Below the pieces are notes generated by a model, which searched no databases, was not told the DNA's origin, and worked only from the letters and a program-made list of their open reading frames with translations. Positions 1 through 64,000 of a stretch of 64,000 nucleotides of DNA are shown here, in pieces. This DNA is from Bacteroidota bacterium (GTDB lineage: Bacteria > Bacteroidota > Ignavibacteria > Kapaibacteriales > HRBIN21), in the NCBI GenBank assembly GCA_030550395.1, contig JAUQPL010000001.1, positions 255,795 through 319,794 on the forward strand, given 5' to 3'. The first letter of the stretch is position 1. Every line of letters begins with the position of its first letter. The translations under genes and the position numbers were made by a program.

Positions 1-260
1 TGCCGCAGTTGCCGGAAGTTGTAGATTTCACCATTGAAAACGATGCAAGTGCGCCCTGTTGAACTCTGCATAGGTTGGGCTGCAGCAGCAGACAAATCCA
101 CAATCGCCAGCCTCCTATGCGCAAAGCCCAAACGTCCGGAAGGATGGAGCCACGTCCCTCCGCCATCAGGTCCACGATGGTGGAGCGCTTGACTGAGTGC
201 CTCTAACTCCGCGGTCTGGATCGCTTTTGCCCGACGACAGATCCCGGCGATTCCACACAT
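1..260 (-). CDS. asnB: Asparagine synthetase (glutamine-hydrolysing), N-terminal part, cut by window edge
   Basis: The first 86 codons of a glutamine-dependent amidotransferase are visible. The protein begins MCGIAGIC, which places the class II amidotransferase nucleophile Cys at position 2. It continues with HHRGPDGGG, a GFAHRRLAIVDLS block and FNGEIYN, all hallmarks of the AsnB glutaminase domain that releases ammonia for asparagine synthesis. The synthetase half lies beyond the window edge. ATG occupies 258-260 on the minus strand, and a TAnnTTTG promoter element sits about 30 bases upstream, just past the end of anmK. AsnB-like proteins that modify sugars or peptides share this N-terminus, so the exact substrate is not proved. 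Confidence 0.88.
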   Translation of the reverse strand, partial: MCGIAGICRRAKAIQTAELEALSQALHHRGPDGGGTWLHPSGRLGFAHRRLAIVDLSAAAAQPMQSSTGRTCIVFNGEIYNFRQLR

Positions 261-288
261 TCCTGGCAGACCCCGGCGTATCCACCTA

Positions 289-296
289 CAAAATTA
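289..296 (-). promoter_or_regulatory. Putative Bacteroidota-type -7 element for asnB
   Basis: The minus strand reads TAATTTTG, matching the TAnnTTTG element of Bacteroidota primary-sigma promoters. It lies in the gap between the anmK stop and the asnB start. I see no convincing -33 TTTG partner. Confidence 0.4.
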
Positions 297-303
297 ACCC
301 TCC

Positions 304-1491
304 CTACAGCCCCGCTTCTCCCTTCCCCGGTTGAGCAATGACGCCTAATACAGCGGCCCGCCGAGCCCCAGTGACGGAAGGCAAATTCCCCGGAACACCG
401 CCAAGCGTCCGATAAGCCAAGTAGGCAAAGCAGAGCGCTTCCTTCGCCTGTACCGGGATACCGTAGACCTCACTCCGCTCTATCCGCACGGCTGGAAGCT
501 CCTGTTGTAATTGCTCCATCAAGAACTGGTTAAGCGCCCCTCCTCCGGAAACAATGAGACGAGCACAGGAAGCCGCAAAGAGACGAAGATTCTCCGCAAT
601 ACTCCAAGCGGTAAACCGCGCCAGCGTATGCACCACATCCTCAGCTGGAATCCCAGGCGGAAGGCTTTGCTGGAGTAGCTCTTGCAAATGCCTGCGTGAG
701 AAGAGCTCCCGCCCAGTGGACTTCGGAGGAGGCTGCCGAATGAAAGACAACTGTTGCAACGCCTCCCAGAGACGGGGCACTAATCGTCCGGCTTGAGCAA
801 TTCGGCCTCCCTCATCGTACCGCTTTCCGAAGAAGAGCTCCACGGCCGTGTCAATCCACAAATTCCCAGGACCCGTATCCCATGCCCGCACCTGCTCCGG
901 GGTGCAGTCCGGCGGAAGCACGGTAACATTGGCAATACCTCCGATATTGAGAACCACAACCCCCTCCCGATCACTCCGCAAGAAAGCCCAATCAAACACC
1001 GGTACCAACGGCGCCCCTTCTCCGCCATGGGCAAGATCGGCACTTCGGAAATCCCCCACCACAGTTTTCTCTAACCACTGCGCCAGGGCCGATAGGTTTG
1101 TCAGTTGAAGCCCAATCCCGTACCCGCGCTCTCCTCGTGCTCCCGGGTTATGATACACCGTCTGACCGTGGACACCAACCGCATCGACGGATTCCAGCCC
1201 GATGCCCAAGGTTTGACAACACCGCCGAACACTTTCCGCTGTCCACTCAGATAACTCCCAGTGAAGTTCTGCTACCTCCGCAATCGTAAGCGATTCTTCC
1301 TGTAGACGCCGAAGACGAAACCGAAGTAATGGCGGGAATTCCTCGTGATACCATCCCCAGAGTCGGAAATGGTCACGCTTCTCCTGACGCCAAAAGTCTG
1401 CAACCACAACGTCCACCCCATCCAAGGATGTCCCCGACATTACGCCCACAAGTCGCCGTGGAACAGCAAACCACTCTTTTCCCATAGCCAT
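304..1491 (-). CDS. anmK: Anhydro-N-acetylmuramic acid kinase
   Basis: The 395-residue product matches AnmK in length and motifs. The N-terminal block GVMSGTSLDGVD (about residues 16-27) is diagnostic of the family. It is followed by LNIGGIANVT and DTGPGNLWID, with the sugar-kinase adenosine-loop SGGGALN near residue 315. The enzyme phosphorylates and opens 1,6-anhydro-MurNAc to MurNAc-6-phosphate, recycling cell-wall material in the cytoplasm. ATG at 1489-1491 is used; a second in-frame ATG two codons later is equally possible. Its upstream neighbour is tRNA-Ser on the other strand, and asnB follows on the same strand after 43 bases. No MurQ etherase, the usual next step, is in view. Confidence 0.95.
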   Translation of the reverse strand: MAMGKEWFAVPRRLVGVMSGTSLDGVDVVVADFWRQEKRDHFRLWGWYHEEFPPLLRFRLRRLQEESLTIAEVAELHWELSEWTAESVRRCCQTLGIGLESVDAVGVHGQTVYHNPGARGERGYGIGLQLTNLSALAQWLEKTVVGDFRSADLAHGGEGAPLVPVFDWAFLRSDREGVVVLNIGGIANVTVLPPDCTPEQVRAWDTGPGNLWIDTAVELFFGKRYDEGGRIAQAGRLVPRLWEALQQLSFIRQPPPKSTGRELFSRRHLQELLQQSLPPGIPAEDVVHTLARFTAWSIAENLRLFAASCARLIVSGGGALNQFLMEQLQQELPAVRIERSEVYGIPVQAKEALCFAYLAYRTLGGVPGNLPSVTGARRAAVLGVIAQPGKGEAGL

Positions 1492-1563
1492 CCAATAGCC
1501 GAGATTCTGACAGTAGTGGACGCTTGCCCACGCAGACTTCGTCTTTTTGTCAGCAAGCTCCCG

Positions 1564-1571
1564 TATTTTTG
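1564..1571 (+). promoter_or_regulatory. Putative -7 element for tRNA-Ser
   Basis: TATTTTTG matches TAnnTTTG and lies 9 bases before the mature 5' end of tRNA-Ser. A TTTG occurs 14 bases upstream, shorter than the usual 19-21 base spacing, so the -33 assignment is uncertain. Confidence 0.45.
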
Positions 1572-1580
1572 CACCTGTCT

Positions 1581-1671
1581 GGAGAGGTGGCCGAGTGGCT
1601 GAAGGCGGCGGTTTGCTAAACCGTTGTAGCGCTGAAAGGCGCTACCGTGGGTTCGAATCCCACCCTCTCCG
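1581..1671 (+). tRNA. tRNA-Ser (anticodon GCT)
   Basis: A class II tRNA with a long variable arm. Acceptor GGAGAGG (1581-1587) pairs with CCTCTCC (1664-1670), with discriminator G at 1671. The anticodon stem is GCGGT/ACCGT around loop TTGCTAA, giving anticodon GCT, which reads serine AGC/AGU codons. The T arm contains GGTTCGAATCC, and the variable arm folds as GTAGCGC/GCGCTAC. The CCA end is not encoded. It stands alone between divergent anmK and the plus-strand OsmC gene. Confidence 0.96.
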
Positions 1672-1695
1672 CGCTCCCCAACCGATGGCTCCTCC

Positions 1696-2244
1696 ATGGA
1701 GAAGCGCTTTAACAACGTTGCCTTAGAACGGCTAGAACAGACGGAGGTATCGCTTCGCCAAGACCCCGCAAATGCCCGCCGGAAACAGGTGTTGGAGGGA
1801 GAATGGGTGCTGGGTCAAGGCGCTCCACAGTTCCGGGCCTTCATCTCCTACGAAGGCGGACAGACTATCTTCGAGATGGACAACCCGACTTTCATGGGCG
1901 GAGATGGTTCCCTGCCCGGTCCAATGCATTACTGCTTCTCTGGGCTTGCAGCCTGCTATGCCTCTACCTTCGCCATCATTGCTGCCCAACGGGGAATTCC
2001 TCTCCATCGGCTTCGGGTTCGCGTTGAAGCCACGGTGAATTTTTCCCGTGTCTTCGGCCTGGGCGACTTCCCTGTCATGGAGGAAGTGCACGTTCATTTG
2101 GACATTGACTCTCCCGCCAGTGATGCTCAACTGAAAGAAGTTGAGGAATTGGCGCTTCAGCGCTGCCCTGTTGTCTGGACCCTGACGCATCCGGTATCCC
2201 TCCGCACCAGCTGGAGCCGTCTTGCTGCCACAGAAGCAGCATAG
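1696..2244 (+). CDS. OsmC/Ohr-family protein
   Basis: The 182-residue protein has the OsmC fold signature. The helix segment FSGLAACYASTFAI holds Cys87, and RCPV holds Cys157, the two positions that form the redox-active peroxidatic pair in OsmC/Ohr proteins. There is an extra Cys80. Family members are cytoplasmic thiol peroxidases that reduce organic hydroperoxides, though the wider superfamily includes uncharacterised members, so a peroxidase role is inferred. The N-terminal 35 residues are longer than in classic OsmC. The start follows tRNA-Ser by 24 bases, and no Shine-Dalgarno is obvious. smpB follows after 6 bases, so the two are probably co-transcribed. Confidence 0.85.
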   Translation: MEKRFNNVALERLEQTEVSLRQDPANARRKQVLEGEWVLGQGAPQFRAFISYEGGQTIFEMDNPTFMGGDGSLPGPMHYCFSGLAACYASTFAIIAAQRGIPLHRLRVRVEATVNFSRVFGLGDFPVMEEVHVHLDIDSPASDAQLKEVEELALQRCPVVWTLTHPVSLRTSWSRLAATEAA

Positions 2245-2250
2245 CAGCGT

Positions 2251-4772
<2,522 letters not shown>

Positions 4773-6068
4773 ATGGGAAAGCGTCGGCAGAGCTCTGCTA
4801 CCTGCCGACGTACGGCCGCGTAGACTTCCTCGTTCCCGATGCTTGTCAACACACGATCAATCAGTTCGGCAATCTGTTCCATTTCTTCCACTCCCATCCC
4901 GCGCGTGGTCACCGCCGGGGTTCCCAGTCGGATGCCCGAGGTAATCAGTGGTGGCTGAGGATCCTCGGGCACAGCGTTTTTGTTGCACGTAATTCCCGCC
5001 GCATCCAGTGCCTGCTCGGCCTGCTTGCCCGTTATTCCCCGACGACGGAGGTCTACCAGCATCAAGTGGTTGTCCGTCCCCCCACTGACGATATCGTAAC
5101 CACGCTCCATCAACGCTCGTGCTAACGCTTGGGCATTCCGGATGACCGCACGGGCGTATTGGCGAAACTCCTCTGTCAAAGCCTCCCCGAATGCCACTGC
5201 TTTGGCAGCAATCACATGCATGAGCGGTCCGCCCTGGATGCCAGGCATGACAACGCTATCGATAACCTCCCCGATCGTCTTGCGCCGCCCCGTCTTGGGA
5301 GCCATTATTCCGAGGGGATTTTCGTAGTCTGTGCCTACCAAAATCAAACCACCTCGGGGACCTCGTAAAGTCTTATGCGTTGTGCTCGTCACAATGTGGC
5401 AATAGGGCAGCGGGTTGTTGAGCAGCCCTGCCGCAATCAACCCAGCAGGGTGAGCGATATCGGCCATAAGAAAGGCACCGACAGCATCGGCAATGGAACG
5501 GAAAGCCGCATAGTCAATATCCCGGGAGTAAGCCGATGCCCCAACCACAATCATCCGTGGACGATGCTGCCGCGCAAGTTGCTCTACGCGGTCGTAATCA
5601 ATTAGCCCTGTCTTGGGGTCTACGCCATAGGTGACCACCCGGTACAACTGCCCAGAAAAGTTCACCGGTGCTCCATGCGTCAGATGTCCGCCATGAGCTA
5701 AGCTCATCCCCATAAGGGTATCGCCAGGCCGCAGGAAGGTAAAGTATGCCGCCATATTGGCACTACTACCACTATGCGGCTGCACGTTCGCATAAGCTGC
5801 TCCAAACAGCTTCTTGGCCCGCTCAATAGCCAATGTTTCCGCTACATCTACCCACTCACACCCACCGTAATAGCGCCGTCCAGGATATCCCTCGGCATAT
5901 TTGTTCGTCAACACCGAACCCAATGCCTCTAAAACCGCAACCGAAGCAAAGTTCTCACTAGCGATAAGCTCTACCTTCGTCTGCTGGCGCCGTATCTCAC
6001 CGACAAGAGCACGGTAGACCTCTGGGTCACGAGCAGCAAGGCGACTAAGCATGGGAGACCTTTCTTCC

Positions 6069-6956
6069 TCAGGGAAACACCACCAAGGGCAATCGCCCGA
6101 GCATACCTTCTGCCTCTACTTGCAAGAAGTAAAGCCCTGCCGTCAGCGGCAAGGACAGACGCCAACGGCACAGACCGAGGGGAGGAACCCACTGATAAAC
6201 TGAACGCCCCATCAGATTAAGGAGCTGTACTTTCCGCACCCGTTTGCACCACTCCTCCGACAGGTCTACCTCTACCCACTCCGAAGCAGGCTGTGGGAGA
6301 ATCTGAATTCCCTGTACTGGCTCTTCTCCAACACCGCTGGGCTGTGAGAAGCATTGACTTTCCGCTCCCTGCGATGTCCTCCACGCCATGCAGGTCATGG
6401 TCGTGCTAGGCTCTTGCGGAGAGCCAGAGAACATCATCACCCACAGGGGAACCGCCAAATCTGTGCCTCCTGGCATGATTCCTGTGCCCAGCGTCACAAG
6501 GTCAGGGAGGCTATCGGGATAATTTTGCCGAAAATCCCGATAGGTCTGATTTTGTCCTAGCATTACTATCAGCGAGTCACTGTCCATCCATCCCGATGAT
6601 AAAGGCTGCGCGAGCAATCCCGGAGGGCTCGGTAGTCCCGGCAAAGGCATAGCTTGGAAGCCGACAAAAGAAAGCTTGACAACGGCATAGAACACCGTCG
6701 TATCCCGTTGCACGGAACGGAGGGCATAGATCCAGTAGTTAGCCCTCCCCGTCGCCAAGTCAAACCGCGGTCTTATGAAGTTGACCGGCAGATCGCCCGC
6801 ATAAGCAATCCAGAAAGGTTGGGCATCGGCGAATCCCTCCTGTTGTGCCCTCTGAACAGCTGTCCCCAGCCCCTGCCGGGCTGTAAAGAATTCAAACTGC
6901 TGTGTCCATGCGATCTGACTCAAACAAAGAAAGGCACCCAGCATTGACCACCGCAT
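6069..6956 (-). CDS. Secreted protein with type IX secretion C-terminal sorting domain
   Basis: The 295-residue protein starts with a signal peptide, [20 protein letters not shown]. Its last 85 residues resemble the TIGR04183-type C-terminal domain: [14 protein letters not shown], then [14 protein letters not shown], then [14 protein letters not shown] and a final hydrophobic strand. That domain directs proteins through the type IX secretion system. The central part (residues 20-205) has no domain I recognise. The promoter-like TAATTTTG overlaps the glgA stop codon upstream, suggesting its own transcription start. Function is unknown; it is probably surface-attached or released cargo. Confidence 0.75.
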
Positions 6957-6988
6957 AGTCTCCTCCCTCTTGGATGGAACCGTTTATG

Positions 6989-6996
6989 CAAAATTA
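6989..6996 (-). promoter_or_regulatory. Putative -7 element for the sorting-domain protein gene
   Basis: The minus strand reads TAATTTTG, whose first three bases are also the TAA stop of glgA. It lies 32 bases upstream of the ATG of the secreted protein gene. Confidence 0.42.
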
Positions 6997-8481
6997 CGTT
7001 CGCTCTGCCCGCACCTTTTCCAGTGCCCATTCAAAGAGCTGAAGGTATTGTTCCGCGGAGCGACGGGCAGAGAAATCACAGCTCATTGCATTTCGGCGCA
7101 AGCGTTCCCAATGGGGAACTACGGCGTAGAAGCTCAAGGCGTATTCGACAGCTCCCCAGAGTGCTTCGGGTGTATAAGCCTCAAAAAGAAAGCCCCATCC
7201 CTCGCCCGTTGTGGGATCGTATTGACGCACCGTATCGCGCAGTCCGCCCACAGCTCGGACAATAGGAATAGTACCGTAGCGCAAGGCATACATCTGCGTC
7301 AATCCACAGGGCTCGTAGCGGGAGGGCATCAAGAGATAATCCGACGCCGCAATAATCTTGTGCGCCAGCGCTTCGTTATAGCCAAATTGTACGAACACTT
7401 GCTGGCTATAGCGGCTTGCCAGGTAGCGGAAAAAGTCCTCGTAACGATTAGCACCACTGCCCAGAAGGGCAAAGCGCACTCCAAACTGAGTGACAATCCC
7501 TTCCAAAGCATGGTACAGGAGATCAATGCCTTTCTGCTCCGTTAACCGAGACACCATCCCAATTAAGGGGACATCCCGCTGGACTTCCATCTCCCCCAAG
7601 CCCGCCCATTCGGAGAGCAGACGCCGTTTGTTAAGCTGCTTTCCCGCAAGAAATTGGACCGAATACGGCACAGGGATGTAGCGGTCTCGCTCAGGATTCC
7701 ACTCGCTATAGTCCACCCCGTTGAGGATACCCACCAAATCAGCTCCCCGAAGGTTGAGCACTCCTTGCAATCCTTCCCCTAAGGAAGTTGTCCGAATTTC
7801 CCAAGCGTAGCTTGGGCTCACCGTGGCAATCTTATCAGCGTAGAGAATGCCCAACTTGAGAAAGTTGACCGCTCCGTGGAATTCCCACGGGGAACCGGGA
7901 TAGAACTCGTCCCACGGGACCCCCAACAACGGCAGCACTCGCTCCGGCGATGTAATGCCCTGGAAAGCAATGTTGTGGATGGTCAGGACACCAGCCGTTT
8001 TGTAAAAGCGCGGCTGCCACCGGTAAATGAGCTTCAACAATGGCATTGCCAATGCCGTGTGGTAATCATGCCCATGGACAATGTCGGGCGAAAATCCCAG
8101 AAGATGGGCAACCTCAAACAGTGCCCGGCTCAGAAATAGATACCGCCGGTCATTGTCTGCGTAGCCCTCCGGGCCCCCGTAAATCCCCTCCCGGTCATAG
8201 TAATCCGCATTCTCCAATAGGCAGATCCGTACCCCACTCTGCGGCAATGTTCCCAGCCAAAGTCGGGCGTATTCTGTCCACCATCCTATGGGGACAGCTA
8301 CGACCAAATCTGTGGGCTGGAAGCCGTAGGTTCCGACGTCTATTGCCCGGTATTTGGGCAGTACGACCAAGACTCGGTGCCCCAGAGCGCTCCATTGCCG
8401 GACCAGCGCTGCAACGACATCTGCTAATCCTCCTACTTTTGCCAACGGGGCAAACTCCGCTGCGGCAACGAGGATATTCAT
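6994..8481 (-). CDS. glgA: Glycogen synthase (ADP-glucose type, GT5)
   Basis: The 495-residue product has the GT5 signature from its start: MNILVAAAEFAPLAKVGGLA, with the KVGGL substrate loop at 14-18. HNIAFQG, GILNGVDYSEWNP, SRLTEQKGIDLL and the C-terminal SRYEPCGLTQMYALRYG follow. It elongates alpha-1,4-glucan from ADP-glucose in the cytoplasm. A longer in-frame opening reaches 8535, but the ATG at 8481 overlaps the ispE stop as ATGA and matches the family's start. No glgB, glgC or glgP is nearby. Confidence 0.95.
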   Translation of the reverse strand: MNILVAAAEFAPLAKVGGLADVVAALVRQWSALGHRVLVVLPKYRAIDVGTYGFQPTDLVVAVPIGWWTEYARLWLGTLPQSGVRICLLENADYYDREGIYGGPEGYADNDRRYLFLSRALFEVAHLLGFSPDIVHGHDYHTALAMPLLKLIYRWQPRFYKTAGVLTIHNIAFQGITSPERVLPLLGVPWDEFYPGSPWEFHGAVNFLKLGILYADKIATVSPSYAWEIRTTSLGEGLQGVLNLRGADLVGILNGVDYSEWNPERDRYIPVPYSVQFLAGKQLNKRRLLSEWAGLGEMEVQRDVPLIGMVSRLTEQKGIDLLYHALEGIVTQFGVRFALLGSGANRYEDFFRYLASRYSQQVFVQFGYNEALAHKIIAASDYLLMPSRYEPCGLTQMYALRYGTIPIVRAVGGLRDTVRQYDPTTGEGWGFLFEAYTPEALWGAVEYALSFYAVVPHWERLRRNAMSCDFSARRSAEQYLQLFEWALEKVRAERT

Positions 8482-9332
8482 CCCACTTCCCGGTACATCT
8501 GACAGACGAAGCTCTGTATTGCCTGACCCCGCCACCGCTGAGCGGCAGCGTGAGCCTGGGCCTCGGTCTCAAAAATCCCGAAAATTGCCGATCCGCTCCC
8601 CGTCACCCCCGCATAGAAGGCACCCTCCTGGATAAGCTCCCGCTGTAACTGCCGGAGCTGCGGATACTCAGCCCACAGCATCGGCTCAAAGTCATTGGAT
8701 AAGTAGCGTCCGAATAGCTCCGGCTCATGAGCCAGACGAGGCAAGAGTTCTTCCCAGGGAAGAGCAGGTTCTGCTCGTAACCGCTCTGAGCAACGTAGCT
8801 GTGCATACGCCCACGCCGTGGAGATGGAAAATCCCGGATAGAGCACAAGAAACGTGTAGGGCAGTACGAGCGGGACGGGCTGAACTCGTTCTCCTCGCCC
8901 ACGGAGAAGAGCCGGCTTCCGCAGCAGGAAAAAGGGAACATCGCTTCCGAGCCGCTGAGCAAGGGCGTAGAGCTGTTCATGGGAAACCGCACACTGCCAA
9001 ACTTGGCACAAAAGCCGAAGCGTAGCTGCTGCATCAGAACTACCTCCTCCCAACCCCGCCCCGACAGGGATACGTTTGCGGACTACTATTTTTGCGCCGT
9101 ATGGACCTCCCACAACTTCCTGCAGCTCCCGAGCTGCCATGGATACTAGGTCAGGAACAAATTCGTGGGGAGGTTCGTAAACAACGCGGAGCTGCCTATC
9201 CGGCTCGGCAAGGAGCTCATCACCGAGGGTGATGGGCACAACAAGACTCAGCAGCTCATGGTATCCATCGCTCCGGCGCCCAAGAATCCAAAGTCCAAGG
9301 TTAAGCTTAGCAGGAGCAAACTCAACCAACAT
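8478..9332 (-). CDS. ispE: 4-diphosphocytidyl-2-C-methyl-D-erythritol kinase
   Basis: A GHMP kinase of about 284 residues. The N-terminal block EFAPAKLNLGLWILGRRSDG and the ATP loop PVGAGLGGGSSDAA (about residues 92-105) identify IspE, with a C-terminal GVTGSGSAIFGIF segment. It phosphorylates CDP-ME in the MEP route to isoprenoids; ispH, the last step, is also in this window. Three starts are possible (9401, 9350, 9332). The one at 9332 gives the normal family N-terminus and leaves 16 bases before the divergent gene. The stop overlaps the glgA start. Confidence 0.93.
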   Translation of the reverse strand: MLVEFAPAKLNLGLWILGRRSDGYHELLSLVVPITLGDELLAEPDRQLRVVYEPPHEFVPDLVSMAARELQEVVGGPYGAKIVVRKRIPVGAGLGGGSSDAAATLRLLCQVWQCAVSHEQLYALAQRLGSDVPFFLLRKPALLRGRGERVQPVPLVLPYTFLVLYPGFSISTAWAYAQLRCSERLRAEPALPWEELLPRLAHEPELFGRYLSNDFEPMLWAEYPQLRQLQRELIQEGAFYAGVTGSGSAIFGIFETEAQAHAAAQRWRGQAIQSFVCQMYREVG

Positions 9333-9348
9333 TGGCAGCAGAGGGGTC

Positions 9349-10032
9349 ATGAGACACGCAGGCGATATCCCGCTACAGAGCGAATTGGTGCGCAAGGCCA
9401 TTCATCTGTTGTCGCTCTCCATCCCAGTGGGATACATCTTCGTCCCGCAGCACACTGCTTTGGCAATTCTCGTGCCGCTTATGCTCGCCTTCGTCTTAGT
9501 GGATATCCTCATGCATATCGTTCCCCCTGTCCGGCGGCTCTTCCTGCAGCTCTTTGGCTTTCTGCTGCGTCCCCACGAACTGGCCACCGATCGCCTACTA
9601 CTGAATGGAGCCTCATACGTGCTCATCTCCGCCTGCCTCTGCATCCTGATTTTCCCCAAGGTTATCGCTGTTACAGCTTTTGCCATCCTCATCCTCTCTG
9701 ACATCGCCTCAGCCTTAGTCGGTAAACGATGGGGACACACCCCGTTTTTGGACAAATCAGCAGAAGGCTCTCTTGCCTTTCTGCTCGTGGGTTGTTTGGT
9801 CGTTGTTCTCCTGGGGATTTGGCTGCAAGCACCGTGGAGCTATTTTATTGCTGGGATCCTCGGTGCAATTGTAGGCACCTTAACCGAAGCCGCTTCCATT
9901 CGCTTCCGGATGGATGACAATCTCTCCATCCCTCTTGCCATCGGCACCACAATGTGGCTACTGGGGTGGATTGCCGAGCATTGGTGGCAGACCCCATTTA
10001 TGCACCTCCTATCGGAGAGCGCCCTCCGGTGA
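9349..10032 (+). CDS. Dolichol/phytol-kinase-like or phosphatidate cytidylyltransferase-like integral membrane protein
   Basis: The 227-residue product has about six or seven hydrophobic segments. It begins with LQSELVRKAIHLLSLSIP, and has DIASALVGKRWG followed by DKSAEGSLAFLLVG and GTLTEAASIRFRMDDNLSIPL. These are the conserved blocks of the SEC59/DGK1/VTE5 family, which phosphorylates polyprenols or diacylglycerol using CTP, and of related CDP-alcohol enzymes. The substrate here is unknown. ATG at 9349, preceded by GAGGGG, is preferred because an upstream opening to 9229 would run antisense through ispE. The 3' end overlaps convergent ftsY by 24 bases. Confidence 0.78.
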   Translation: MRHAGDIPLQSELVRKAIHLLSLSIPVGYIFVPQHTALAILVPLMLAFVLVDILMHIVPPVRRLFLQLFGFLLRPHELATDRLLLNGASYVLISACLCILIFPKVIAVTAFAILILSDIASALVGKRWGHTPFLDKSAEGSLAFLLVGCLVVVLLGIWLQAPWSYFIAGILGAIVGTLTEAASIRFRMDDNLSIPLAIGTTMWLLGWIAEHWWQTPFMHLLSESALR

Positions 10033-10926
10033 CAACGTGTCCACCAGTCCTTGGACAAAAGCCACTGGCTCAAAGGCAAGCAGATCCTCGATCCCTTCTC
10101 CAACTCCGAGATAGCGAATCGGCACGCGGCATTTCCGAGCAACGGCTAACGCCATACCTCCACGGGCACTGCCATCTACTTTCGTGAGGACAACCCCCGT
10201 AATCGGTAGATGGCGCAGGAACTCCTGAGTTTGCGCAAGCGCATTCTGCCCAACGGAAGCGTCCAATACGAGCAAGACTTCATGAGGAGCCGTCGGCTCT
10301 ACCTTCCGCAAGACCCGAACCATTTTCTCCAGTTCTGCCATAAGAGGCGTCTTCGTATGGAGCCGTCCAGCTGTATCAATCAGTACGACGTCCACACCGC
10401 GAGCTCGTGCAGCCTGAACAGCGTCGTATGCCACCGCAGCTGGGTCTGCTCCATACCGATGGCGGATATACCCCACTCCGAGCGCTTCTGCCCATTGCTG
10501 CAATTGCTCAATCGCCGCGGCACGGAACGTATCCGCTGCCGCTATTAACACCTGCTTCCCCTGCTGCTTCCACCGATAGGCCAGCTTCGCCACCGTTGTC
10601 GTCTTGCCAAATCCATTGACTCCCACCACAAGGACTACTGTCGGCTGTGATGGGAACTGCTCTGGGGGTGGCTCTGGAAGATACGATAGGAGAGCATCCC
10701 GCAGCGCTGCCAGAAGTTCTATACTCCCCTTGCGTCCCGTGCGCCGCAAATGCTGGAGAAGCTCCTCTGTTATCTCCACACCGACATCGGACTGCAGCAA
10801 GCCCTCCTCAATTGCCTGGAACACGGCATCGCTACTGTCTGGCTGGCCCAATGTTTCTCGGACTGCTTGAAGGAAACGTTCTCGCGTCCGTGTCAGTGCT
10901 TGGGAAACGCGATGCCATAAGCTCAT
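10009..10926 (-). CDS. ftsY: Signal recognition particle receptor FtsY
   Basis: The 305-residue protein is an SRP GTPase NG domain without the long acidic A domain of E. coli FtsY, as in many FCB bacteria. Motifs seen are G1 GVNGFGKTTTVAKLA, DTFRAAAIEQLQQWA, G3 DTAGRLHTKTPLM and TKVDGSARGGMALA, with the closing GVGEGIEDLLAFEP. It docks SRP-bound ribosomes at the inner membrane. It is the last gene of the long minus-strand run, 10 bases after accB. Confidence 0.96.
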   Translation of the reverse strand: MSLWHRVSQALTRTRERFLQAVRETLGQPDSSDAVFQAIEEGLLQSDVGVEITEELLQHLRRTGRKGSIELLAALRDALLSYLPEPPPEQFPSQPTVVLVVGVNGFGKTTTVAKLAYRWKQQGKQVLIAAADTFRAAAIEQLQQWAEALGVGYIRHRYGADPAAVAYDAVQAARARGVDVVLIDTAGRLHTKTPLMAELEKMVRVLRKVEPTAPHEVLLVLDASVGQNALAQTQEFLRHLPITGVVLTKVDGSARGGMALAVARKCRVPIRYLGVGEGIEDLLAFEPVAFVQGLVDTLSPEGALR

Positions 10927-10936
10927 TGATGGTCGC

Positions 10937-11464
10937 TCAGTCGAGTTCGATTAGGAAGAGTAGCTGGTTGTATTCCACCGGCTGTCCGTTTTCGACAGCA
11001 ATCTTTACTATCGTGCCTGCTACGTCGCTTTGGATCTCATTCATGAGTTTCATCGCCTCAATGATGCAAAGTGTCGTCCCCGGGGTCACATGACTCCCCA
11101 CCTGTACGAAGGGTTCCGCATCCGGCGCAGGGGCACGATAAAAGGTTCCTACAATTGGTGATCGAATTTCGTGAAGCTTTTTCTCCGTCGCCTTTGCCTT
11201 TTCCTCCGCCGTTACGGGGAGGCTCTCTGCTTGTATGCCTCTTGCCAATGATGGTGCTTCCGAAGGAGCAATCGGCGCTACAGCCGGCGGAGCATACGAG
11301 GGCAGCGGAACGGGCATGACAACCGGTGAGGTCGGCAATTCTGCGTGGGTATTCTGACGCTGCTTGACGATATGGAGCTTGACGCCCTCCTCCTCAATAA
11401 TGAGCTCTGTTGCTGAGCTTTCGTCAAAAATCCGCAGCAGCTTCCGCAGGTAATTAAGATCCAT
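10937..11464 (-). CDS. accB: Biotin carboxyl carrier protein of acetyl-CoA carboxylase
   Basis: The 175-residue protein has an N-terminal [20 protein letters not shown] typical of AccB, a Pro/Ala-rich linker (about residues 45-90) and a C-terminal biotinyl domain from [13 protein letters not shown]. The biotinylated lysine lies in EAMKLMNEI. It carries the carboxyl group between AccC and the carboxyltransferase in fatty-acid synthesis. ATG at 11464 is preceded directly by an in-frame GTG. efp lies 25 bases upstream, a common pairing, but accC, the usual next gene, is absent and ftsY follows instead. Confidence 0.95.
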
Positions 11465-11489
11465 CACCCTTCCCTTGTGACCAGCACTG

Positions 11490-12059
11490 CTAAGCTTCCT
11501 TTACGCGCTCAATATACTCACCCGTCCTCGTGTCAACGCGGATAATATCCCCCTCGTCAACAAACAGCGGGACTTGCACAGTAGCCCCTGTTTCTAGAAG
11601 CGCCGGTTTCAGAGCTGTCGTGACCGTATTGCCCCGAACCGCTGGCTCTGTCTGCACAACCCGGAGGTTCACATGGGGCGGCAATTCTACCATGATCACC
11701 TGGTCATCATGGAAGACCAAGTCTACCGTCTGCCCTTCTGCCAAAAAGCGAGCGCTTTCGCCTACGATGCTACTGTCAATAGGTATCTGCTCGTACGTCT
11801 CCGTGTCCATGAACACGAACGCATCCCCATCTCGGTACAAAAACTGATGGGGACGGCGTTCCAAACGGGCAAACTCTACCGGCGTTCCGGACAGGAGCTT
11901 GTTCTCCAGGAGGCGCCCGGTACGCAGATTCCGCATCTTGACCTGATAAAAGCCCGGCTTATTGCCCGGCGTGCGGTGCTCTACCTCCAAGACTACATAT
12001 AGCTCGCCCTCATGCTTGACAATGGCGCCTACGCGCAAGTCGGAAGTTGTCCCAATCAT
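11490..12059 (-). CDS. efp: Translation elongation factor P
   Basis: The 189-residue protein has the three-domain EF-P layout: [20 protein letters not shown], then [16 protein letters not shown], then YIERVKEA at the C-terminus. It relieves ribosome stalling at polyproline. The domain I tip loop reads TPGNKPGF where E. coli has KPGKGQAF, so the residue aligned with the modified Lys34 is Asn, with a Lys next to it. Neither the beta-lysyl nor the rhamnosyl pattern is clear. ATG at 12059 is chosen over the GTG two codons upstream. Confidence 0.95.
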
Positions 12060-12087
12060 GCCCACACGGAATTTCTTTCACCCCAAG

Positions 12088-12158
12088 AGGTCCCGGGCGG
12101 ATTCGAACCGCCGTACGAGGTTTTGCAGACCTCTGCCTCACCACTAGGCTACGGGACC
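12088..12158 (-). tRNA. tRNA-Cys (anticodon GCA)
   Basis: On the minus strand GGTCCCG (12152-12158) pairs with CGGGACC (12089-12095), with discriminator T at 12088 as expected for tRNA-Cys. The anticodon arm GAGGT/ACCTC encloses CTGCAAA, giving GCA. The T arm carries GGTTCGAATCC. CCA is not encoded. It lies between efp and the membrane hypothetical, all on the same strand, with a TAACTTTG promoter element 14 bases upstream. Confidence 0.96.
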
Positions 12159-12172
12159 TTCCAGAGGACAAG

Positions 12173-12180
12173 CAAAGTTA
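12173..12180 (-). promoter_or_regulatory. Putative -7 element for tRNA-Cys
   Basis: The minus strand reads TAACTTTG 14 bases before the tRNA-Cys 5' end, matching TAnnTTTG. No clear -33 TTTG is present. Confidence 0.45.
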
Positions 12181-12223
12181 CAGGAAGCTCTGCAGATACG
12201 GGGCAGAATGTCTTCAGAGCGCC

Positions 12224-12928
12224 TCACTCCATAGCCTCTTCAAGAGCCCGAATCAGCGCTTCCTTCCATAAAGCGGGAATGTGCTGCTTTCGCCACTGCT
12301 GAACTTCATCCCACTCTTGTGCCGGAAGCTTAATCCACTGTTTCCAGAATACCTCTTCAGCTCGGGCAAAGCGCTCTTGCTCCTGAGCTTCCCACGCCCT
12401 CAGTACCTCTGCAGCTGCTTGTCCTAACTGCCGGATCTCCAACGATGGATGCTGCCGTGTCCACCTCAGAAACTCCCGCGCCAGCTTTAATTGCTTCTCC
12501 GTTAGGGAAGGCAACGGCCGCTCCATTTCTTCTTGGGAACACGAACAGACACTGGTAAACAAACCGCCCAGCGCTCGTGACTGTGCTTCCTCTTCGCACC
12601 CCGCTTGGCACCAACTTCCGAAAAGGGCTTGTGCACGGGCTGCTGCACCACTGACCTGCCAGAATGACTGCGGTTTGTTCAGCGGATTCGCCCAATCCAT
12701 GATTTCCGGGAGCATACCCACAAGAACCCCTGTCCCACCTACCATCAGAATAGCAACCACCAGAATCGCAACCACGGACACTGCCGCTGCCACCAGGGTG
12801 ACAGCTACCACCAGCCCCACAATGACCAGCAGGAGAAAAGCCACAACCAGAATCTCTACAAGCCCCGTCGCCATCCCCACCATTGCTCCGCTCCAGTAGG
12901 GTGAGACAATATTGGCTGCACTGCTCAA
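12224..12928 (-). CDS. Hypothetical membrane protein
   Basis: I do not recognise this 234-residue protein. Residues 15-75 are a Val/Ala/Leu/Gly-rich hydrophobic stretch long enough for two membrane segments. The rest is soluble, with a Cys cluster (CQAGCEEE and CSCSQEE, about residues 107-132) followed by a charged, Trp-rich helical C-terminus. The longest opening uses TTG at 12928; ATG codons at 12883 and 12874 are alternatives that would still keep the hydrophobic region. It follows the TldE-like gene by 28 bases and may be its operon partner. Confidence 0.55.
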   Translation of the reverse strand: MSSAANIVSPYWSGAMVGMATGLVEILVVAFLLLVIVGLVVAVTLVAAAVSVVAILVVAILMVGGTGVLVGMLPEIMDWANPLNKPQSFWQVSGAAARAQALFGSWCQAGCEEEAQSRALGGLFTSVCSCSQEEMERPLPSLTEKQLKLAREFLRWTRQHPSLEIRQLGQAAAEVLRAWEAQEQERFARAEEVFWKQWIKLPAQEWDEVQQWRKQHIPALWKEALIRALEEAME

Positions 12929-12956
12929 AAATCAAAATTTTCCCCTCACCACAAGG

Positions 12957-14717
12957 CTAAGGTTGGAGAAACGGTGGAGGAACTATTGGCAACTTGGGCA
13001 CATCACCTTCGCGAGGGCGTACCTCTACCTCATCCAGCAGGATATCCGACACAACCAAGCTGACAGGTAAATAGGGCGCCTCGCTGCTACTGCTAACCGC
13101 TGGTGCAAGGTAGTTGTAAACGTCCCGCTCTCGCGACACAGCGATGATATCCCGCAATGAACGCACAGACAATCCCACAGCCTCACAAGGTTGCAACAGC
13201 TCTTCGCGTCCATCAGGAAAGATACGGTATGCCGCTACCAAGGGTAGGCTCCCCTCCCGCACGAACGGTGGATACTTACCCAGAGTGGTACGCGCCAGAA
13301 TTGTCTGCAAGATGTTGAGATTCATCACCGAGCGCACAATGATGCCGTAGGGGAGCTGACGCTGGCGGAGGAGCTCCAAAAGCTGTTGGCGCAACCGCGC
13401 CCGCTCCAGCACCCCTGGGACAGCGTCGTCGGGGATCATTTCTACGACCCCCACCATTGCGGCTCCCGCCCGATTATGCCCATTGGACCCCGCTGTCCAG
13501 CGCGTCGGCACCCGTGTGGTCAGCAGCTGGCGGAGCACCCCACGCTCAACAACCGTCACAGTCTCGGCCGGCATCCCTTCATCATCCACACAGTATGCCC
13601 CGACCAGCGGGGTACCACCTAACCAGCGTTGGCAGGGGATCGCTCGCAATGTCAGAAACTCCGGAAGAATACGGCTTCCTAAGCGACGTACTAAGCTCTG
13701 TCCGCGCCCCAAGAAAAAGGGTTGGTCCGTTAGTGGCTCCCGCTGCAAAGGGAGCTGCGGAACCAGAAGCTGGGCAATGAGCTCGCCGGCAGCCCGCCCT
13801 TCAAAGAGAGCTGGACCAACGTAAGTCTCCTCCAACGCCGGAGCCTGCTGCTGTGCCCGCAGTCGCTCTGCCAATGCAATCACCGCCCGCTTGAGCGAAT
13901 CCAGTGATGGCAACTCCGCCGGTGTCCGAGCATAGACAGAATAGTACTGCGCCAATGGTGTTCCGTCACGAGCCTGTGCATAGGCAACAACTTCCACTCC
14001 CGTGAAGAGCTCTACCTTGACCGCCCGACGTCCTTCCGTATTGGCATACCAGGTCCGTGTTGGTAGATACTCAAAACCAACAGCGGATGCAACAAATTCC
14101 GGATACGAGCGGAAGAGACCAGAAAGCTCTCGGCAGAGCCGTTCAGCATATGCGGAGGAGAAGAGCGGCACAGGCAGTGTGTCAGCTAAGACGGCTGGCG
14201 CCAAATGGCGGAAATCCGGCGTGGTGTCACGCCGCGTCCGTGTCCGAAGGAGATTCAGCTTCTGACCATACTGCTCCACAGCGTCCTTATACGCTGCATC
14301 CGTTGCTAACCACAGCTCTCGCCGCAGGAGAGTATCGTTGAGCTCCACCGGCAATGAGCGTTGTCGGTATGTTTCCCGAGAAGAGCCCGCTCCGAAGAGG
14401 AGTACACCACCCGTTGCGACGTTCGTATTATCCACCTCCGGAGTTCCCACCCGCACACCAACGGTGAGCATTACCTGCGGACGATCGGCCATTTCAACAA
14501 GCTCTCCCAGGACTGCCTGGGCCACCAAAGCTGCCCGGTATTGCAGGCGATACTCAATGTAGTACGGTGCCGGCGCCCTCTCCAACCGCAGCTTCCCCAA
14601 GGACCGTTGTAGCTCCTGCTCTAACGCACGGAAGACCAGTTCCGTCTGCGGCGGACGCCACGTTTGCGCACTACAGATGCTCACAATATAGCAGAACCCA
14701 ATTACGAACCGATGCAT
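12957..14717 (-). CDS. Secreted TldE/PmbA-like protein lacking the metal motif
   Basis: The 586-residue protein begins with signal peptide MHRFVIGFCYIVSICSAQ. It is collinear with the TldD-like protein encoded just upstream: both have GxPELDNT-like VGTPEVDNTN, a GPALFEG block, GGTPLVGAYCVDDEGMPA, VVERGVLRQLL and SNGHNR. Where the partner has HEILGH, this one has AQLLVPQ, so the zinc site is lost. This mirrors the inactive subunit TldE/PmbA of the TldD-TldE protease. An opening extends to 14912, but the ATG at 14717 gives the signal peptide and lies 7 bases after the upstream stop. Confidence 0.8.
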   Translation of the reverse strand: MHRFVIGFCYIVSICSAQTWRPPQTELVFRALEQELQRSLGKLRLERAPAPYYIEYRLQYRAALVAQAVLGELVEMADRPQVMLTVGVRVGTPEVDNTNVATGGVLLFGAGSSRETYRQRSLPVELNDTLLRRELWLATDAAYKDAVEQYGQKLNLLRTRTRRDTTPDFRHLAPAVLADTLPVPLFSSAYAERLCRELSGLFRSYPEFVASAVGFEYLPTRTWYANTEGRRAVKVELFTGVEVVAYAQARDGTPLAQYYSVYARTPAELPSLDSLKRAVIALAERLRAQQQAPALEETYVGPALFEGRAAGELIAQLLVPQLPLQREPLTDQPFFLGRGQSLVRRLGSRILPEFLTLRAIPCQRWLGGTPLVGAYCVDDEGMPAETVTVVERGVLRQLLTTRVPTRWTAGSNGHNRAGAAMVGVVEMIPDDAVPGVLERARLRQQLLELLRQRQLPYGIIVRSVMNLNILQTILARTTLGKYPPFVREGSLPLVAAYRIFPDGREELLQPCEAVGLSVRSLRDIIAVSRERDVYNYLAPAVSSSSEAPYLPVSLVVSDILLDEVEVRPREGDVPKLPIVPPPFLQP

Positions 14718-14724
14718 GAAGCCC

Positions 14725-16395
14725 TCACTCCGATTGAACAAACGGAGGTGGTAAGATTGGCGGACGTTCATCTGACTTCGCCTTCTTCTGAACCTCAATG
14801 CGGCTGACCAACAAGCTCGGTGAACTTGCCGATACGGGAATATTACCCGATTCCGCTCCACAAATACCGTTGAAGACGCCCACCTCGGAGGAAGCCGCCA
14901 CAATGTGCGCAAACGTCGTCAAAGGAGTTCCAATCAAATCCACGCCGCGTACTAGCTCATCCGGACGCCCATCGGCGTAGACTTTGTAGACCACCAACGG
15001 CATCACATTGAAAGCGTTCGGAATCGTGCGCGCCGTGAAGGTAAAGCCACCTTCTACGGCATCAAAGAGCAAACCAAACTCCAGACCCTGTCGACGACAC
15101 TCCTCTCGGAGGCGCTGCCGCAACTCTTCCGGGGAGACGGACTCGCGGGCAACGACAAGAAGATTAGACTGTCGAGCAACAGTGCGCATCCCTGGCTGCC
15201 GTCGCCCATGCCCATTAGAATGGGCAAACCCGGGGATTGGAGTACGATTGAGCAGGAAATTCCGGAGTACACCCTTCTCGACTACTACCACCCGCTGTGC
15301 CGCCACCCCCTCGTCATCGTATGTGTAACTCCCTGCCAGCGGAACACCATCACGATAGCGCTGGAGTGGATCGAACACAACGTCCAGAAACGACGGCAGA
15401 ATCTGCTTACCTAAGAAGTCCCGCAACAACTGCGCCGACTGCGGATCCTTCTGGCGGTGCCCTTCCAGGCGATGTCCTAAAATCTCGTGGAAGAAGACGG
15501 CCGCAGCCTCCCCACTGAGGATTGCCGGTCCGGCATATGTCTCCAGTATTGGGGCTTCCCGCAGACGCCGAAGCAGCTCAATCATACGCTCAATATCTTG
15601 CCGGATGCGCTCCTCGGAGGGCAACTCCTTGAAGTCAAAGGCAAAATACGTGCGGTACAAGGGAAGCTCCATTCCATCTTCTGCTCGCGTGTGCGCAGCA
15701 ACACTGAGGAAAATCCCCCGTTCTGACCACGCCAGCTGCGTCCCTTCGGTATTGACCAAAAACTTCTGCGCAGAACTCACCTGTAAGCTAACCCGGTGGC
15801 TATAAATCCACGGATGTCCTGCAAAGAGCACAGAAAGTCGTCGAACCCGCTGGCCCCAGAAAGCGGTGTCCACGGTAGGATGAGGACTTAGACGTTGCTC
15901 ACGCCGAGGTTGCTCCTGAGAGAAGTCGGCGACACTATCGGCTTCCCGCACCCGGACTGCACGTCCAGCGATAACTTTCGCATATTCCTCGGCAGCCTTA
16001 TCGTATGCCTGCATCGTTGCATACCAGACAAGCTGTCGCAGAGTGCGCTCATCCTCTCCAAGGGGAAGCTGCACAGGATACGGTCGCTCGACAAACCCAA
16101 ACGACTCCCGTAAGGGTCGGGTGTTGTCCAGCTCATACTGCCCAATGCGCAGGTCCACATCCAACCAGCGTGAGCGCTGCTCAAGAGAACGCCGCAGCTT
16201 CCCTGCCTGCGCTTCTATCGTCACGGTCTGCAAATCCGTCACCTGGTAAGCCAGGAAATAGGCTGGTTGGGACTGTGTCCGCAAAACCGCGGCATTGCGC
16301 TCTAACTCCTGGCGCAAAATTGCCAGAAGCGACGCTTTCTCTGCTGCACTGGCAATCCCAACAGCCACCACGCAGATGCCGATCCCGTACCTCAT
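14725..16395 (-). CDS. Secreted TldD-like zinc metalloprotease
   Basis: The 556-residue protein belongs to the TldD/PmbA (peptidase U62) family. Residues 303-308 are HEILGH, followed by RLEGH, the family's HExxxH zinc motif. Downstream are DGVPLAGSYTYDDEGVAAQ, VVEKGVLRNFLLNRTP and SNGHGRRQPG. The N-terminus, MRYGIGICVVAVGIASAAEK, looks like a signal peptide, so it probably acts in the periplasm, unlike cytoplasmic E. coli TldD. Its ATG overlaps the gpmA stop (ATGA). Substrate is unknown; a heterodimer with the next gene product is inferred. Confidence 0.85.
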   Translation of the reverse strand: MRYGIGICVVAVGIASAAEKASLLAILRQELERNAAVLRTQSQPAYFLAYQVTDLQTVTIEAQAGKLRRSLEQRSRWLDVDLRIGQYELDNTRPLRESFGFVERPYPVQLPLGEDERTLRQLVWYATMQAYDKAAEEYAKVIAGRAVRVREADSVADFSQEQPRREQRLSPHPTVDTAFWGQRVRRLSVLFAGHPWIYSHRVSLQVSSAQKFLVNTEGTQLAWSERGIFLSVAAHTRAEDGMELPLYRTYFAFDFKELPSEERIRQDIERMIELLRRLREAPILETYAGPAILSGEAAAVFFHEILGHRLEGHRQKDPQSAQLLRDFLGKQILPSFLDVVFDPLQRYRDGVPLAGSYTYDDEGVAAQRVVVVEKGVLRNFLLNRTPIPGFAHSNGHGRRQPGMRTVARQSNLLVVARESVSPEELRQRLREECRRQGLEFGLLFDAVEGGFTFTARTIPNAFNVMPLVVYKVYADGRPDELVRGVDLIGTPLTTFAHIVAASSEVGVFNGICGAESGNIPVSASSPSLLVSRIEVQKKAKSDERPPILPPPFVQSE

Positions 16396-17030
16396 GGGGT
16401 TGTCACCGTGTTATGATGAGACTGCATAATGGTACGCTGCCGTACCGCTAAGGTCTCTGGCTCCAACTCGTAGACATACGGGACTCCTGTCGGAATCTCT
16501 ACATGAGGAATCTGCTCCGCTGGGATATGCTCCAGCTCCATCAGAAGTGCCCGAAGCGAGTTGCCATGAGCGACGATGAGGACGTTCCGCCCTCGAAGGA
16601 GCTCGGGAACAATTCGCTGCCGGTAGTAAGGAAGCACCCGTCTCTGGGTATCGGCTAAGGATTCTCCCCCAGGCGGAGCAACGTCGTAACTTCGGCGCCA
16701 CAGCCGGAACTGCTCCTCTCCATACCGCTGCCGCACCTCATCTTTGTTCAGCCCTTGGAGCTGCCCATAGTGTCGTTCGTTCAACGCCTCCGTGCGCTCA
16801 ATCGGTATTTCCGGACGTCCTAAGACCGCGCGGACAATCTCCGCTGTTCGCCATGCCCGACGCAAGGCGGAGGTAAAGATGAGGTCTATGGCAAACGAGC
16901 GCAGCAGCTCACCGGCCCGACGCGCTTCCTCCTCCCCTCGTTCCGAAAGCTCTACATCTACCCACCCTGTAAACCGGTTTTGACGGTTCCACTCCGATTC
17001 TCCATGACGCAACAGAATCAGCAACGGCAT
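16392..17030 (-). CDS. gpmA: 2,3-bisphosphoglycerate-dependent phosphoglycerate mutase
   Basis: The 212-residue protein starts MPLLILLRHGESEWNRQNRF with catalytic His9. It has FTSALRRAWRTAEI, EALNERHYGQLQGLNKDE specific to dPGM, and VAHGNSLRALLMEL carrying the second His. It interconverts 3- and 2-phosphoglycerate in glycolysis. It is slightly short at the C-terminus compared with the 250-residue E. coli enzyme. It lies 21 bases after the GlmU-like gene and overlaps the TldD-like gene by 4 bases. Confidence 0.95.
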   Translation of the reverse strand: MPLLILLRHGESEWNRQNRFTGWVDVELSERGEEEARRAGELLRSFAIDLIFTSALRRAWRTAEIVRAVLGRPEIPIERTEALNERHYGQLQGLNKDEVRQRYGEEQFRLWRRSYDVAPPGGESLADTQRRVLPYYRQRIVPELLRGRNVLIVAHGNSLRALLMELEHIPAEQIPHVEIPTGVPYVYELEPETLAVRQRTIMQSHHNTVTTP

Positions 17031-17051
17031 GCGTAATGAGCTCCTTGCTGT

Positions 17052-17816
17052 TCAACGGAAAGAAACCTGTGTTGGCCACTGCTGAAGTAAATGCTCCACA
17101 AGCTCCAGTTCCTGCAGCGTATTGACCCCCTGGAATTCCTCCCATCGGGGAGCACTCCAAGCTGCTACGGAATGCCCCCGTTGCCGGCAGAGAGCTACAA
17201 TGTCTGTCAGATAGTACTCCCGTTGCGCATTCTGCCGAGACAGCAATGGCAAGAGCGAGAAGAGAACCGAAGCACGGGCAACAATGACACCCGTATTAAC
17301 TTCGCTAATACGGCGCTCTGCCGCTGTGGCATCGCGGTCTTCCACAATCCGCAGCAACTCTCCGCTTTCACCCCGCACAATTCGCCCATACCCTTGGGGA
17401 TTGGGGAAACGAGCACTCAACACACTGACGGCCGCTCCAGCACTGCGGTGGTGCTGAACGAACTCTCGCAACGTCTCCACCTGGAGCAAGGGGGTATCCC
17501 CTGCAACGATGAGGATATCACCAGGGAAAGACTGCAATAGAGGTGCTGTCTGCAAGACAGCATGTCCCGTTCCCAACTGTTCATGCTGCCAGACTACCTC
17601 TGCCTGAGGATACCTTTCACGGATATAGGTTGCTACCTGCTCTCCCCGGAAACCAACGACAACCACCAACCGCTCTGGCGGCAGCAGACAGACTGCTTGC
17701 AAAACGTAGGATATCAAAGGACGCCCCTGTACCGGTAAGAGGACCTTTGGGATGTCAGGATGACCAATGCGCTTCCCCTGCCCCGCAGCTAATACAACAG
17801 CCGCTATCCCCTCCAT
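17052..17816 (-). CDS. GlmU N-terminal-type UTP-sugar-1-phosphate uridylyltransferase
   Basis: The 254-residue nucleotidyltransferase has VVLAAGQGKRIG (about residues 7-18) and the GlmU-type blocks QHEQLGTGHAVLQ, GDTPLL, NPQGYGRIVR, EVNTGV and the N-terminal-domain ending NAQREYYLTDIV plus FQGVNTLQELE. It should make UDP-GlcNAc from UTP and GlcNAc-1-phosphate. The C-terminal left-handed helix acetyltransferase domain of full-length GlmU is missing and the reading frame ends cleanly, so acetylation must come from another protein. It follows panD by 2 bases. Confidence 0.85.
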   Translation of the reverse strand: MEGIAAVVLAAGQGKRIGHPDIPKVLLPVQGRPLISYVLQAVCLLPPERLVVVVGFRGEQVATYIRERYPQAEVVWQHEQLGTGHAVLQTAPLLQSFPGDILIVAGDTPLLQVETLREFVQHHRSAGAAVSVLSARFPNPQGYGRIVRGESGELLRIVEDRDATAAERRISEVNTGVIVARASVLFSLLPLLSRQNAQREYYLTDIVALCRQRGHSVAAWSAPRWEEFQGVNTLQELELVEHLLQQWPTQVSFR

Positions 17817-17818
17817 GC

Positions 17819-18208
17819 TTATGCCTTTCCTGCCTCTGCCGAATTCCCTAAAAGGAGCCGCCGGACTGGACGATTCCGCTCGTCGACAGAAACAACCACA
17901 GGGGCATATCCCTCAAGAGCTTCCAAGGGAAGCAGAGCGTAGGACAGCACAATCAGCTCATCCCCCCTTACGCCTTTCCGAGCTGCTGGACCGTTCAGGC
18001 AGACCGTTCCGCTTCCCCGGGCTTCTGGGATTACGTATGTCTGCAACCGTTCACCGTTGTTGACATTGAGTACAGTCACCTGCTCGTATGGAAGCAATTC
18101 TGCTGCCTCCATGAGCTCCTCATCCAATCCCAGGCTTCCCTCGTAGTAGAGGTTGGCATCCGTAACACGGAGACGTTGCAGCTTAGACTTGAGCATGATC
18201 CGGAACAT
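17819..18208 (-). CDS. panD: Aspartate 1-decarboxylase (pyruvoyl enzyme)
   Basis: The 129-residue proenzyme begins [20 protein letters not shown], and the self-cleavage site EGS places Gly24-Ser25 exactly where PanD is processed to make its pyruvoyl group. [26 protein letters not shown] and [10 protein letters not shown] complete the family pattern. It makes beta-alanine for pantothenate and CoA. ATG at 18208 is preferred over the opening at 18229. The GlmU-like gene follows after 2 bases. Confidence 0.96.
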
Positions 18209-18278
18209 GGCGTCTCCACTCTCCATCATACCATTGGCTTTATGACGAAGGATTGCAGCCTATGGTCTCAGCATCTCC

Positions 18279-19205
18279 TTACTGCAGTTCGTATTGAAGC
18301 GCTTCCGAAAGTGTGCTAAAGCGGAAGCGAAATCCTTCTCTCAACGCCCGCTCCGGTATTGCCCGTTGGCTAGCACAGAGAGCATCCGCTAACCCGCCGT
18401 ACAAAAGTCGGAGAGCCACCACGGGAATGGACAACCAACATGGACGCCGAAGCTGCTGTCCGATCATCTGGCACATCTGCCGGAGACGTACCGGCTCCGG
18501 AGCAGCGACATTGTAAACACCCTGTGCCGTAGGCGTCTGGAGCGCCCAGAGAAAAAACCCAACCACATCCTGCCAGTGAACCCACGGTACCCACTGAGCT
18601 CCACTCCCCAACACTCCGCCAGCAAAGGCGCGAAACGAAGGAAGAAGGCGTGCCAGAAATCCGGACTCACGATCCAAAACAATCCCCAACCGCGCAATGA
18701 CCAATCGCACACATGGAGCCGCCTCCCAAGCAGCTACTTCCCACTGCTGGCATACCTGTGCTAGGAAATCGTCCCCAGGAGGCGTATTTTCCGTGCATAC
18801 CTGCTCGCCCTTATCCCCATAGTACCCCGTGGCAGAGACAGACACGAATACGGCTGGCCGCTGCCCCTCTAGGCGACACAGCGCTCGGGAAAGAGCATAA
18901 GTGGTCGCAACTCGGCTCCGCAGAATTTCTTGTCGATATGCAGCGGTCCACCGGCGAGCAATAGGGGCTCCGGCAAGATTGATAACCCCCGATATCCCTG
19001 CGAACACCTCCCCCGGCAGCTCCTGTTCTCCCCGCCATGGGACAAGTTCCACCCCTTCCAGGAACAATTGTGTAGCTTTCAGCGGCGAACGAACCAGAAG
19101 ACGGATGGAATAGCCGTAACGTAGCAGTACCGGCACTAATCGCCTCCCAATCCCCCCTGTTCCTCCCGTTACCAGCACCCGAAGGCCATTTCGCTCCTCG
19201 TTCAC
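18279..19205 (-). CDS. TIGR01777-family NAD(P)-dependent epimerase (YfcH-like)
   Basis: The 308-residue extended short-chain dehydrogenase-like protein starts with VLVTGGTGGIGRRLVPVLL, a nucleotide-binding glycine motif. It has INLAGAPIARRWT, SVSATGYYGDKG containing the YxxxG-like segment, and a C-terminal DUF1731-type region (FRFRFSTLSEALQ). Members occur in most bacteria, some being linked to cell division or chloroplast SulA homologues, but the substrate is unknown. The start is GTG, one base after the rplI stop, which argues for coupled translation. Confidence 0.88.
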   Translation of the reverse strand: MNEERNGLRVLVTGGTGGIGRRLVPVLLRYGYSIRLLVRSPLKATQLFLEGVELVPWRGEQELPGEVFAGISGVINLAGAPIARRWTAAYRQEILRSRVATTYALSRALCRLEGQRPAVFVSVSATGYYGDKGEQVCTENTPPGDDFLAQVCQQWEVAAWEAAPCVRLVIARLGIVLDRESGFLARLLPSFRAFAGGVLGSGAQWVPWVHWQDVVGFFLWALQTPTAQGVYNVAAPEPVRLRQMCQMIGQQLRRPCWLSIPVVALRLLYGGLADALCASQRAIPERALREGFRFRFSTLSEALQYELQ

Positions 19206-19206
19206 T

Positions 19207-19656
19207 TCATTCCTCGGCGCTGGTTACCCACACCTTGACCGTTGCCACAACCTCCGGATGAAGCCGAACCTTAACCTCAAACGTTCCCAATGAGCGGATA
19301 GGTTCTGGGATTAGAATTGCTCGCCGATCGATAGAAAAGCCGTGCAACTGGAGCTCATCGGCAATCATCTGCGGGGTAACAGAACCAAACAGACGCCCCT
19401 CTTCCCCAACCCGCATGGGGATTGTTAGGACGACCTGCTCCAGACGCTCGGCCACTTGCTGGGCACTGACGCGCTCCCTCTCCATTCGGCGTTGATATTG
19501 CCGGCGTTCCTCTTCCAGACGCCGGAGCGCTGCCTCGGAGGCATAATAAGCCAAGCCACGGGGGATCAGATAATTGCGGGCATATCCATCGCTGACGCGC
19601 ACGATATCGCCCATCTTGCCCAACTTCTCTACATCCTGACGCAGAATAACCTTCAT
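19207..19656 (-). CDS. rplI: 50S ribosomal protein L9
   Basis: The 149-residue protein begins MKVILRQDVEKLGKMGDIV with the L9 signature GYARNYLIPRGLA, a long central helix rich in Arg/Glu (residues 45-75), and a C-terminal domain with GRLFGSVTPQMIADEL. L9 binds 23S rRNA at the L1 stalk base. It follows rpsF after 18 bases; rpsR (S18), which usually lies between these genes, is absent. Confidence 0.97.
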   Translation of the reverse strand: MKVILRQDVEKLGKMGDIVRVSDGYARNYLIPRGLAYYASEAALRRLEEERRQYQRRMERERVSAQQVAERLEQVVLTIPMRVGEEGRLFGSVTPQMIADELQLHGFSIDRRAILIPEPIRSLGTFEVKVRLHPEVVATVKVWVTSAEE

Positions 19657-19674
19657 CGCCTCGCTCCACTCTTG

Positions 19675-20139
19675 TTACACCTCTTCTTCCTCTTCCGCCT
19701 CCCCTTCGTCGGCGACCTCTTCCTCGACCTCATCAGCAAACTCTTCCTCAGATATCGGCTGCGCTGCCCTGACTGTCTCTGGAATGAGCTGCCCACTTTG
19801 CGGCGGATGCTGACGCCGGTAAGCCAGAATCGTTGGATCAATCTGCAACGTCAAGTGACGGAGGAAGTTCTCCTCCAGGAGAAAGAGCCTTTCTAACAGC
19901 GGTAATGCCGTCGGGTGCGCCTCGTAAGCAGCGTAGACGTAGTAGCCATTATTCCGCTTCTTGATGGGATAGGCTAAGCGGCGTTTCCCAAGCTCGTAGA
20001 AAAGCAGAACTTCTCCGCCGTGTGACACAATGTACTCTTTGAACCGGTCAATTGTAGCTCGGATATCAGCATCTTCCAGCGCTGCGTTGATAATCACGGT
20101 CGTCTCATATAGCCGTCGGTGTGGTGTCGTTGTGTTCAT
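19675..20139 (-). CDS. rpsF: 30S ribosomal protein S6
   Basis: The 154-residue protein has the S6 pattern YETTVIINAALED, then ELGKRRLAYPIKKRNNGYYV and LERLFLLEENFLRHL. The C-terminus is a long acidic tail (EEEFADEVEEEVADEGEAEE), which varies in this family. S6 binds 16S rRNA next to S18. It is the first gene of the long minus-strand run, preceded by a TAATTTTG element about 58 bases upstream. Confidence 0.96.
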   Translation of the reverse strand: MNTTTPHRRLYETTVIINAALEDADIRATIDRFKEYIVSHGGEVLLFYELGKRRLAYPIKKRNNGYYVYAAYEAHPTALPLLERLFLLEENFLRHLTLQIDPTILAYRRQHPPQSGQLIPETVRAAQPISEEEFADEVEEEVADEGEAEEEEEV

Positions 20140-20197
20140 CCCTTGCTCTCCTTAGTCAACCGTCTTTTTCCTTTGCTTTCGGTAAGGAAGTAAGATG

Positions 20198-20205
20198 CAA
20201 AATTA
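20198..20205 (-). promoter_or_regulatory. Putative -7 element for rpsF
   Basis: The minus strand reads TAATTTTG, matching TAnnTTTG, in the divergent gap between rpsF and the S1 gene. No clear -33 element is seen. Confidence 0.42.
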
Positions 20206-20312
20206 GCATATCCTGCTCGCCTCCGCAGCGAGCGTTCGCTCTGTCACCGGTGCTGTACCTTGTGCAGTCTTCAGCTCTGGACAGCGTTTCTATGTGCCTA
20301 GGGCGAAGTTTG

Positions 20313-20320
20313 TATTTTTG
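20313..20320 (+). promoter_or_regulatory. Putative -7 element for the S1 gene
   Basis: TATTTTTG lies 25 bases before the likely ATG at 20346. The same eight bases precede tRNA-Ser. An imperfect TTTC lies about 22 bases upstream. Confidence 0.42.
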
Positions 20321-20345
20321 CAATCCGCTTTCTTGCCGTTTCGTT

Positions 20346-22274
20346 ATGCAGAAAGTGAAGGGCGCAGAAGCAATGGAGCTGACTTCAGTAACCACAGTCG
20401 GGGAGCAGGAAGGGATTGCAGCCGAGGACAGGAAGCTGCGGACAGAAGGGGAAAAAACGGGCAACGGAGGAAAAGGACAAGTATCCCCGCCTTCTCTCCC
20501 ATCTGAAGAGCAGCTTGCGGAATTGGAGCGCTTAATTGCAGAGCGAGCAATTGTAGAAGTTGATGTCCTTGAGCGAGTCCGAGGAGGCTTACAGGTCCGG
20601 TTCGGCGAATTGGTTGGGTTTTTACCAACTTCCCTGGCCACCGCAAAGCGCTATCCCAGCGAAGGAGAAGTCCGCCAGCTTTTGGGGCAACGGATCCACG
20701 TGGTCTGCCACGAGCTACGGAAGGACCCTACCACGGGTGATATGACGCTTATATTCAGCCATCGCCATTTCCTGGAGGATTTAGCTTTAGCCCGTCTCCA
20801 CGTCGGGGACGTCGTGGAAGGAACTGTCACGAGATTAACCACTCTGGGGGCTTTCGTTGACATTGGGGGGCTGGAAGGATTCATCCCTCTATCGGAGTTG
20901 GATCACCTACCTGTTCCCGTTCCCAACAAAGTGCTCTCAGTTGGGGATACGGTACGAGTCCAAGTGCTGAGCATTGATCTTCCCAAACGCCGGGTCCGGT
21001 TAAGCCGAAAAGCTCTGTTACCCTCCCCCTGGGAAGGAGTAGAAGAGCGATATCCCGTAGGAAGCCGTGTCCGGGGTATTGTGCGTCGAGTCGTACCCCG
21101 AGCAGCATTTGTACAACTGGAACCAGGCATCGAGGGAATCGTGCCCGTAGAAGAGCTGTCATGGACCCAACCAGCAGCTCACCCTGCTCAATTCCTCAGC
21201 GCTGGGCAAGAGCTAGAGTTCGTTGTCACGGAAGTGTCATCGGCTCAGAAACGGATCGTTCTCAGCCTGCGCCGAGCTCAACCTAACCCGTGGGAGCAGG
21301 TACGGCAGCGTTACCCCGTGGGGAGCCGTGTGGAAGTGACCGTACGGCGTCTGTCTCCTACGGCGGCTATCGTAGAACTTGAGGATGGTCTACCCGCTGT
21401 AATCCCTGCAGCGGAGCTTTCCTGGACTCATCCCCGGCCGCAGCCGTCAAACATCCTGCAGCCGGGTCAGCGGATTCCCGCCATTGTCCTCCAGGTGGAA
21501 CCCGAACGCCGCACTATCTTGCTGAGTTACCGCCAGACACAGCCAGACCCGTGGTCATATGCGGAAGAACGCTTCCCTGTCGGCAGCTACGTCCAGGGTA
21601 CCGTCCGCCGCTTACTCCCCCGGTCCGCTATCGTGGAGCTTGCCGATGGTATTGAAGGCTTCATTCCTCTGAGTGAGCTCTCATGGACTCGACGGCCCAG
21701 CCATCCTGCCGAACTTCTCTCCGCAGGACAACAGGTTCAATGCGTTGTCACCGAAGTCTCCGCAGCCGACCGACGGTTAGTGCTCAGCTTACGGAAAGCT
21801 CAACCCAACCCATGGGATTCCCTCCACGAACGCTACCCAGTCGGCTCCGAGCAAGAAGCCACCGTTGTCGAACTTCGACAAGCGGGAGCTTTAGTGCGGC
21901 TTTCCGGCGAGATTGACGCTTTCATGCCGCGCAGCACCTTTGCCCATCTGCTCCGGAAGACACGTCAGCCGTGGAAATCCGGCGACACCCTTCGGGTCCG
22001 TATCGTGGAACTGAAGTCCGAGGAGCTCTCGCTCATCGTAGAGCCCCTGCTGGAACAAACTGCCCCTGCCCGCCCAAAGCCCACGGCGCCTCCTCAGTCC
22101 ACGGCAGGCACTTCTCCCCCCTCTTTGAAAACACCGCCCCATCCCCGCCCAGCACCTACGAGATCCCCTGCTCGACGAGAGGAAAAACGAACGGGGACAA
22201 CCCTGGCTGATCTCCTACCAGAGGAGGTTCTCCAAAAACTGCAGCAAAATATTCAACTCCGCCGCCGTTCATAG
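20346..22274 (+). CDS. rpsA: Ribosomal protein S1 (six S1 domains)
   Basis: A protein of about 642 residues with six tandem S1 (OB-fold) domains: a degenerate first domain, a canonical second one (VGDVVEGTVTRLTTLGAFVD), and domains 3 to 6, each opening with a RYPVGS-like block. Domains 3-5 share an 87-residue repeat ending with ELSWT and then a W-containing linker (PNPWEQ, PDPWSY, PNPWDS). A Pro-rich linker and the C-terminal helix LADLLPEEVLQKL follow. S1 binds mRNA on the 30S subunit. A longer opening begins at 20121, but its first 75 residues lack S1-like sequence and overlap rpsF. ATG at 20346 or 20373 is likely. Confidence 0.88.
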   Translation: MQKVKGAEAMELTSVTTVGEQEGIAAEDRKLRTEGEKTGNGGKGQVSPPSLPSEEQLAELERLIAERAIVEVDVLERVRGGLQVRFGELVGFLPTSLATAKRYPSEGEVRQLLGQRIHVVCHELRKDPTTGDMTLIFSHRHFLEDLALARLHVGDVVEGTVTRLTTLGAFVDIGGLEGFIPLSELDHLPVPVPNKVLSVGDTVRVQVLSIDLPKRRVRLSRKALLPSPWEGVEERYPVGSRVRGIVRRVVPRAAFVQLEPGIEGIVPVEELSWTQPAAHPAQFLSAGQELEFVVTEVSSAQKRIVLSLRRAQPNPWEQVRQRYPVGSRVEVTVRRLSPTAAIVELEDGLPAVIPAAELSWTHPRPQPSNILQPGQRIPAIVLQVEPERRTILLSYRQTQPDPWSYAEERFPVGSYVQGTVRRLLPRSAIVELADGIEGFIPLSELSWTRRPSHPAELLSAGQQVQCVVTEVSAADRRLVLSLRKAQPNPWDSLHERYPVGSEQEATVVELRQAGALVRLSGEIDAFMPRSTFAHLLRKTRQPWKSGDTLRVRIVELKSEELSLIVEPLLEQTAPARPKPTAPPQSTAGTSPPSLKTPPHPRPAPTRSPARREEKRTGTTLADLLPEEVLQKLQQNIQLRRRS

Positions 22275-22307
22275 CAACAACTCCCCTCCATCGGGGGCTG
22301 GAAAGCA

Positions 22308-24068
22308 ATGGTAGCAGGTTCCCGAAGTGGTGAGGAACTCAGTCGGATTCTCCAACGCATAGATGGACGGGGCTACAAGGCGTACGAGGAGCTTCGCGGA
22401 GCATACCGTTTCCCGCAGTGGGAACTTTTCATTGACCACGTACAACCTGACCCTTTTGCCCCTCCTTCACGGTTCCGAGTTCGGATTCCGCAGGCTGTTG
22501 CACAGTTTCCCGAGGAACTCTTCGGCGACCGCATACGGCGTATAGCCCTCCAGGACTACTTAGCCCGCCGCGTGCGGATAGCCATTGACGCTGTTGCCCA
22601 GGGACACCGCGGCTCAGGGCGCAGCGGACTCATTACCGTTGACGCTGGCGGACAGGAAGTGATAGAACGCACGGCCGTTCGGGTTACCCCCCAATGGATA
22701 GAACTGCGCTTTCAGTTAGGGCTCCCCGCTGCTGGACGCACCGTGCTGGGACGCCAAGCAGAGGCAATGCTCTACCGCGAATTGCCTGAGATTATCCAAC
22801 GCAGCTTGCTGTGGCGAACAACTCCGGCAGAGGAATGCCGACGCTTCGTTGAGTGTATTGAAAACCAGGAATTCCTCCGTCGGCAGCTCCGCGCTCGCCG
22901 TCTGGTTGCCTTCGTTGCTGATGGAGCTATCCTACCTCGCCGGAGCGGTATCAGTCAGTTGCCGCTTCCTGATGCTATCCCATTCCGTTCCCCGGAGCGA
23001 CTCCGTGTCAGCTTCACTCCGCCAAACCCCGTCTGGCATAATGGAAAACTCTCCGAGAGCATCACGGGCATGGGAATCCCCGAAGGCATTACCCTGATTG
23101 TCGGCGGAGGCTATCATGGAAAGTCCACTCTGCTGCGCGCACTAGAACGTGGCGTCTATCCCCATATCCCCGGTGATGGCCGGGAATATGTCGTGACTCG
23201 GGAAGATGCTGTCAAAATCCGCGCTGAGGACGGACGCCGCATTGAGCAAGTGGATTTAAGCCCTTTTATCCATACCCTCCCTTACGGGCGAAGTACCCGC
23301 ACATTCTGCACAGACAACGCCAGCGGCAGCACCAGCCAAGCAGCTAATATTTTGGAGGCTTTAGAGGCGGGTTCCCGCCTCCTCTTACTGGACGAGGACA
23401 CTTCGGCCACGAACTTCATGGTTCGCGATGCTCGTATGCAGGCTCTCATTGCCAAGGAACACGAACCCATTACACCTTTCCTTGACCGCGTTCGTGAGCT
23501 ATTTGATCGCTTCAACGTGAGCACTATCTTGGTCATGGGAGGGTGCGGCGATTATTTGGATGTTGCCGATACCGTGATTGCCATGCGGGAATACCTTCCC
23601 GAAGATGTCACCGAGAAGGCTCGTGCCATTGCCGCTGCCTTCCCCACGGGACGTTGTCCGGAATCTCCCACTGTCTTTGAACGGCTAACTCATCGGATCC
23701 CCTTGCCCGATAGCATTGATCCTTCGCGCGGCCGCCGCGAAGTCAGCATTGAGGCCAAGTCCGTCGAACTGCTCCTCTTCGGCACAACTCCCATAGAGCT
23801 GTGGGCAGTTGAACAATTGGTCGACCTCAGCCAAACTCGGGCGATCGGATATGCCCTTCATCTGCTTGCTGAACGATATGTTGACGGGCACAGGTGTATC
23901 GCTGAACTCTGCGACATCCTTGAGCAAGTCCTGGACACTGAAGGCTTGGAGGCTCTTTCCCCTTTTGCCCGCGGAGGACAGCATCCTGGGAATCTAGCAC
24001 GCCCGCGTCGGTATGAAATTGCGGCAGCCCTCAACCGCCTCCGCACCGTCCGCATGCGGCAGCGCTGA
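22308..24068 (+). CDS. PF09818-type ABC-class ATPase of unknown function
   Basis: The 586-residue protein matches the 'predicted ATPase of the ABC class' family. The first 240 residues are the family-specific N-terminal region. The Walker A GGGYHGKSTLL is at about 266-276, the signature-like SGSTSQAAN at about 343-351, and Walker B LLLLDEDTSATNF at about 359-371. The usual H-loop histidine is replaced by a GGCGDY segment. A further 140-residue domain follows. It has no membrane segments. A trypanosome relative, MRB1590, is tied to RNA editing; the bacterial role is unknown. It lies between rpsA (33 bases) and a carboxylase gene. Confidence 0.85.
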   Translation: MVAGSRSGEELSRILQRIDGRGYKAYEELRGAYRFPQWELFIDHVQPDPFAPPSRFRVRIPQAVAQFPEELFGDRIRRIALQDYLARRVRIAIDAVAQGHRGSGRSGLITVDAGGQEVIERTAVRVTPQWIELRFQLGLPAAGRTVLGRQAEAMLYRELPEIIQRSLLWRTTPAEECRRFVECIENQEFLRRQLRARRLVAFVADGAILPRRSGISQLPLPDAIPFRSPERLRVSFTPPNPVWHNGKLSESITGMGIPEGITLIVGGGYHGKSTLLRALERGVYPHIPGDGREYVVTREDAVKIRAEDGRRIEQVDLSPFIHTLPYGRSTRTFCTDNASGSTSQAANILEALEAGSRLLLLDEDTSATNFMVRDARMQALIAKEHEPITPFLDRVRELFDRFNVSTILVMGGCGDYLDVADTVIAMREYLPEDVTEKARAIAAAFPTGRCPESPTVFERLTHRIPLPDSIDPSRGRREVSIEAKSVELLLFGTTPIELWAVEQLVDLSQTRAIGYALHLLAERYVDGHRCIAELCDILEQVLDTEGLEALSPFARGGQHPGNLARPRRYEIAAALNRLRTVRMRQR

Positions 24069-24128
24069 CGAGAAGTCCTGCCCTTTGCGTCTTGTGCCTT
24101 CCATGTGACACAACACTCCACGGTCGTC

Positions 24129-25790
24129 ATGGCACGCATTGGCTCGGAAATTCCTCACGACTTCACATACGAACGCAACGCCGACTATAATCGCGAGCAG
24201 TTGCGCATCCTGCAAGCCCGCGCCGAGCGGCTCCGACAAGGAGGCGGAGCAGCAGCGCAAGAACGTCTCCGAGCCCGCGGGAAATTGCCCGCCCGTGAAC
24301 GTATCCAACGCCTCATTGACCCAGGAACGACTTTCCTGGAGCTTGGCCTGTTTGCTGCCTACGGCATGTACAGCGAGTATGGTGGTTGCCCGGCTGCTGG
24401 CGTGATCGTTGGACTCGGTATCGTCTCGGGACGGGAGTGCGTCATCGTTGCCAATGATGCAAGCGTGAAGGCAGGGGCTTGGTTCCCGATGACTGCAAAG
24501 AAAAACTTGCGGGCACAGGAGATCGCTTTGGAAAACCGCATCCCCATCATCTATCTTGTGGATTCCGCCGGTGTCTTCCTGCCCCTCCAAGACGAAGTTT
24601 TCCCCGACAAGGAGCACTTCGGTCGCCAGTTCCGCAACAACGCCCTCCTGTCTTCCCTCGGCGTACCGCAGATAGCCGCTATCATGGGTCCCTGTGTAGC
24701 CGGCGGAGCATACCTTCCCATTATGAGCGATGAGGCTATCATGGTAGAAGGCACAGGAAGCCTCTTCCTGGCAGGGCCAGCATTGGTAGAGGCGGCTATC
24801 GGAGAGAAAGCCGACATTGAAGAGCTGGGTGGGGCTCGCATGCACGCCAGCATCAGTGGCGTAGTAGACTACCGCGTCCGCAACGATGAGGAAGCCATTG
24901 ACCTCATCCGCTCGCTGATGGCAAAGATTTCCCCCGCAAAGGGACGCAAGCCTATCTTTGACCGCGCGGAACCACGCCCTCCCGCCTTTGACCCGGAGGA
25001 AATCCTTGGCATTATCCCAGCAGACCGCACAAAACCTTACGATACGTACCAACTCCTGGCACGCATCCTGGACGACTCTGAGCTAGACGAGTACAAAGCC
25101 GAGTATGGCCGGACAATCATCTGCGGCTACGGTCGCATCGATGGTTGGGCAGTCGGAGTTGTGGCTAACCAACGAGCGATTGTGCGCTCTGGACGGGGAG
25201 AAATCCAAATCGGCGGCGTCATCTACTCCGATAGCGCCGATAAAGCCGCTCGCTTTATCATGAACTGCAACCAGCGCGGCATCCCGATTGTGTTCTTCCA
25301 AGACGTAACGGGCTTCATGGTCGGGACCCGCGCAGAACAAGGCGGCATCATTAAGGACGGAGCGAAGATGGTAAACGCCGTGGCAAACAGCGTCGTCCCC
25401 AAAATCACTATCATCGTGGGGAACAGCTTCGGCGCTGGCAACTACGCCATGTGCGGTCGGGCTTACGACCCACGCCTTATCCTTGCCTATCCTACCGCCC
25501 GCATCGGAGTGATGGGAGGAGCCCAAGCTTCACGAACTCTGCTGACTATCCGATTGGAAAACCTCAAGCGCGAAGGGAAAACCCTCTCCCCGGAGGAGCA
25601 ACAGGCACTACTGCAAGAGATTGAACAGCGGTACGAAGAACAGCTTTCTCCTTACTACGCAGCAGCCCGCCTATGGGTCGACGAGCTCATCTCCCCACTG
25701 CACACACGGGAGTATATCTCCCGCATCCTCGCCTGCGCTGCTCACAACGATGCCTTCCGTCCCTGGAGCGTTGGAGTCATCCAAACCTAA
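24129..25790 (+). CDS. Acyl-CoA carboxylase carboxyltransferase (beta) subunit, methylcrotonyl-CoA carboxylase-like
   Basis: The product of about 553 residues is a full biotin-dependent carboxyltransferase. The N-terminal half has VIVANDASVKAGAWFPMTAK, IYLVDSAGVFLPLQDEVFP and MGPCVAGGAYLP. The C-terminal half has QDVTGFMVGTRAEQGGIIK, GNSFGAGNYAMCGRAYDP and ARIGVMGGAQAS. These resemble methylcrotonyl-CoA carboxylase beta more than propionyl-CoA carboxylase, but the acyl substrate is not certain. No biotin carboxylase partner lies beside it. A GTG opening at 24105 is possible; the ATG at 24129 is preferred. The stop overlaps the convergent methyltransferase stop by 4 bases. Confidence 0.88.
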   Translation: MARIGSEIPHDFTYERNADYNREQLRILQARAERLRQGGGAAAQERLRARGKLPARERIQRLIDPGTTFLELGLFAAYGMYSEYGGCPAAGVIVGLGIVSGRECVIVANDASVKAGAWFPMTAKKNLRAQEIALENRIPIIYLVDSAGVFLPLQDEVFPDKEHFGRQFRNNALLSSLGVPQIAAIMGPCVAGGAYLPIMSDEAIMVEGTGSLFLAGPALVEAAIGEKADIEELGGARMHASISGVVDYRVRNDEEAIDLIRSLMAKISPAKGRKPIFDRAEPRPPAFDPEEILGIIPADRTKPYDTYQLLARILDDSELDEYKAEYGRTIICGYGRIDGWAVGVVANQRAIVRSGRGEIQIGGVIYSDSADKAARFIMNCNQRGIPIVFFQDVTGFMVGTRAEQGGIIKDGAKMVNAVANSVVPKITIIVGNSFGAGNYAMCGRAYDPRLILAYPTARIGVMGGAQASRTLLTIRLENLKREGKTLSPEEQQALLQEIEQRYEEQLSPYYAAARLWVDELISPLHTREYISRILACAAHNDAFRPWSVGVIQT

Positions 25791-26986
25791 TCCCGGCGCT
25801 GCAGCAGAGCAATACACTCCACATGCGGCGTCTGGGGAAACAAGTCCACCGGCTGCAGACACTGTAAGCGGTAAACCGTCAGCAACCGTTTGAGGTCGCG
25901 GGCTTGGGTTACGGGATTGCAGCTTACATAGAGCATCCGCTCAGCAGGATGCTCACAGAGGAACTGCAAAAGACGCCAATGAACCCCCGCTCGTGGGGGA
26001 TCGAGAACAATCAGATCGGGTGCGGGTAGTCGTTCCAACACTGCCTTTCCGGACGGGCGATGCAAGTCAGCCACATGCCATGTCACATTCGTAATGCCGT
26101 TGAGCATTGCATTGACCCGAGCATCTTCAATAGCCGCTTCCACCAGCTCAACACCGTATACCTGAGATACCCAGCGCGCTAAGACTAACGCAATGCTGCC
26201 AGCCCCACAGTAAAGGTCCCAGACGACATCTGTACTCCGTGGAGACGCTAACTCCCGAATACGCCCGAAGAAGCTCTCAAACTGCGTCCAATTCACCTGG
26301 AAGAAAGCAAACGGCGAAATCCGGAACCGAAGCCCCCCGAAACCCTGCTCAATGACCCCATCGCCAGCAAGAATCCGCAACTGCCCTACAGACACAGGGG
26401 ACCACGTATCGTTGATAACATGCCCGACAGTCCGGACCTCAGGAAAACGCTGGGGAAGAAGCTCTGCGATTTCCTCTAAAAAGGACACTTCCTCATCTGC
26501 CGTAGGGGTTGTCGTCACAACCAGTACCATCCACTGATCCGGCGGGGTCGCATAGCGCAGCACCAGATTGCGGAAGAAACCGCTATGCCGCTGATAATCG
26601 TAGGCTCGAATACCGCGTCGTCGTGCCACCGAGCGCACCACTTCCACCAACTCGTTTGCCAATGGAGGTGGAAGCCAGCATTCTACAATGTCGATCACTT
26701 CATCAAAGCGCCCCCGGCGGTGGAGCCCAAGGCGGAGTCCTTGTTCTGCGTCAGGAACAGCTGTAAACTCCATCTTATTGCGATAGGCAAAAGAAGAAGG
26801 CGAGGCAAGGATTGGAAAGCATTCGGGAAGTTCAATCCCTGCCTCGCCGAAAACCCGCCTTACATACTCCTCCTTGCGGCGAAGCTGCTCCGCATAGGGG
26901 ACATCCTGCCAGTGACAGCCACCACAGTGCCCAAAATGCGGGCAGGTCCGTTCCCCTGGCTGCCGCGACGTGGATACGCCTACCAC
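25787..26986 (-). CDS. rlmD: RlmD-type 23S rRNA (uracil-5)-methyltransferase without TRAM domain
   Basis: The 399-residue protein belongs to the RumA/TrmA family. The iron-sulfur cluster cysteines are visible as CPHFGHCGGC near the N-terminus, a CX5CX2C arrangement, with a fourth Cys in VECW. SAM binding is at DLYCGAGSIALVLA, and the catalytic Cys lies in LYVSCNP. It should methylate a uridine of 23S rRNA; which one cannot be told. The N-terminal TRAM domain of E. coli RlmD is not encoded here, even if the frame is followed upstream. Start is GTG at 26986. Confidence 0.85.
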   Translation of the reverse strand: MVGVSTSRQPGERTCPHFGHCGGCHWQDVPYAEQLRRKEEYVRRVFGEAGIELPECFPILASPSSFAYRNKMEFTAVPDAEQGLRLGLHRRGRFDEVIDIVECWLPPPLANELVEVVRSVARRRGIRAYDYQRHSGFFRNLVLRYATPPDQWMVLVVTTTPTADEEVSFLEEIAELLPQRFPEVRTVGHVINDTWSPVSVGQLRILAGDGVIEQGFGGLRFRISPFAFFQVNWTQFESFFGRIRELASPRSTDVVWDLYCGAGSIALVLARWVSQVYGVELVEAAIEDARVNAMLNGITNVTWHVADLHRPSGKAVLERLPAPDLIVLDPPRAGVHWRLLQFLCEHPAERMLYVSCNPVTQARDLKRLLTVYRLQCLQPVDLFPQTPHVECIALLQRRD

Positions 26987-27044
26987 CTCGACACCTTTAT
27001 GGCTCTGCCTTCTCCCGATTCGAAGGAAGGCATCGTCGACAGGG

Positions 27045-27632
27045 TTAGTCCCCCATGACGTGGACGGGGAACTCTACATCCACATCCGTCTCCCCGCCCG
27101 GCTGCGGCGTCTTAGTCCCAGTGTAATGGAATAGACGAATCCGCAACCTACCCTGATGCTCCCCTTCTACATGAAGGACTTTCACTCGTGCCTCCAAGCC
27201 CAAGGGAAGCCCAAGGGAATCCTTATCCAAGCGCTCTATTTGGAGAACGGACTGCAGCTCCGGCGAGAGGTCATAAAAGATTTGGTGGCTGGTGGCTTCC
27301 CTACGAATCTCGTGGGTCAGCGTATCGGTGGGGTCAGCCGTCTCATTGAGAAAATCCAGGCGCAGGCGCCACTGCTGTACATGCCCGTGGAAGTGTATGG
27401 TATCCACCACCGGCGGATTACCCCCTGGACCATCCAGATCACGGAAGGCAAAGACGTGCGTATGCATTGAATCCAGCTCATCCCAGACGTGTACCAGAAC
27501 CGTTGTGATAAGCTCTTGGGGATTTTCTTCCCGCGGCTGGGATGGGTTTTTCTCACATCCGGCTAGCCACGGGAGAGCACAGAGCAGTAGAGCAAGGACT
27601 CTATTTGACCAGCATCTTTGACGAGAGCGCAT
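27045..27632 (-). CDS. Lipoprotein partner of a TonB-dependent receptor
   Basis: The 195-residue protein has a lipoprotein signal, with LAGC at residues 23-26. The body reads ELITTVLVHVW, then FAFRDLDGPGGNPP, LDFLNETADPTDTLTHEI, ATSHQIFYDL, and finally GGETDVDVEFPVHV. This is a conserved pattern I recall from small Bacteroidota lipoproteins encoded beside TonB receptors, whose function is not known. It probably sits on the outer membrane and may help capture the receptor's ligand. ATG at 27632 is chosen over GTG at 27638. It is 28 bases after the receptor gene. Confidence 0.75.
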   Translation of the reverse strand: MRSRQRCWSNRVLALLLCALPWLAGCEKNPSQPREENPQELITTVLVHVWDELDSMHTHVFAFRDLDGPGGNPPVVDTIHFHGHVQQWRLRLDFLNETADPTDTLTHEIRREATSHQIFYDLSPELQSVLQIERLDKDSLGLPLGLEARVKVLHVEGEHQGRLRIRLFHYTGTKTPQPGGETDVDVEFPVHVMGD

Positions 27633-27660
27633 CGGCACACCCCATGTTTGTGGAACATAC

Positions 27661-29937
27661 TCACCACTGCCATCCGAGCCGGAGCATCAGTGTGCGCCCA
27701 GGCTCATCGGCAAAGTACCGAAGTCGGCTGGTATAGTCCCGATAAGCCCGGTTGAAGAGGTTTCGCACTTGGAGCCCAAAGGATAAAATGTGGGAGTCCA
27801 GCCGTGTTTCCCCTCCAAAAGCTCCACCTAAGAGGACATAGCCTGGGGGAGGAGGGGCAAAATCCAACGGTGTCTGCCAAGCCCGTCCAACAGCGGTTAC
27901 TTCCAGCTCCACAAAGACATGCTCCACACCAGCCACAGCAGGTCCATGAGCGTGAAGGCGTCCCTCAAGGCGCGCTGGGGGTATACCGTAGAGAGCCTCC
28001 CGATTAGCCGTTCTCCAGCCCCGCAGGAAAGTGCTCTGAAGCTCTATCCGCAGCCACGGCAGAAGCTCCATCTGGTACTGCATCTCAGCTCCGACAATCG
28101 CCGCCGGCACTGCTTGGTACTGGAATCCGGGAAAAGCGCCGCGAATGGTCAGCACGGGTGTCCCTGTAGGAACACGGGCAATGTAACGAGGAAACCAATA
28201 TAGAAAACCCGTCGCATCTATCTGCCACCCCGTACCACGGTAGAGTCCACCCACCTCTGCCACCCAAAGGCGCTCAGACCTCAATGTTGTGTCTCCTGCT
28301 TCAAAAATAGCTGCTCCGTGGTGAACGCCGTATGCATACAGTTCAAGTACGTTGGGCGCCCGCCAACCGGTTGCAATACCACCGCGCAGTTCTCCCCGGC
28401 GCCAAGCACGCTGTAGAGTAACACTGAACGCCCCACCTCCCCAGCGATGAGAACGACCATACCACTTCCCTTGAACCGAGCGCCATACTGTCAACCACAC
28501 AAGATCTGCTCGGAGCCCCACCAACGCCTTCCAATCTTGCCAAAACCATTGCTGCCATATCCCTGCGCCAAGAAGGTAACTTTGGAAGTTCGGCACCAAG
28601 CGCTGCAGCCCCTCGGAGACATTGCCCTGGCGGCGGGCATCTACGGCAAAGGACATCAGTCCCCCCAATCCCAGTCGCTCAACCTCTGCTCGCATACTCC
28701 ACGTCGTTAGCGTAACATCATAAGCTGCCCGCTGGGCACGATACCGCAGTGAATCATTCCAGAAGCGATGAGCATCATACTCCTGCCGCCTATTTTGTTG
28801 CCAGCTCATTTGGAAGGACCAGCCTCCACCGGCAGAAAAACGACCCTTAGCGGATAGCTCTCCCGTGACGTGGCTCACGTGCTGGTACGGTGGCTCAATC
28901 CGATAGCTTGGAGGGCGTTCGACAAGTGGCCGTACTGCCCGGAATGCCCGCTCTAAATCCGAAAGATTCCCCAAGTGCATTCCAGCAAAGATGCCAAGAC
29001 GTCCCCTAAAGAGCTGGAGGCGTCCTCGAAGGGAAGCATCGCTATTGGGAGAATACTGCAGCACAGCGGTAGCATTGTACTGCTCAAAGGCCGTGTTGGC
29101 AAGTCCATAGCGTGGGGCTTCTACATCAGCCGCTTTTCTGGCACTCAACAATGCCTGGTATCCCCACCGCCCCTGAGCTCCCTCTGCCCAAAATGCTGCA
29201 GCTCCTTGACGATTCCCCGAAAACCCTTCCAGACGTACCTGCCAACGCAGACCTGGCTGCATTAGGATAGAGGCAGGAATGAAGCGAATTACGCCAGCCA
29301 ATGCCTCCGTTCCATACTGTACAGCCGCTGTCCCACGTAGGACCTCTACTGCCCCAACCTGCAAGGGATCCAATTCCGGTGCATGTTCCTCTCCCCAGCT
29401 TTGCCCGTAGATGGGAACCTTGTCGTTGAGCACTAAGAGACGCTCGCCCGTCAGACCACGCAGCATAGGTTTGGCAATGCCAGGACCTGTGCTAATACTA
29501 CCAGCACCGGGTATCGTCCTTATCAGCTCCCCCAGAGTCTGCCCCCGGTGAATATCCAGCTCTCGGGGTCCAACGGTGAGCACCGACGCCGGAGCAACTG
29601 GCAATGAAGCAATCCGTTCCTGCTCAACAGTCAGTTCGGGCAATACAACGACTTCAGGGAACAGAAGCACCACAACAGTTGTATCGCCCTTCACCACGAG
29701 CTCTACCTCTTTGGGACGAAATCCCTCCTTCCGGATCAAGAGCCGATATCGCCCCATCGGAACCTCCGACAACACAAGCCGCCCTCGTAGATCGGTCCGA
29801 TACCGACCATAGAGCTTGTCTACTAGCACCTGAGCCTCTTCCAAAGGCCGCCCGGAGCTATCCCGTACTACAAGCTCTACCCGGGGCAGAGCAACTGCAA
29901 TACTAGCACTCAGGCAGAGTATCCATGCAATGCGCAT
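27661..29937 (-). CDS. TonB-dependent outer-membrane receptor
   Basis: The 758-residue protein has a signal peptide, MRIAWILCLSASIAVALP. A carboxypeptidase-regulatory-like domain follows at about 20-90 (DSSGRPLEEAQVLVD), then a plug at about 110-220 (RGLTGERLLVLNDKVPI, SWGEEHAPELDP, VEVLRGTAAVQYGTEALAG). The remainder is a large beta-barrel ending LRYFADEPGRTLMLRLGWQW. It imports a ligand across the outer membrane with TonB energy. The GEEHAPELDP plug motif and the His/Cys-rich gene upstream hint at a metal or metal complex, which is inference only. Confidence 0.88.
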   Translation of the reverse strand: MRIAWILCLSASIAVALPRVELVVRDSSGRPLEEAQVLVDKLYGRYRTDLRGRLVLSEVPMGRYRLLIRKEGFRPKEVELVVKGDTTVVVLLFPEVVVLPELTVEQERIASLPVAPASVLTVGPRELDIHRGQTLGELIRTIPGAGSISTGPGIAKPMLRGLTGERLLVLNDKVPIYGQSWGEEHAPELDPLQVGAVEVLRGTAAVQYGTEALAGVIRFIPASILMQPGLRWQVRLEGFSGNRQGAAAFWAEGAQGRWGYQALLSARKAADVEAPRYGLANTAFEQYNATAVLQYSPNSDASLRGRLQLFRGRLGIFAGMHLGNLSDLERAFRAVRPLVERPPSYRIEPPYQHVSHVTGELSAKGRFSAGGGWSFQMSWQQNRRQEYDAHRFWNDSLRYRAQRAAYDVTLTTWSMRAEVERLGLGGLMSFAVDARRQGNVSEGLQRLVPNFQSYLLGAGIWQQWFWQDWKALVGLRADLVWLTVWRSVQGKWYGRSHRWGGGAFSVTLQRAWRRGELRGGIATGWRAPNVLELYAYGVHHGAAIFEAGDTTLRSERLWVAEVGGLYRGTGWQIDATGFLYWFPRYIARVPTGTPVLTIRGAFPGFQYQAVPAAIVGAEMQYQMELLPWLRIELQSTFLRGWRTANREALYGIPPARLEGRLHAHGPAVAGVEHVFVELEVTAVGRAWQTPLDFAPPPPGYVLLGGAFGGETRLDSHILSFGLQVRNLFNRAYRDYTSRLRYFADEPGRTLMLRLGWQW

Positions 29938-30037
29938 AACCTCCCTGTGCTCTGTTCAGCAAAGTCACAGATATGCCCCCCCTCTTTCACTGCCCTCCGA
30001 AAAGAACGCGCCACAGCAACAGCGGTGAAATCCGCCT

Positions 30038-30319
30038 TCAGTACGGCGGAGCCCGAGGAACAAATCCGTATCCACCGAAGTCTTGCGATGGGTTCTTTGC
30101 AGATAGCTCAGCAGAGATGAACACCGGTGGTGGTATTTCTACCGCTACACCCCCATCCGGCAGGGTTGGAAACGTCAAAGGGGAAAGCTGGCAAACCCAG
30201 CAGAGGGTCTTGAGTGTGGGGAGTTTTTCATCACCTCCATGTTCATGCCCCCCTTGCAGGAGCACAACCCCAAGCAGCCAGAATCCCAACCCTACGCACA
30301 GAAGACGACGCCACCTCAT
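30038..30319 (-). CDS. Small secreted protein with His and Cys pairs (DUF2946-like)
   Basis: The 93-residue protein has a signal sequence or single membrane anchor (LLCVGLGFWLLGVVLLQGG). It is followed by HEHGG, with His25 and His27, and by LCWVCQ with Cys40 and Cys43, then a Pro-rich tail. That layout resembles small periplasmic metal-related proteins of the DUF2946 type. It stands 100 bases upstream of the TonB receptor gene on the same strand, so the three genes probably form one unit. Its short length makes it a moderate-confidence gene. Confidence 0.6.
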   Translation of the reverse strand: MRWRRLLCVGLGFWLLGVVLLQGGHEHGGDEKLPTLKTLCWVCQLSPLTFPTLPDGGVAVEIPPPVFISAELSAKNPSQDFGGYGFVPRAPPY

Positions 30320-30431
30320 AGAGGAATCTTGAAAGTTCGGCTCTCAGGACGAACACCTCATCACAGTAGTGCACCGATGATGCGCCCGAATCGTCCTAAT
30401 AGGCAGGAAACCAAGCATGAGGCCGTGCAGC

Positions 30432-31694
30432 ATGGCTTACGTAGCTCTCGTCGGCATTGGAGACGAACTATGCATCGGTCAAATCGTAAACACGAACGCA
30501 GCATGGCTAGCCCAGCGGTGCACGGAACTGGGCTTCCGCCCTATCCGTCACAGCGTCGTCGGTGATAACGTGGAAGACATTGTCTCTGAACTTCGCCGCC
30601 TCTGGCAGCAAGCTGAGCTTGTGATTACAACCGGGGGATTAGGACCCACGCACGATGATGTTACGACTCTGGCTTTGGCCACGTTGGTAGAGAGCCCCTT
30701 ACACGAGCACCCGACGGTCCGGAAGTGGCTGGAAGAAATCGCACAACGTCGTGGACTTGTCCTCTCCGAGCGTATACTCCGGCAAGCTCTCTTGCCAGAA
30801 GGCGCCCTCCCGCTATATAACTCTGTCGGACAGGCCCCGGGCATTTGGATAGAGCGTAACGGAAGAGCGCTCTTAGCCCTCCCTGGGGTTCCGGCAGAAA
30901 TGCAAGCTATCGTTGAAGGCTCTGCAATGGAGCTGCTCCGCGCCTTTCGGCAGCGCCTCGGTGGCAATGTTCTCCGTTTCCACACAATTGTCACCGCCGG
31001 TATTGCCGAAGCACCCCTAGCCGACCTGCTCGGCGATCCCTCCACTTTCCTCCCCGAAGGCGTCACCTTGGCTTTTCTCCCTTCCTTCTGGGGGGTGCGC
31101 TTACGGCTGAGCGTCACTGCATCCTCGCTTGAGGAAGCGGACAAACGCTTAGGAGAGGTACGGCAACACCTCCTTCAGCGCATTGCCCCTTACGTCATCG
31201 GTGAAGGCGAGACCAGCCTCGCCCATAGGGTTGGTGAACTACTGCGCCAGCGGGGTGAAACTCTCGCCATTGCCGAGTCCTGTACCGGTGGCCTCTTGGG
31301 TACAACGATCACGGATATCGCCGGAAGCTCGGACTACTTCCTGGGGGGACACATCGTCTACAGTAATGCGGCAAAGACCGCTTTCCTCGGGGTTCCCGAA
31401 GAACTCCTCCAGCGTGTCGGCGCTGTCAGCCGCGAAGTTGCCGAGTTACTGGCAAAGAACGTGCGCACTGCTTTCCAGGCAACATACGGCATCGGCATTA
31501 CAGGGATTGCCGGTCCCGGCGGCGGTACCCCGCAGAAGCCCGTGGGCACTGTCTGGATTGGGTTAGCAACCCCGGAGTATGTCCGCGCCCGCCACTTCCT
31601 CTTCGGAAACGACCGCTCCGCTAATCGTCAACGGGCAGTCGCCGCAGCTCTGACTTGGCTTTACCGGACTCTCCAAGGGATTCCCGAAGAGTAG
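30432..31694 (+). CDS. cinA: CinA-like protein (molybdopterin-binding domain plus NMN amidase)
   Basis: A protein of about 420 residues with two domains. The N-terminal MoCF-like (COG1058) domain has VGIGDELCIGQIVNTN and TTGGLGPTHDDVT. The C-terminal PncC-type domain has ETLAIAESCTGGLLGTTITD, FLGGHIVYSN and GITGIAGPGGGTPQKPVGTV. It deamidates nicotinamide mononucleotide and may hydrolyse ADP-ribose in NAD recycling. An in-frame ATG lies at 30417, but the one at 30432 gives the family's usual start (MAYVALVGIGDEL). tsaD begins 1 base after its stop. Confidence 0.94.
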   Translation: MAYVALVGIGDELCIGQIVNTNAAWLAQRCTELGFRPIRHSVVGDNVEDIVSELRRLWQQAELVITTGGLGPTHDDVTTLALATLVESPLHEHPTVRKWLEEIAQRRGLVLSERILRQALLPEGALPLYNSVGQAPGIWIERNGRALLALPGVPAEMQAIVEGSAMELLRAFRQRLGGNVLRFHTIVTAGIAEAPLADLLGDPSTFLPEGVTLAFLPSFWGVRLRLSVTASSLEEADKRLGEVRQHLLQRIAPYVIGEGETSLAHRVGELLRQRGETLAIAESCTGGLLGTTITDIAGSSDYFLGGHIVYSNAAKTAFLGVPEELLQRVGAVSREVAELLAKNVRTAFQATYGIGITGIAGPGGGTPQKPVGTVWIGLATPEYVRARHFLFGNDRSANRQRAVAAALTWLYRTLQGIPEE

Positions 31695-31695
31695 C

Positions 31696-32751
31696 ATGAA
31701 TGACCCCCTGTACACAGTTTTAGCGTTGGAAACTTCCTGCGACGAGACGGCGGCAGCTATCGTCCGCGGTCGGGAAGTGCTCAGCACTATTCTGCACTCC
31801 CAAACTCTTCATCGTCCATACGGCGGAGTTGTCCCAGAATTAGCATCCCGAGCGCACCTGCAACACATCGTTGCTATCACACGACGCGCTATAGAAGAAG
31901 CTCGCCTCACACTGAAAGACATTGATGCTGTAGCGGTCACGACACACCCGGGGCTTATCGGCTCACTGCTTGTAGGAGTCAATTTTGCTAAAGGGCTCGC
32001 AGTGCGACTGCGGCGTCCGTTAGTTCCCGTCAACCACTTGGAAGGGCACATTTTTTCCGGCTTCTTGGAAGACCCTGCAATATCGTTCCCCTTCCTGGCC
32101 TTGGTCGTCAGCGGCGGACATACAGCACTGTTCTGGGTCGAGGATTTTGAGCGTATCCAGCTGATTGGCTCTACTCGTGATGATGCCGCCGGTGAAGCTT
32201 TTGACAAGACTGCTTCTCTGTTGGGGCTGGGTTATCCAGGGGGTCCGGTCATTGACCGACTGGCCGCTTCCGGCAATCCCCGGGCATTTGAGCTCCCGCG
32301 CCCCCTCCTCCACGATCGAAGCTTTGACTTTAGCTTCAGCGGTTTAAAAACCGCCCTCCAGGGACTGCTCCGACGATACTTCCCAACGGGGGTTCCCGCC
32401 GAGGCTTTACCTGACCTCTGTGCATCCGCACAAGCAGCGATTGTAGATGTGTTGGTTCATAAGACGATCCGGGCCGCCCGACTTTACCGAGCACGAACTC
32501 TCGTTGTCGCAGGTGGAGTTTCTGCAAACTCCGAGCTCCGCCGTCGGATGCAGCAAGAAGCCGACCGTATCGGGCTACGCTTAGTCCTGCCACGCCTCAG
32601 CTATTGCTTAGACAACGCTGCAATGATTGGATTGGTCGGACACGAAAAACTCCGTCGCCTCGGTCCCGCAGCCTTTCGCCGACTCACCTTTACAGCCTCT
32701 CCTACTCCTCTCCGGGCACCGCAGAAAAGAGAGGTTCCTCAGTCAGCGTGA
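31696..32751 (+). CDS. tsaD: tRNA N6-threonylcarbamoyladenosine synthase TsaD
   Basis: The 351-residue ASKHA protein starts with VLALETSCDETAAAIV. It has PELASRAHLQHI, the metal-binding HLEGH at about 113-117, VSGGHTALF, DDAAGEAFDK and VVAGGVSANSELR. With TsaB, TsaC and TsaE it makes t6A37 on ANN-decoding tRNAs. It is tightly coupled to cinA and ends 29 bases before the convergent baeRF gene, the only convergent gap of this window that leaves unused bases. Confidence 0.97.
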   Translation: MNDPLYTVLALETSCDETAAAIVRGREVLSTILHSQTLHRPYGGVVPELASRAHLQHIVAITRRAIEEARLTLKDIDAVAVTTHPGLIGSLLVGVNFAKGLAVRLRRPLVPVNHLEGHIFSGFLEDPAISFPFLALVVSGGHTALFWVEDFERIQLIGSTRDDAAGEAFDKTASLLGLGYPGGPVIDRLAASGNPRAFELPRPLLHDRSFDFSFSGLKTALQGLLRRYFPTGVPAEALPDLCASAQAAIVDVLVHKTIRAARLYRARTLVVAGGVSANSELRRRMQQEADRIGLRLVLPRLSYCLDNAAMIGLVGHEKLRRLGPAAFRRLTFTASPTPLRAPQKREVPQSA

Positions 32752-32780
32752 ACCAACAAACTCCATGCCCCAATCCAGGA

Positions 32781-33935
32781 CTAATACCGCAGCACTGCGG
32801 CCATTACCGCTCCAGGGGGCAGCTCTTCGCCCGTAGCCGGATAGACATGAACACGGGTAGCGAATGCGTGGATAACAGCTTCATTGACCAAATTTACCGC
32901 TCCCGAGGTCTGTGGCGGCACCTGTTCAATACGGGAAGTAGAGCGATCCACAATCCCCCACAGCTCGGCATCGGGTCGGACAAAGAGCACCTCAGCTCTT
33001 CCTTGCTCAACTGCAAAAAAGACGGTGGTCAGCTCATCGGCCGCTTTGGGACTGCTTCCTCGTAGGCTCCAGAACCGCTCCAGCCAGCGCCGGCGTTCGG
33101 TATCAGACCACCGCATAACGATGTCAGAGGCATGGGCATGGAGCTCTGTCAACCCATAGTTCTCAGGGCTACCAAGCACCGCCTCCGGCAGTAGGAGCGG
33201 ATAGTTGCTAATCTCGCGGTAGATTGCCACCAAATATTCCACTCCCACCAGGACAAGTGGCAGGCGTCGCTCGTGCCCCAAGGGGACCAGCGCTCGGTCA
33301 ACCATGCGGTAGTATTCCGCTATCAAGCGCTTGATATCCTCCCGGTCAAATCCATGCCCATGCGTTGCTAAATGGGTACCCCGTCCCAGACGGAGACCTG
33401 TTCGGTACTGTACCAGTGGCTCGGGGACATCCACCTGTAAAGCTTTCCACAACTCTATCGGTAGCCGATCCCGCTCCACCTCTGACAAGCCCGTCGGTCC
33501 GCCTCCGTAAAGGCGCACACGGTACTTCTCCAACGCCAGCACCAGGAACTGCTGATTTCCAATAAACAAGGGCACAAGTGGGGCGATTACAAAAGAATCA
33601 CCAACATAGACTTCTTCCCGAAAGCGCCACGGCAAGCGGTAACTATAGGCATGGCGGGAAGCGGCGAAAACCGCCAGACCATCACTCTGATAGAGCCAGT
33701 AGACTTCCCGCTCCGCAAGCTCCTCCAAAGGAGCCAGAATCTGCTGGACAAGTGCCGGCGAGGCTCCCCACCGAACTAATTCCTCATGTGCCCGCCGGAG
33801 TGCATTCCGGAAGCGTACCGGATTCTGATGCGCCGCCGAAGTCACCCGCTCGGTCGGAATATAAATAGACACACACGGGGGTTCAGACTGCGCTATTATC
33901 AACTCTGCCAACTCGCGCTGTCCCAAAAGGTCCAT
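32781..33935 (-). CDS. Bacterial archaeo-eukaryotic release-factor-like (baeRF) protein
   Basis: The 384-residue cytoplasmic protein begins with a segment including PPCVSIYIPTERVTS and a basic QNPVRFRNALRRAHEEL. Later it has YRTGLRLGRGTHLATHGHG, PLVLVGVEYLVAIYRE and a C-terminal block ELTTVFFAVEQGRAEVLFV with VNEAVIHAFATRVHVY. This three-part layout fits the baeRF families, distant bacterial relatives of eRF1 and Pelota proposed to act on ribosomes. No GGQ is present. It follows lpxA by 15 bases, so it ends the lipid A operon. Confidence 0.65.
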   Translation of the reverse strand: MDLLGQRELAELIIAQSEPPCVSIYIPTERVTSAAHQNPVRFRNALRRAHEELVRWGASPALVQQILAPLEELAEREVYWLYQSDGLAVFAASRHAYSYRLPWRFREEVYVGDSFVIAPLVPLFIGNQQFLVLALEKYRVRLYGGGPTGLSEVERDRLPIELWKALQVDVPEPLVQYRTGLRLGRGTHLATHGHGFDREDIKRLIAEYYRMVDRALVPLGHERRLPLVLVGVEYLVAIYREISNYPLLLPEAVLGSPENYGLTELHAHASDIVMRWSDTERRRWLERFWSLRGSSPKAADELTTVFFAVEQGRAEVLFVRPDAELWGIVDRSTSRIEQVPPQTSGAVNLVNEAVIHAFATRVHVYPATGEELPPGAVMAAVLRY

Positions 33936-33950
33936 GGCTCCACCTCCATC

Positions 33951-34727
33951 TTACCGATACACTCCTCGCTGCGAACGACGAATGAAGTCGATACACTCCC
34001 ACACCTCTGGCACCACCACCGGATGTTCAGCCAAATAGCGTTCAATCCCATCACTGAGATTGAGCCCAGAGAAGAAGACGAGGCGATAGAACTCCTCCAA
34101 CGCGCGGATGGTCTCCGCTGGAAAGCCCCGCCGCTGGAGTCCGACACGGTTGATCCCTTCCACCCGCGGCGGCTCCCTGCCGACAAGAGCATACGGAGGG
34201 ACATCCTTGACAATTTTGAGATCGGCACCCACCATAGCATGCTTGCCAATAGTACAGAATTGATGGACCTTCACCACCCCACCTAGAACTGCCCACTCCT
34301 CAACCGTGACATGCCCGGCAAGTTGAGTGACATTGGACAAAATCACGTGCTCTTTGATAACGCAGTCGTGAGCAATATGGCAGTACGCCATAATGAGGCA
34401 ATCGTTGCCAATGACGACCCTCCCCGTCGCACGGGTACCGCGGTTGATGGTAACGAACTCCCGAATCGTTGTTCGGTCCCCGACGAAGACATACGTCGTC
34501 TCCCCCTGGTACTTGAGGTCCTGCGGAGGATTACCAATAACAGCTCCTGCAAAGACACGGCACTCCTTTCCCAGCCGTGTTCCATTAGCCAGTACAACGT
34601 ACGGACCGATCTCGCAGTCACTTCCAATAGTGACATCATCTTCCACAATGCTATAGGGACCGATGGTAACACCGTCGTCAATCTGCGCCCGTGAGGAAAC
34701 AATGGCTGTGGGATGGCATTTGACCAT
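33951..34727 (-). CDS. lpxA: UDP-N-acetylglucosamine O-acyltransferase
   Basis: The 258-residue hexapeptide-repeat protein starts MVKCHPTAIVSSRAQIDDGV. It holds NPPQDLKYQGE, RTTIREFVTINRGT and the catalytic HIAHDC with His120, followed by a C-terminal helical domain. It adds the first 3-hydroxyacyl chain in lipid A synthesis. An upstream opening to 34790 exists, but ATG at 34727 lies 4 bases after the lpxC/fabZ stop. Confidence 0.96.
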   Translation of the reverse strand: MVKCHPTAIVSSRAQIDDGVTIGPYSIVEDDVTIGSDCEIGPYVVLANGTRLGKECRVFAGAVIGNPPQDLKYQGETTYVFVGDRTTIREFVTINRGTRATGRVVIGNDCLIMAYCHIAHDCVIKEHVILSNVTQLAGHVTVEEWAVLGGVVKVHQFCTIGKHAMVGADLKIVKDVPPYALVGREPPRVEGINRVGLQRRGFPAETIRALEEFYRLVFFSGLNLSDGIERYLAEHPVVVPEVWECIDFIRRSQRGVYR

Positions 34728-34731
34728 GGAT

Positions 34732-36132
34732 TTACCGCTCAACGATCGCCGCCTGCAACTCCGCCTGCGCGACCAACTGTCCGTTGACAAATGCTTTGCC
34801 CTCTAGTAAGACTGTCTTGAAGCGCCGGTGCAGTAAGCGCACCTCCATGAATAGCTGATCGCCTGGCACAACAGGACGACGAAACTTTGCCTTATCAATA
34901 CCCGTGAAGAAAACCAGGACCCGTTCCGGATCCAAAGCCAAATCCTTAAGGAGCAACAAACAGCCCGTCTGCGCCATTGCTTCTACGATAAGCACCCCCG
35001 GCATGACGGGACGTCCTGGGAAATGTCCTTGGAAAAAGGGTTCGTTGAAGGTGACATTCTTATAGCCCAAGATGCGGTTGTTCTCCAAATCATACTCCAC
35101 AATGCGGTCCACCAGCAAGAAGGGATAGCGATGGGGCATGATACGCAGGATTGCCTCAATATCAAAGACAGCACTGTCTGAGGGGCGCACTTGGTAGCGG
35201 CGTACGAGCTGCTTTTGTTCGTAGAGCCTCCGGATGCGGCGCGCAAATTCAACGTTGGTGGCATGTCCCGGACGCGCCGCCAAGATATGGGCTCGCAGGG
35301 GTACTCCTACCAAAGCCAAATCCCCCAAAAGGTCCAAGAGCTTATGCCGAGCCGGTTCATTTCGGTACCGCAAGGGGACGTCGTTGAGGATACCATTGCT
35401 GCCCAAGCGCAACTCTTCTTGTATCCCTAAACGCTGAGCCAAAGCCCGCAATTCCTCCGGACCCATTGGGCGATCTACAATAACAATTGCATTCTCCAAA
35501 CTCCCCCCACGGATGAGCCCTTGATCCATGAGTGTCTCAACTTCCGATAAGAGACAGAACGTCCGCGCAGGGGCAAACTCCGTAACGAACTCCTTTCCCA
35601 AGTTAAAAAGGCCCGTGTATTGGCTTCCAAGCGCTGGATTGTGGTAGTCAATCATGACCGTGACCCGGAAATCCTCATTGGGCAGAGCCACTATATCCGT
35701 TCCCCGGTGCTCATCAGTGTAGTGAATAGGCTGATCCACGATGAGGTAATCCCGCGGCGTATTCTGCTCTACAACGCCCGCCGCCAGGATTGCTTCCACA
35801 AAAGGCAGAGCACTTCCATCCCCGACAGGGGGCTCACCGGCATCCAACTCAATCCGGCAATTGTCTACCTGCAGTCCTACCAACGCCGCCAAGACATGCT
35901 CCACCGTGTGAATAGTAACCCCATCCCTACCCAAGGTTGTCCACCGGTTGCTATCTACAACGTAATCCACCACAGCCGGAATCTCGGGCGCTGCTGGGAT
36001 ATCTGAGCGAACAAAGCGATAGCCATAATTCTCCGGCGCCGGATGGAAGGTCACGGTACAGGGCATACCCGTATGCAGGCCGACTCCAGAGACGGAAGCC
36101 GTTTGGCGCAATGTCCGCTGATACTCCACCAT
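34732..36132 (-). CDS. lpxC/fabZ: Bifunctional LpxC-FabZ fusion
   Basis: The 466-residue protein joins two enzymes. Residues 1 to about 290 are LpxC, the zinc UDP-3-O-acyl-GlcNAc deacetylase, with HTVEHVLAAL (75-84, zinc His79) and RHKLLDLLGDLALVG. From about 330 it is FabZ, the 3-hydroxyacyl-ACP dehydratase, with MPHRYPFLLVDR and FNEPFFQGHFPGRPVMPGVL. The fusion is typical of Bacteroidota and Chlorobiota. It couples lipid A with fatty-acid synthesis. lpxD lies 2 bases upstream and lpxA 4 bases downstream. Confidence 0.97.
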   Translation of the reverse strand: MVEYQRTLRQTASVSGVGLHTGMPCTVTFHPAPENYGYRFVRSDIPAAPEIPAVVDYVVDSNRWTTLGRDGVTIHTVEHVLAALVGLQVDNCRIELDAGEPPVGDGSALPFVEAILAAGVVEQNTPRDYLIVDQPIHYTDEHRGTDIVALPNEDFRVTVMIDYHNPALGSQYTGLFNLGKEFVTEFAPARTFCLLSEVETLMDQGLIRGGSLENAIVIVDRPMGPEELRALAQRLGIQEELRLGSNGILNDVPLRYRNEPARHKLLDLLGDLALVGVPLRAHILAARPGHATNVEFARRIRRLYEQKQLVRRYQVRPSDSAVFDIEAILRIMPHRYPFLLVDRIVEYDLENNRILGYKNVTFNEPFFQGHFPGRPVMPGVLIVEAMAQTGCLLLLKDLALDPERVLVFFTGIDKAKFRRPVVPGDQLFMEVRLLHRRFKTVLLEGKAFVNGQLVAQAELQAAIVER

Positions 36133-36134
36133 CT

Positions 36135-37205
36135 CTATCCACTCTGCCGCAGCAATAATACATACTGGCGGAGCTCTTCCACTTGTTGACGAAGTTGGCG
36201 GACCTCACGGAGTAATTCCGGCAACTGTCGCACAGCCGCCTCTTGTCGAAGCGCAGTATAATGCTCCTGCGCCGGGCTACCGAAATATCGTCCCGGACGG
36301 AGTAAGGATTTGGATACCCCCGATTTGGCCTCCACAATCACATCATCCCCAGTGCTGATGTGTCCCACGATCCCAACCTGTCCACCGAGCCGATTGCGCT
36401 TACCCAAACGGGCACTACCGGAGATACCGGCTTGCGCCGCAATGGCAGTATGCTCCCCAATGCTGACATTGTGAGCGATGTGGACGAGATTGTCTATCTT
36501 CGTTCCCCACCCAATCTGCGTACTGCCGGCAAGCGAGCGGTCAATTGCCGTATTGGCCCCAATTTCCACCTGATCTCCTACTACCACATTGCCAACGTGG
36601 GGGATCTTCTCCAACTGTCCATCAGCGCTTTCCCAAAAACCGAATCCATCCGCTCCCAGCACTACCCCTGCATGAATGAGGCACCGCCTCCCTATCACCG
36701 TCCGGGGATAACAGACAACCCCTGCATGCAGAACCGAACCTTCACCAACCGTGACCTCATCATAGAGCACTACCAAGGGATGCAGTACAACCCGGTCCTC
36801 CACTACACAGCGCTCTCCCACAACGCAGTATGCACCAATAATTGCCGTCGGAGCAATAACCGCTGTCGGATCAATCACTGCTGTCGGGTGACGGAATCCC
36901 CACGGCGGCTCCTTCTCGGGGACAAACAGGGGCATGCTCGCTACAAACGCCCGATAAGGATCTGCTACGCGAATGAAAGCCTGCCCCTCGCGCGGGGAAG
37001 CCTCTAAGTGGAGAGGAACCAGCACGCACGTTGCTTGCGTCTGGGGGAGAAACCGAGCATAACGGGTATTGTGGACAAAGGTAAGCTCGCCAGGACGCGC
37101 GTACTCAATACGGTTGAGCCCTTGGATACGGAGTCCCGGCTCACCGACCAGGATCCCCTTGACATATCCGGCGAGTTCAGCAACAGTATAGCTAGGCTGT
37201 GGCAT
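36135..37205 (-). CDS. lpxD: UDP-3-O-acylglucosamine N-acyltransferase
   Basis: The 356-residue protein has an N-terminal uridine-binding domain (PSYTVAELAGYVKGILVGE, then LTFVHNTRYA). A long hexapeptide helix follows (IGAYCVVGERCVVEDRVVL, GADGFGFWES, IGANTAIDRS, NLVHIAHNVSIGEHTAIAAQ). A short coiled-coil C-terminus follows (LPELLREVRQLRQQVEELRQ). It adds the second acyl chain of lipid A. It lies 6 bases after the second ompH gene. Confidence 0.97.
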   Translation of the reverse strand: MPQPSYTVAELAGYVKGILVGEPGLRIQGLNRIEYARPGELTFVHNTRYARFLPQTQATCVLVPLHLEASPREGQAFIRVADPYRAFVASMPLFVPEKEPPWGFRHPTAVIDPTAVIAPTAIIGAYCVVGERCVVEDRVVLHPLVVLYDEVTVGEGSVLHAGVVCYPRTVIGRRCLIHAGVVLGADGFGFWESADGQLEKIPHVGNVVVGDQVEIGANTAIDRSLAGSTQIGWGTKIDNLVHIAHNVSIGEHTAIAAQAGISGSARLGKRNRLGGQVGIVGHISTGDDVIVEAKSGVSKSLLRPGRYFGSPAQEHYTALRQEAAVRQLPELLREVRQLRQQVEELRQYVLLLRQSG

Positions 37206-37211
37206 GGTTCT

Positions 37212-37934
37212 CTACCGCGGTATCGGACGTTCTTCCTCGGAAGGCTCTGGAGGTTGGATAGTAGAGTTTTCCCCCGGAGCTGGGCGACGGCGGGGCGCAC
37301 GGCGACGTTGCTCCTCCGCAACACCGCCCTGCCGCTGCTTTTCCAACTGCTCAATCTGTTGCTGCTGCTGGACTTCCAGCTCCCGGGTCTCTACCCCCAA
37401 ACGTTTGAGCACCTTGACAGTCAAATCGAACTTTGGGTTTGCAAAAACCAGCGGATGACGACTTTTGTCCCACACGAAATCGTATCCCTCCGCAATGGCA
37501 ACCTCTTGGACAGCAGCGAAGATTTTTGCTTCAACAGGCTGGTAAATCGCTGCTGCAGCCGAGTCATAACGTCCACCAGGGGCAAAGCACTGCCGGAAGA
37601 AATTTTCCCGCTGTCTCCGCAGGTTCTGCAGTTCCGTTTCCTTCTGCTTCTGCTCCTCATCCGTCCAAATGAGGCGATTCTTCCGAATCTCCTCCTCCAG
37701 TTGAGTCATCTGTCTACCCATCTCCTCTAAGGTTCGCTGCCACTCATCGGAAAGCGAACGAAGGCGCTGCTCAGCTTGCTGCCACTCAGGGAAACGTTTA
37801 CGGATCTCCTCCGAGCTGATGAAGCCCACACGAGCCGTCCCGACACTGAAGAGCTGCTCCAATTGCTTCAACTGTCCCCACGACGGCACACCGCTTGCCA
37901 TGGAGAGCAGAAGCATCCACGCTATGCGCTTCAT
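37212..37934 (-). CDS. OmpH/Skp-family periplasmic chaperone, second copy
   Basis: The 240-residue protein has a signal peptide MKRIAWMLLLSMASGVPSWG and a Skp/OmpH core. That core starts VGFISSEEIRKRFPEWQQA, continues as a long charged coiled coil and ends at EGYDFVWDKS. A Gln-rich stretch and an Arg/Pro-rich tail extend beyond the usual domain. Skp proteins hold unfolded outer-membrane proteins on the way to BamA. It overlaps the first copy by 4 bases. Confidence 0.88.
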   Translation of the reverse strand: MKRIAWMLLLSMASGVPSWGQLKQLEQLFSVGTARVGFISSEEIRKRFPEWQQAEQRLRSLSDEWQRTLEEMGRQMTQLEEEIRKNRLIWTDEEQKQKETELQNLRRQRENFFRQCFAPGGRYDSAAAAIYQPVEAKIFAAVQEVAIAEGYDFVWDKSRHPLVFANPKFDLTVKVLKRLGVETRELEVQQQQQIEQLEKQRQGGVAEEQRRRAPRRRPAPGENSTIQPPEPSEEERPIPR

Positions 37935-38488
37935 TGCTGCCCCCGCTTGAGTCGGTCTAACACACGATAGGTCAAGTCAATACGATCCTCCGCAAAGAGC
38001 ACCGATGGGCTGGAGCGATCCAGGACAATGTGGAAATTCTCCTCGCGGGCGATGGCACGAATTGCCTCCTGCACTCGTGTACGCAGAGGTTGGAGCAATT
38101 GCTCCCGCAACCGTACCAGTTCCCCCGTAACCCCAAACTTATCCTCTTGGTACTGCAAGTAGTACTCTTGGAGTTGTCGCAGCGCTTCCTCCTCTTTCGA
38201 TTTGGCCTCAGGAGTGAGAATCGCCTCCCGCTTACGGTACTCTTCCAGCCGCTTCTCCAGCTCCGAGCGGAGTTGCGTCAGGGTATCCCGAAACCGTTGT
38301 GCCGTCTCATTCAAACGTTGATCAATCTGGGCTGCCTCGGGCAACTGACGTACGAGTGTCTCTAAATCGACCACGGCTACTCGTATTTCCATCCCCGCAA
38401 CCGAGGCAGATGTCCGCCGTTGCGACTGTGCCGAAAGCACTGAAAAGCACAAAACGGTGCTCCAGAATGCTAATCCGAGCATACGCAT
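37931..38488 (-). CDS. OmpH/Skp-family periplasmic chaperone, first copy
   Basis: The 185-residue protein has a signal peptide (MRMLGLAFWSTVLCFSVLSA) and a Skp core of usual length. It reads VAVVDLETLVRQLPEAAQID, a coiled coil rich in Glu, Arg and Gln, and ENFHIVLDRSSPSVLFA. It follows bamA by 21 bases and overlaps the second copy as ATGA. Tandem skp genes after bamA are common in Bacteroidota. Confidence 0.9.
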   Translation of the reverse strand: MRMLGLAFWSTVLCFSVLSAQSQRRTSASVAGMEIRVAVVDLETLVRQLPEAAQIDQRLNETAQRFRDTLTQLRSELEKRLEEYRKREAILTPEAKSKEEEALRQLQEYYLQYQEDKFGVTGELVRLREQLLQPLRTRVQEAIRAIAREENFHIVLDRSSPSVLFAEDRIDLTYRVLDRLKRGQQ

Positions 38489-38509
38489 TGTTCCATCTCC
38501 TGTGTAGAA

Positions 38510-40858
38510 TTACCGACCCAATTGGAAGTGGAAGTTCCAGCCCGAGCGAGGTTGATGAGGGCGCGCCGGATCAAAGCCATAGGCATAGTCAAAACCTAAA
38601 AGCCCTAAGGGGAGCAAGAGGATGCGCAACCCTATTCCGGCAGAGCGCTTCAGCTCAAAGGGATCCGTCCGCCAAAGGTTTTGCCATACATTCCCCGCCT
38701 CGGCAAAGGTTAACACGTAAACCGGCATTGGGTTGAGCGTAATAGCATAGCGCAACTCCACAGTATGCCGTGCCATAACCGTTCCACCCCCTGGCGGACC
38801 GATACTTTGGTCAGGATATCCTCGCAACGGTGTCACGTTGAATCCTCCCAAGCCACTTCCCCCCATGCGGTAGAACTCAATGGCTGGGATTGTCGTATCG
38901 GAATGCAGCCCTCTGAGATACCCGATTTCGGTGGACAGGTACAACACCAAACGCTCGGTCAGCTCCGGCCCCCACAGAGGGGCTGCAAATTCCGCCGAGA
39001 CACCTACTTTGAGGTAGTCCGTACTGCCAATACCAAGGGCTCCAAAGGCACATTTCGTAGTCAAACTCAGCCGAGAGCCGCTCGTGGGGAAGATGAGACT
39101 ATTGAAGCTGAGGCGGCTGAGGGTTTGCCGCAAACTCACCTCCGTCGTGATCCCCCTGCGGTAGAGTCCTTCACTACTTTGCTGGTTATTGCGCTGGACA
39201 ACCAACTGCCAATCGCCTCGGAAATAATCGTCGGGAAAGCGAAAGCGGCGTCCTACGTTCAGGGCTATTCCCCTTTGCCGGAGAGAATAACTGTACTGGT
39301 AGCGAGTGTCGTATACATTGAAGCCCACCGTCGTCGGTTCGTCAAAGAGCCATGGCTCCGTGAACCCAAGGGACAACTGTTGCATGTAACCGATTGCCGT
39401 AGCCTCCCAATTAAAAGTGAATACCTGCCCAGCGCCTCCCCGAAAAGGCTCCGTAAGGGAAAAATTGTTGAAAGCAAGCCCGATAGACCCCGTTAGCCCA
39501 ATGCCTTGAGCAATCCCGATAGAGGCATTCAAGACATCGGTGGAACGCTCCTCTACCCGGTAAACAAGGTCCACTTCGGTATCACTGACCCAGCGGATAT
39601 CCGGACGCAATGCCTCTGGATTGAAGTAATTGAGCACACCCAAAGCACGGATGCTCCGAATGATGGCCGCACGGCTGAAATAGTCCCCAGGGAACGTGTA
39701 GAGCTCCCGCCGAATAACTTTATCCTTCGTCTTCGTATTGCCCACGATATCTATCCGGCGGATACGGTACCGCTGCCGTTCGTAGATCCGCACCAGAATA
39801 TCTACTGAATCTGGCGCTACCCGCTGCTCTTCTTTCACGAACTCGGCGCTCAGGTATCCGTTGTCCAAGTACAAAGCAGCAACGTCGCTTTGGTCCTCAT
39901 TGCCACGGAGATTTTTCTCAAAGCGCTCCACATCGTAGAGGTCTCCACGGCGGAACTGAAGGCGCTGTCGGATCACCTCTGCGGGGAAAACAGTGTTGCC
40001 AACAAGATGAATGTTGCGCACGTAGTATGGCTGACCCTCCGATAGCCAGAGTGTAATTGTCGTACGCCCTGTTGCCGTATCTGTGGCAACGCTATCGCGG
40101 AGGATTTCGGCATCCAGGAATCCGTTCCGACGGTAAAGCTGAAGGAGGCGTTGTTTATCCTCCTCGTATTCCCGAGGATCGTATCGTGCCGAACGCCAGA
40201 ACTGCCACCATGCCTTCGGAGCTGTCTTTTCAAAGGCTTTCCGCAATTGGCTTGCACTCAGCTTTTGATTGCCCACAAAGTGCAGCGCAACAACCGTCGG
40301 CTCTGGCCCCTCAACGAGGCGAACCCGGAGGTTTGCATAACCGGCTGTGTCTGTCGGTTCACGAACGACTTCAATATCCCGCAGGGTCACCTTCTCCTTC
40401 CGATAGAGCTGCTCGACGGACAACCGAATACGGTGGAGTACCTCCAGGGAGAGAATATCTCCGGGAGAGCGAGCCACGGCTTCGCGCACCCGACTTTCGG
40501 AAACCCGCCGGGCTCCCTCAATGAGGAGTGCCTTCAGCCGTGGGAATTCCTCTACCCGTATTAGCAGCGCTACCCCCAGCGGGGTCACCTTCTCGGCAAT
40601 GATCTCCACGTGAGCAAACTGTCCGCGCTGCATGAGGACACGGAGGGCACGCTGGATTTTCTCACCTCCCAGTGTAATCTCCTCCCCGGGTCGGAGCCCC
40701 GACAGTAGCACAACCGTTTGCGGGTCTGCAAATCGCGTACCCTCCACACGCACAGAGAGAATACGCATAGTCGGCGCCGACGTCTGTCCCCAAAGAGAGC
40801 CGGCCGCTATCAGGAGGAGGGTCACAATACTACTGTGCCAGGGTGGACTCCACCTCAT
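38510..40858 (-). CDS. bamA: Outer-membrane protein assembly factor BamA
   Basis: The 782-residue Omp85 protein has a signal peptide (LLLIAAGSLWGQ), a string of POTRA domains to about residue 430 (ILSVRVEGTRFADPQTV, VALHFVGNQKLSASQLRKAF, VRNIHLVGNTVFPAEVI, IRRIDIVGNTKTKDKVIRR), and a 16-strand barrel. It inserts beta-barrels into the outer membrane. The protein ends HFQLGR rather than with the usual terminal aromatic residue. Its start overlaps uppS by 29 bases; a later start would lose the signal peptide. Confidence 0.95.
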   Translation of the reverse strand: MRWSPPWHSSIVTLLLIAAGSLWGQTSAPTMRILSVRVEGTRFADPQTVVLLSGLRPGEEITLGGEKIQRALRVLMQRGQFAHVEIIAEKVTPLGVALLIRVEEFPRLKALLIEGARRVSESRVREAVARSPGDILSLEVLHRIRLSVEQLYRKEKVTLRDIEVVREPTDTAGYANLRVRLVEGPEPTVVALHFVGNQKLSASQLRKAFEKTAPKAWWQFWRSARYDPREYEEDKQRLLQLYRRNGFLDAEILRDSVATDTATGRTTITLWLSEGQPYYVRNIHLVGNTVFPAEVIRQRLQFRRGDLYDVERFEKNLRGNEDQSDVAALYLDNGYLSAEFVKEEQRVAPDSVDILVRIYERQRYRIRRIDIVGNTKTKDKVIRRELYTFPGDYFSRAAIIRSIRALGVLNYFNPEALRPDIRWVSDTEVDLVYRVEERSTDVLNASIGIAQGIGLTGSIGLAFNNFSLTEPFRGGAGQVFTFNWEATAIGYMQQLSLGFTEPWLFDEPTTVGFNVYDTRYQYSYSLRQRGIALNVGRRFRFPDDYFRGDWQLVVQRNNQQSSEGLYRRGITTEVSLRQTLSRLSFNSLIFPTSGSRLSLTTKCAFGALGIGSTDYLKVGVSAEFAAPLWGPELTERLVLYLSTEIGYLRGLHSDTTIPAIEFYRMGGSGLGGFNVTPLRGYPDQSIGPPGGGTVMARHTVELRYAITLNPMPVYVLTFAEAGNVWQNLWRTDPFELKRSAGIGLRILLLPLGLLGFDYAYGFDPARPHQPRSGWNFHFQLGR

Positions 40859-41684
40859 TGAGAAGCTCCTCTAACTGCATCCAGAGTGCATCAGCAAGAT
40901 GTTGAGTTCGTCGTTGTTCAGGCGTCATCCCAAATCGTCGTTCCCGGCGAACGTAATCCAAAAGAGCCCGGTAGAAGGCACAGCGCCGAAAATCCGGCCA
41001 ATACAAGTCGCTGATGTAAATCTCTGCATACGCGCTCTCCCACAGGAGAAAATTGCTCAGACGCATCTCACCACTGGTCCGAATAATGAGGTCGGGATCA
41101 GGCAAATCCCGGGTCACCAAGTAGGACGCAAAACGTTCATCGGTAATGTCCTCCGGAGAAAGCTTCCCACGACGGACATCAATGGCAATAAGCTGCACAG
41201 CACGGACGATATCCCAGCGTCCGCTATAGCTCAATGCCAACGTCAGTGTTAGCCCCGTATTCTGCGCCGTTGCCTCTATCGTACGATAGAGCACACGCTG
41301 CACGCGCTGCGGCAGTGCATTGAGCTTGCCGATAGCCCGAAGACGGATGTTATAACGCTGCAACTGGGGCAGCTCCTGCCACAGATAATGCCGGAGCAGT
41401 TGCATCAGGGCAAGGATTTCCGAACGTGGCCGACGCCAGTTTTCCATAGAAAAGGCATACAGCGTCAGGTACGGGATGCCTAATTGGACTGCAACTTGGA
41501 CCACTTCCCGCACACTCTGAATCCCCTGCCGGTGCCCCTCCACTCGAGGGAGCCCCCGATCCTGTGCCCATCGCCCATTGCCATCCATGATGATAGCAAC
41601 GTGCTGCGGCAAGCGTCCACATAAGCGCAGCAATTCCTGCAGCCGTTGTTCTGCCGTAAGCAGTGATGAGTCCCACTCGCTCAT
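40830..41684 (-). CDS. uppS: Isoprenyl transferase (undecaprenyl diphosphate synthase)
   Basis: The 284-residue cis-prenyltransferase has HVAIIMDGNGRWAQDRGLPR (catalytic Asp near 34), RVEGHRQGIQSVREVV, TLYAFSMENWRRP and DLIIRTSGEMRLSNFLLWE. It makes the lipid carrier for peptidoglycan and O-antigen. It is the first gene of the envelope operon; a TAAGTTTG promoter element lies about 36 bases upstream. The 3' end overlaps bamA by 29 bases. Confidence 0.96.
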   Translation of the reverse strand: MSEWDSSLLTAEQRLQELLRLCGRLPQHVAIIMDGNGRWAQDRGLPRVEGHRQGIQSVREVVQVAVQLGIPYLTLYAFSMENWRRPRSEILALMQLLRHYLWQELPQLQRYNIRLRAIGKLNALPQRVQRVLYRTIEATAQNTGLTLTLALSYSGRWDIVRAVQLIAIDVRRGKLSPEDITDERFASYLVTRDLPDPDLIIRTSGEMRLSNFLLWESAYAEIYISDLYWPDFRRCAFYRALLDYVRRERRFGMTPEQRRTQHLADALWMQLEELLNEVESTLAQ

Positions 41685-41719
41685 TTCCCTAAGCTCTCCA
41701 AGGCGTTTTTAACAAGCTG

Positions 41720-41727
41720 CAAACTTA
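41720..41727 (-). promoter_or_regulatory. Putative -7 element for the uppS-bamA-lpx operon
   Basis: The minus strand reads TAAGTTTG, matching TAnnTTTG, in the 166-base divergent gap. A TTTG lies 13 bases upstream, closer than usual. Confidence 0.45.
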
Positions 41728-41771
41728 CAGCGAAGCTCCCCAAACCTCCCCAGGGGCTGCAAGGATGCCGT

Positions 41772-41779
41772 TAACTTTG
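41772..41779 (+). promoter_or_regulatory. Putative -7 element for the glycosyltransferase gene
   Basis: TAACTTTG lies 71 bases before the ATG at 41851, facing away from the uppS promoter element 45 bases to its left. No -33 TTTG is clear. Confidence 0.42.
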
Positions 41780-41850
41780 TAATCCCAATACCTACACACT
41801 ATCGCCGTTTGCCGCTCGGAGCAGAGTAGTCTCGCTATGGCTGACAGCCA

Positions 41851-42741
41851 ATGGGCATCTTTATCAGCGGCTTTTCCTTTGTGCGCAATGCTATTCAATA
41901 CGACTACCCTGTCGTTGAATCGCTGCGCTCGTTGCTGGGAATCTGCGACGAAGTTGTCGTTGCTGTTGGGGATTCTGAGGATGGAACCTTAGAAGCCATA
42001 GAAAGCATTGGGGATCCACGACTCCGCATCCTCCATACCCACTGGGAAAAGACAGAACCAGGCTGGCGTGTGTTTGCCGAACAAACCCAATTAGCCCTCA
42101 ACGCCTGCCGAGGAGTATGGTGTATCTACCTTCAGGCAGACGAAGTCCTCCATGAACGGGACTACGAGACGCTCCGCCGTGCAATGGAAGAAGCTTGCCT
42201 CGACAAGCGCGTGGAGGCATTCGTGCTCCAGTACTACCACTTCTACGGCAGTTACGATTATATCGGCGTTGGGCGGCAGTGGTACCGACGCGAAGTCCGC
42301 ATCGTTCGCAATACTGGAGATGTCATCTCCTGGGGTGATGCTCAAGGCTTTCGCAAGCAACTCCCCAACGGGAAATGCCGTCGGTTATGGGCACGCCAGT
42401 TACCCGTCCATGTCTACCATTACGGCTGGGTTCGCCCGCCCTATGTCATGATGCAAAAGCTGCGAGCCCAGCACCGCTTCTGGCACGACGACGAGTGGAT
42501 TGAGCATCGCTTTCCCGCAGGAGAACCTTTTGACTACCGCTCAGCATATGCCGTCCAACGCTTCATGGGAACACACCCGGCAGTCATGCAAGAACGTATC
42601 GCCCGTGCACAAGGGTGGACGCAATTCTTCGATCCTTCGCATCTTCCAAAAGCCCCACTCCACATCCGCATCAGCGATTGGATAGAAAAGCTAACGGGCT
42701 GGCGTGTGGGCGAATACCGTAACTTTCGCCTTCTACGCTGA
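41851..42741 (+). CDS. Family 2 glycosyltransferase
   Basis: The 296-residue protein opens with a GT-A nucleotide-sugar fold (SGFSFVRNAIQYDYPVVESL, CDEVVVAVGDSEDGTLEAI) and has WCIYLQADEVLHE in place of the DXD segment. Unlike classical GT2 members it then has a PxHxYHYGWV pattern and a conserved WHDDEWIEH. Substrate is unknown; a role in surface polysaccharide is likely given the neighbours. The first four-residue block after the ATG fits the fold, and no better start is seen. The 3' end overlaps convergent ispH by 9 bases. Confidence 0.83.
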   Translation: MGIFISGFSFVRNAIQYDYPVVESLRSLLGICDEVVVAVGDSEDGTLEAIESIGDPRLRILHTHWEKTEPGWRVFAEQTQLALNACRGVWCIYLQADEVLHERDYETLRRAMEEACLDKRVEAFVLQYYHFYGSYDYIGVGRQWYRREVRIVRNTGDVISWGDAQGFRKQLPNGKCRRLWARQLPVHVYHYGWVRPPYVMMQKLRAQHRFWHDDEWIEHRFPAGEPFDYRSAYAVQRFMGTHPAVMQERIARAQGWTQFFDPSHLPKAPLHIRISDWIEKLTGWRVGEYRNFRLLR

Positions 42742-43644
42742 CTGCCCGAACCTCTGCCGGATATACCGAGCCACCTCCTGCATGTACCACTGCGGTGTAC
42801 TAGTGGCCCCAGTGATACCGACTGAACCAACCCCTTCAAACCAGCTCTCCTGCAGTTCCTCTATGGACTCAATGAAGTAGGTCCTGGGGTTCACCGAACG
42901 GCAGACCTCGGATAGGACACGCCCATTAGAAGAAGCTCGTCCGGCAACGAAGATGACGACATCATGAGCCGCAGCAAAGGCGCGCAAATGCTGCTCCCGT
43001 CCCGACACCTGTCCGCAGATAGTATCCTTGGCGTGGAATTTTCCAGAAACTCGCTCCGGCTCCTCAACGACGAGCTGTCGAATTCGCTGTCGGAGTGCTT
43101 CTGCAAGCTTAGAAAAGGCTTCCTTGTCCATCGTTGTCTGTGAAAAGAGGACCGTCGGACGCGCAAGGTCCACCCGCTGTAGGGCATCATCGATACTGGA
43201 CACAATCAGGCACTCTCCATTACAAACGCCGCGGACCCCTATCATCTCGGGATGTTCTGCCTTGCCGAAGATGACAATTTGGTACCCCTGGAGATAAAAC
43301 TTGCGCACCCGCTCTTGGAGCTTTGCCACAATCGGACAGGTAGCGTCGATGAGCTCAATACCAAGCTGCCATGCTTGTCTATACGTGCTCGGGGGCTCGC
43401 CATGCGCTCGGATCAACACGCGAGCCCCTTGACGCACAACTTCAGGCAACTGCTCATGGGTAATGGTTCGTAATCCCAACCGCTCTAAGCGCTCGATCTC
43501 GCGCGGATTGTGAATGATTTGACCGAGCACATAGACCGGTTGCCCCTGCTGGAGGTTTTCCTCTGCGATCTGGATAGTGCGAATCACCCCCCAACAGAAA
43601 CCAGCCTGCGGGTCAACCTGGACACGCATCGGCCATGAGCTCAT
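42733..43644 (-). CDS. ispH: 4-hydroxy-3-methylbut-2-enyl diphosphate reductase
   Basis: The 303-residue iron-sulfur enzyme has three conserved cluster cysteines: AGFCWGV near residue 17, IDATCPIV near 104, and DTICGQVSGRE near 206. HGEPPSTYRQA, FSQTTMDKEAF and GITGATSTPQWYM follow the family. It performs the last MEP-pathway step, giving IPP and DMAPP. An internal ATG gives MRVQVDPQAG as an alternative start. It directly follows cmk, a widely seen pairing. Confidence 0.95.
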   Translation of the reverse strand: MSSWPMRVQVDPQAGFCWGVIRTIQIAEENLQQGQPVYVLGQIIHNPREIERLERLGLRTITHEQLPEVVRQGARVLIRAHGEPPSTYRQAWQLGIELIDATCPIVAKLQERVRKFYLQGYQIVIFGKAEHPEMIGVRGVCNGECLIVSSIDDALQRVDLARPTVLFSQTTMDKEAFSKLAEALRQRIRQLVVEEPERVSGKFHAKDTICGQVSGREQHLRAFAAAHDVVIFVAGRASSNGRVLSEVCRSVNPRTYFIESIEELQESWFEGVGSVGITGATSTPQWYMQEVARYIRQRFGQSA

Positions 43645-44364
43645 TTATTCAGGTTCAGCGCAGGAAGACGCCGACTCAGGGCGAGTATTGCACAATCTCT
43701 GGCGCACCAATTCCAGGACGCGCTCTGTCTGCTCTTCAATAGTCAGCTCCGTGGTATCAATGACTACGGCATCTGGAGCACATTGGAGGGGGCTGTCCGC
43801 TCGGTGAGAATCTAACTCATCGCGACGCTGGAGTTCTGCCGCTACTTCCTGTTCGGTGATGGCAATACCATAGGCACGGAGTTCTTGCAGTCGGCGGCGA
43901 GCCCGTACGGGAAGGGAAGCCGTCAGGAACACCTTGACCTCCGCCTCAGGGAAGACAACCGTTCCGATATCCCGTCCATCCATAACGACTCCACCGTGTC
44001 GTCCCAATCGGCGCTGTTCCTCCACCAGGAAACGACGCACAGCGGGGAAGGAACTGACAAGGCTTACCCACCGGGTTACCTCAGGTAAGCGAAGAGCCTC
44101 CGTTACATCCTCTCCACTGAGCAGCGTACGTTGTCCTTGTAGGGAGGGCACCAGCTCAATGCGCAGATGGGGCAACACTCGGGCGACATGTTCCTCCTCT
44201 ATTGGGATACCGGCCCGGAGAACTGCTAAGGTCACCGCTCTGTACATTGCCCCGGTGTCAATATAGAGATAGCCCAAGCGCTCGGCAACACGACGTGCTG
44301 TGGTGCTCTTTCCAGCTCCTGCTGGACCGTCAATAGCGATGATCAGTCCGCGCTTGCAGCTCAT
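43645..44364 (-). CDS. cmk: Cytidylate kinase
   Basis: The 239-residue protein starts near IIAIDGPAGAGKSTTARRVA, the Walker A. It has YLYIDTGAMYRAVTL, DVTEALRLPEVTRWVSLVSS and DGRDIGTVVFPEAEVKVFLT, all CMP-kinase hallmarks. It phosphorylates CMP and dCMP. A longer opening runs to 44505 through the neighbouring HAD gene; ATG at 44364 is the normal start. It overlaps the HAD gene by 35 bases. Confidence 0.94.
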   Translation of the reverse strand: MSCKRGLIIAIDGPAGAGKSTTARRVAERLGYLYIDTGAMYRAVTLAVLRAGIPIEEEHVARVLPHLRIELVPSLQGQRTLLSGEDVTEALRLPEVTRWVSLVSSFPAVRRFLVEEQRRLGRHGGVVMDGRDIGTVVFPEAEVKVFLTASLPVRARRRLQELRAYGIAITEQEVAAELQRRDELDSHRADSPLQCAPDAVVIDTTELTIEEQTERVLELVRQRLCNTRPESASSCAEPE

Positions 44365-45043
44365 AGAGGACACGCAAAAAGGTAACCGAATCCTGGAGGG
44401 TAGGCAAGACGACCGTTGCCCCGGCAGCGTGCAATGCGGAAGCATCAAATGGACCCGTACAAACGGCAACACAGGGTATTCCCCACGCATGGGCACAGAG
44501 GACATCGCGAGGGGAATCCCCTACCAGCACTGTCCGCTCCGGACGTACCGGAAGGCCCTGCATCCGCGCCCGCTGCCACACAATGGGCACCAATCGGGCT
44601 CGCTCCCAATGGTCTGAACCAAATGCACCAACCCTGAAAAACGGCGCAATCCCGGCACACCGCAGTTTCCAGGCAGCTATCGGCTGCAAATTTCCCGTCA
44701 ATACTCCTACCGTCACCACAGGGAGCGTGACAAGGTGAGAGAGAAGCTCCCTTACTCCCGGCAACACGTCCACATCGCTGGGATGCACCCAGTGGGCATG
44801 TGCCCGCACGTATGTCCGGAAAAACAGCCTTCGGTGCTCCTGGATTGCCTCCTTGCTCCAACCACATAAAGTGGCGGTATCAGCAAAAATTTGCCAATCG
44901 GTCTTCCCCGCCAGATCCTCTAACCACTCCTGCGGAACTGAGCGACGGAGTACTGTGCCAAGAGCTTCCCGGAGCGCGGCCCGAACAGGTTGCCGCCGTA
45001 CCTGAAGGAGCGTACCATCCACATCAAACAGGAGAAGCCACAT
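44330..45043 (-). CDS. HAD-superfamily phosphatase (phosphoglycolate-phosphatase-like)
   Basis: The 237-residue protein has the HAD motifs FDVDGTLLQV at the start, LTGN near the middle, and VGDSPRDVLCAHAWGI near the C-terminus. Its cap region is alpha-helical as in Gph/PGMB-type phosphatases. The substrate is not predictable. ATG at 45043 (MWLLLFDVDGTLL) is preferred to an opening at 45178 that would overlap ychF. It sits 16 bases after ychF. Confidence 0.85.
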   Translation of the reverse strand: MWLLLFDVDGTLLQVRRQPVRAALREALGTVLRRSVPQEWLEDLAGKTDWQIFADTATLCGWSKEAIQEHRRLFFRTYVRAHAHWVHPSDVDVLPGVRELLSHLVTLPVVTVGVLTGNLQPIAAWKLRCAGIAPFFRVGAFGSDHWERARLVPIVWQRARMQGLPVRPERTVLVGDSPRDVLCAHAWGIPCVAVCTGPFDASALHAAGATVVLPTLQDSVTFLRVLYELQARTDHRY

Positions 45044-45059
45044 GGAAGGTCCCAACCTC

Positions 45060-46154
45060 TCATAGGGCTGAGCGAAAATACAGGATGTCGCCGTCGGTAA
45101 CCCTATAGTCCCGTCCTTCCCGGCGATATCGTCCGGCGCGACGGACAGCCTCTTCAGAGCCGTAATGGCGAAGGTCATCCACCGTCATCACCTCCACTGC
45201 AATAAAGCCGCGCTGGAAATCGCTATGGACGACACCGGCTGCCTCTGGCGCCGAAGTCCCTTCAGGAACCAGCCATGCCCGAACTTCTCGTCCACCGACC
45301 ACAGTAAAGAAGGTCACCAACCGCAAAAGGCGCAGCGTCTCCTTCAACAGGCGCACACTTCCCAACTCCTCCATCCCCAGAGCTTGGAGAAACTCCCGGC
45401 GTTCCTCCTCCGGAAAGGCAAGAAGTTCTGCCTCCCACCCAAGGGCAATGGGAACAACAGGAGCATGACGTTCGGATGCCCACCGACAGAGCTGCTCGTA
45501 CCATTGCCGTGCACTCGGCGATCCATCCACGTTGGCTATGTACAGCACGGGCTTATCCGTCAGCAGATTCCAGCTACGGAGCACAGCATGACTCCACTCA
45601 GGCTTTGGAAAGCTACGAACCGGTTGTCCCTGGGCAAGGTGTTCCCGGAGCAACTCCACCAGTTCTGCTTCACGTTGCTCTGGCTCATTGGCACTGCTCC
45701 GCAGACGTTTCTGCAACACCTGCCAACGCCGCTCCACTGTTTCCATGTCCTTCAACAACAGCTCCATCTCCACAATCTCCGCATCCCGACATGGCTCAAC
45801 GGAGCCATAAATGTGCGTCACCTCCGGCTCCTCAAAGCACCGGACAACATGCCACAAAAGATCCACCTCCCGAATATGTGCCAGAAACTGATTCCCCAAT
45901 CCTTCCCCTTGGGAAGCCCCCCGAACTAAACCAGCAATATCCACAACCTGAAGGGTTGCCGGCGTCAGCCGCTGCGGGCGATAGAGTTCCCCCAACCACT
46001 GGAGTCGCTCATCGGCGATAGGAATAACTCCCACATGCGGCTCGAGAGTGCAGAAAGGATAGTTTGCTACTTCAGCACTCCCACCGGTCAGCGTGTTGTA
46101 GAGGAGGGACTTCCCGACATTGGGAAGTCCAACAATTCCGCAACTCCAGCTCAC
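45060..46154 (-). CDS. ychF: YchF-type GTPase/ATPase (OLA1 family)
   Basis: The 364-residue protein has G1 GLPNVGKSLLYN, DIAGLVRGASQGEGLGNQFL and HIREVDLLWHVVRCF. It has ANVDG in place of the usual guanine-specificity motif. The C-terminal TGS-like domain has GFIAVEVMTVDDL and YRVTDGDILYFRSAL. YchF binds ATP more than GTP and interacts with ribosomes. Start is GTG at 46154, overlapping the mfd stop as GTGA. Confidence 0.95.
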   Translation of the reverse strand: MSWSCGIVGLPNVGKSLLYNTLTGGSAEVANYPFCTLEPHVGVIPIADERLQWLGELYRPQRLTPATLQVVDIAGLVRGASQGEGLGNQFLAHIREVDLLWHVVRCFEEPEVTHIYGSVEPCRDAEIVEMELLLKDMETVERRWQVLQKRLRSSANEPEQREAELVELLREHLAQGQPVRSFPKPEWSHAVLRSWNLLTDKPVLYIANVDGSPSARQWYEQLCRWASERHAPVVPIALGWEAELLAFPEEERREFLQALGMEELGSVRLLKETLRLLRLVTFFTVVGGREVRAWLVPEGTSAPEAAGVVHSDFQRGFIAVEVMTVDDLRHYGSEEAVRRAGRYRREGRDYRVTDGDILYFRSAL

Positions 46155-49100
46155 AGTACCTCCTGGCTCATTTCACTGCCCTGAAGTACAGCCTCTACCT
46201 CAATGCCGTTCAGAGCACACACCATCTCCTCCCACAGCAGGCGGGCAAGCGTAACGGCATCCTGGGAACCCTCCAGCGGGAAGTATGCCACCGAGCGGTA
46301 GCGCTCCTGGACGAAATACGCCCCTTTCCACTGGTTGACCACTTCCACCCAAACGGGGAAGGCATAGCGGTAGAAGAGCTCATGGCGTCGGGCCGGTAGT
46401 TCCAATTGCACTGCCTGTGGACGGATTATCGCCCGGGTACAGCCAGTATGGATGAGATAGACCCGCAACCGGACTGCCGCACACAATCCTTGGGCCGGTG
46501 GGGGGAGAGGACCAAATCGGTCCTGTAATTCGGCAACGATATCGTCTACCTCTGCTTCAGTCTCAGCCCGATAGAGCCGTTTGTAAATGTGAAACCGCTC
46601 CCCATCATCGGGCACGTACGTATCCGGTAGGAAGGCATCCCCAGGCACGTCCAATACCACTCCCGGATTCTTGAGCGCTTGCAATACCGGTACCCGGCGG
46701 GGTGGTAGTTCCGGAAATTCCTCGGAACGCAATTCTTCAATAGCGCGCTCGAGCACTTGCTGATAGAGCTCAAAGCCCATCTGGGCAATAAAGCCACTCT
46801 GCTCGGGTCCAAACAGGTTCCCCGCCCCACGAAGCTCTAAGTCTCTCAAAGCTAAACGAAAGCCGCTTCCCAAATCTGTGAACTCTTCCAACGCCTGCAG
46901 ACGACGCAGCGCCGTCGTGCTCAGTTGCTCCACCGGTGGGATAACGAGATAACAGTACGCTTGCACGTTGCTCCGTCCAACCCGTCCACGGAGCTGGTAG
47001 AGTTCCGCCATCCCAAAGTCCTCAGCATGGTGAATAAATATCGTGTTCGCCCGAGGAAAGTCAAGCCCAGCCTCCACGATTTTGGTGCATACCAAGACGT
47101 CCAGCTGCTGATGGAGGAAATCTCTCATCACACACTCCAGTTGGCGGCTCTGCATTCGCCCGTGGGCAACTCCAATGCGGACTCCCGGGAGCAAACGCTG
47201 CAAGCGTTCCCGGAGTGCCTCAATGCTTTCAATGTGATTGGTGACAAAGAAGACCTGCCCTCTCCGCTCCAGCTCAGCCTCAACAGCACAGCGGATGAGC
47301 TCATCGTCCCATTGCACCACATACGTCCGGACCGGTAGCCGATTCTGCGGCGGAGTCTCCACAAGACTCATATCCCGAATACCCGTCAACGCCATGTGGA
47401 GTGTGCGGGGAATTGGGGTGGCCGTCAGCAGAAGCGTGTCCACATTGAGTTGGAGTTGACGCAAGCGTTCCTTTGCCATTACCCCGAAGCGGTGCTCCTC
47501 ATCAATGATGAGCAGTCCCAAGTCATGGAAGCGCACATCTGGACTCAACAGTCGGTGCGTCCCGATGACAATATCAATACGCCCACGCTCAAGTCCATGG
47601 AGGATTTCCCGCTGCTGCCGGGAACTGCGGAAGCGTGAAAGAGCTGCAACGACAACCGGATAGGGACGCAAGCGTTCGGAAAACGTCAAATAATGCTGCT
47701 CCGCCAAGATGGTTGTCGGCACCAGTACAGCAACCTGCTTGCCTGCTTGGACTGCCTTGAAAGCGGCTCGGATAGCAATTTCTGTCTTTCCGAACCCGAC
47801 ATCCCCACAGATGAGGCGGTCCATGGGCGTGGGAGATTCCATGTCCGCTTTCACCTCAGCGGTTGCCCGAGCCTGGTCCGGCGTATCCTCGTATGGGAAT
47901 GCAGCCTCCATTTCCTTCTGCCAAAGCGTATCGGGAGGGAAAGCAAAACCACGCTGGAGCTTACGCCGAGCATAGAGGCGGACAAGCTCGCGGGCAATCT
48001 CCTTCAGCCGTCGCTTCGCCCGCTGCTGAAGGTTCTGCCACTCCCGACTCCCCAGACGGGATATCTTCGGATGCACCCCTTCATGGACTTCGTACCGCTG
48101 CAGTTTGTGCAGGTAGTCCAGCGGCACGTAAAGCACATCCCCATCGGCATAGAGGAGTCGAATGCATTCCTGACGGCTTGCACCGAGGTTGAGAACCTGG
48201 AATCCATCAAAAATCCCAATGCCATGGTCAACGTGAACGAGGTAATCTCCCCGCTTGAGCTGCTGGAGCTCCCGCAGAGTTAATCCCGCCGACAAGCGAC
48301 GCCGCCCGGGCTGACGGCGGGGAAGTCGTCCAAAGACTTCATGCTCCGTCCACACCGCTATACGCTCAGTCTGCCATAGGAATCCCCGTGTGGGCGCCCC
48401 TTCAATCCAGTGACATCGCCGAATACAGGTTGCCCCGTCAGGAAGCCCTTCCTCCCCGGCCGTTCCTCCTTCGCTCAAAGCCGTTGTGATAAGCTGATGA
48501 AACCGACGGAGCTGCGTTGCATCAGAAGCACAAAGGTACAGTTCATACCCCAAGGCAGCCTGCCGCTGAATTTCCTCCACAAAGCGCTTGACCGAGCGCC
48601 CCACTGCCGGCTGCGGCTGGCTTTCCAGCGAGAATCCCCGATATCCCAAAGGATTCAGCCATATCTGCTGCCACTGCTGTAGGCGCTCCCAGTCAAGTCC
48701 CGGACAGACCTGCAACCAGCGCCGCCGCACCTGCTCTGGATGAGTGAGCACAAGAAGCACCCCCGAAGGGAAAAATTCCATCAGCGTGACAGTCGTCTGC
48801 TCCCAAGCCAGACAACTCAGAAATTCCACTTGCTCAAACCGTGCTGTACTCCGCTGTGTTTCCGGATCAAAGCAGCGAATGGATTCCACCGTGTTTCCCC
48901 AAAACTCAATCCGCAGTGGCTCCTCCCATCCGACCGGGAATACATCAACGATACCCCCGCGACGGGCAACATCGCCAATGGTGGAAACCGATGTCACCCG
49001 CTGGAAGCCCTGTCGGAGAAGGGCTTGGAGGAATTCTTCCGGGCTGATCTCCATCCCAACGGCAACACGCCACCGATACCGCTCCACCTCCTCTGGCTTC

Positions 49101-49501
49101 GGCAATGGCACAGCGAAAACCTCCGGTGGGCCTATGAGGATGGGGCGTTGAAAGCGATGGAATGCCGTGGCAAACTCAATCCCCTGCACATGAGCAGCAT
49201 CAAGATGCCGTAACCGTGCCCACAGTCGCTGCGGATGAGAATCCCAGTTCAACACGGATGCCTCCGGACAGAGCTGCCGCAAATCGTAGTACCATTCTTC
49301 TGCCTCCTCTACTGAAGCGCTCAACACAAAGAGAGGTCGTGGGCTATACTTCCATGTCGCAGCAACTAAGAAAGCTCCCAGCGAACCTGCGGCTCCCGAA
49401 ACGATAACAGGCTCTCCCTGCCGCAATGCCGAGCTCCGAATAAGCTGCTCCAATCGCTGCTCAATCCGTTCGGCCAGATACCCAAAGGGATGACTCTCCA
49501 T
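46151..49501 (-). CDS. mfd: Transcription-repair coupling factor
   Basis: The product of about 1116 residues has the full Mfd layout: UvrB-like N-terminal modules (PLFVLSASVEEAEEWYYDL, GGIVDVFPVGWEEP), an RNA-polymerase interaction domain (LKRGDYLVHVDHGIGIFDGF), and a DNA translocase with GDVGFGKTEIAIRAA and DEEHRFG. A C-terminal TRCF domain follows (LPDTYVPDDGERFHIYKRL). It removes stalled polymerase and recruits UvrA. ATG at 49501 is preferred over an opening at 49567 that would crowd the divergent gmhB. Confidence 0.97.
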   Translation of the reverse strand: MESHPFGYLAERIEQRLEQLIRSSALRQGEPVIVSGAAGSLGAFLVAATWKYSPRPLFVLSASVEEAEEWYYDLRQLCPEASVLNWDSHPQRLWARLRHLDAAHVQGIEFATAFHRFQRPILIGPPEVFAVPLPKPEEVERYRWRVAVGMEISPEEFLQALLRQGFQRVTSVSTIGDVARRGGIVDVFPVGWEEPLRIEFWGNTVESIRCFDPETQRSTARFEQVEFLSCLAWEQTTVTLMEFFPSGVLLVLTHPEQVRRRWLQVCPGLDWERLQQWQQIWLNPLGYRGFSLESQPQPAVGRSVKRFVEEIQRQAALGYELYLCASDATQLRRFHQLITTALSEGGTAGEEGLPDGATCIRRCHWIEGAPTRGFLWQTERIAVWTEHEVFGRLPRRQPGRRRLSAGLTLRELQQLKRGDYLVHVDHGIGIFDGFQVLNLGASRQECIRLLYADGDVLYVPLDYLHKLQRYEVHEGVHPKISRLGSREWQNLQQRAKRRLKEIARELVRLYARRKLQRGFAFPPDTLWQKEMEAAFPYEDTPDQARATAEVKADMESPTPMDRLICGDVGFGKTEIAIRAAFKAVQAGKQVAVLVPTTILAEQHYLTFSERLRPYPVVVAALSRFRSSRQQREILHGLERGRIDIVIGTHRLLSPDVRFHDLGLLIIDEEHRFGVMAKERLRQLQLNVDTLLLTATPIPRTLHMALTGIRDMSLVETPPQNRLPVRTYVVQWDDELIRCAVEAELERRGQVFFVTNHIESIEALRERLQRLLPGVRIGVAHGRMQSRQLECVMRDFLHQQLDVLVCTKIVEAGLDFPRANTIFIHHAEDFGMAELYQLRGRVGRSNVQAYCYLVIPPVEQLSTTALRRLQALEEFTDLGSGFRLALRDLELRGAGNLFGPEQSGFIAQMGFELYQQVLERAIEELRSEEFPELPPRRVPVLQALKNPGVVLDVPGDAFLPDTYVPDDGERFHIYKRLYRAETEAEVDDIVAELQDRFGPLPPPAQGLCAAVRLRVYLIHTGCTRAIIRPQAVQLELPARRHELFYRYAFPVWVEVVNQWKGAYFVQERYRSVAYFPLEGSQDAVTLARLLWEEMVCALNGIEVEAVLQGSEMSQEVL

Positions 49502-49594
49502 TGCCTGCCCTGAACAACCCGCTGCATAAGACGAAGAGCCTCTCCTGCATTGCGCATCCTTTCCCACACTGGAAGCTCACCGAGGAACGTCGGT

Positions 49595-50173
49595 ATGGCT
49601 GCTATGAAACGTGGAGCTGTCTTCCTGGACCGCGATGGAATTATCAACTGGCGCATTGCCGGGGGATATGTGCGCACACCAGCGGAGTTCCATCTCTTGC
49701 CCGACATCGTTCCCTTTTTGTCCGGTGTTCACCAGCTGGGACTCCTCACCATCGTCGTCACAAACCAGCAAGGGGTAGCAAAAGGCCTCATGGGTCTGGA
49801 AGCCCTAGAAGCCATCCACAAGCACATGCAGCAGGAATTCCTCCGGCTCCTAGGCTTCGGCGTGGATGACATCTTTGTCTGCATCGATCCTGCCGAGACT
49901 AACAGTTGGCGTCGCAAGCCACAGCCCGGCATGCTAATAGAAGCCCTGCACAAATGGCATCTTACCCCCGAAGCTTGCTGGATGGTGGGCGATACCGCCG
50001 CGGACGTGCTGGCCGGGCACCGCGCCGGAATCCGCACCATCCTTGTTGGGGCAGAATCCGTCCCAGAAGCAGATTTCCACGTGCGAACCCTCGACGATGC
50101 GCTCGCCATCATTGTCACTCACCAAAACGCTTCTCTCCCGCCTCCTACTCCACCGACAATCCCCCCAAGCTAA
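49595..50173 (+). CDS. gmhB: D,D-heptose 1,7-bisphosphate phosphatase-like HAD protein
   Basis: The 192-residue HAD-IIIA protein has FLDRDGIINW, TNQQGVAKGLMG, RRKPQPGMLIEAL and MVGDTAADVLAGHRAGI, matching GmhB and HisB-N phosphatases. It probably removes the 1-phosphate in ADP-heptose synthesis for LPS core, in keeping with lipid A genes in the window. The cysteines forming the GmhB zinc site are not clearly present, so a different substrate is possible. ATG at 49595 or 49604. The divergent mfd start is 93 bases away. Confidence 0.75.
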   Translation: MAAMKRGAVFLDRDGIINWRIAGGYVRTPAEFHLLPDIVPFLSGVHQLGLLTIVVTNQQGVAKGLMGLEALEAIHKHMQQEFLRLLGFGVDDIFVCIDPAETNSWRRKPQPGMLIEALHKWHLTPEACWMVGDTAADVLAGHRAGIRTILVGAESVPEADFHVRTLDDALAIIVTHQNASLPPPTPPTIPPS

Positions 50174-50261
50174 GGGAGTATCCCCCGGACACACTTGCTG
50201 GGCTCTGCCAACGGTGCCAATGTCCGCACTGTGAGTATGTCAAACCCAGCAGGGCTACCGC

Positions 50262-51839
50262 ATGGAAGAGGACCGCACCAGCATCTATATCCAGCACCAG
50301 CGCTGGGGAATTGCTCACCAGCTCTTTTGGCGAGGAGGTGGCAATGTTGAGCCTCAGCGCAAAATCAGCTGTGACGTCACCATTATCGGAGCCGGACCCG
50401 CAGGGTTGGCTAGTGCATGGTTCCTCCAGCAACTCGGCTACGACGTCCTTGTACTAGAAAACGAGCCCACTATCGGCGGTGCTACGCGCACGGAGGCTTG
50501 GAATAACGTGCTCCTGCCCTGCGGAGCTACCTACTTTGCTGAACCCCCTGATACCTTTCGGGAACTTCTCAACGCCCTCCAGCTTACCCCTGTACCACTG
50601 CCGGATGATGCGCTTTGGCTTTCCGGAACACCGTACCGAAACTTCTGGCATGACAGTGTGCTCAGTGAGCTTCCTATACCTGAGGTGGAGCGCGCTGCCT
50701 TCCGCCGCTTCCGTACCGATATTGAATCCTTGCCCCCCTTTCCCTTCCCATTACCCGATGTTCTCCCTGACCCTTGGCGAGCACTTGCTGCACAACCGGC
50801 AGAAGCCGTGGTCAACACCTACACCTCCCCCACGCTCCGTTCCCTTCTGAATGCATACGCCCGCTCCGTTTTAGGCGCCCCGCTGAAAGATATCAGCGCT
50901 GCATGCCTATATGACTTCTACAGAGCCGAGCTGGCTTGGCAATTTCTCCGCCCCCGATACTCACTGCGCGGAGGATTAGCCAGCCTGTGTCAGCGACTTG
51001 CTGAGCATATCGGCTCCGAACGCATCCTTCTCCAATGCCTTGCCTTCCGCATTGAACACGTGAGCAACACTTGCGTCCGTACACTGGGTATCACCGCCCG
51101 AGGAGAAAGCATTGCCATTGAGTCGGGTGCCGCCGTCTTTGCCGGACCAAAGCTCATTGCCAAGCATCTCATCCCTGAACTTCCCCCCGCCCAGCAACAG
51201 GCAATACTTCGGCTCCAGTACATCCCTTATCTGACCGTGCACTTGGTAACCCCGTTTCGCCTTGTCCCGGAAGACACCTTTGGCCTCTGGCTCCCCGAAG
51301 CTCAGCTTGTCACCGACATTGCAGACACAACCCCTCTGCACCCCCAACCAGTAGAAGGTTTCCTCTCCTGCCTCTATGTCCCCCTTTCTCGATGGCAACG
51401 GAAACTGCTGCTCGAAGAAGAAAGCATCCGCTCCCTTGCAACTGCCGCTGTTCGGGAGGTACTCCAGCTGTTGGCACCGGAGTGGGCCTCCAACATCAGC
51501 GAACTGGCATGCTTTGCTTGGGGACATGCCCTCATTATCCCTACCCCTATCGCGCTTCTTGGCGCCGCCCAACAAGCACGCCGCCCTGTTGGACACATTG
51601 TATTTGCCAATACAGATAACGAAGCCTCCCCTGCTATTGAGAACGCCATCGAACAGGCCGCACGCGCTGCCGAAATAGTCCATGCACTGCTGCACTCACA
51701 CTCAACAGCTCCCCTCGTCCGTCGCCTTATCCAAACATATCCCTTGATGCCCTGTTCCCATGCGCATCCGCTACAGCCAGTGGACAGAACAGTCACAAAC
51801 AGCCGAACAGCAACTTCAACATCTCTTGCGCCTCTTTAG
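50262..51839 (+). CDS. FAD/NAD(P)-binding oxidoreductase (amine-oxidase-like)
   Basis: The 525-residue protein has an N-terminal dinucleotide fold, VTIIGAGPAGLASAW (about 40-54), followed by VLENEPTIGGATRTE and LPCGATYF. That arrangement fits the protoporphyrinogen-oxidase/phytoene-desaturase/amine-oxidase superfamily. The C-terminal half has SLRGGLASLCQRLA and GHIVFANTDNEASPAIENAIEQ, the usual closing FAD-binding block. Substrate is unknown. The 27 C-terminal residues overlap the VWA gene in another frame and look dispensable. The start is set by an in-frame TGA 33 bases before the ATG. Confidence 0.82.
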   Translation: MEEDRTSIYIQHQRWGIAHQLFWRGGGNVEPQRKISCDVTIIGAGPAGLASAWFLQQLGYDVLVLENEPTIGGATRTEAWNNVLLPCGATYFAEPPDTFRELLNALQLTPVPLPDDALWLSGTPYRNFWHDSVLSELPIPEVERAAFRRFRTDIESLPPFPFPLPDVLPDPWRALAAQPAEAVVNTYTSPTLRSLLNAYARSVLGAPLKDISAACLYDFYRAELAWQFLRPRYSLRGGLASLCQRLAEHIGSERILLQCLAFRIEHVSNTCVRTLGITARGESIAIESGAAVFAGPKLIAKHLIPELPPAQQQAILRLQYIPYLTVHLVTPFRLVPEDTFGLWLPEAQLVTDIADTTPLHPQPVEGFLSCLYVPLSRWQRKLLLEEESIRSLATAAVREVLQLLAPEWASNISELACFAWGHALIIPTPIALLGAAQQARRPVGHIVFANTDNEASPAIENAIEQAARAAEIVHALLHSHSTAPLVRRLIQTYPLMPCSHAHPLQPVDRTVTNSRTATSTSLAPL

Positions 51840-52860
51840 CTTTCTCCTCCTCCAAGCAAATGCCGACGCCGAGGAAGCCCTCGAACAACTCCGCGAGCTC
51901 TGGCAACAGCATGCCGGTTCTGGCACTCTCACAATGGACCAGTTCATAGAGTTCCTCCGTACGCACGGCTACGTCCAACAAGATTCGCACGGACATTTGG
52001 AGCCGACAGCAAAAGCCCTGCAATTTCTGCGTATGCAAGCACTTCAGGAAATCTTCCGTACCTTACGCAAATCCGACCTAGGGACTCACGAAACCGTTCA
52101 CAGCGGCGAAGGCATTGAATGGCTCCCCGAAACCCGCCCCTACACTTTCGGCGACCAACTCAGCCTGATTGACCCTACGGAAACGCTCACAAACGCCCTG
52201 CTCCGAACCACAGATCCCTCGGACCTCCAGCTCCATTACGAAGATCTCCGGGTGCATGAAACCGAGCACCTAACCTCGTGTGCCACGGTGCTTTTACTGG
52301 ATGTTTCGCACTCCATGATCCTCTATGGGGAAGACCGCATCACGCCAGCAAAGCAAGTTGCTCTTGCCTTGGCAGAACTCATCCGCACCCGGTATCCGAA
52401 GGACATCCTGGAAGTGGTTATCTTCGGCGACGAAGCCCGGAGAATCAGCATTGCCGACATCCCCTTCGTCACCGTTGGACCCTTTCACACGAACACCCGT
52501 GACGGACTCCGGTTAGCACGCACGCTGCTCCGACAATGCCGGAATGCGAACAAGCAGATCTTTATGCTCACCGACGGCAAACCTTCCGCCATTTTTGACG
52601 AAGCTGGACGCCTGTACAAAAACGCCTTCGGTCTGGACCCCCGCATCGTGGCAAAAACCCTGGACGAAGCCGTCGCCTGCCGTCGCGATGGTATTGTCAT
52701 CACTACCTTCATGTTAGCCCGCGACCCCTACCTGGTCAACTTCGTCGAAGAGCTCACACGGGCAAACCGTGGACGTGCCTTTTACTGTGGACTACGTCGC
52801 TTAGGGGAAACTGTGCTGGTGGACTACATTCTCAACCGACGGAAGACTTTCCCGATGTAG
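51760..52860 (+). CDS. Von Willebrand factor A domain protein
   Basis: The 366-residue protein begins MRIRYSQWTEQSQTAEQQLQ followed by LLRLFSFLLLQ, an N-terminal helical region found in this VWA subfamily. The VWA domain starts near residue 175 with the MIDAS motif LLLDVSHSM, continues LADIRTRYPKDILEVVIFGD-like sequence and has FMLTDGKPS. Relatives are usually paired with a MoxR-type AAA ATPase, which is absent here. It starts 80 bases inside the oxidoreductase gene and its 3' end overlaps convergent recQ by 29 bases. Confidence 0.85.
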   Translation: MRIRYSQWTEQSQTAEQQLQHLLRLFSFLLLQANADAEEALEQLRELWQQHAGSGTLTMDQFIEFLRTHGYVQQDSHGHLEPTAKALQFLRMQALQEIFRTLRKSDLGTHETVHSGEGIEWLPETRPYTFGDQLSLIDPTETLTNALLRTTDPSDLQLHYEDLRVHETEHLTSCATVLLLDVSHSMILYGEDRITPAKQVALALAELIRTRYPKDILEVVIFGDEARRISIADIPFVTVGPFHTNTRDGLRLARTLLRQCRNANKQIFMLTDGKPSAIFDEAGRLYKNAFGLDPRIVAKTLDEAVACRRDGIVITTFMLARDPYLVNFVEELTRANRGRAFYCGLRRLGETVLVDYILNRRKTFPM

Positions 52861-54958
52861 CCTCTTCCCACCGAGCAAAGGCAACGGCAACCCGCAACAG
52901 GGCATAATCCTGTACACCACCCAGTGCGGCAGCAATCTCGCGCAAAGGAACATTGCCCAGCTGGCGAACAGCAATGCGGACAGCTGTGTAGAACCGCTCA
53001 TCGGGAACCAAGCTGTGCCGAGGAAGCTCTATCCCCCGCTCCAAGCATTCCTGAACGAAACGAGCAACCGTGGTAACAGGAAGCCCCGTCTGCGCACTGA
53101 TACTGTACAAATCTGCTCCCTGCCGTGCCAGCTCCTGCACACGCTGACGTTGGACATCAGACTGGGACACTCGCTTCCCCCAAGGCCTTACGGATGTTGA
53201 GAATTGCCTGCCCTTCATCGCCACCGGCAGCGATGCACTGCCGGATACGCAGCTACTGCAACGTCCGCATGCTTCTCCTGAACCACCCGGATCGTGGAAG
53301 AAACGCAAGAGAAAGAGGCGCTTACATTCCGACGTCGTCGCATACGCCATCACTTGCTGAAACTGTCTCCATGCCCGGCGCCGCCGTTCTTCCAGCACCG
53401 TCGGAGATAGCGGGGGAAGCTCCGGCAGAGGCTGCTGTATCCACATTCCATTCCGCAGGGAGAACGCCTCACACTCCACTAAGCGTGCATAGAGCAACGC
53501 CCGAAGCCCTCGTTCAAATTCCTCAGCACTGAGTCCATACCGCTTTCCCACCTCAGCAACGGAAAGGGTAACCGCCCGATGGTATCCCTCTCCTCCAACG
53601 CATCGCAGGAGGAGTTCGGCAACCTGGCGCCGCTCCGGTACGGTGCTGCGCATCCAATATTCTATCAACTCCTGCCGTGTCGCCCTCAGGCGCAGTGTGA
53701 CTTCCCCATCAGGGGCCATTGACTGTAGGATTCCGGAATACTCCAACAACCGCAGAAGCGACTCAACCGTCGCCTCCGATATCCGGAGCCGGTTCGCAAT
53801 CTCCACCGCTGTCAGAGGCAGAATGGACTCCTTCCCAACCAAAGTCCGGAAAGCCCGGTAGAAGTGCACCACGGTTTCCCAATCGGGATGACTGGAAGCA
53901 ATAAGCTGGTGCTGGACAGAACAGTCTCGGGGATCGTACAACAAGAAACACTCTGCCGCTTCTCCATCACGTCCGGCACGTCCTGCCTCTTGATAGTATG
54001 CCTCCAACGTCAAAGGCGGATCATAGTGAATAACGGCACGGATGTCCGGTTTGTCAATACCCAAACCAAAGGCCGATGTCGCCACCAGCAAGGGAATGCG
54101 TCCTTGTACGAATGCCTCCTGTACGTGCTGCCGTTCGCTTGCAGGCAATCCTGCATGGTAGGCAGCTGTAGAGAATCCATTCCGACGAAGTAAATCGGCA
54201 ATGAACTCTACTCTGCGTCGCGAGGCGGCGTAGACAAGAACAGATTGCCCCTCGTGCTGACGGCACAATGCCAAAAGTCGTTCTCGCTTCCCCCGCCCTT
54301 GCTCCACACGCCAGATGAGATTGGGGCGGTCAAAACCAGTTACAAACACTTGCGGATTCCGCAAGCCAAGATGGGCAATGATATCGCGTTGCACCTCTGG
54401 TGTCGCTGTCGCCGTCAGCGCCAACACCGGTGGATTCCCTATCCGCCGGAGAGCAGAGGCAATCTGCAAGTATGCTGGACGAAAGTCATATCCCCACTCC
54501 GAAATGCAATGTGCCTCATCCACAGCCACAAACGACAATCGGCATGCACGGAGACGTTGGAGAAAGCTTTCCTGCCGTAATCGCTCAGGAGCAACGTAGA
54601 GGAGCTTGTAAGTACCACGAACACACTCCTCCAACCGTTGCGCCACCACGGCCGGCTCTAATCCACCATGCAGACATGTGGCTGGAATACGGCGCCGCTG
54701 GAGAGCACGAACCTGATCCTCCATCAACGCAATCAAGGGAGAAATCACCACAGCCATCCCGGGTAGCAGAATTGCCGGTAGCTGATAGCACAACGACTTA
54801 CCGCTACCAGTCGGCAGGATTGCCACCACATCTTCCCCGGCAAGAACTCCTCTGATGATGTCACGCTGCCCTGCTCGGAAGTCGGAAAAGCCAAATACCG
54901 TCTGCAGCACCTCATAGATCTGCTCCTCCGAGGGCAATCCCCGTATTGGCTCACCCAT
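52832..54958 (-). CDS. recQ: ATP-dependent DNA helicase RecQ
   Basis: The 708-residue helicase has VAILPTGSGKSLCYQLPA, FVAVDEAHCISEWG, SVLVYAASRRRVEF and HYDPPLTLEAYYQEAGRAGR. The zinc-binding cysteines appear as ECKR, then ACGRCSSC, with the RQC region around them. The C-terminus has a helix-turn-helix-like segment (YSISAQTGLPVTTVARFVQE) instead of an HRDC domain. It unwinds recombination intermediates. ATG at 54958 is preferred over GTG at 54970. Confidence 0.96.
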   Translation of the reverse strand: MGEPIRGLPSEEQIYEVLQTVFGFSDFRAGQRDIIRGVLAGEDVVAILPTGSGKSLCYQLPAILLPGMAVVISPLIALMEDQVRALQRRRIPATCLHGGLEPAVVAQRLEECVRGTYKLLYVAPERLRQESFLQRLRACRLSFVAVDEAHCISEWGYDFRPAYLQIASALRRIGNPPVLALTATATPEVQRDIIAHLGLRNPQVFVTGFDRPNLIWRVEQGRGKRERLLALCRQHEGQSVLVYAASRRRVEFIADLLRRNGFSTAAYHAGLPASERQHVQEAFVQGRIPLLVATSAFGLGIDKPDIRAVIHYDPPLTLEAYYQEAGRAGRDGEAAECFLLYDPRDCSVQHQLIASSHPDWETVVHFYRAFRTLVGKESILPLTAVEIANRLRISEATVESLLRLLEYSGILQSMAPDGEVTLRLRATRQELIEYWMRSTVPERRQVAELLLRCVGGEGYHRAVTLSVAEVGKRYGLSAEEFERGLRALLYARLVECEAFSLRNGMWIQQPLPELPPLSPTVLEERRRRAWRQFQQVMAYATTSECKRLFLLRFFHDPGGSGEACGRCSSCVSGSASLPVAMKGRQFSTSVRPWGKRVSQSDVQRQRVQELARQGADLYSISAQTGLPVTTVARFVQECLERGIELPRHSLVPDERFYTAVRIAVRQLGNVPLREIAAALGGVQDYALLRVAVAFARWEEATSGKSSVG

Positions 54959-55028
54959 GACCTCCTCCACCTACACGTGCGCTGGAGACGTCCGCCCCAG
55001 TAGACTCAGTGTAACGCTACCAACCCCG

Positions 55029-55036
55029 TATCTTTG
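55029..55036 (+). promoter_or_regulatory. Putative -7 element for rfbA
   Basis: TATCTTTG matches TAnnTTTG and lies 31 bases before the ATG at 55068, in the divergent gap with recQ. No -33 TTTG is clear. Confidence 0.42.
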
Positions 55037-55067
55037 TGAACGGGACTGGACCCCAAGAAAGCCGCAA

Positions 55068-55964
55068 ATGACAACAAAAGGCATCATCTTAGCCGGAGGC
55101 AGTGGCACGCGACTGTACCCGATGACCGCTGTGCTGAGCAAACAATTGCAGCCAATCTACGACAAGCCCATGATCTACTACCCGCTGGCAACCCTAATGC
55201 TAACGGGCATTCGGGAAATCCTGCTCATCTCCACCCCGCGTGACCTGCCCGCCTTCCAACACCTCCTCGGTGATGGCTCGCAGTGGGGGATCTCCCTCCA
55301 ATACGCTATTCAACCCGAACCCCGTGGAATCGCCGAAGCATTTCTCTACGGACGCGAATTCATCGGGCAGAACCAAGTCTGCCTCATTCTGGGGGACAAC
55401 CTCTTTTACGGGAAACTGGACTTCCTGCGGCAGGCTCTGCGGACGAATACAGGAGGAACAATCTTCGGCTATCCCGTTAACGATCCCCAGCGGTATGGCG
55501 TCGTTGAATTAGCAGCCGATGGGACTATCGTGAGCATTGAGGAAAAGCCAGCCCACCCTCGTTCACCCTACGCTATTCCCGGCCTGTACATCTACACTGC
55601 CGATGTCGTGGAGATCGCCCAAACACTCTCCCCAAGTCCCCGCGGAGAGCTGGAGATTGTGGACATTCACCGGGCATACTTAGCCCAAGGACGACTCCAA
55701 GTCCGCCTTCTCGGTCGGGGCATCGCCTGGCTGGATACCGGCACACCAGAAGCCCTGGTCGAAGCCAGCATCTTCATCCATGCCATCGAAAAGCGGCAGG
55801 GGACAAAGATTGCCTGCCTGGAAGAAATCGCACTTCACCAGGGCTACATTACGCTGGAGGAGTTCTACCAGAGTGTGGAACGCCTCCCGGCAAGCCCGTA
55901 CAAAAGTTACTGTCTACGAGTCGGTGCCGAATACGAACAGCTTCTGCTGGCTTCGTCCCGCTAA
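55068..55964 (+). CDS. rfbA: Glucose-1-phosphate thymidylyltransferase
   Basis: The 298-residue protein starts with GIILAGGSGTRLYPMT, then SKQLQPIYDKPMIYYPL, LGDNLFYG, EKPAHPRSPYAIPGLYIY and AWLDTGTPEALVEAS. It is the RmlA/RfbA enzyme that makes dTDP-glucose, the first step to dTDP-rhamnose. The rest of the rhamnose genes are not nearby. An opening extends to 54957, but ATG at 55068 matches the family. Its stop touches the convergent RRM gene stop with no spare base. Confidence 0.96.
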   Translation: MTTKGIILAGGSGTRLYPMTAVLSKQLQPIYDKPMIYYPLATLMLTGIREILLISTPRDLPAFQHLLGDGSQWGISLQYAIQPEPRGIAEAFLYGREFIGQNQVCLILGDNLFYGKLDFLRQALRTNTGGTIFGYPVNDPQRYGVVELAADGTIVSIEEKPAHPRSPYAIPGLYIYTADVVEIAQTLSPSPRGELEIVDIHRAYLAQGRLQVRLLGRGIAWLDTGTPEALVEASIFIHAIEKRQGTKIACLEEIALHQGYITLEEFYQSVERLPASPYKSYCLRVGAEYEQLLLASSR

Positions 55965-56261
55965 TTACCAGCGCCGTCCACCCCGATGGGGAGCTCCCCG
56001 TCCGCTGCGGGGCTGTTCAGCACGCTGCCGTGCCGGGTTGACTACCAACGTGCGTCCTTCAATCTCGCTGCCGTTTAGAGCTTCAATTGCCCGACGGGCT
56101 TCCTCTTCATTAGGCATCTCCACAAAGCCGAAGCCGCGAGACCGCCCCGTGAATCGATCCGTAATCACAGTCGCTCGATCCACGACACCGTACTCCTCAA
56201 ACCACGACCGCAATTGCTGTTCGTCTACGGAGTACGGCAGGTTTCCAACGTAGATGTTCAT
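55965..56261 (-). CDS. RRM-domain RNA-binding protein
   Basis: The 98-residue protein is a single RNA recognition motif. RNP2 is MNIYVGNLPYSV and RNP1 is SRGFGFVEMP, followed by an Arg/Gly-rich tail (SGRGAPHRGGRRW). Such Rbp proteins are common in Bacteroidota and bind RNA, possibly as cold-response or global regulators. ATG at 56261 fits the family start; an opening extends to 56315. A TATATTTG promoter element lies about 108 bases upstream. Confidence 0.93.
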   Translation of the reverse strand: MNIYVGNLPYSVDEQQLRSWFEEYGVVDRATVITDRFTGRSRGFGFVEMPNEEEARRAIEALNGSEIEGRTLVVNPARQRAEQPRSGRGAPHRGGRRW

Positions 56262-56368
56262 GACCTGTCCTTCCTCGCAGAGCCCCGTTCCCTGCCCTCG
56301 CAACACCCAAACCACCTGCGACGACAGACCTCCACTGCCGGCTCCGCTCTCTTAGCAGTAAGGCATTA

Positions 56369-56376
56369 CAAATATA
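56369..56376 (-). promoter_or_regulatory. Putative -7 element for the RRM protein gene
   Basis: The minus strand reads TATATTTG, matching TAnnTTTG, about 108 bases before the RRM gene ATG. The implied 5' leader is long. The 250-base gap to priA holds nothing else I recognise. Confidence 0.42.
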
Positions 56377-56511
56377 CGGCAAAGCCGCACAACTACTACC
56401 CTAACCCAAGTAGCCATGACCGTCCGCTCCCCTTCCCTTGAAAACCAATACCGGCCCACTGAGGGGAGCAAACCTATTCGTCTATAACACCGTTCGGTAC
56501 CTTGTGAAAGG

Positions 56512-59019
56512 ATGCCCCGGTACGTCAACATTGCTCTCCCTTTGCCGACGGGGAAACTGTTCAGCTACCATGTACCCGACGAAGCGGAAGGTCCACTGGT
56601 AGGTGTCCGAGCTGTCGTCCCCTTTGGTCGACGGGAGCTGACGGGCGTCATCGTCGAAGAGCTTGCACTTCCACCCCATACTCCTACCAAACCGGTTTTG
56701 GAACTTTTAGACGAAAGCCCGATCTTTTCCGAAAAGTTGCTCCACTTCACCCGATGGGTTTCCGAGTATTACTTCTGTTCATGGGGCGAGGTCCTGAAGG
56801 CAGCTCTGCCACCTGGTATGGTGCCCCGGCGCGGGATAACTATACGACTCCTGCGCGCACCGACACCGGAAGAAATGTCTGCCCTGGAACGCCGTGCTCC
56901 TAAGCGTGCAGCACTGCTCCAACTCCTCCAACAGCATACCTCTCCTGTCAGCTTGGGATATCTCATACGCTACTTGCACACCGAAAGCCTCTCTCCTCAG
57001 CTCCAAGCATTGGAACAACAAGGCTTCATTGCTGTAGAATCCCAGCCGATTGATACACCGCGCTTGCGCCGAGCCAAAGCTTTGGAAATAAACCCAGAGC
57101 TCCGCACAGACGCCGACCGCCTCCGCACGGTCCTTGAAGAGCTCCAAGCTCGCTCCCCTGTCCAAGCCCGTCTTCTGAGCGTCGTCTATACCTTCGCTCT
57201 CCAACACGCAGCTCCAATGCCGTTACGCGACGCTCTCCGTCAGAGCCAAGCCTCCTCCACCACCGTCCGCAACCTTATCCGCCAAGGCTATATTCGGGAA
57301 ACAACTGTAGAACTCCCTTCCTCCGACGAACCTGGGCCTTCGCTGGCAGAGCGCAATGAGTTAGAACTCCCATTGACACGGGAACAGGAACATGCCGTGC
57401 GCCGCATCACCGAAGCACTGGATGCTAACGTCCCGAAGGTCTTCCTCCTGCGCGGCGTGACAGGGAGCGGCAAAACGCTGGTGTACATGCACGCTATCCA
57501 ACATGCCCTTCGCCAGCAGAAGGGAGTCCTTGTGCTGGTACCAGAAATCGCCCTGACTCCACAATTGATTGACCGTTTCCGAACGGCCTTCCCCGAACGG
57601 ATCACGGCGCTCCACAGCCGCATGAGCCCCAGCGAACGCTTCCACGCCTGGAGAACAATCCAGCGAGGGCTTTCCCCCATCGTGCTCGGTCCCCGTTCCG
57701 CAGTGTTCGCCCCGATTCCTCGACTCGGACTCATCATCGTGGACGAAGAGCACGAGCCTTCGTATAAGCAGGATAACCCTGCCCCGCGGTACCACGCTCG
57801 TGACTGCGCCGTCATGCGCGCTCACATGGAGGGAGCCGTGGTTCTGCTGGGTTCGGCAACCCCTTCGCTGGAAAGTATGTTCAATGCCCAAGTGGGCAAA
57901 TACCACTTGCTGGAGCTCAAACAAAGAGCCGATGGAGCCCGCTTACCCACCGTCCGCATCGTCGATCTGCGACAGCAGCGCCACGCCCACCAAATGCGGG
58001 GCAACTTCTCCCTGGAACTACTCCACGCTACCGCCGAGCGAGTGCGGGCACAGCAAGGGGTCATCCTCTTCCATAACCGACGTGGCTTCGCCCGCTGGCT
58101 CCAATGCCCTGACTGTGGGTATATCCCCATGTGCGCTCATTGCAGCGTTTCCCTGACTTACCACAAAGTGCCGAAACTGCTTCGTTGCCATTACTGCGGC
58201 TACGCCATCCCTGTACCCGAAGAATGCCCTCAGTGTGGCAGCCCCACATTGGAGGAGATCGGCTCCGGAACGCAACGCATTGAAGAAGAGCTGGCGCGCC
58301 TTCTCCAGCCTACAATACCTGGATTGCGGATCGAACGGATGGATACCGATACCACCGCTCGCCGTGGTGCTCACCGCCATATCCTCAGCCGTTTCTCCCG
58401 TCGGGAAACACACATCCTGGTCGGTACCCAAATGGTCGCAAAGGGCCTGGATTTATCCCACGTCACTCTCGTAGGAGTTATCAACGCCGACCTACAGCTC
58501 TTCCTGCCAGACTTCCGCGCCTCTGAACGTGCCTTCCAGCTCTTGACCCAAGTTGCCGGACGCGCCGGACGCCGCAGCGACGCTCCTGGAGAAGTCATCG
58601 TACAGACGGCCCATCCCGATCATCCTGCTATTGTCGCAGTCCAGACCGGCAACGAAGAACTGTTCTACCACGATGAGCTCCAACACCGTAAAGCCGCCCT
58701 CTATCCCCCCTTCACACGCTTCGTCGTTGCTGAATTCTCCGGCGTGGACGAGGAGAAAGTGCACCAACACGCCCACCATTTTGCCAGTTGCGTACCGGTC
58801 CACCCCGCTGTGCTCAAAATCGGCCCCGCTATCCCCACCATTGTCCGCATCCGGAATCGATACCGACGGGTGGTCATTTTGAAAAACATCAAGCACCTCG
58901 ATCCTGCAGCTCACCACCTCCGCACAGTGCTGCGCACCGCCTACTCTATATACCAGCGCAAATACGCTGTCAGCAGCGTGCGCCTTACCATTGACGTGGA
59001 TGCGCACGGGATGCTCTGA
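56512..59019 (+). CDS. priA: Primosomal replication-restart helicase PriA
   Basis: The 835-residue protein has an N-terminal DNA-binding domain (VNIALPLPTGKLFSYHVPDE), then Walker A RGVTGSGKTLVYMHA, IIVDEEHEPSYKQD and GSATPSLES. The zinc-binding module has eight cysteines (CPDCGYIPMCAHC, then RCHYCG and CPQCGSP), and GTQRIEEEL and VGTQMVAKGLD follow. It restarts stalled replication forks. pcrA begins 67 bases downstream. Confidence 0.97.
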   Translation: MPRYVNIALPLPTGKLFSYHVPDEAEGPLVGVRAVVPFGRRELTGVIVEELALPPHTPTKPVLELLDESPIFSEKLLHFTRWVSEYYFCSWGEVLKAALPPGMVPRRGITIRLLRAPTPEEMSALERRAPKRAALLQLLQQHTSPVSLGYLIRYLHTESLSPQLQALEQQGFIAVESQPIDTPRLRRAKALEINPELRTDADRLRTVLEELQARSPVQARLLSVVYTFALQHAAPMPLRDALRQSQASSTTVRNLIRQGYIRETTVELPSSDEPGPSLAERNELELPLTREQEHAVRRITEALDANVPKVFLLRGVTGSGKTLVYMHAIQHALRQQKGVLVLVPEIALTPQLIDRFRTAFPERITALHSRMSPSERFHAWRTIQRGLSPIVLGPRSAVFAPIPRLGLIIVDEEHEPSYKQDNPAPRYHARDCAVMRAHMEGAVVLLGSATPSLESMFNAQVGKYHLLELKQRADGARLPTVRIVDLRQQRHAHQMRGNFSLELLHATAERVRAQQGVILFHNRRGFARWLQCPDCGYIPMCAHCSVSLTYHKVPKLLRCHYCGYAIPVPEECPQCGSPTLEEIGSGTQRIEEELARLLQPTIPGLRIERMDTDTTARRGAHRHILSRFSRRETHILVGTQMVAKGLDLSHVTLVGVINADLQLFLPDFRASERAFQLLTQVAGRAGRRSDAPGEVIVQTAHPDHPAIVAVQTGNEELFYHDELQHRKAALYPPFTRFVVAEFSGVDEEKVHQHAHHFASCVPVHPAVLKIGPAIPTIVRIRNRYRRVVILKNIKHLDPAAHHLRTVLRTAYSIYQRKYAVSSVRLTIDVDAHGML

Positions 59020-59054
59020 TTCCTCCCGCCGTTCCCTAAGCTCTAGACACGGTG

Positions 59055-59062
59055 TAACTTTG
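59055..59062 (+). promoter_or_regulatory. Putative -7 element for pcrA/uvrD
   Basis: TAACTTTG lies 24 bases before the ATG at 59087, in the short gap after priA. The same sequence occurs before the glycosyltransferase gene and tRNA-Cys. Confidence 0.42.
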
Positions 59063-59086
59063 CATCCCACCGGGAGTTCTCACGCT

Positions 59087-61234
59087 ATGGAAGCCCTACT
59101 GCAAACGCTCAACCCCGCCCAACGCCAAGCGGTAACGCATGGGGATGGACCCCTCCTTATCGTTGCTGGCGCCGGCAGTGGCAAAACTCGCGTACTGACA
59201 TACCGCATCGCCTACCTACTCTGGAAAGGCATACCAGCCGATACGATCATGGCGGTCACCTTCACCAATAAAGCTGCCGATGAAATGCGGCAGCGCATTC
59301 AGGACCTTGTCGGAGCAGTCCACGGCAATCGCCTCTGGATGGGGACCTTCCATAGCATTTGCGCCCGCATCCTCCGGGCGGAAGCAACCCGCTTGGGCTA
59401 TACAGCCGATTACACCATCTACGACACGGATGATTCCACCGGACTCCTCCGCCTCCTCCTGCGCCAGATGGGCATTGGAAACCACGTATTGGAACCCACT
59501 GCCGCCCGCCATGCTATTTCCCAGCTGAAAAACCGCATGATCTCCTGGCAGGAAGCCGCCGCTACAGCTACAACTCCGCGAGAACGCCTCCTTGCCCAGC
59601 TCTACGCCGAATATGACCGCCAGCTCCATGCCAACAATGCCATGGACTTCGATGACCTCCTGCTCAATACCATCCGCCTCTTTCAGGCCTACCCCGCCGT
59701 GCTGGAAGGCTACCAGGAGCGATTCCGTTACATCTTCGTGGATGAATACCAAGACACAAACCGAGCACAGTACCTTATCCTCCATCTCCTCAGCCAGCGC
59801 CATCGCAATATCTGCGTCGTCGGCGATGATGCCCAAAGCATCTACCGTTGGCGTGGTGCCGATATCCGCAACATCTTAGACTTTGAGCGAGACTACCCCG
59901 ACTCCACGCTCATCCGCCTGGAGCAGAACTACCGCTCAACTCAGCGTATTCTGGCATTAGCCGACGCTCTAATCCAACACAACCGCAACCGAATCCCCAA
60001 GCGTCTCTGGACGCAAAATCCCGAGGGCGAACCCGCCACCCTCCTCATCTGCGCTGATGAGCGTGATGAAGCCATGCACGTCGTTCAGCACATCCTGCAG
60101 GAACATCAGCGGGGCTATCGTTACGGAGACATCGCTGTCCTTTACCGCACGAATGCCCAATCTCAAGCCCTGGAAGAAGCATGTCGGCACGCCGGCATAC
60201 CGTATGTGCTGGTAGGGAGCATTTCCTTCTACCAGCGCAAGGAAATCAAAGATGCACTGGCCTACCTCCGCCTCCTTCTGAATCCCGCCGATAGCCTCAG
60301 CTGGCTCCGGATCCTCAACGTTCCCCCTCGGGGAATTGGAGCAGCAACGATTGAGCATCTCCGCACTGCCGCACAGCAATGGCAGTGCAGCTTCGGAGAA
60401 GCCCTCCAGCGCTGCACCGAAATCCCGCAAATCCGCCGCGGCGCTCAAGAAGTACTCCAGAATCTCTTCGCTCTCGTCCAGCGCTTCCGCAATGCCCTCC
60501 CGACCCAACCGCTGGACGTCGCCGTATTGGAGTACCTGGAAGCCACCGGACTGCTTGCCTACTACCGCAATGCCGACGAAGAAGAACGGTACCAGAACTT
60601 AGAACGCTTCGTGGCAACCTTCGCTGAGTATGCGGAAGAGAGCCCTTCACCCAGCCTCCAGGAGTATCTCCAACGCATCGCCCTGCTCAGCGAGATAGAC
60701 CAAGCACCGGACACTACGGATGCTGTTGCCTTAATGACTCTGCACGCGGCAAAAGGGCTGGAATTCCCAGTGGTCTTCATTACCGGCATAGAACACGGAC
60801 TGCTGCCGATTGCTCGTTCTCTGCCCGTGCCAGAAGAGGTCGAGGAAGAACGCCGTCTGCTCTACGTCGGGATTACCCGTGCTCAGCACAAGCTTTACCT
60901 CAGCTACGCCCAATACCGCCGCCGCTGGGGCGAACGGCTTCCCACTCAACCTTCTCTCTTCCTCTCCGAGCTCCCGGCAGAGCACATCTGCGTCGAATAC
61001 AGCCCACAGGCGCTTCCCCGGCCTTTACCATTCTCTCGTCCAAGCGCCACCGAAAGCCCGTCGGCAGGGATTCCGTTACGCCCCGGGGCGCGAGTCCGTC
61101 ATCCCGTCTTCGGCACCGGGATTGTGGAGTCTCTTTCTGGCAATGGCCATGATGCACGTGCCCTCGTTTGCTTTCCCCATGTCGGACGCAAACTCTTGCT
61201 CCTCCGCTATGCCCGACTTCAAGTACTGGAGTAG
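59087..61234 (+). CDS. pcrA: UvrD/PcrA-type DNA helicase
   Basis: The 715-residue SF1A helicase has LNPAQRQAVTHGDGPLLIVA, Walker A AGAGSGKTRVLTYR, FVDEYQDTNRAQY, VGDDAQSIYRWRGAD and LMTLHAAKGLEFPVVF. A C-terminal Tudor-like domain (GARVRHPVFGTGIVESL) makes it PcrA-like. It acts in nucleotide-excision and mismatch repair. An opening extends to 58991, but ATG at 59087 fits the family. It stops 1 base before a possible start of the next gene. Confidence 0.96.
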   Translation: MEALLQTLNPAQRQAVTHGDGPLLIVAGAGSGKTRVLTYRIAYLLWKGIPADTIMAVTFTNKAADEMRQRIQDLVGAVHGNRLWMGTFHSICARILRAEATRLGYTADYTIYDTDDSTGLLRLLLRQMGIGNHVLEPTAARHAISQLKNRMISWQEAAATATTPRERLLAQLYAEYDRQLHANNAMDFDDLLLNTIRLFQAYPAVLEGYQERFRYIFVDEYQDTNRAQYLILHLLSQRHRNICVVGDDAQSIYRWRGADIRNILDFERDYPDSTLIRLEQNYRSTQRILALADALIQHNRNRIPKRLWTQNPEGEPATLLICADERDEAMHVVQHILQEHQRGYRYGDIAVLYRTNAQSQALEEACRHAGIPYVLVGSISFYQRKEIKDALAYLRLLLNPADSLSWLRILNVPPRGIGAATIEHLRTAAQQWQCSFGEALQRCTEIPQIRRGAQEVLQNLFALVQRFRNALPTQPLDVAVLEYLEATGLLAYYRNADEEERYQNLERFVATFAEYAEESPSPSLQEYLQRIALLSEIDQAPDTTDAVALMTLHAAKGLEFPVVFITGIEHGLLPIARSLPVPEEVEEERRLLYVGITRAQHKLYLSYAQYRRRWGERLPTQPSLFLSELPAEHICVEYSPQALPRPLPFSRPSATESPSAGIPLRPGARVRHPVFGTGIVESLSGNGHDARALVCFPHVGRKLLLLRYARLQVLE

Positions 61235-61235
61235 C

Positions 61236-63050
61236 ATGCTCTCGCTGAGGTTCACTCCATTGGGCTCCGTATCCCCACAGCTTCCTAAGGAGCCTGGAGC
61301 GCCGATCAAGCATGGAGCTGAAAGGAAGACCAGCCCCTGTAGAGGTCTGCACCGCCGTAGCTTCATAGCCCGCTGTCTTCTGCCGATGTACGGTTATGGC
61401 ATTGCCCTCCTTTGGGGCTGCCGTTCTTCCCTGCCCCCAGCTTACGTATCATGCCCTTCGCCGGAGCCCCCCTCGTGCATAGCATTTCCATGGCAGGGTG
61501 CAGCAAAAGACACCACCCCCCGCTCCGACAAGCCTTACTGGAAGATAGCCCCAGTTGAGGGGCTCTGTGAACCCGGAATTGATGAAATCGCTCTCTTTCG
61601 CCTGCCGGACGGAACCGCATGGGTAACACTGCAGCAAGGGGATCGCCAATGGATTGCCTCTGCCATGCTGGCAACCCCGACACGTGCTCACCTCCAAACA
61701 GCGTGGAATACGGGGGAATTCTCTCGCTTTGGCTTCCCGACTGGATCGCCCAACCTTTTGTTTCTTGCCGGGCAACCCGCCGACACTCCTGACGTCTACC
61801 TTGCCTCCGCACAATTGCGTGGCTCGGAGCTCCGAGAAGTTTCTACCCTCTCATGGAACATCCCGAAATCGCAATGGATATCACAGCCGACGCTCTCACC
61901 CGACGGCTCTGTCCTTGTCTTCGCAGCAGATTTTCCTGATAGCTACGGCGGAACCGACCTCTACTTTGCCGTCCGCCTGCCCAACGGAGCATGGAAAGGT
62001 CCATACAACTGTGGTCCACAGATAAACTCCGCTTGCCACGAATTGACCCCTGCCTTCAGTCCCGATGGGCGTTGGCTCCTTTTTGCCTCCAACGGTCATA
62101 CGAACGTCGGCGGCTACGACCTCTTCGCCTCCCCTGTTCACCCTGCCTTCTGGCAATGGATTCGCCAAGGGATGCCAGCATTGCCTTCGGATGTCTCACT
62201 CCCACAGCCATGGTTCGGGGAAGCGGAAAACCTGGGAATTCCCTTCAATAGCCCCAATGACGAGCTCTCTCCCCTGGCATTAGGGGCGCCTGACTCCCTT
62301 CTGTACTGGAGCTCCAATCGGCGAGGAGATTTTGACCTCTACTTCGCTCAACGCTTTGAGCCGCTCGCTACCCCACTCTCCCCAGCTCCACCGCGGACAA
62401 TAGAACTTCAGGGACAGGTTCGTGAGCAGGAAACTCAACGCCCCTTGCCCGGAGCTGAAGTGCGCGCCCATCCCCTGGCTGACCCGGCTCCAATTGCAAG
62501 GACTACAACGGACAGCACCGGGAGTTATCGCCTGCGCGTCCCTGCCAACACAGAACTGGAGCTCATTGCCCAGGCAGGGGAGGTCTTCTTTGAAATACGT
62601 CGTATCCGCACTGGCTCCGCCGATACTGCTTTGCCACCGCTGGAACTCCCAGCCCGATTCTTCCTCCGGCTCAACTTCCCCTTTGACCGCTACGATCAGC
62701 CGTACCCATTCGTGCTGGATACCAACGGCATGGAATCCCCCCTCCACTGGCAACAAGCCCTGGACTTACTGGCAGAGAACATACTCCGCTACCGCGATCA
62801 ACTCCAACAACTCCTCCTGGTCGGACACACAGACGATATCGGCTCTGCTGAGTACAACCGCTGGCTAGGCAGGAAACGGGTAGAGTTTGTCATCAACGAG
62901 CTTATTCGCCGCGGTGTTCCCCGAGAACTCCTGCGAGGGGAATCAGCAGGACAATCGCAACTTCTTCCCCGCGCCAGCAATGAGTCCCCCGAACAATGGC
63001 GCAAACGCTGCCGCCGTGTTGAACTGACGAAGGTACTACGAACTCCATGA
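61236..63050 (+). CDS. PorE-like outer-membrane protein with PD40, CRD and OmpA domains
   Basis: The protein of up to 604 residues has repeated WD40-like (PD40) units, including SPDGSVLVFAADFPDSYGGT and SPDGRWLLFASNGHTNVGGY. A carboxypeptidase-regulatory-like domain (GQVREQETQRPLPGAEVR) follows, then a C-terminal OmpA peptidoglycan-binding domain with VGHTDDIGSAEYNRWLGRKR. The same domain order, without the TPR part, is found in PorE of the type IX system. The start is uncertain: ATG at 61236 follows the pcrA stop closely, and ATG at 61386 opens a lipobox-like LLWGC. The stop overlaps the next gene by 4 bases. Confidence 0.78.
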   Translation: MLSLRFTPLGSVSPQLPKEPGAPIKHGAERKTSPCRGLHRRSFIARCLLPMYGYGIALLWGCRSSLPPAYVSCPSPEPPSCIAFPWQGAAKDTTPRSDKPYWKIAPVEGLCEPGIDEIALFRLPDGTAWVTLQQGDRQWIASAMLATPTRAHLQTAWNTGEFSRFGFPTGSPNLLFLAGQPADTPDVYLASAQLRGSELREVSTLSWNIPKSQWISQPTLSPDGSVLVFAADFPDSYGGTDLYFAVRLPNGAWKGPYNCGPQINSACHELTPAFSPDGRWLLFASNGHTNVGGYDLFASPVHPAFWQWIRQGMPALPSDVSLPQPWFGEAENLGIPFNSPNDELSPLALGAPDSLLYWSSNRRGDFDLYFAQRFEPLATPLSPAPPRTIELQGQVREQETQRPLPGAEVRAHPLADPAPIARTTTDSTGSYRLRVPANTELELIAQAGEVFFEIRRIRTGSADTALPPLELPARFFLRLNFPFDRYDQPYPFVLDTNGMESPLHWQQALDLLAENILRYRDQLQQLLLVGHTDDIGSAEYNRWLGRKRVEFVINELIRRGVPRELLRGESAGQSQLLPRASNESPEQWRKRCRRVELTKVLRTP

Positions 63051-64000
63051 CCCTTGCCCGCTCTCCGTCCGCCCGCCGATGGTTTCCCCCGCTGCTCTTG
63101 GTAGGACTCCTGTGGATAGGAGGTTGTGCTTACGTTACCTTCCGCGTCGTCCGCGGACTGCCTTCCCTAGAACAGCTGGAGAACCCTCCTAACGAATTGG
63201 CCACCCGCGTCCTCAGCGCCGATGGAGAGCTCATTGGGCAATTCTTTACCAAACGCCGTGCTTACTTGCCCTTCGATAGCATTCCTCCAGCCTTTCTCCA
63301 CGCTATCATCGCCGCTGAAGACCGTGCCTTCTACCGACACTGGGGCATCCACCTGGCGCGCATCTTCAAAGCCTTCATCAAGAACGTACTCGCCGGCGAT
63401 CTGACCCGAGAAGGTGCCTCCACAATTACGCAGCAACTGGCGCGCAACCTCTACTTCGGACGCGAAGTCACCCTCTGGCGCAAGCTCCGTGAAGCTATCA
63501 CCGCCATTCAACTGGAGCGAACCTATAGCAAGCGTGAAATTTTGGAGATGTACACCAACACGGTCTACTTCGGCCGCGGTGCTTACGGATTAGCCGTTGC
63601 CTCCCAGGTCTACTTTGACAAATCGCCTTCTGAGCTTACATTGGCCGAGTGCGCTTATCTGGTAGCTCTGCTGAAGGCCCCGGAACTGTACGATGCTCGC
63701 CAATTTCCCGAGCGCGCCCTCCAACGGCGCAACCTTGTACTCCGCCTTATGTGGGAAAATGGCTTCATCAGCGAAGCCCAGGCTCGCATGGCGATGCGGG
63801 AGCCCATCCGTCTTGCTGAAGAGTCAACTTTACGAACGAACCTGGAGATAGCACCGCACTTTCTGGAAATGGTCCGCCAAGCTGTCAGCCAAGACTGGCG
63901 TCTGCGGGGATATGACCTTTACCGAGATGGGTTGACCATCTACACCACCCTCAACGCCCGCCTCCAGCGGTATGCCTTCGCCGCCGTCCGCGAACACCTT
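63047..64000 (+). CDS. Class A penicillin-binding protein (PBP1A-like), N-terminal part, cut by window edge
   Basis: The first 318 residues are visible. A single membrane segment (PLLLVGLLWIGGCAYVT) is followed by a GT51 transglycosylase domain. That has HAIIAAEDRAFYRHWGI, REGASTITQQLARNLYF, KLREAITAIQLERTYSKREI and EMYTNTVYFGRGAYGLA. The transpeptidase domain lies past the window edge. It polymerises glycan strands in the periplasm. The ATG overlaps the preceding stop as ATGA. Confidence 0.95.
   Translation, partial: MTLARSPSARRWFPPLLLVGLLWIGGCAYVTFRVVRGLPSLEQLENPPNELATRVLSADGELIGQFFTKRRAYLPFDSIPPAFLHAIIAAEDRAFYRHWGIHLARIFKAFIKNVLAGDLTREGASTITQQLARNLYFGREVTLWRKLREAITAIQLERTYSKREILEMYTNTVYFGRGAYGLAVASQVYFDKSPSELTLAECAYLVALLKAPELYDARQFPERALQRRNLVLRLMWENGFISEAQARMAMREPIRLAEESTLRTNLEIAPHFLEMVRQAVSQDWRLRGYDLYRDGLTIYTTLNARLQRYAFAAVREHL

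Follow-up and report, generated by a model that had tools for sequence, protein, structure and literature searches.

A CruR/DUF2946-like leader with an added HxH motif heads a probable zinc-uptake operon in the Bacteroidota

Bacterial zinc uptake is usually explained by Zur repression. Among the DUF2946 leaders that have been studied, CruR and CutF are copper sensors, and neither protein has been detected in cells (PMC9426467, PMC9973294). CruR (bp2923, DUF2946) from Bordetella pertussis heads the operon bp2923–bfrG–bp2921; its CxxC and RAPP motifs are 45 residues apart, a spacing that tolerates changes of one or two residues, and RAPP is needed for expression, CxxC for the copper response, with control exerted by Rho-dependent termination (PMC9426467). 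Translation arrest by CruR has been shown in vitro with the PURE system (PMC12992588), and Sec genes are a further target of RAPP arrest peptides (PMC10987492). A survey of RAPP-containing upstream open reading frames (uORFs) found TonB-linked examples in all Gram-negatives and reported copper-related ones to be absent from Bacteroidota (EMBO J 2025; PMC12992588), and a survey of CutF-like proteins found many members in Bacteroidota, some of which were suggested to bind nickel or cobalt (PMC9973294). Zinc is not mentioned in the main texts of PMC12992588 and PMC9973294, the authors of the CruR study point out that riboswitches for copper or zinc are not known (PMC9426467), and we found no nascent-peptide zinc sensor in the literature on these leaders. 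Here we describe a three-gene locus that we consider likely to be a single zinc-uptake operon under the control of its first gene, a CruR/DUF2946-type arrest leader. The leader type is already known; as far as the cited papers show, what is new relative to published work on CruR, CutF and RAPP peptides is the assignment to zinc, the HxH signature and the pairing with a lipoprotein.

Inspection of the open reading frames (ORFs) in the window, a 64,000-nucleotide (nt) stretch of a Kapaibacteriales genome, revealed a leader, a receptor and a lipoprotein gene in this order, all on the minus strand, as the first-pass annotation had described; the gaps between them measure 100 nt and 22 nt. The CruR/DUF2946-like leader ORF (P0003; 30038–30319; 93 residues) stands at the operon head and is followed by a G-rich 100-nt intergenic region (29938–30037). 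Next come the TonB-dependent receptor (P0002; 27661–29937; 758 residues), which is ZnuD-like according to Pfam and PDB profile searches, and the lipoprotein (P0001; 27045–27638; 197 residues), which belongs to a family without a name and has an LAGC lipobox with the lipid Cys C28. The HEHGG and LCWVC segments of the small protein (GGHEHGG and LCWVC in P0003), the carboxypeptidase-regulatory domain of the receptor and the three quoted motifs of the lipoprotein (DLDGPGGNPP, LNETADP and a third) are all present as annotated. That annotation overlooked the C-terminal RAPP of the small protein, which changes what the small protein means. P0003 consists of an exported start, an HxH motif straight after the membrane segment (H25 and H27; 30239–30247, minus strand), a CxxC motif (CWVC, C40 and C43; 30191–30202, minus strand), exactly 45 residues, RAPP (R89–P92; 30044–30055, minus strand), a single Tyr and the stop codon. 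The locus thereby resembles the cruR–bfrG–bp2921 operon, in which an exported small protein with CxxC, a 45-residue spacer and RAPP near the stop also heads three genes and a TonB receptor is second. It differs in the added HxH, in its zinc-type receptor, in a third gene that encodes a lipoprotein where the CruR operon has PepSY_TM, and in the gap after the leader (100 nt, as against 162 for CruR and 6–60 nt in several relatives); moreover, the window leader is too divergent from the CruR family for a Pfam match.

Across the window's genome and 60 relatives, the lipoprotein is encoded in 36 of the 61 genomes, as a single copy in each. The receptor family is present, mostly adjacent, at 35 of 40 lipoprotein loci (four of which come from a separate scan). 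The small protein lies directly upstream of the receptor in 29 of the 34 assessable receptor loci, comprising 26 matches to a sequence pattern, given below, and three variants or contig-cut copies; among the other assessable loci, the leader is absent at three order-level ones, and two more have a different small ORF. The linkage that the first-pass annotation had noticed at one locus, and had proposed to check in homologues, is borne out and far above chance. At two Cytophagales-type loci (L037 and L039), another small exported ORF, with FN[FV]LYYIIQ[RK]FK near its C-terminus, stands directly upstream of the same receptor, and there is no RAPP leader.

In an alignment of 44 lipoprotein sequences, the lipid Cys C28 and residues H118, H171 and D185 are invariant, and HDHDHDH-like tails follow the Cys in many members of the family, though not in the window copy. 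The lipoprotein has no match in Pfam, NCBIfam or the PDB. Its AF2 model (pLDDT 78) is a fairly confident but generic Ig-like sheet, and a fold search with it returned generic Ig-like or β-sandwich matches only. We propose that the lipoprotein may capture zinc for the receptor.

The receptor contains CarboxypepD_reg, Plug and TonB barrel domains, each above its Pfam cut-off. A PDB search with a profile of 14 receptors gave ZnuD at 1.9e-89 (304 bits), as compared with 4.4e-32 (114 bits) for OprC, making ZnuD from Neisseria meningitidis (4RDR) the closest PDB relative of the family. ZnuD coordinates zinc through Asp99, His100, Glu340 and His499 (PMC4557270), and these align with E184, H185, E386 and H539 of the window receptor, on a ZnuD chain index equal to the mature numbering plus 14, an offset inferred from the four residue identities. 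E184 and H185 lie in the GEEHA segment of the plug (29383–29388, minus strand), E386 is encoded at 28780–28782 and H539 at 28321–28323 (both minus strand), and H185, E386 and H539 are conserved in 100%, 96% and 98% of 60 receptors, respectively. The four zinc-ligand positions are counted as kept, with the caveat that the window receptor has Glu at the Asp99 position, a conservative change. It also differs from ZnuD in having a CarboxypepD_reg domain, and it is named ZnuD-like rather than ZnuD because its score against the NCBIfam ZnuD model NF038289 is 48 bits, far under the cut-off of 950; on the side of the OprC copper receptor, its score against TIGR01778 is 43 bits, with a cut-off of 472. 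The plug motif GEEHAPELDP, which had been offered as a clue to a metal ligand, holds two of the ZnuD zinc-ligand positions. The metal idea can therefore be kept for the receptor and narrowed to zinc, on the strength of the best relative and the four ligand positions, whereas its extension to the micro-protein as part of the uptake machinery is probably wrong. A fold search was rejected as a test of the metal, since ZnuD, OprC and siderophore receptors were inseparable and the model of the plug was poor (mean pLDDT 65).

The leading alternative is that the same architecture serves copper, with a true CruR leader controlling a copper-uptake receptor. CruR and CutF sit upstream of copper genes, as do most DUF2946-like leaders rich in Cys (PMC9426467, PMC9973294), and CxxC is a good Cu(I) binder. 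OprC is a metal TonB receptor of the same fold that is often preceded by a CruR homologue. However, the copper site in the OprC plug is CxxxM (PMC8610252), and this site is absent from the window receptor, which has GEEHA there, and from the other leader-linked receptors checked. With the ZnuD ligand positions present and the Cys/Met site of OprC missing, the receptor sequence indicates that the metal is probably zinc and not copper.

The genes that follow related leaders also bear on the choice of metal. Of 296 phylum genomes, 58 gave a match to a leader profile. We inspected 39 loci that lie outside the order of the window, leaving out a few profile matches; some genomes contributed two loci. 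The leader heads a ZnuD-like receptor at 23 of these loci, a ZnuA-type operon at five and a CobW GTPase at two; the remainder comprise five loci with ABC-2/DUF3526 genes and a TonB receptor, one with ABC/FtsX/DUF3299 genes and three with other TonB receptors. Two of the five ZnuA-type operons were judged by sequence only, and of the CobW loci one was scanned and one judged by sequence. Within the window's order, CobW genes adjoin the lipoprotein in one family (f7), and at one locus (L174) leader, receptor and ABC-2/DUF3526 follow one another as consecutive genes. As a point against zinc, ZnuA-family proteins can carry metals other than zinc, and those leader-linked members that we checked lack a His-rich loop. 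PA4066 of Pseudomonas we take to be a DUF3299 protein. The zinc-depletion response of Pseudomonas includes ZnuD, PA4063–4066 and CobW (PMC4542158). In Caulobacter, according to the parts of the report cited here, Zur represses the TonB receptor gene znuK and the ABC-2 transporter genes znuGHI (PMC4176598), a pairing that recurs at several leader-headed loci and at L174; the control there is transcriptional, through Zur, and those parts describe no leader. No copper-specific family occurs among the 25 commonest of the 29 Pfam families near the leaders. These neighbours, together with the reported absence of copper-related RAPP uORFs from Bacteroidota (PMC12992588), argue against the copper explanation, which we regard as unlikely.

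Among the leader-headed loci outside the order, all five ZnuA loci have an unassigned exported protein of 354–421 residues between the leader and ZnuA (L145:3366–4430, L151:3368–4513 and L155:2623–3759, and also in L146 and L156); the four of these that were scanned match no Pfam family. One cluster (L142) contains two leaders (3074–3409 and 6365–6676), each followed by its own TonB receptor. In an order-level genome without the lipoprotein, the leader (L153:7042–7404) heads a gene for a 288-residue exported protein whose family was not assigned. No leader accompanies the sole ZnuA-family protein of the window's genome (L164:4637–6204), which comes after what looks like a regulator of the DtxR type.

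The pattern of conservation in the leader itself is informative about its role. A pattern of CxxC and, towards the C-terminus, R[AGST]PP matched 26 of 5,934 ORFs scanned in relatives; each of the 26 immediately precedes the receptor gene, is encoded on its strand and has a spacer of 42–45 residues. In an alignment of 25 leaders, HxH, CxxC and xPP do not vary even though identity averages 23%, and dN/dS values of 0.07–0.40 for close leader pairs in relatives indicate that the leader is a protein under selection. RAPP or RGPP occurs close to the C-terminus of 61 ORFs, and 59 of these are either such leaders (53) or one-Cys variants of them (six). Pfam DUF2946 (PF11162) matches five of the 25 aligned leaders (best 2.4e-8) and, in a profile search of genomes, exceeds the curated cut-off in three genomes, and P0003 has no Pfam or NCBIfam match; the family link thus runs through intermediates, and P0003 alone is not assignable. 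A few leaders from more distant parts of the phylum lack a strict HxH, and three DUF2946 proteins of Burkholderia, which have a CGYC-45-RAPP layout, show none behind the membrane segment. HxH plus CxxC would make a natural four-ligand zinc site.

An exported N-terminus, purifying selection, and HxH and CxxC motifs that could bind metal are what might be expected if the micro-protein were instead a secreted zinc or copper chaperone that partners the receptor and regulates nothing. We consider this distinctly unlikely, as only three short motifs are kept and the remainder drifts, in relatives the distance between CxxC and RAPP is fixed and the stop follows RAPP after a few residues at most, operons of widely differing content all begin with this gene, and the failure to detect CruR and CutF in cells is at odds with such a function. 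The first-pass annotation had cast the micro-protein as an uptake component, which poorly explains what we found; its CxxC-45-RAPP layout, its position and its DUF2946 relatives indicate that P0003 is most likely a regulatory leader. A third possibility, that the receptor takes haem or another non-metal ligand and the leader responds to a different cue, export status for instance, is very improbable: the best NCBIfam score of the receptor is indeed to a haem subfamily (TIGR01785, under the cut-off) and RAPP peptides do control Sec genes (PMC10987492), but ZnuD was itself once misannotated as a haem receptor (PMC4557270), ZnuD scored far above haem receptors in the PDB profile search, and the leader combines metal motifs with downstream zinc genes.

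We therefore return to the arrest leader of a zinc-uptake operon. When zinc is scarce, the ribosome would stall on RAPP at the leader's end, allowing the genes for the receptor and the lipoprotein to be expressed. When zinc is ample, the metal would bind the nascent peptide at HxH plus CxxC and release the stall, upon which Rho-dependent termination, or a step equivalent to it, would end downstream expression. The receptor would import zinc over the outer membrane through its ZnuD-type site, and the lipoprotein may capture the metal or hand it on beside the receptor. For the phylum as a whole, we lean towards the view that the HxH-CxxC-RAPP arrest leaders of Bacteroidota form a family of zinc sensors, which act once transcription is under way to switch zinc-uptake operons of several kinds.

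Rho is encoded in the genome, and C-over-G enrichment distinguishes leaders as a group from equal-length controls (63 leaders, KS 3e-15, with related loci not being independent). In the window, the C>G bubble expected of a Rho site is not significant (rank 0.12), which counts against the proposal, as do the G-richness of the 100-nt gap and the very short gaps at several loci. A weak hairpin-and-T site in the intergenic region (30024–30009) is no better than chance. CutF from Rhodobacter capsulatus (DUF2946-like) is likewise an exported leader with a Cys motif and a proline-rich C-terminus that controls the next gene, but it turns on a multicopper oxidase through a stem-loop that covers the ribosome site. 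General unmasking of the SecM/CutF type finds no support here: in RNA folding, a stalled-ribosome footprint exposed downstream start sites no more than a shifted one did (50 loci, Wilcoxon p = 0.58). No Rfam family was found in 26000–31500, and promoter and terminator scans did no better than shuffles. The genome encodes one Fur-family protein; the Zur, Fur or copper-regulator boxes that the first-pass annotation had proposed to scan for did not emerge from a simple repeat and promoter scan, in which none of the inverted repeats upstream of the leader made a convincing box.

If the proposal is correct, a ribosome-stalling zinc sensor would form a second layer beside Zur and a new way to read zinc levels. 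The leader could then serve as a marker that flags likely zinc operons, and its context gives an orphan lipoprotein family a probable role. Its anatomy offers precise mutants: AxA, SxxS, AAPP and altered spacer length.

Variant leaders extend the range of forms. A tblastn search of plasmids with one leader gave no match. The six one-Cys leaders (L146, L149, L156, L157, L159 and L160) keep HxH and RAPP or RGPP, and still head metal genes, namely two ZnuA-type operons and four ZnuD-like receptors. In Prevotella oral taxon 299, a leader with HYH and CSVC (L166:2934–3329) ends in NSPPFFWA in place of RAPP and is followed by the receptor and two different lipoproteins.
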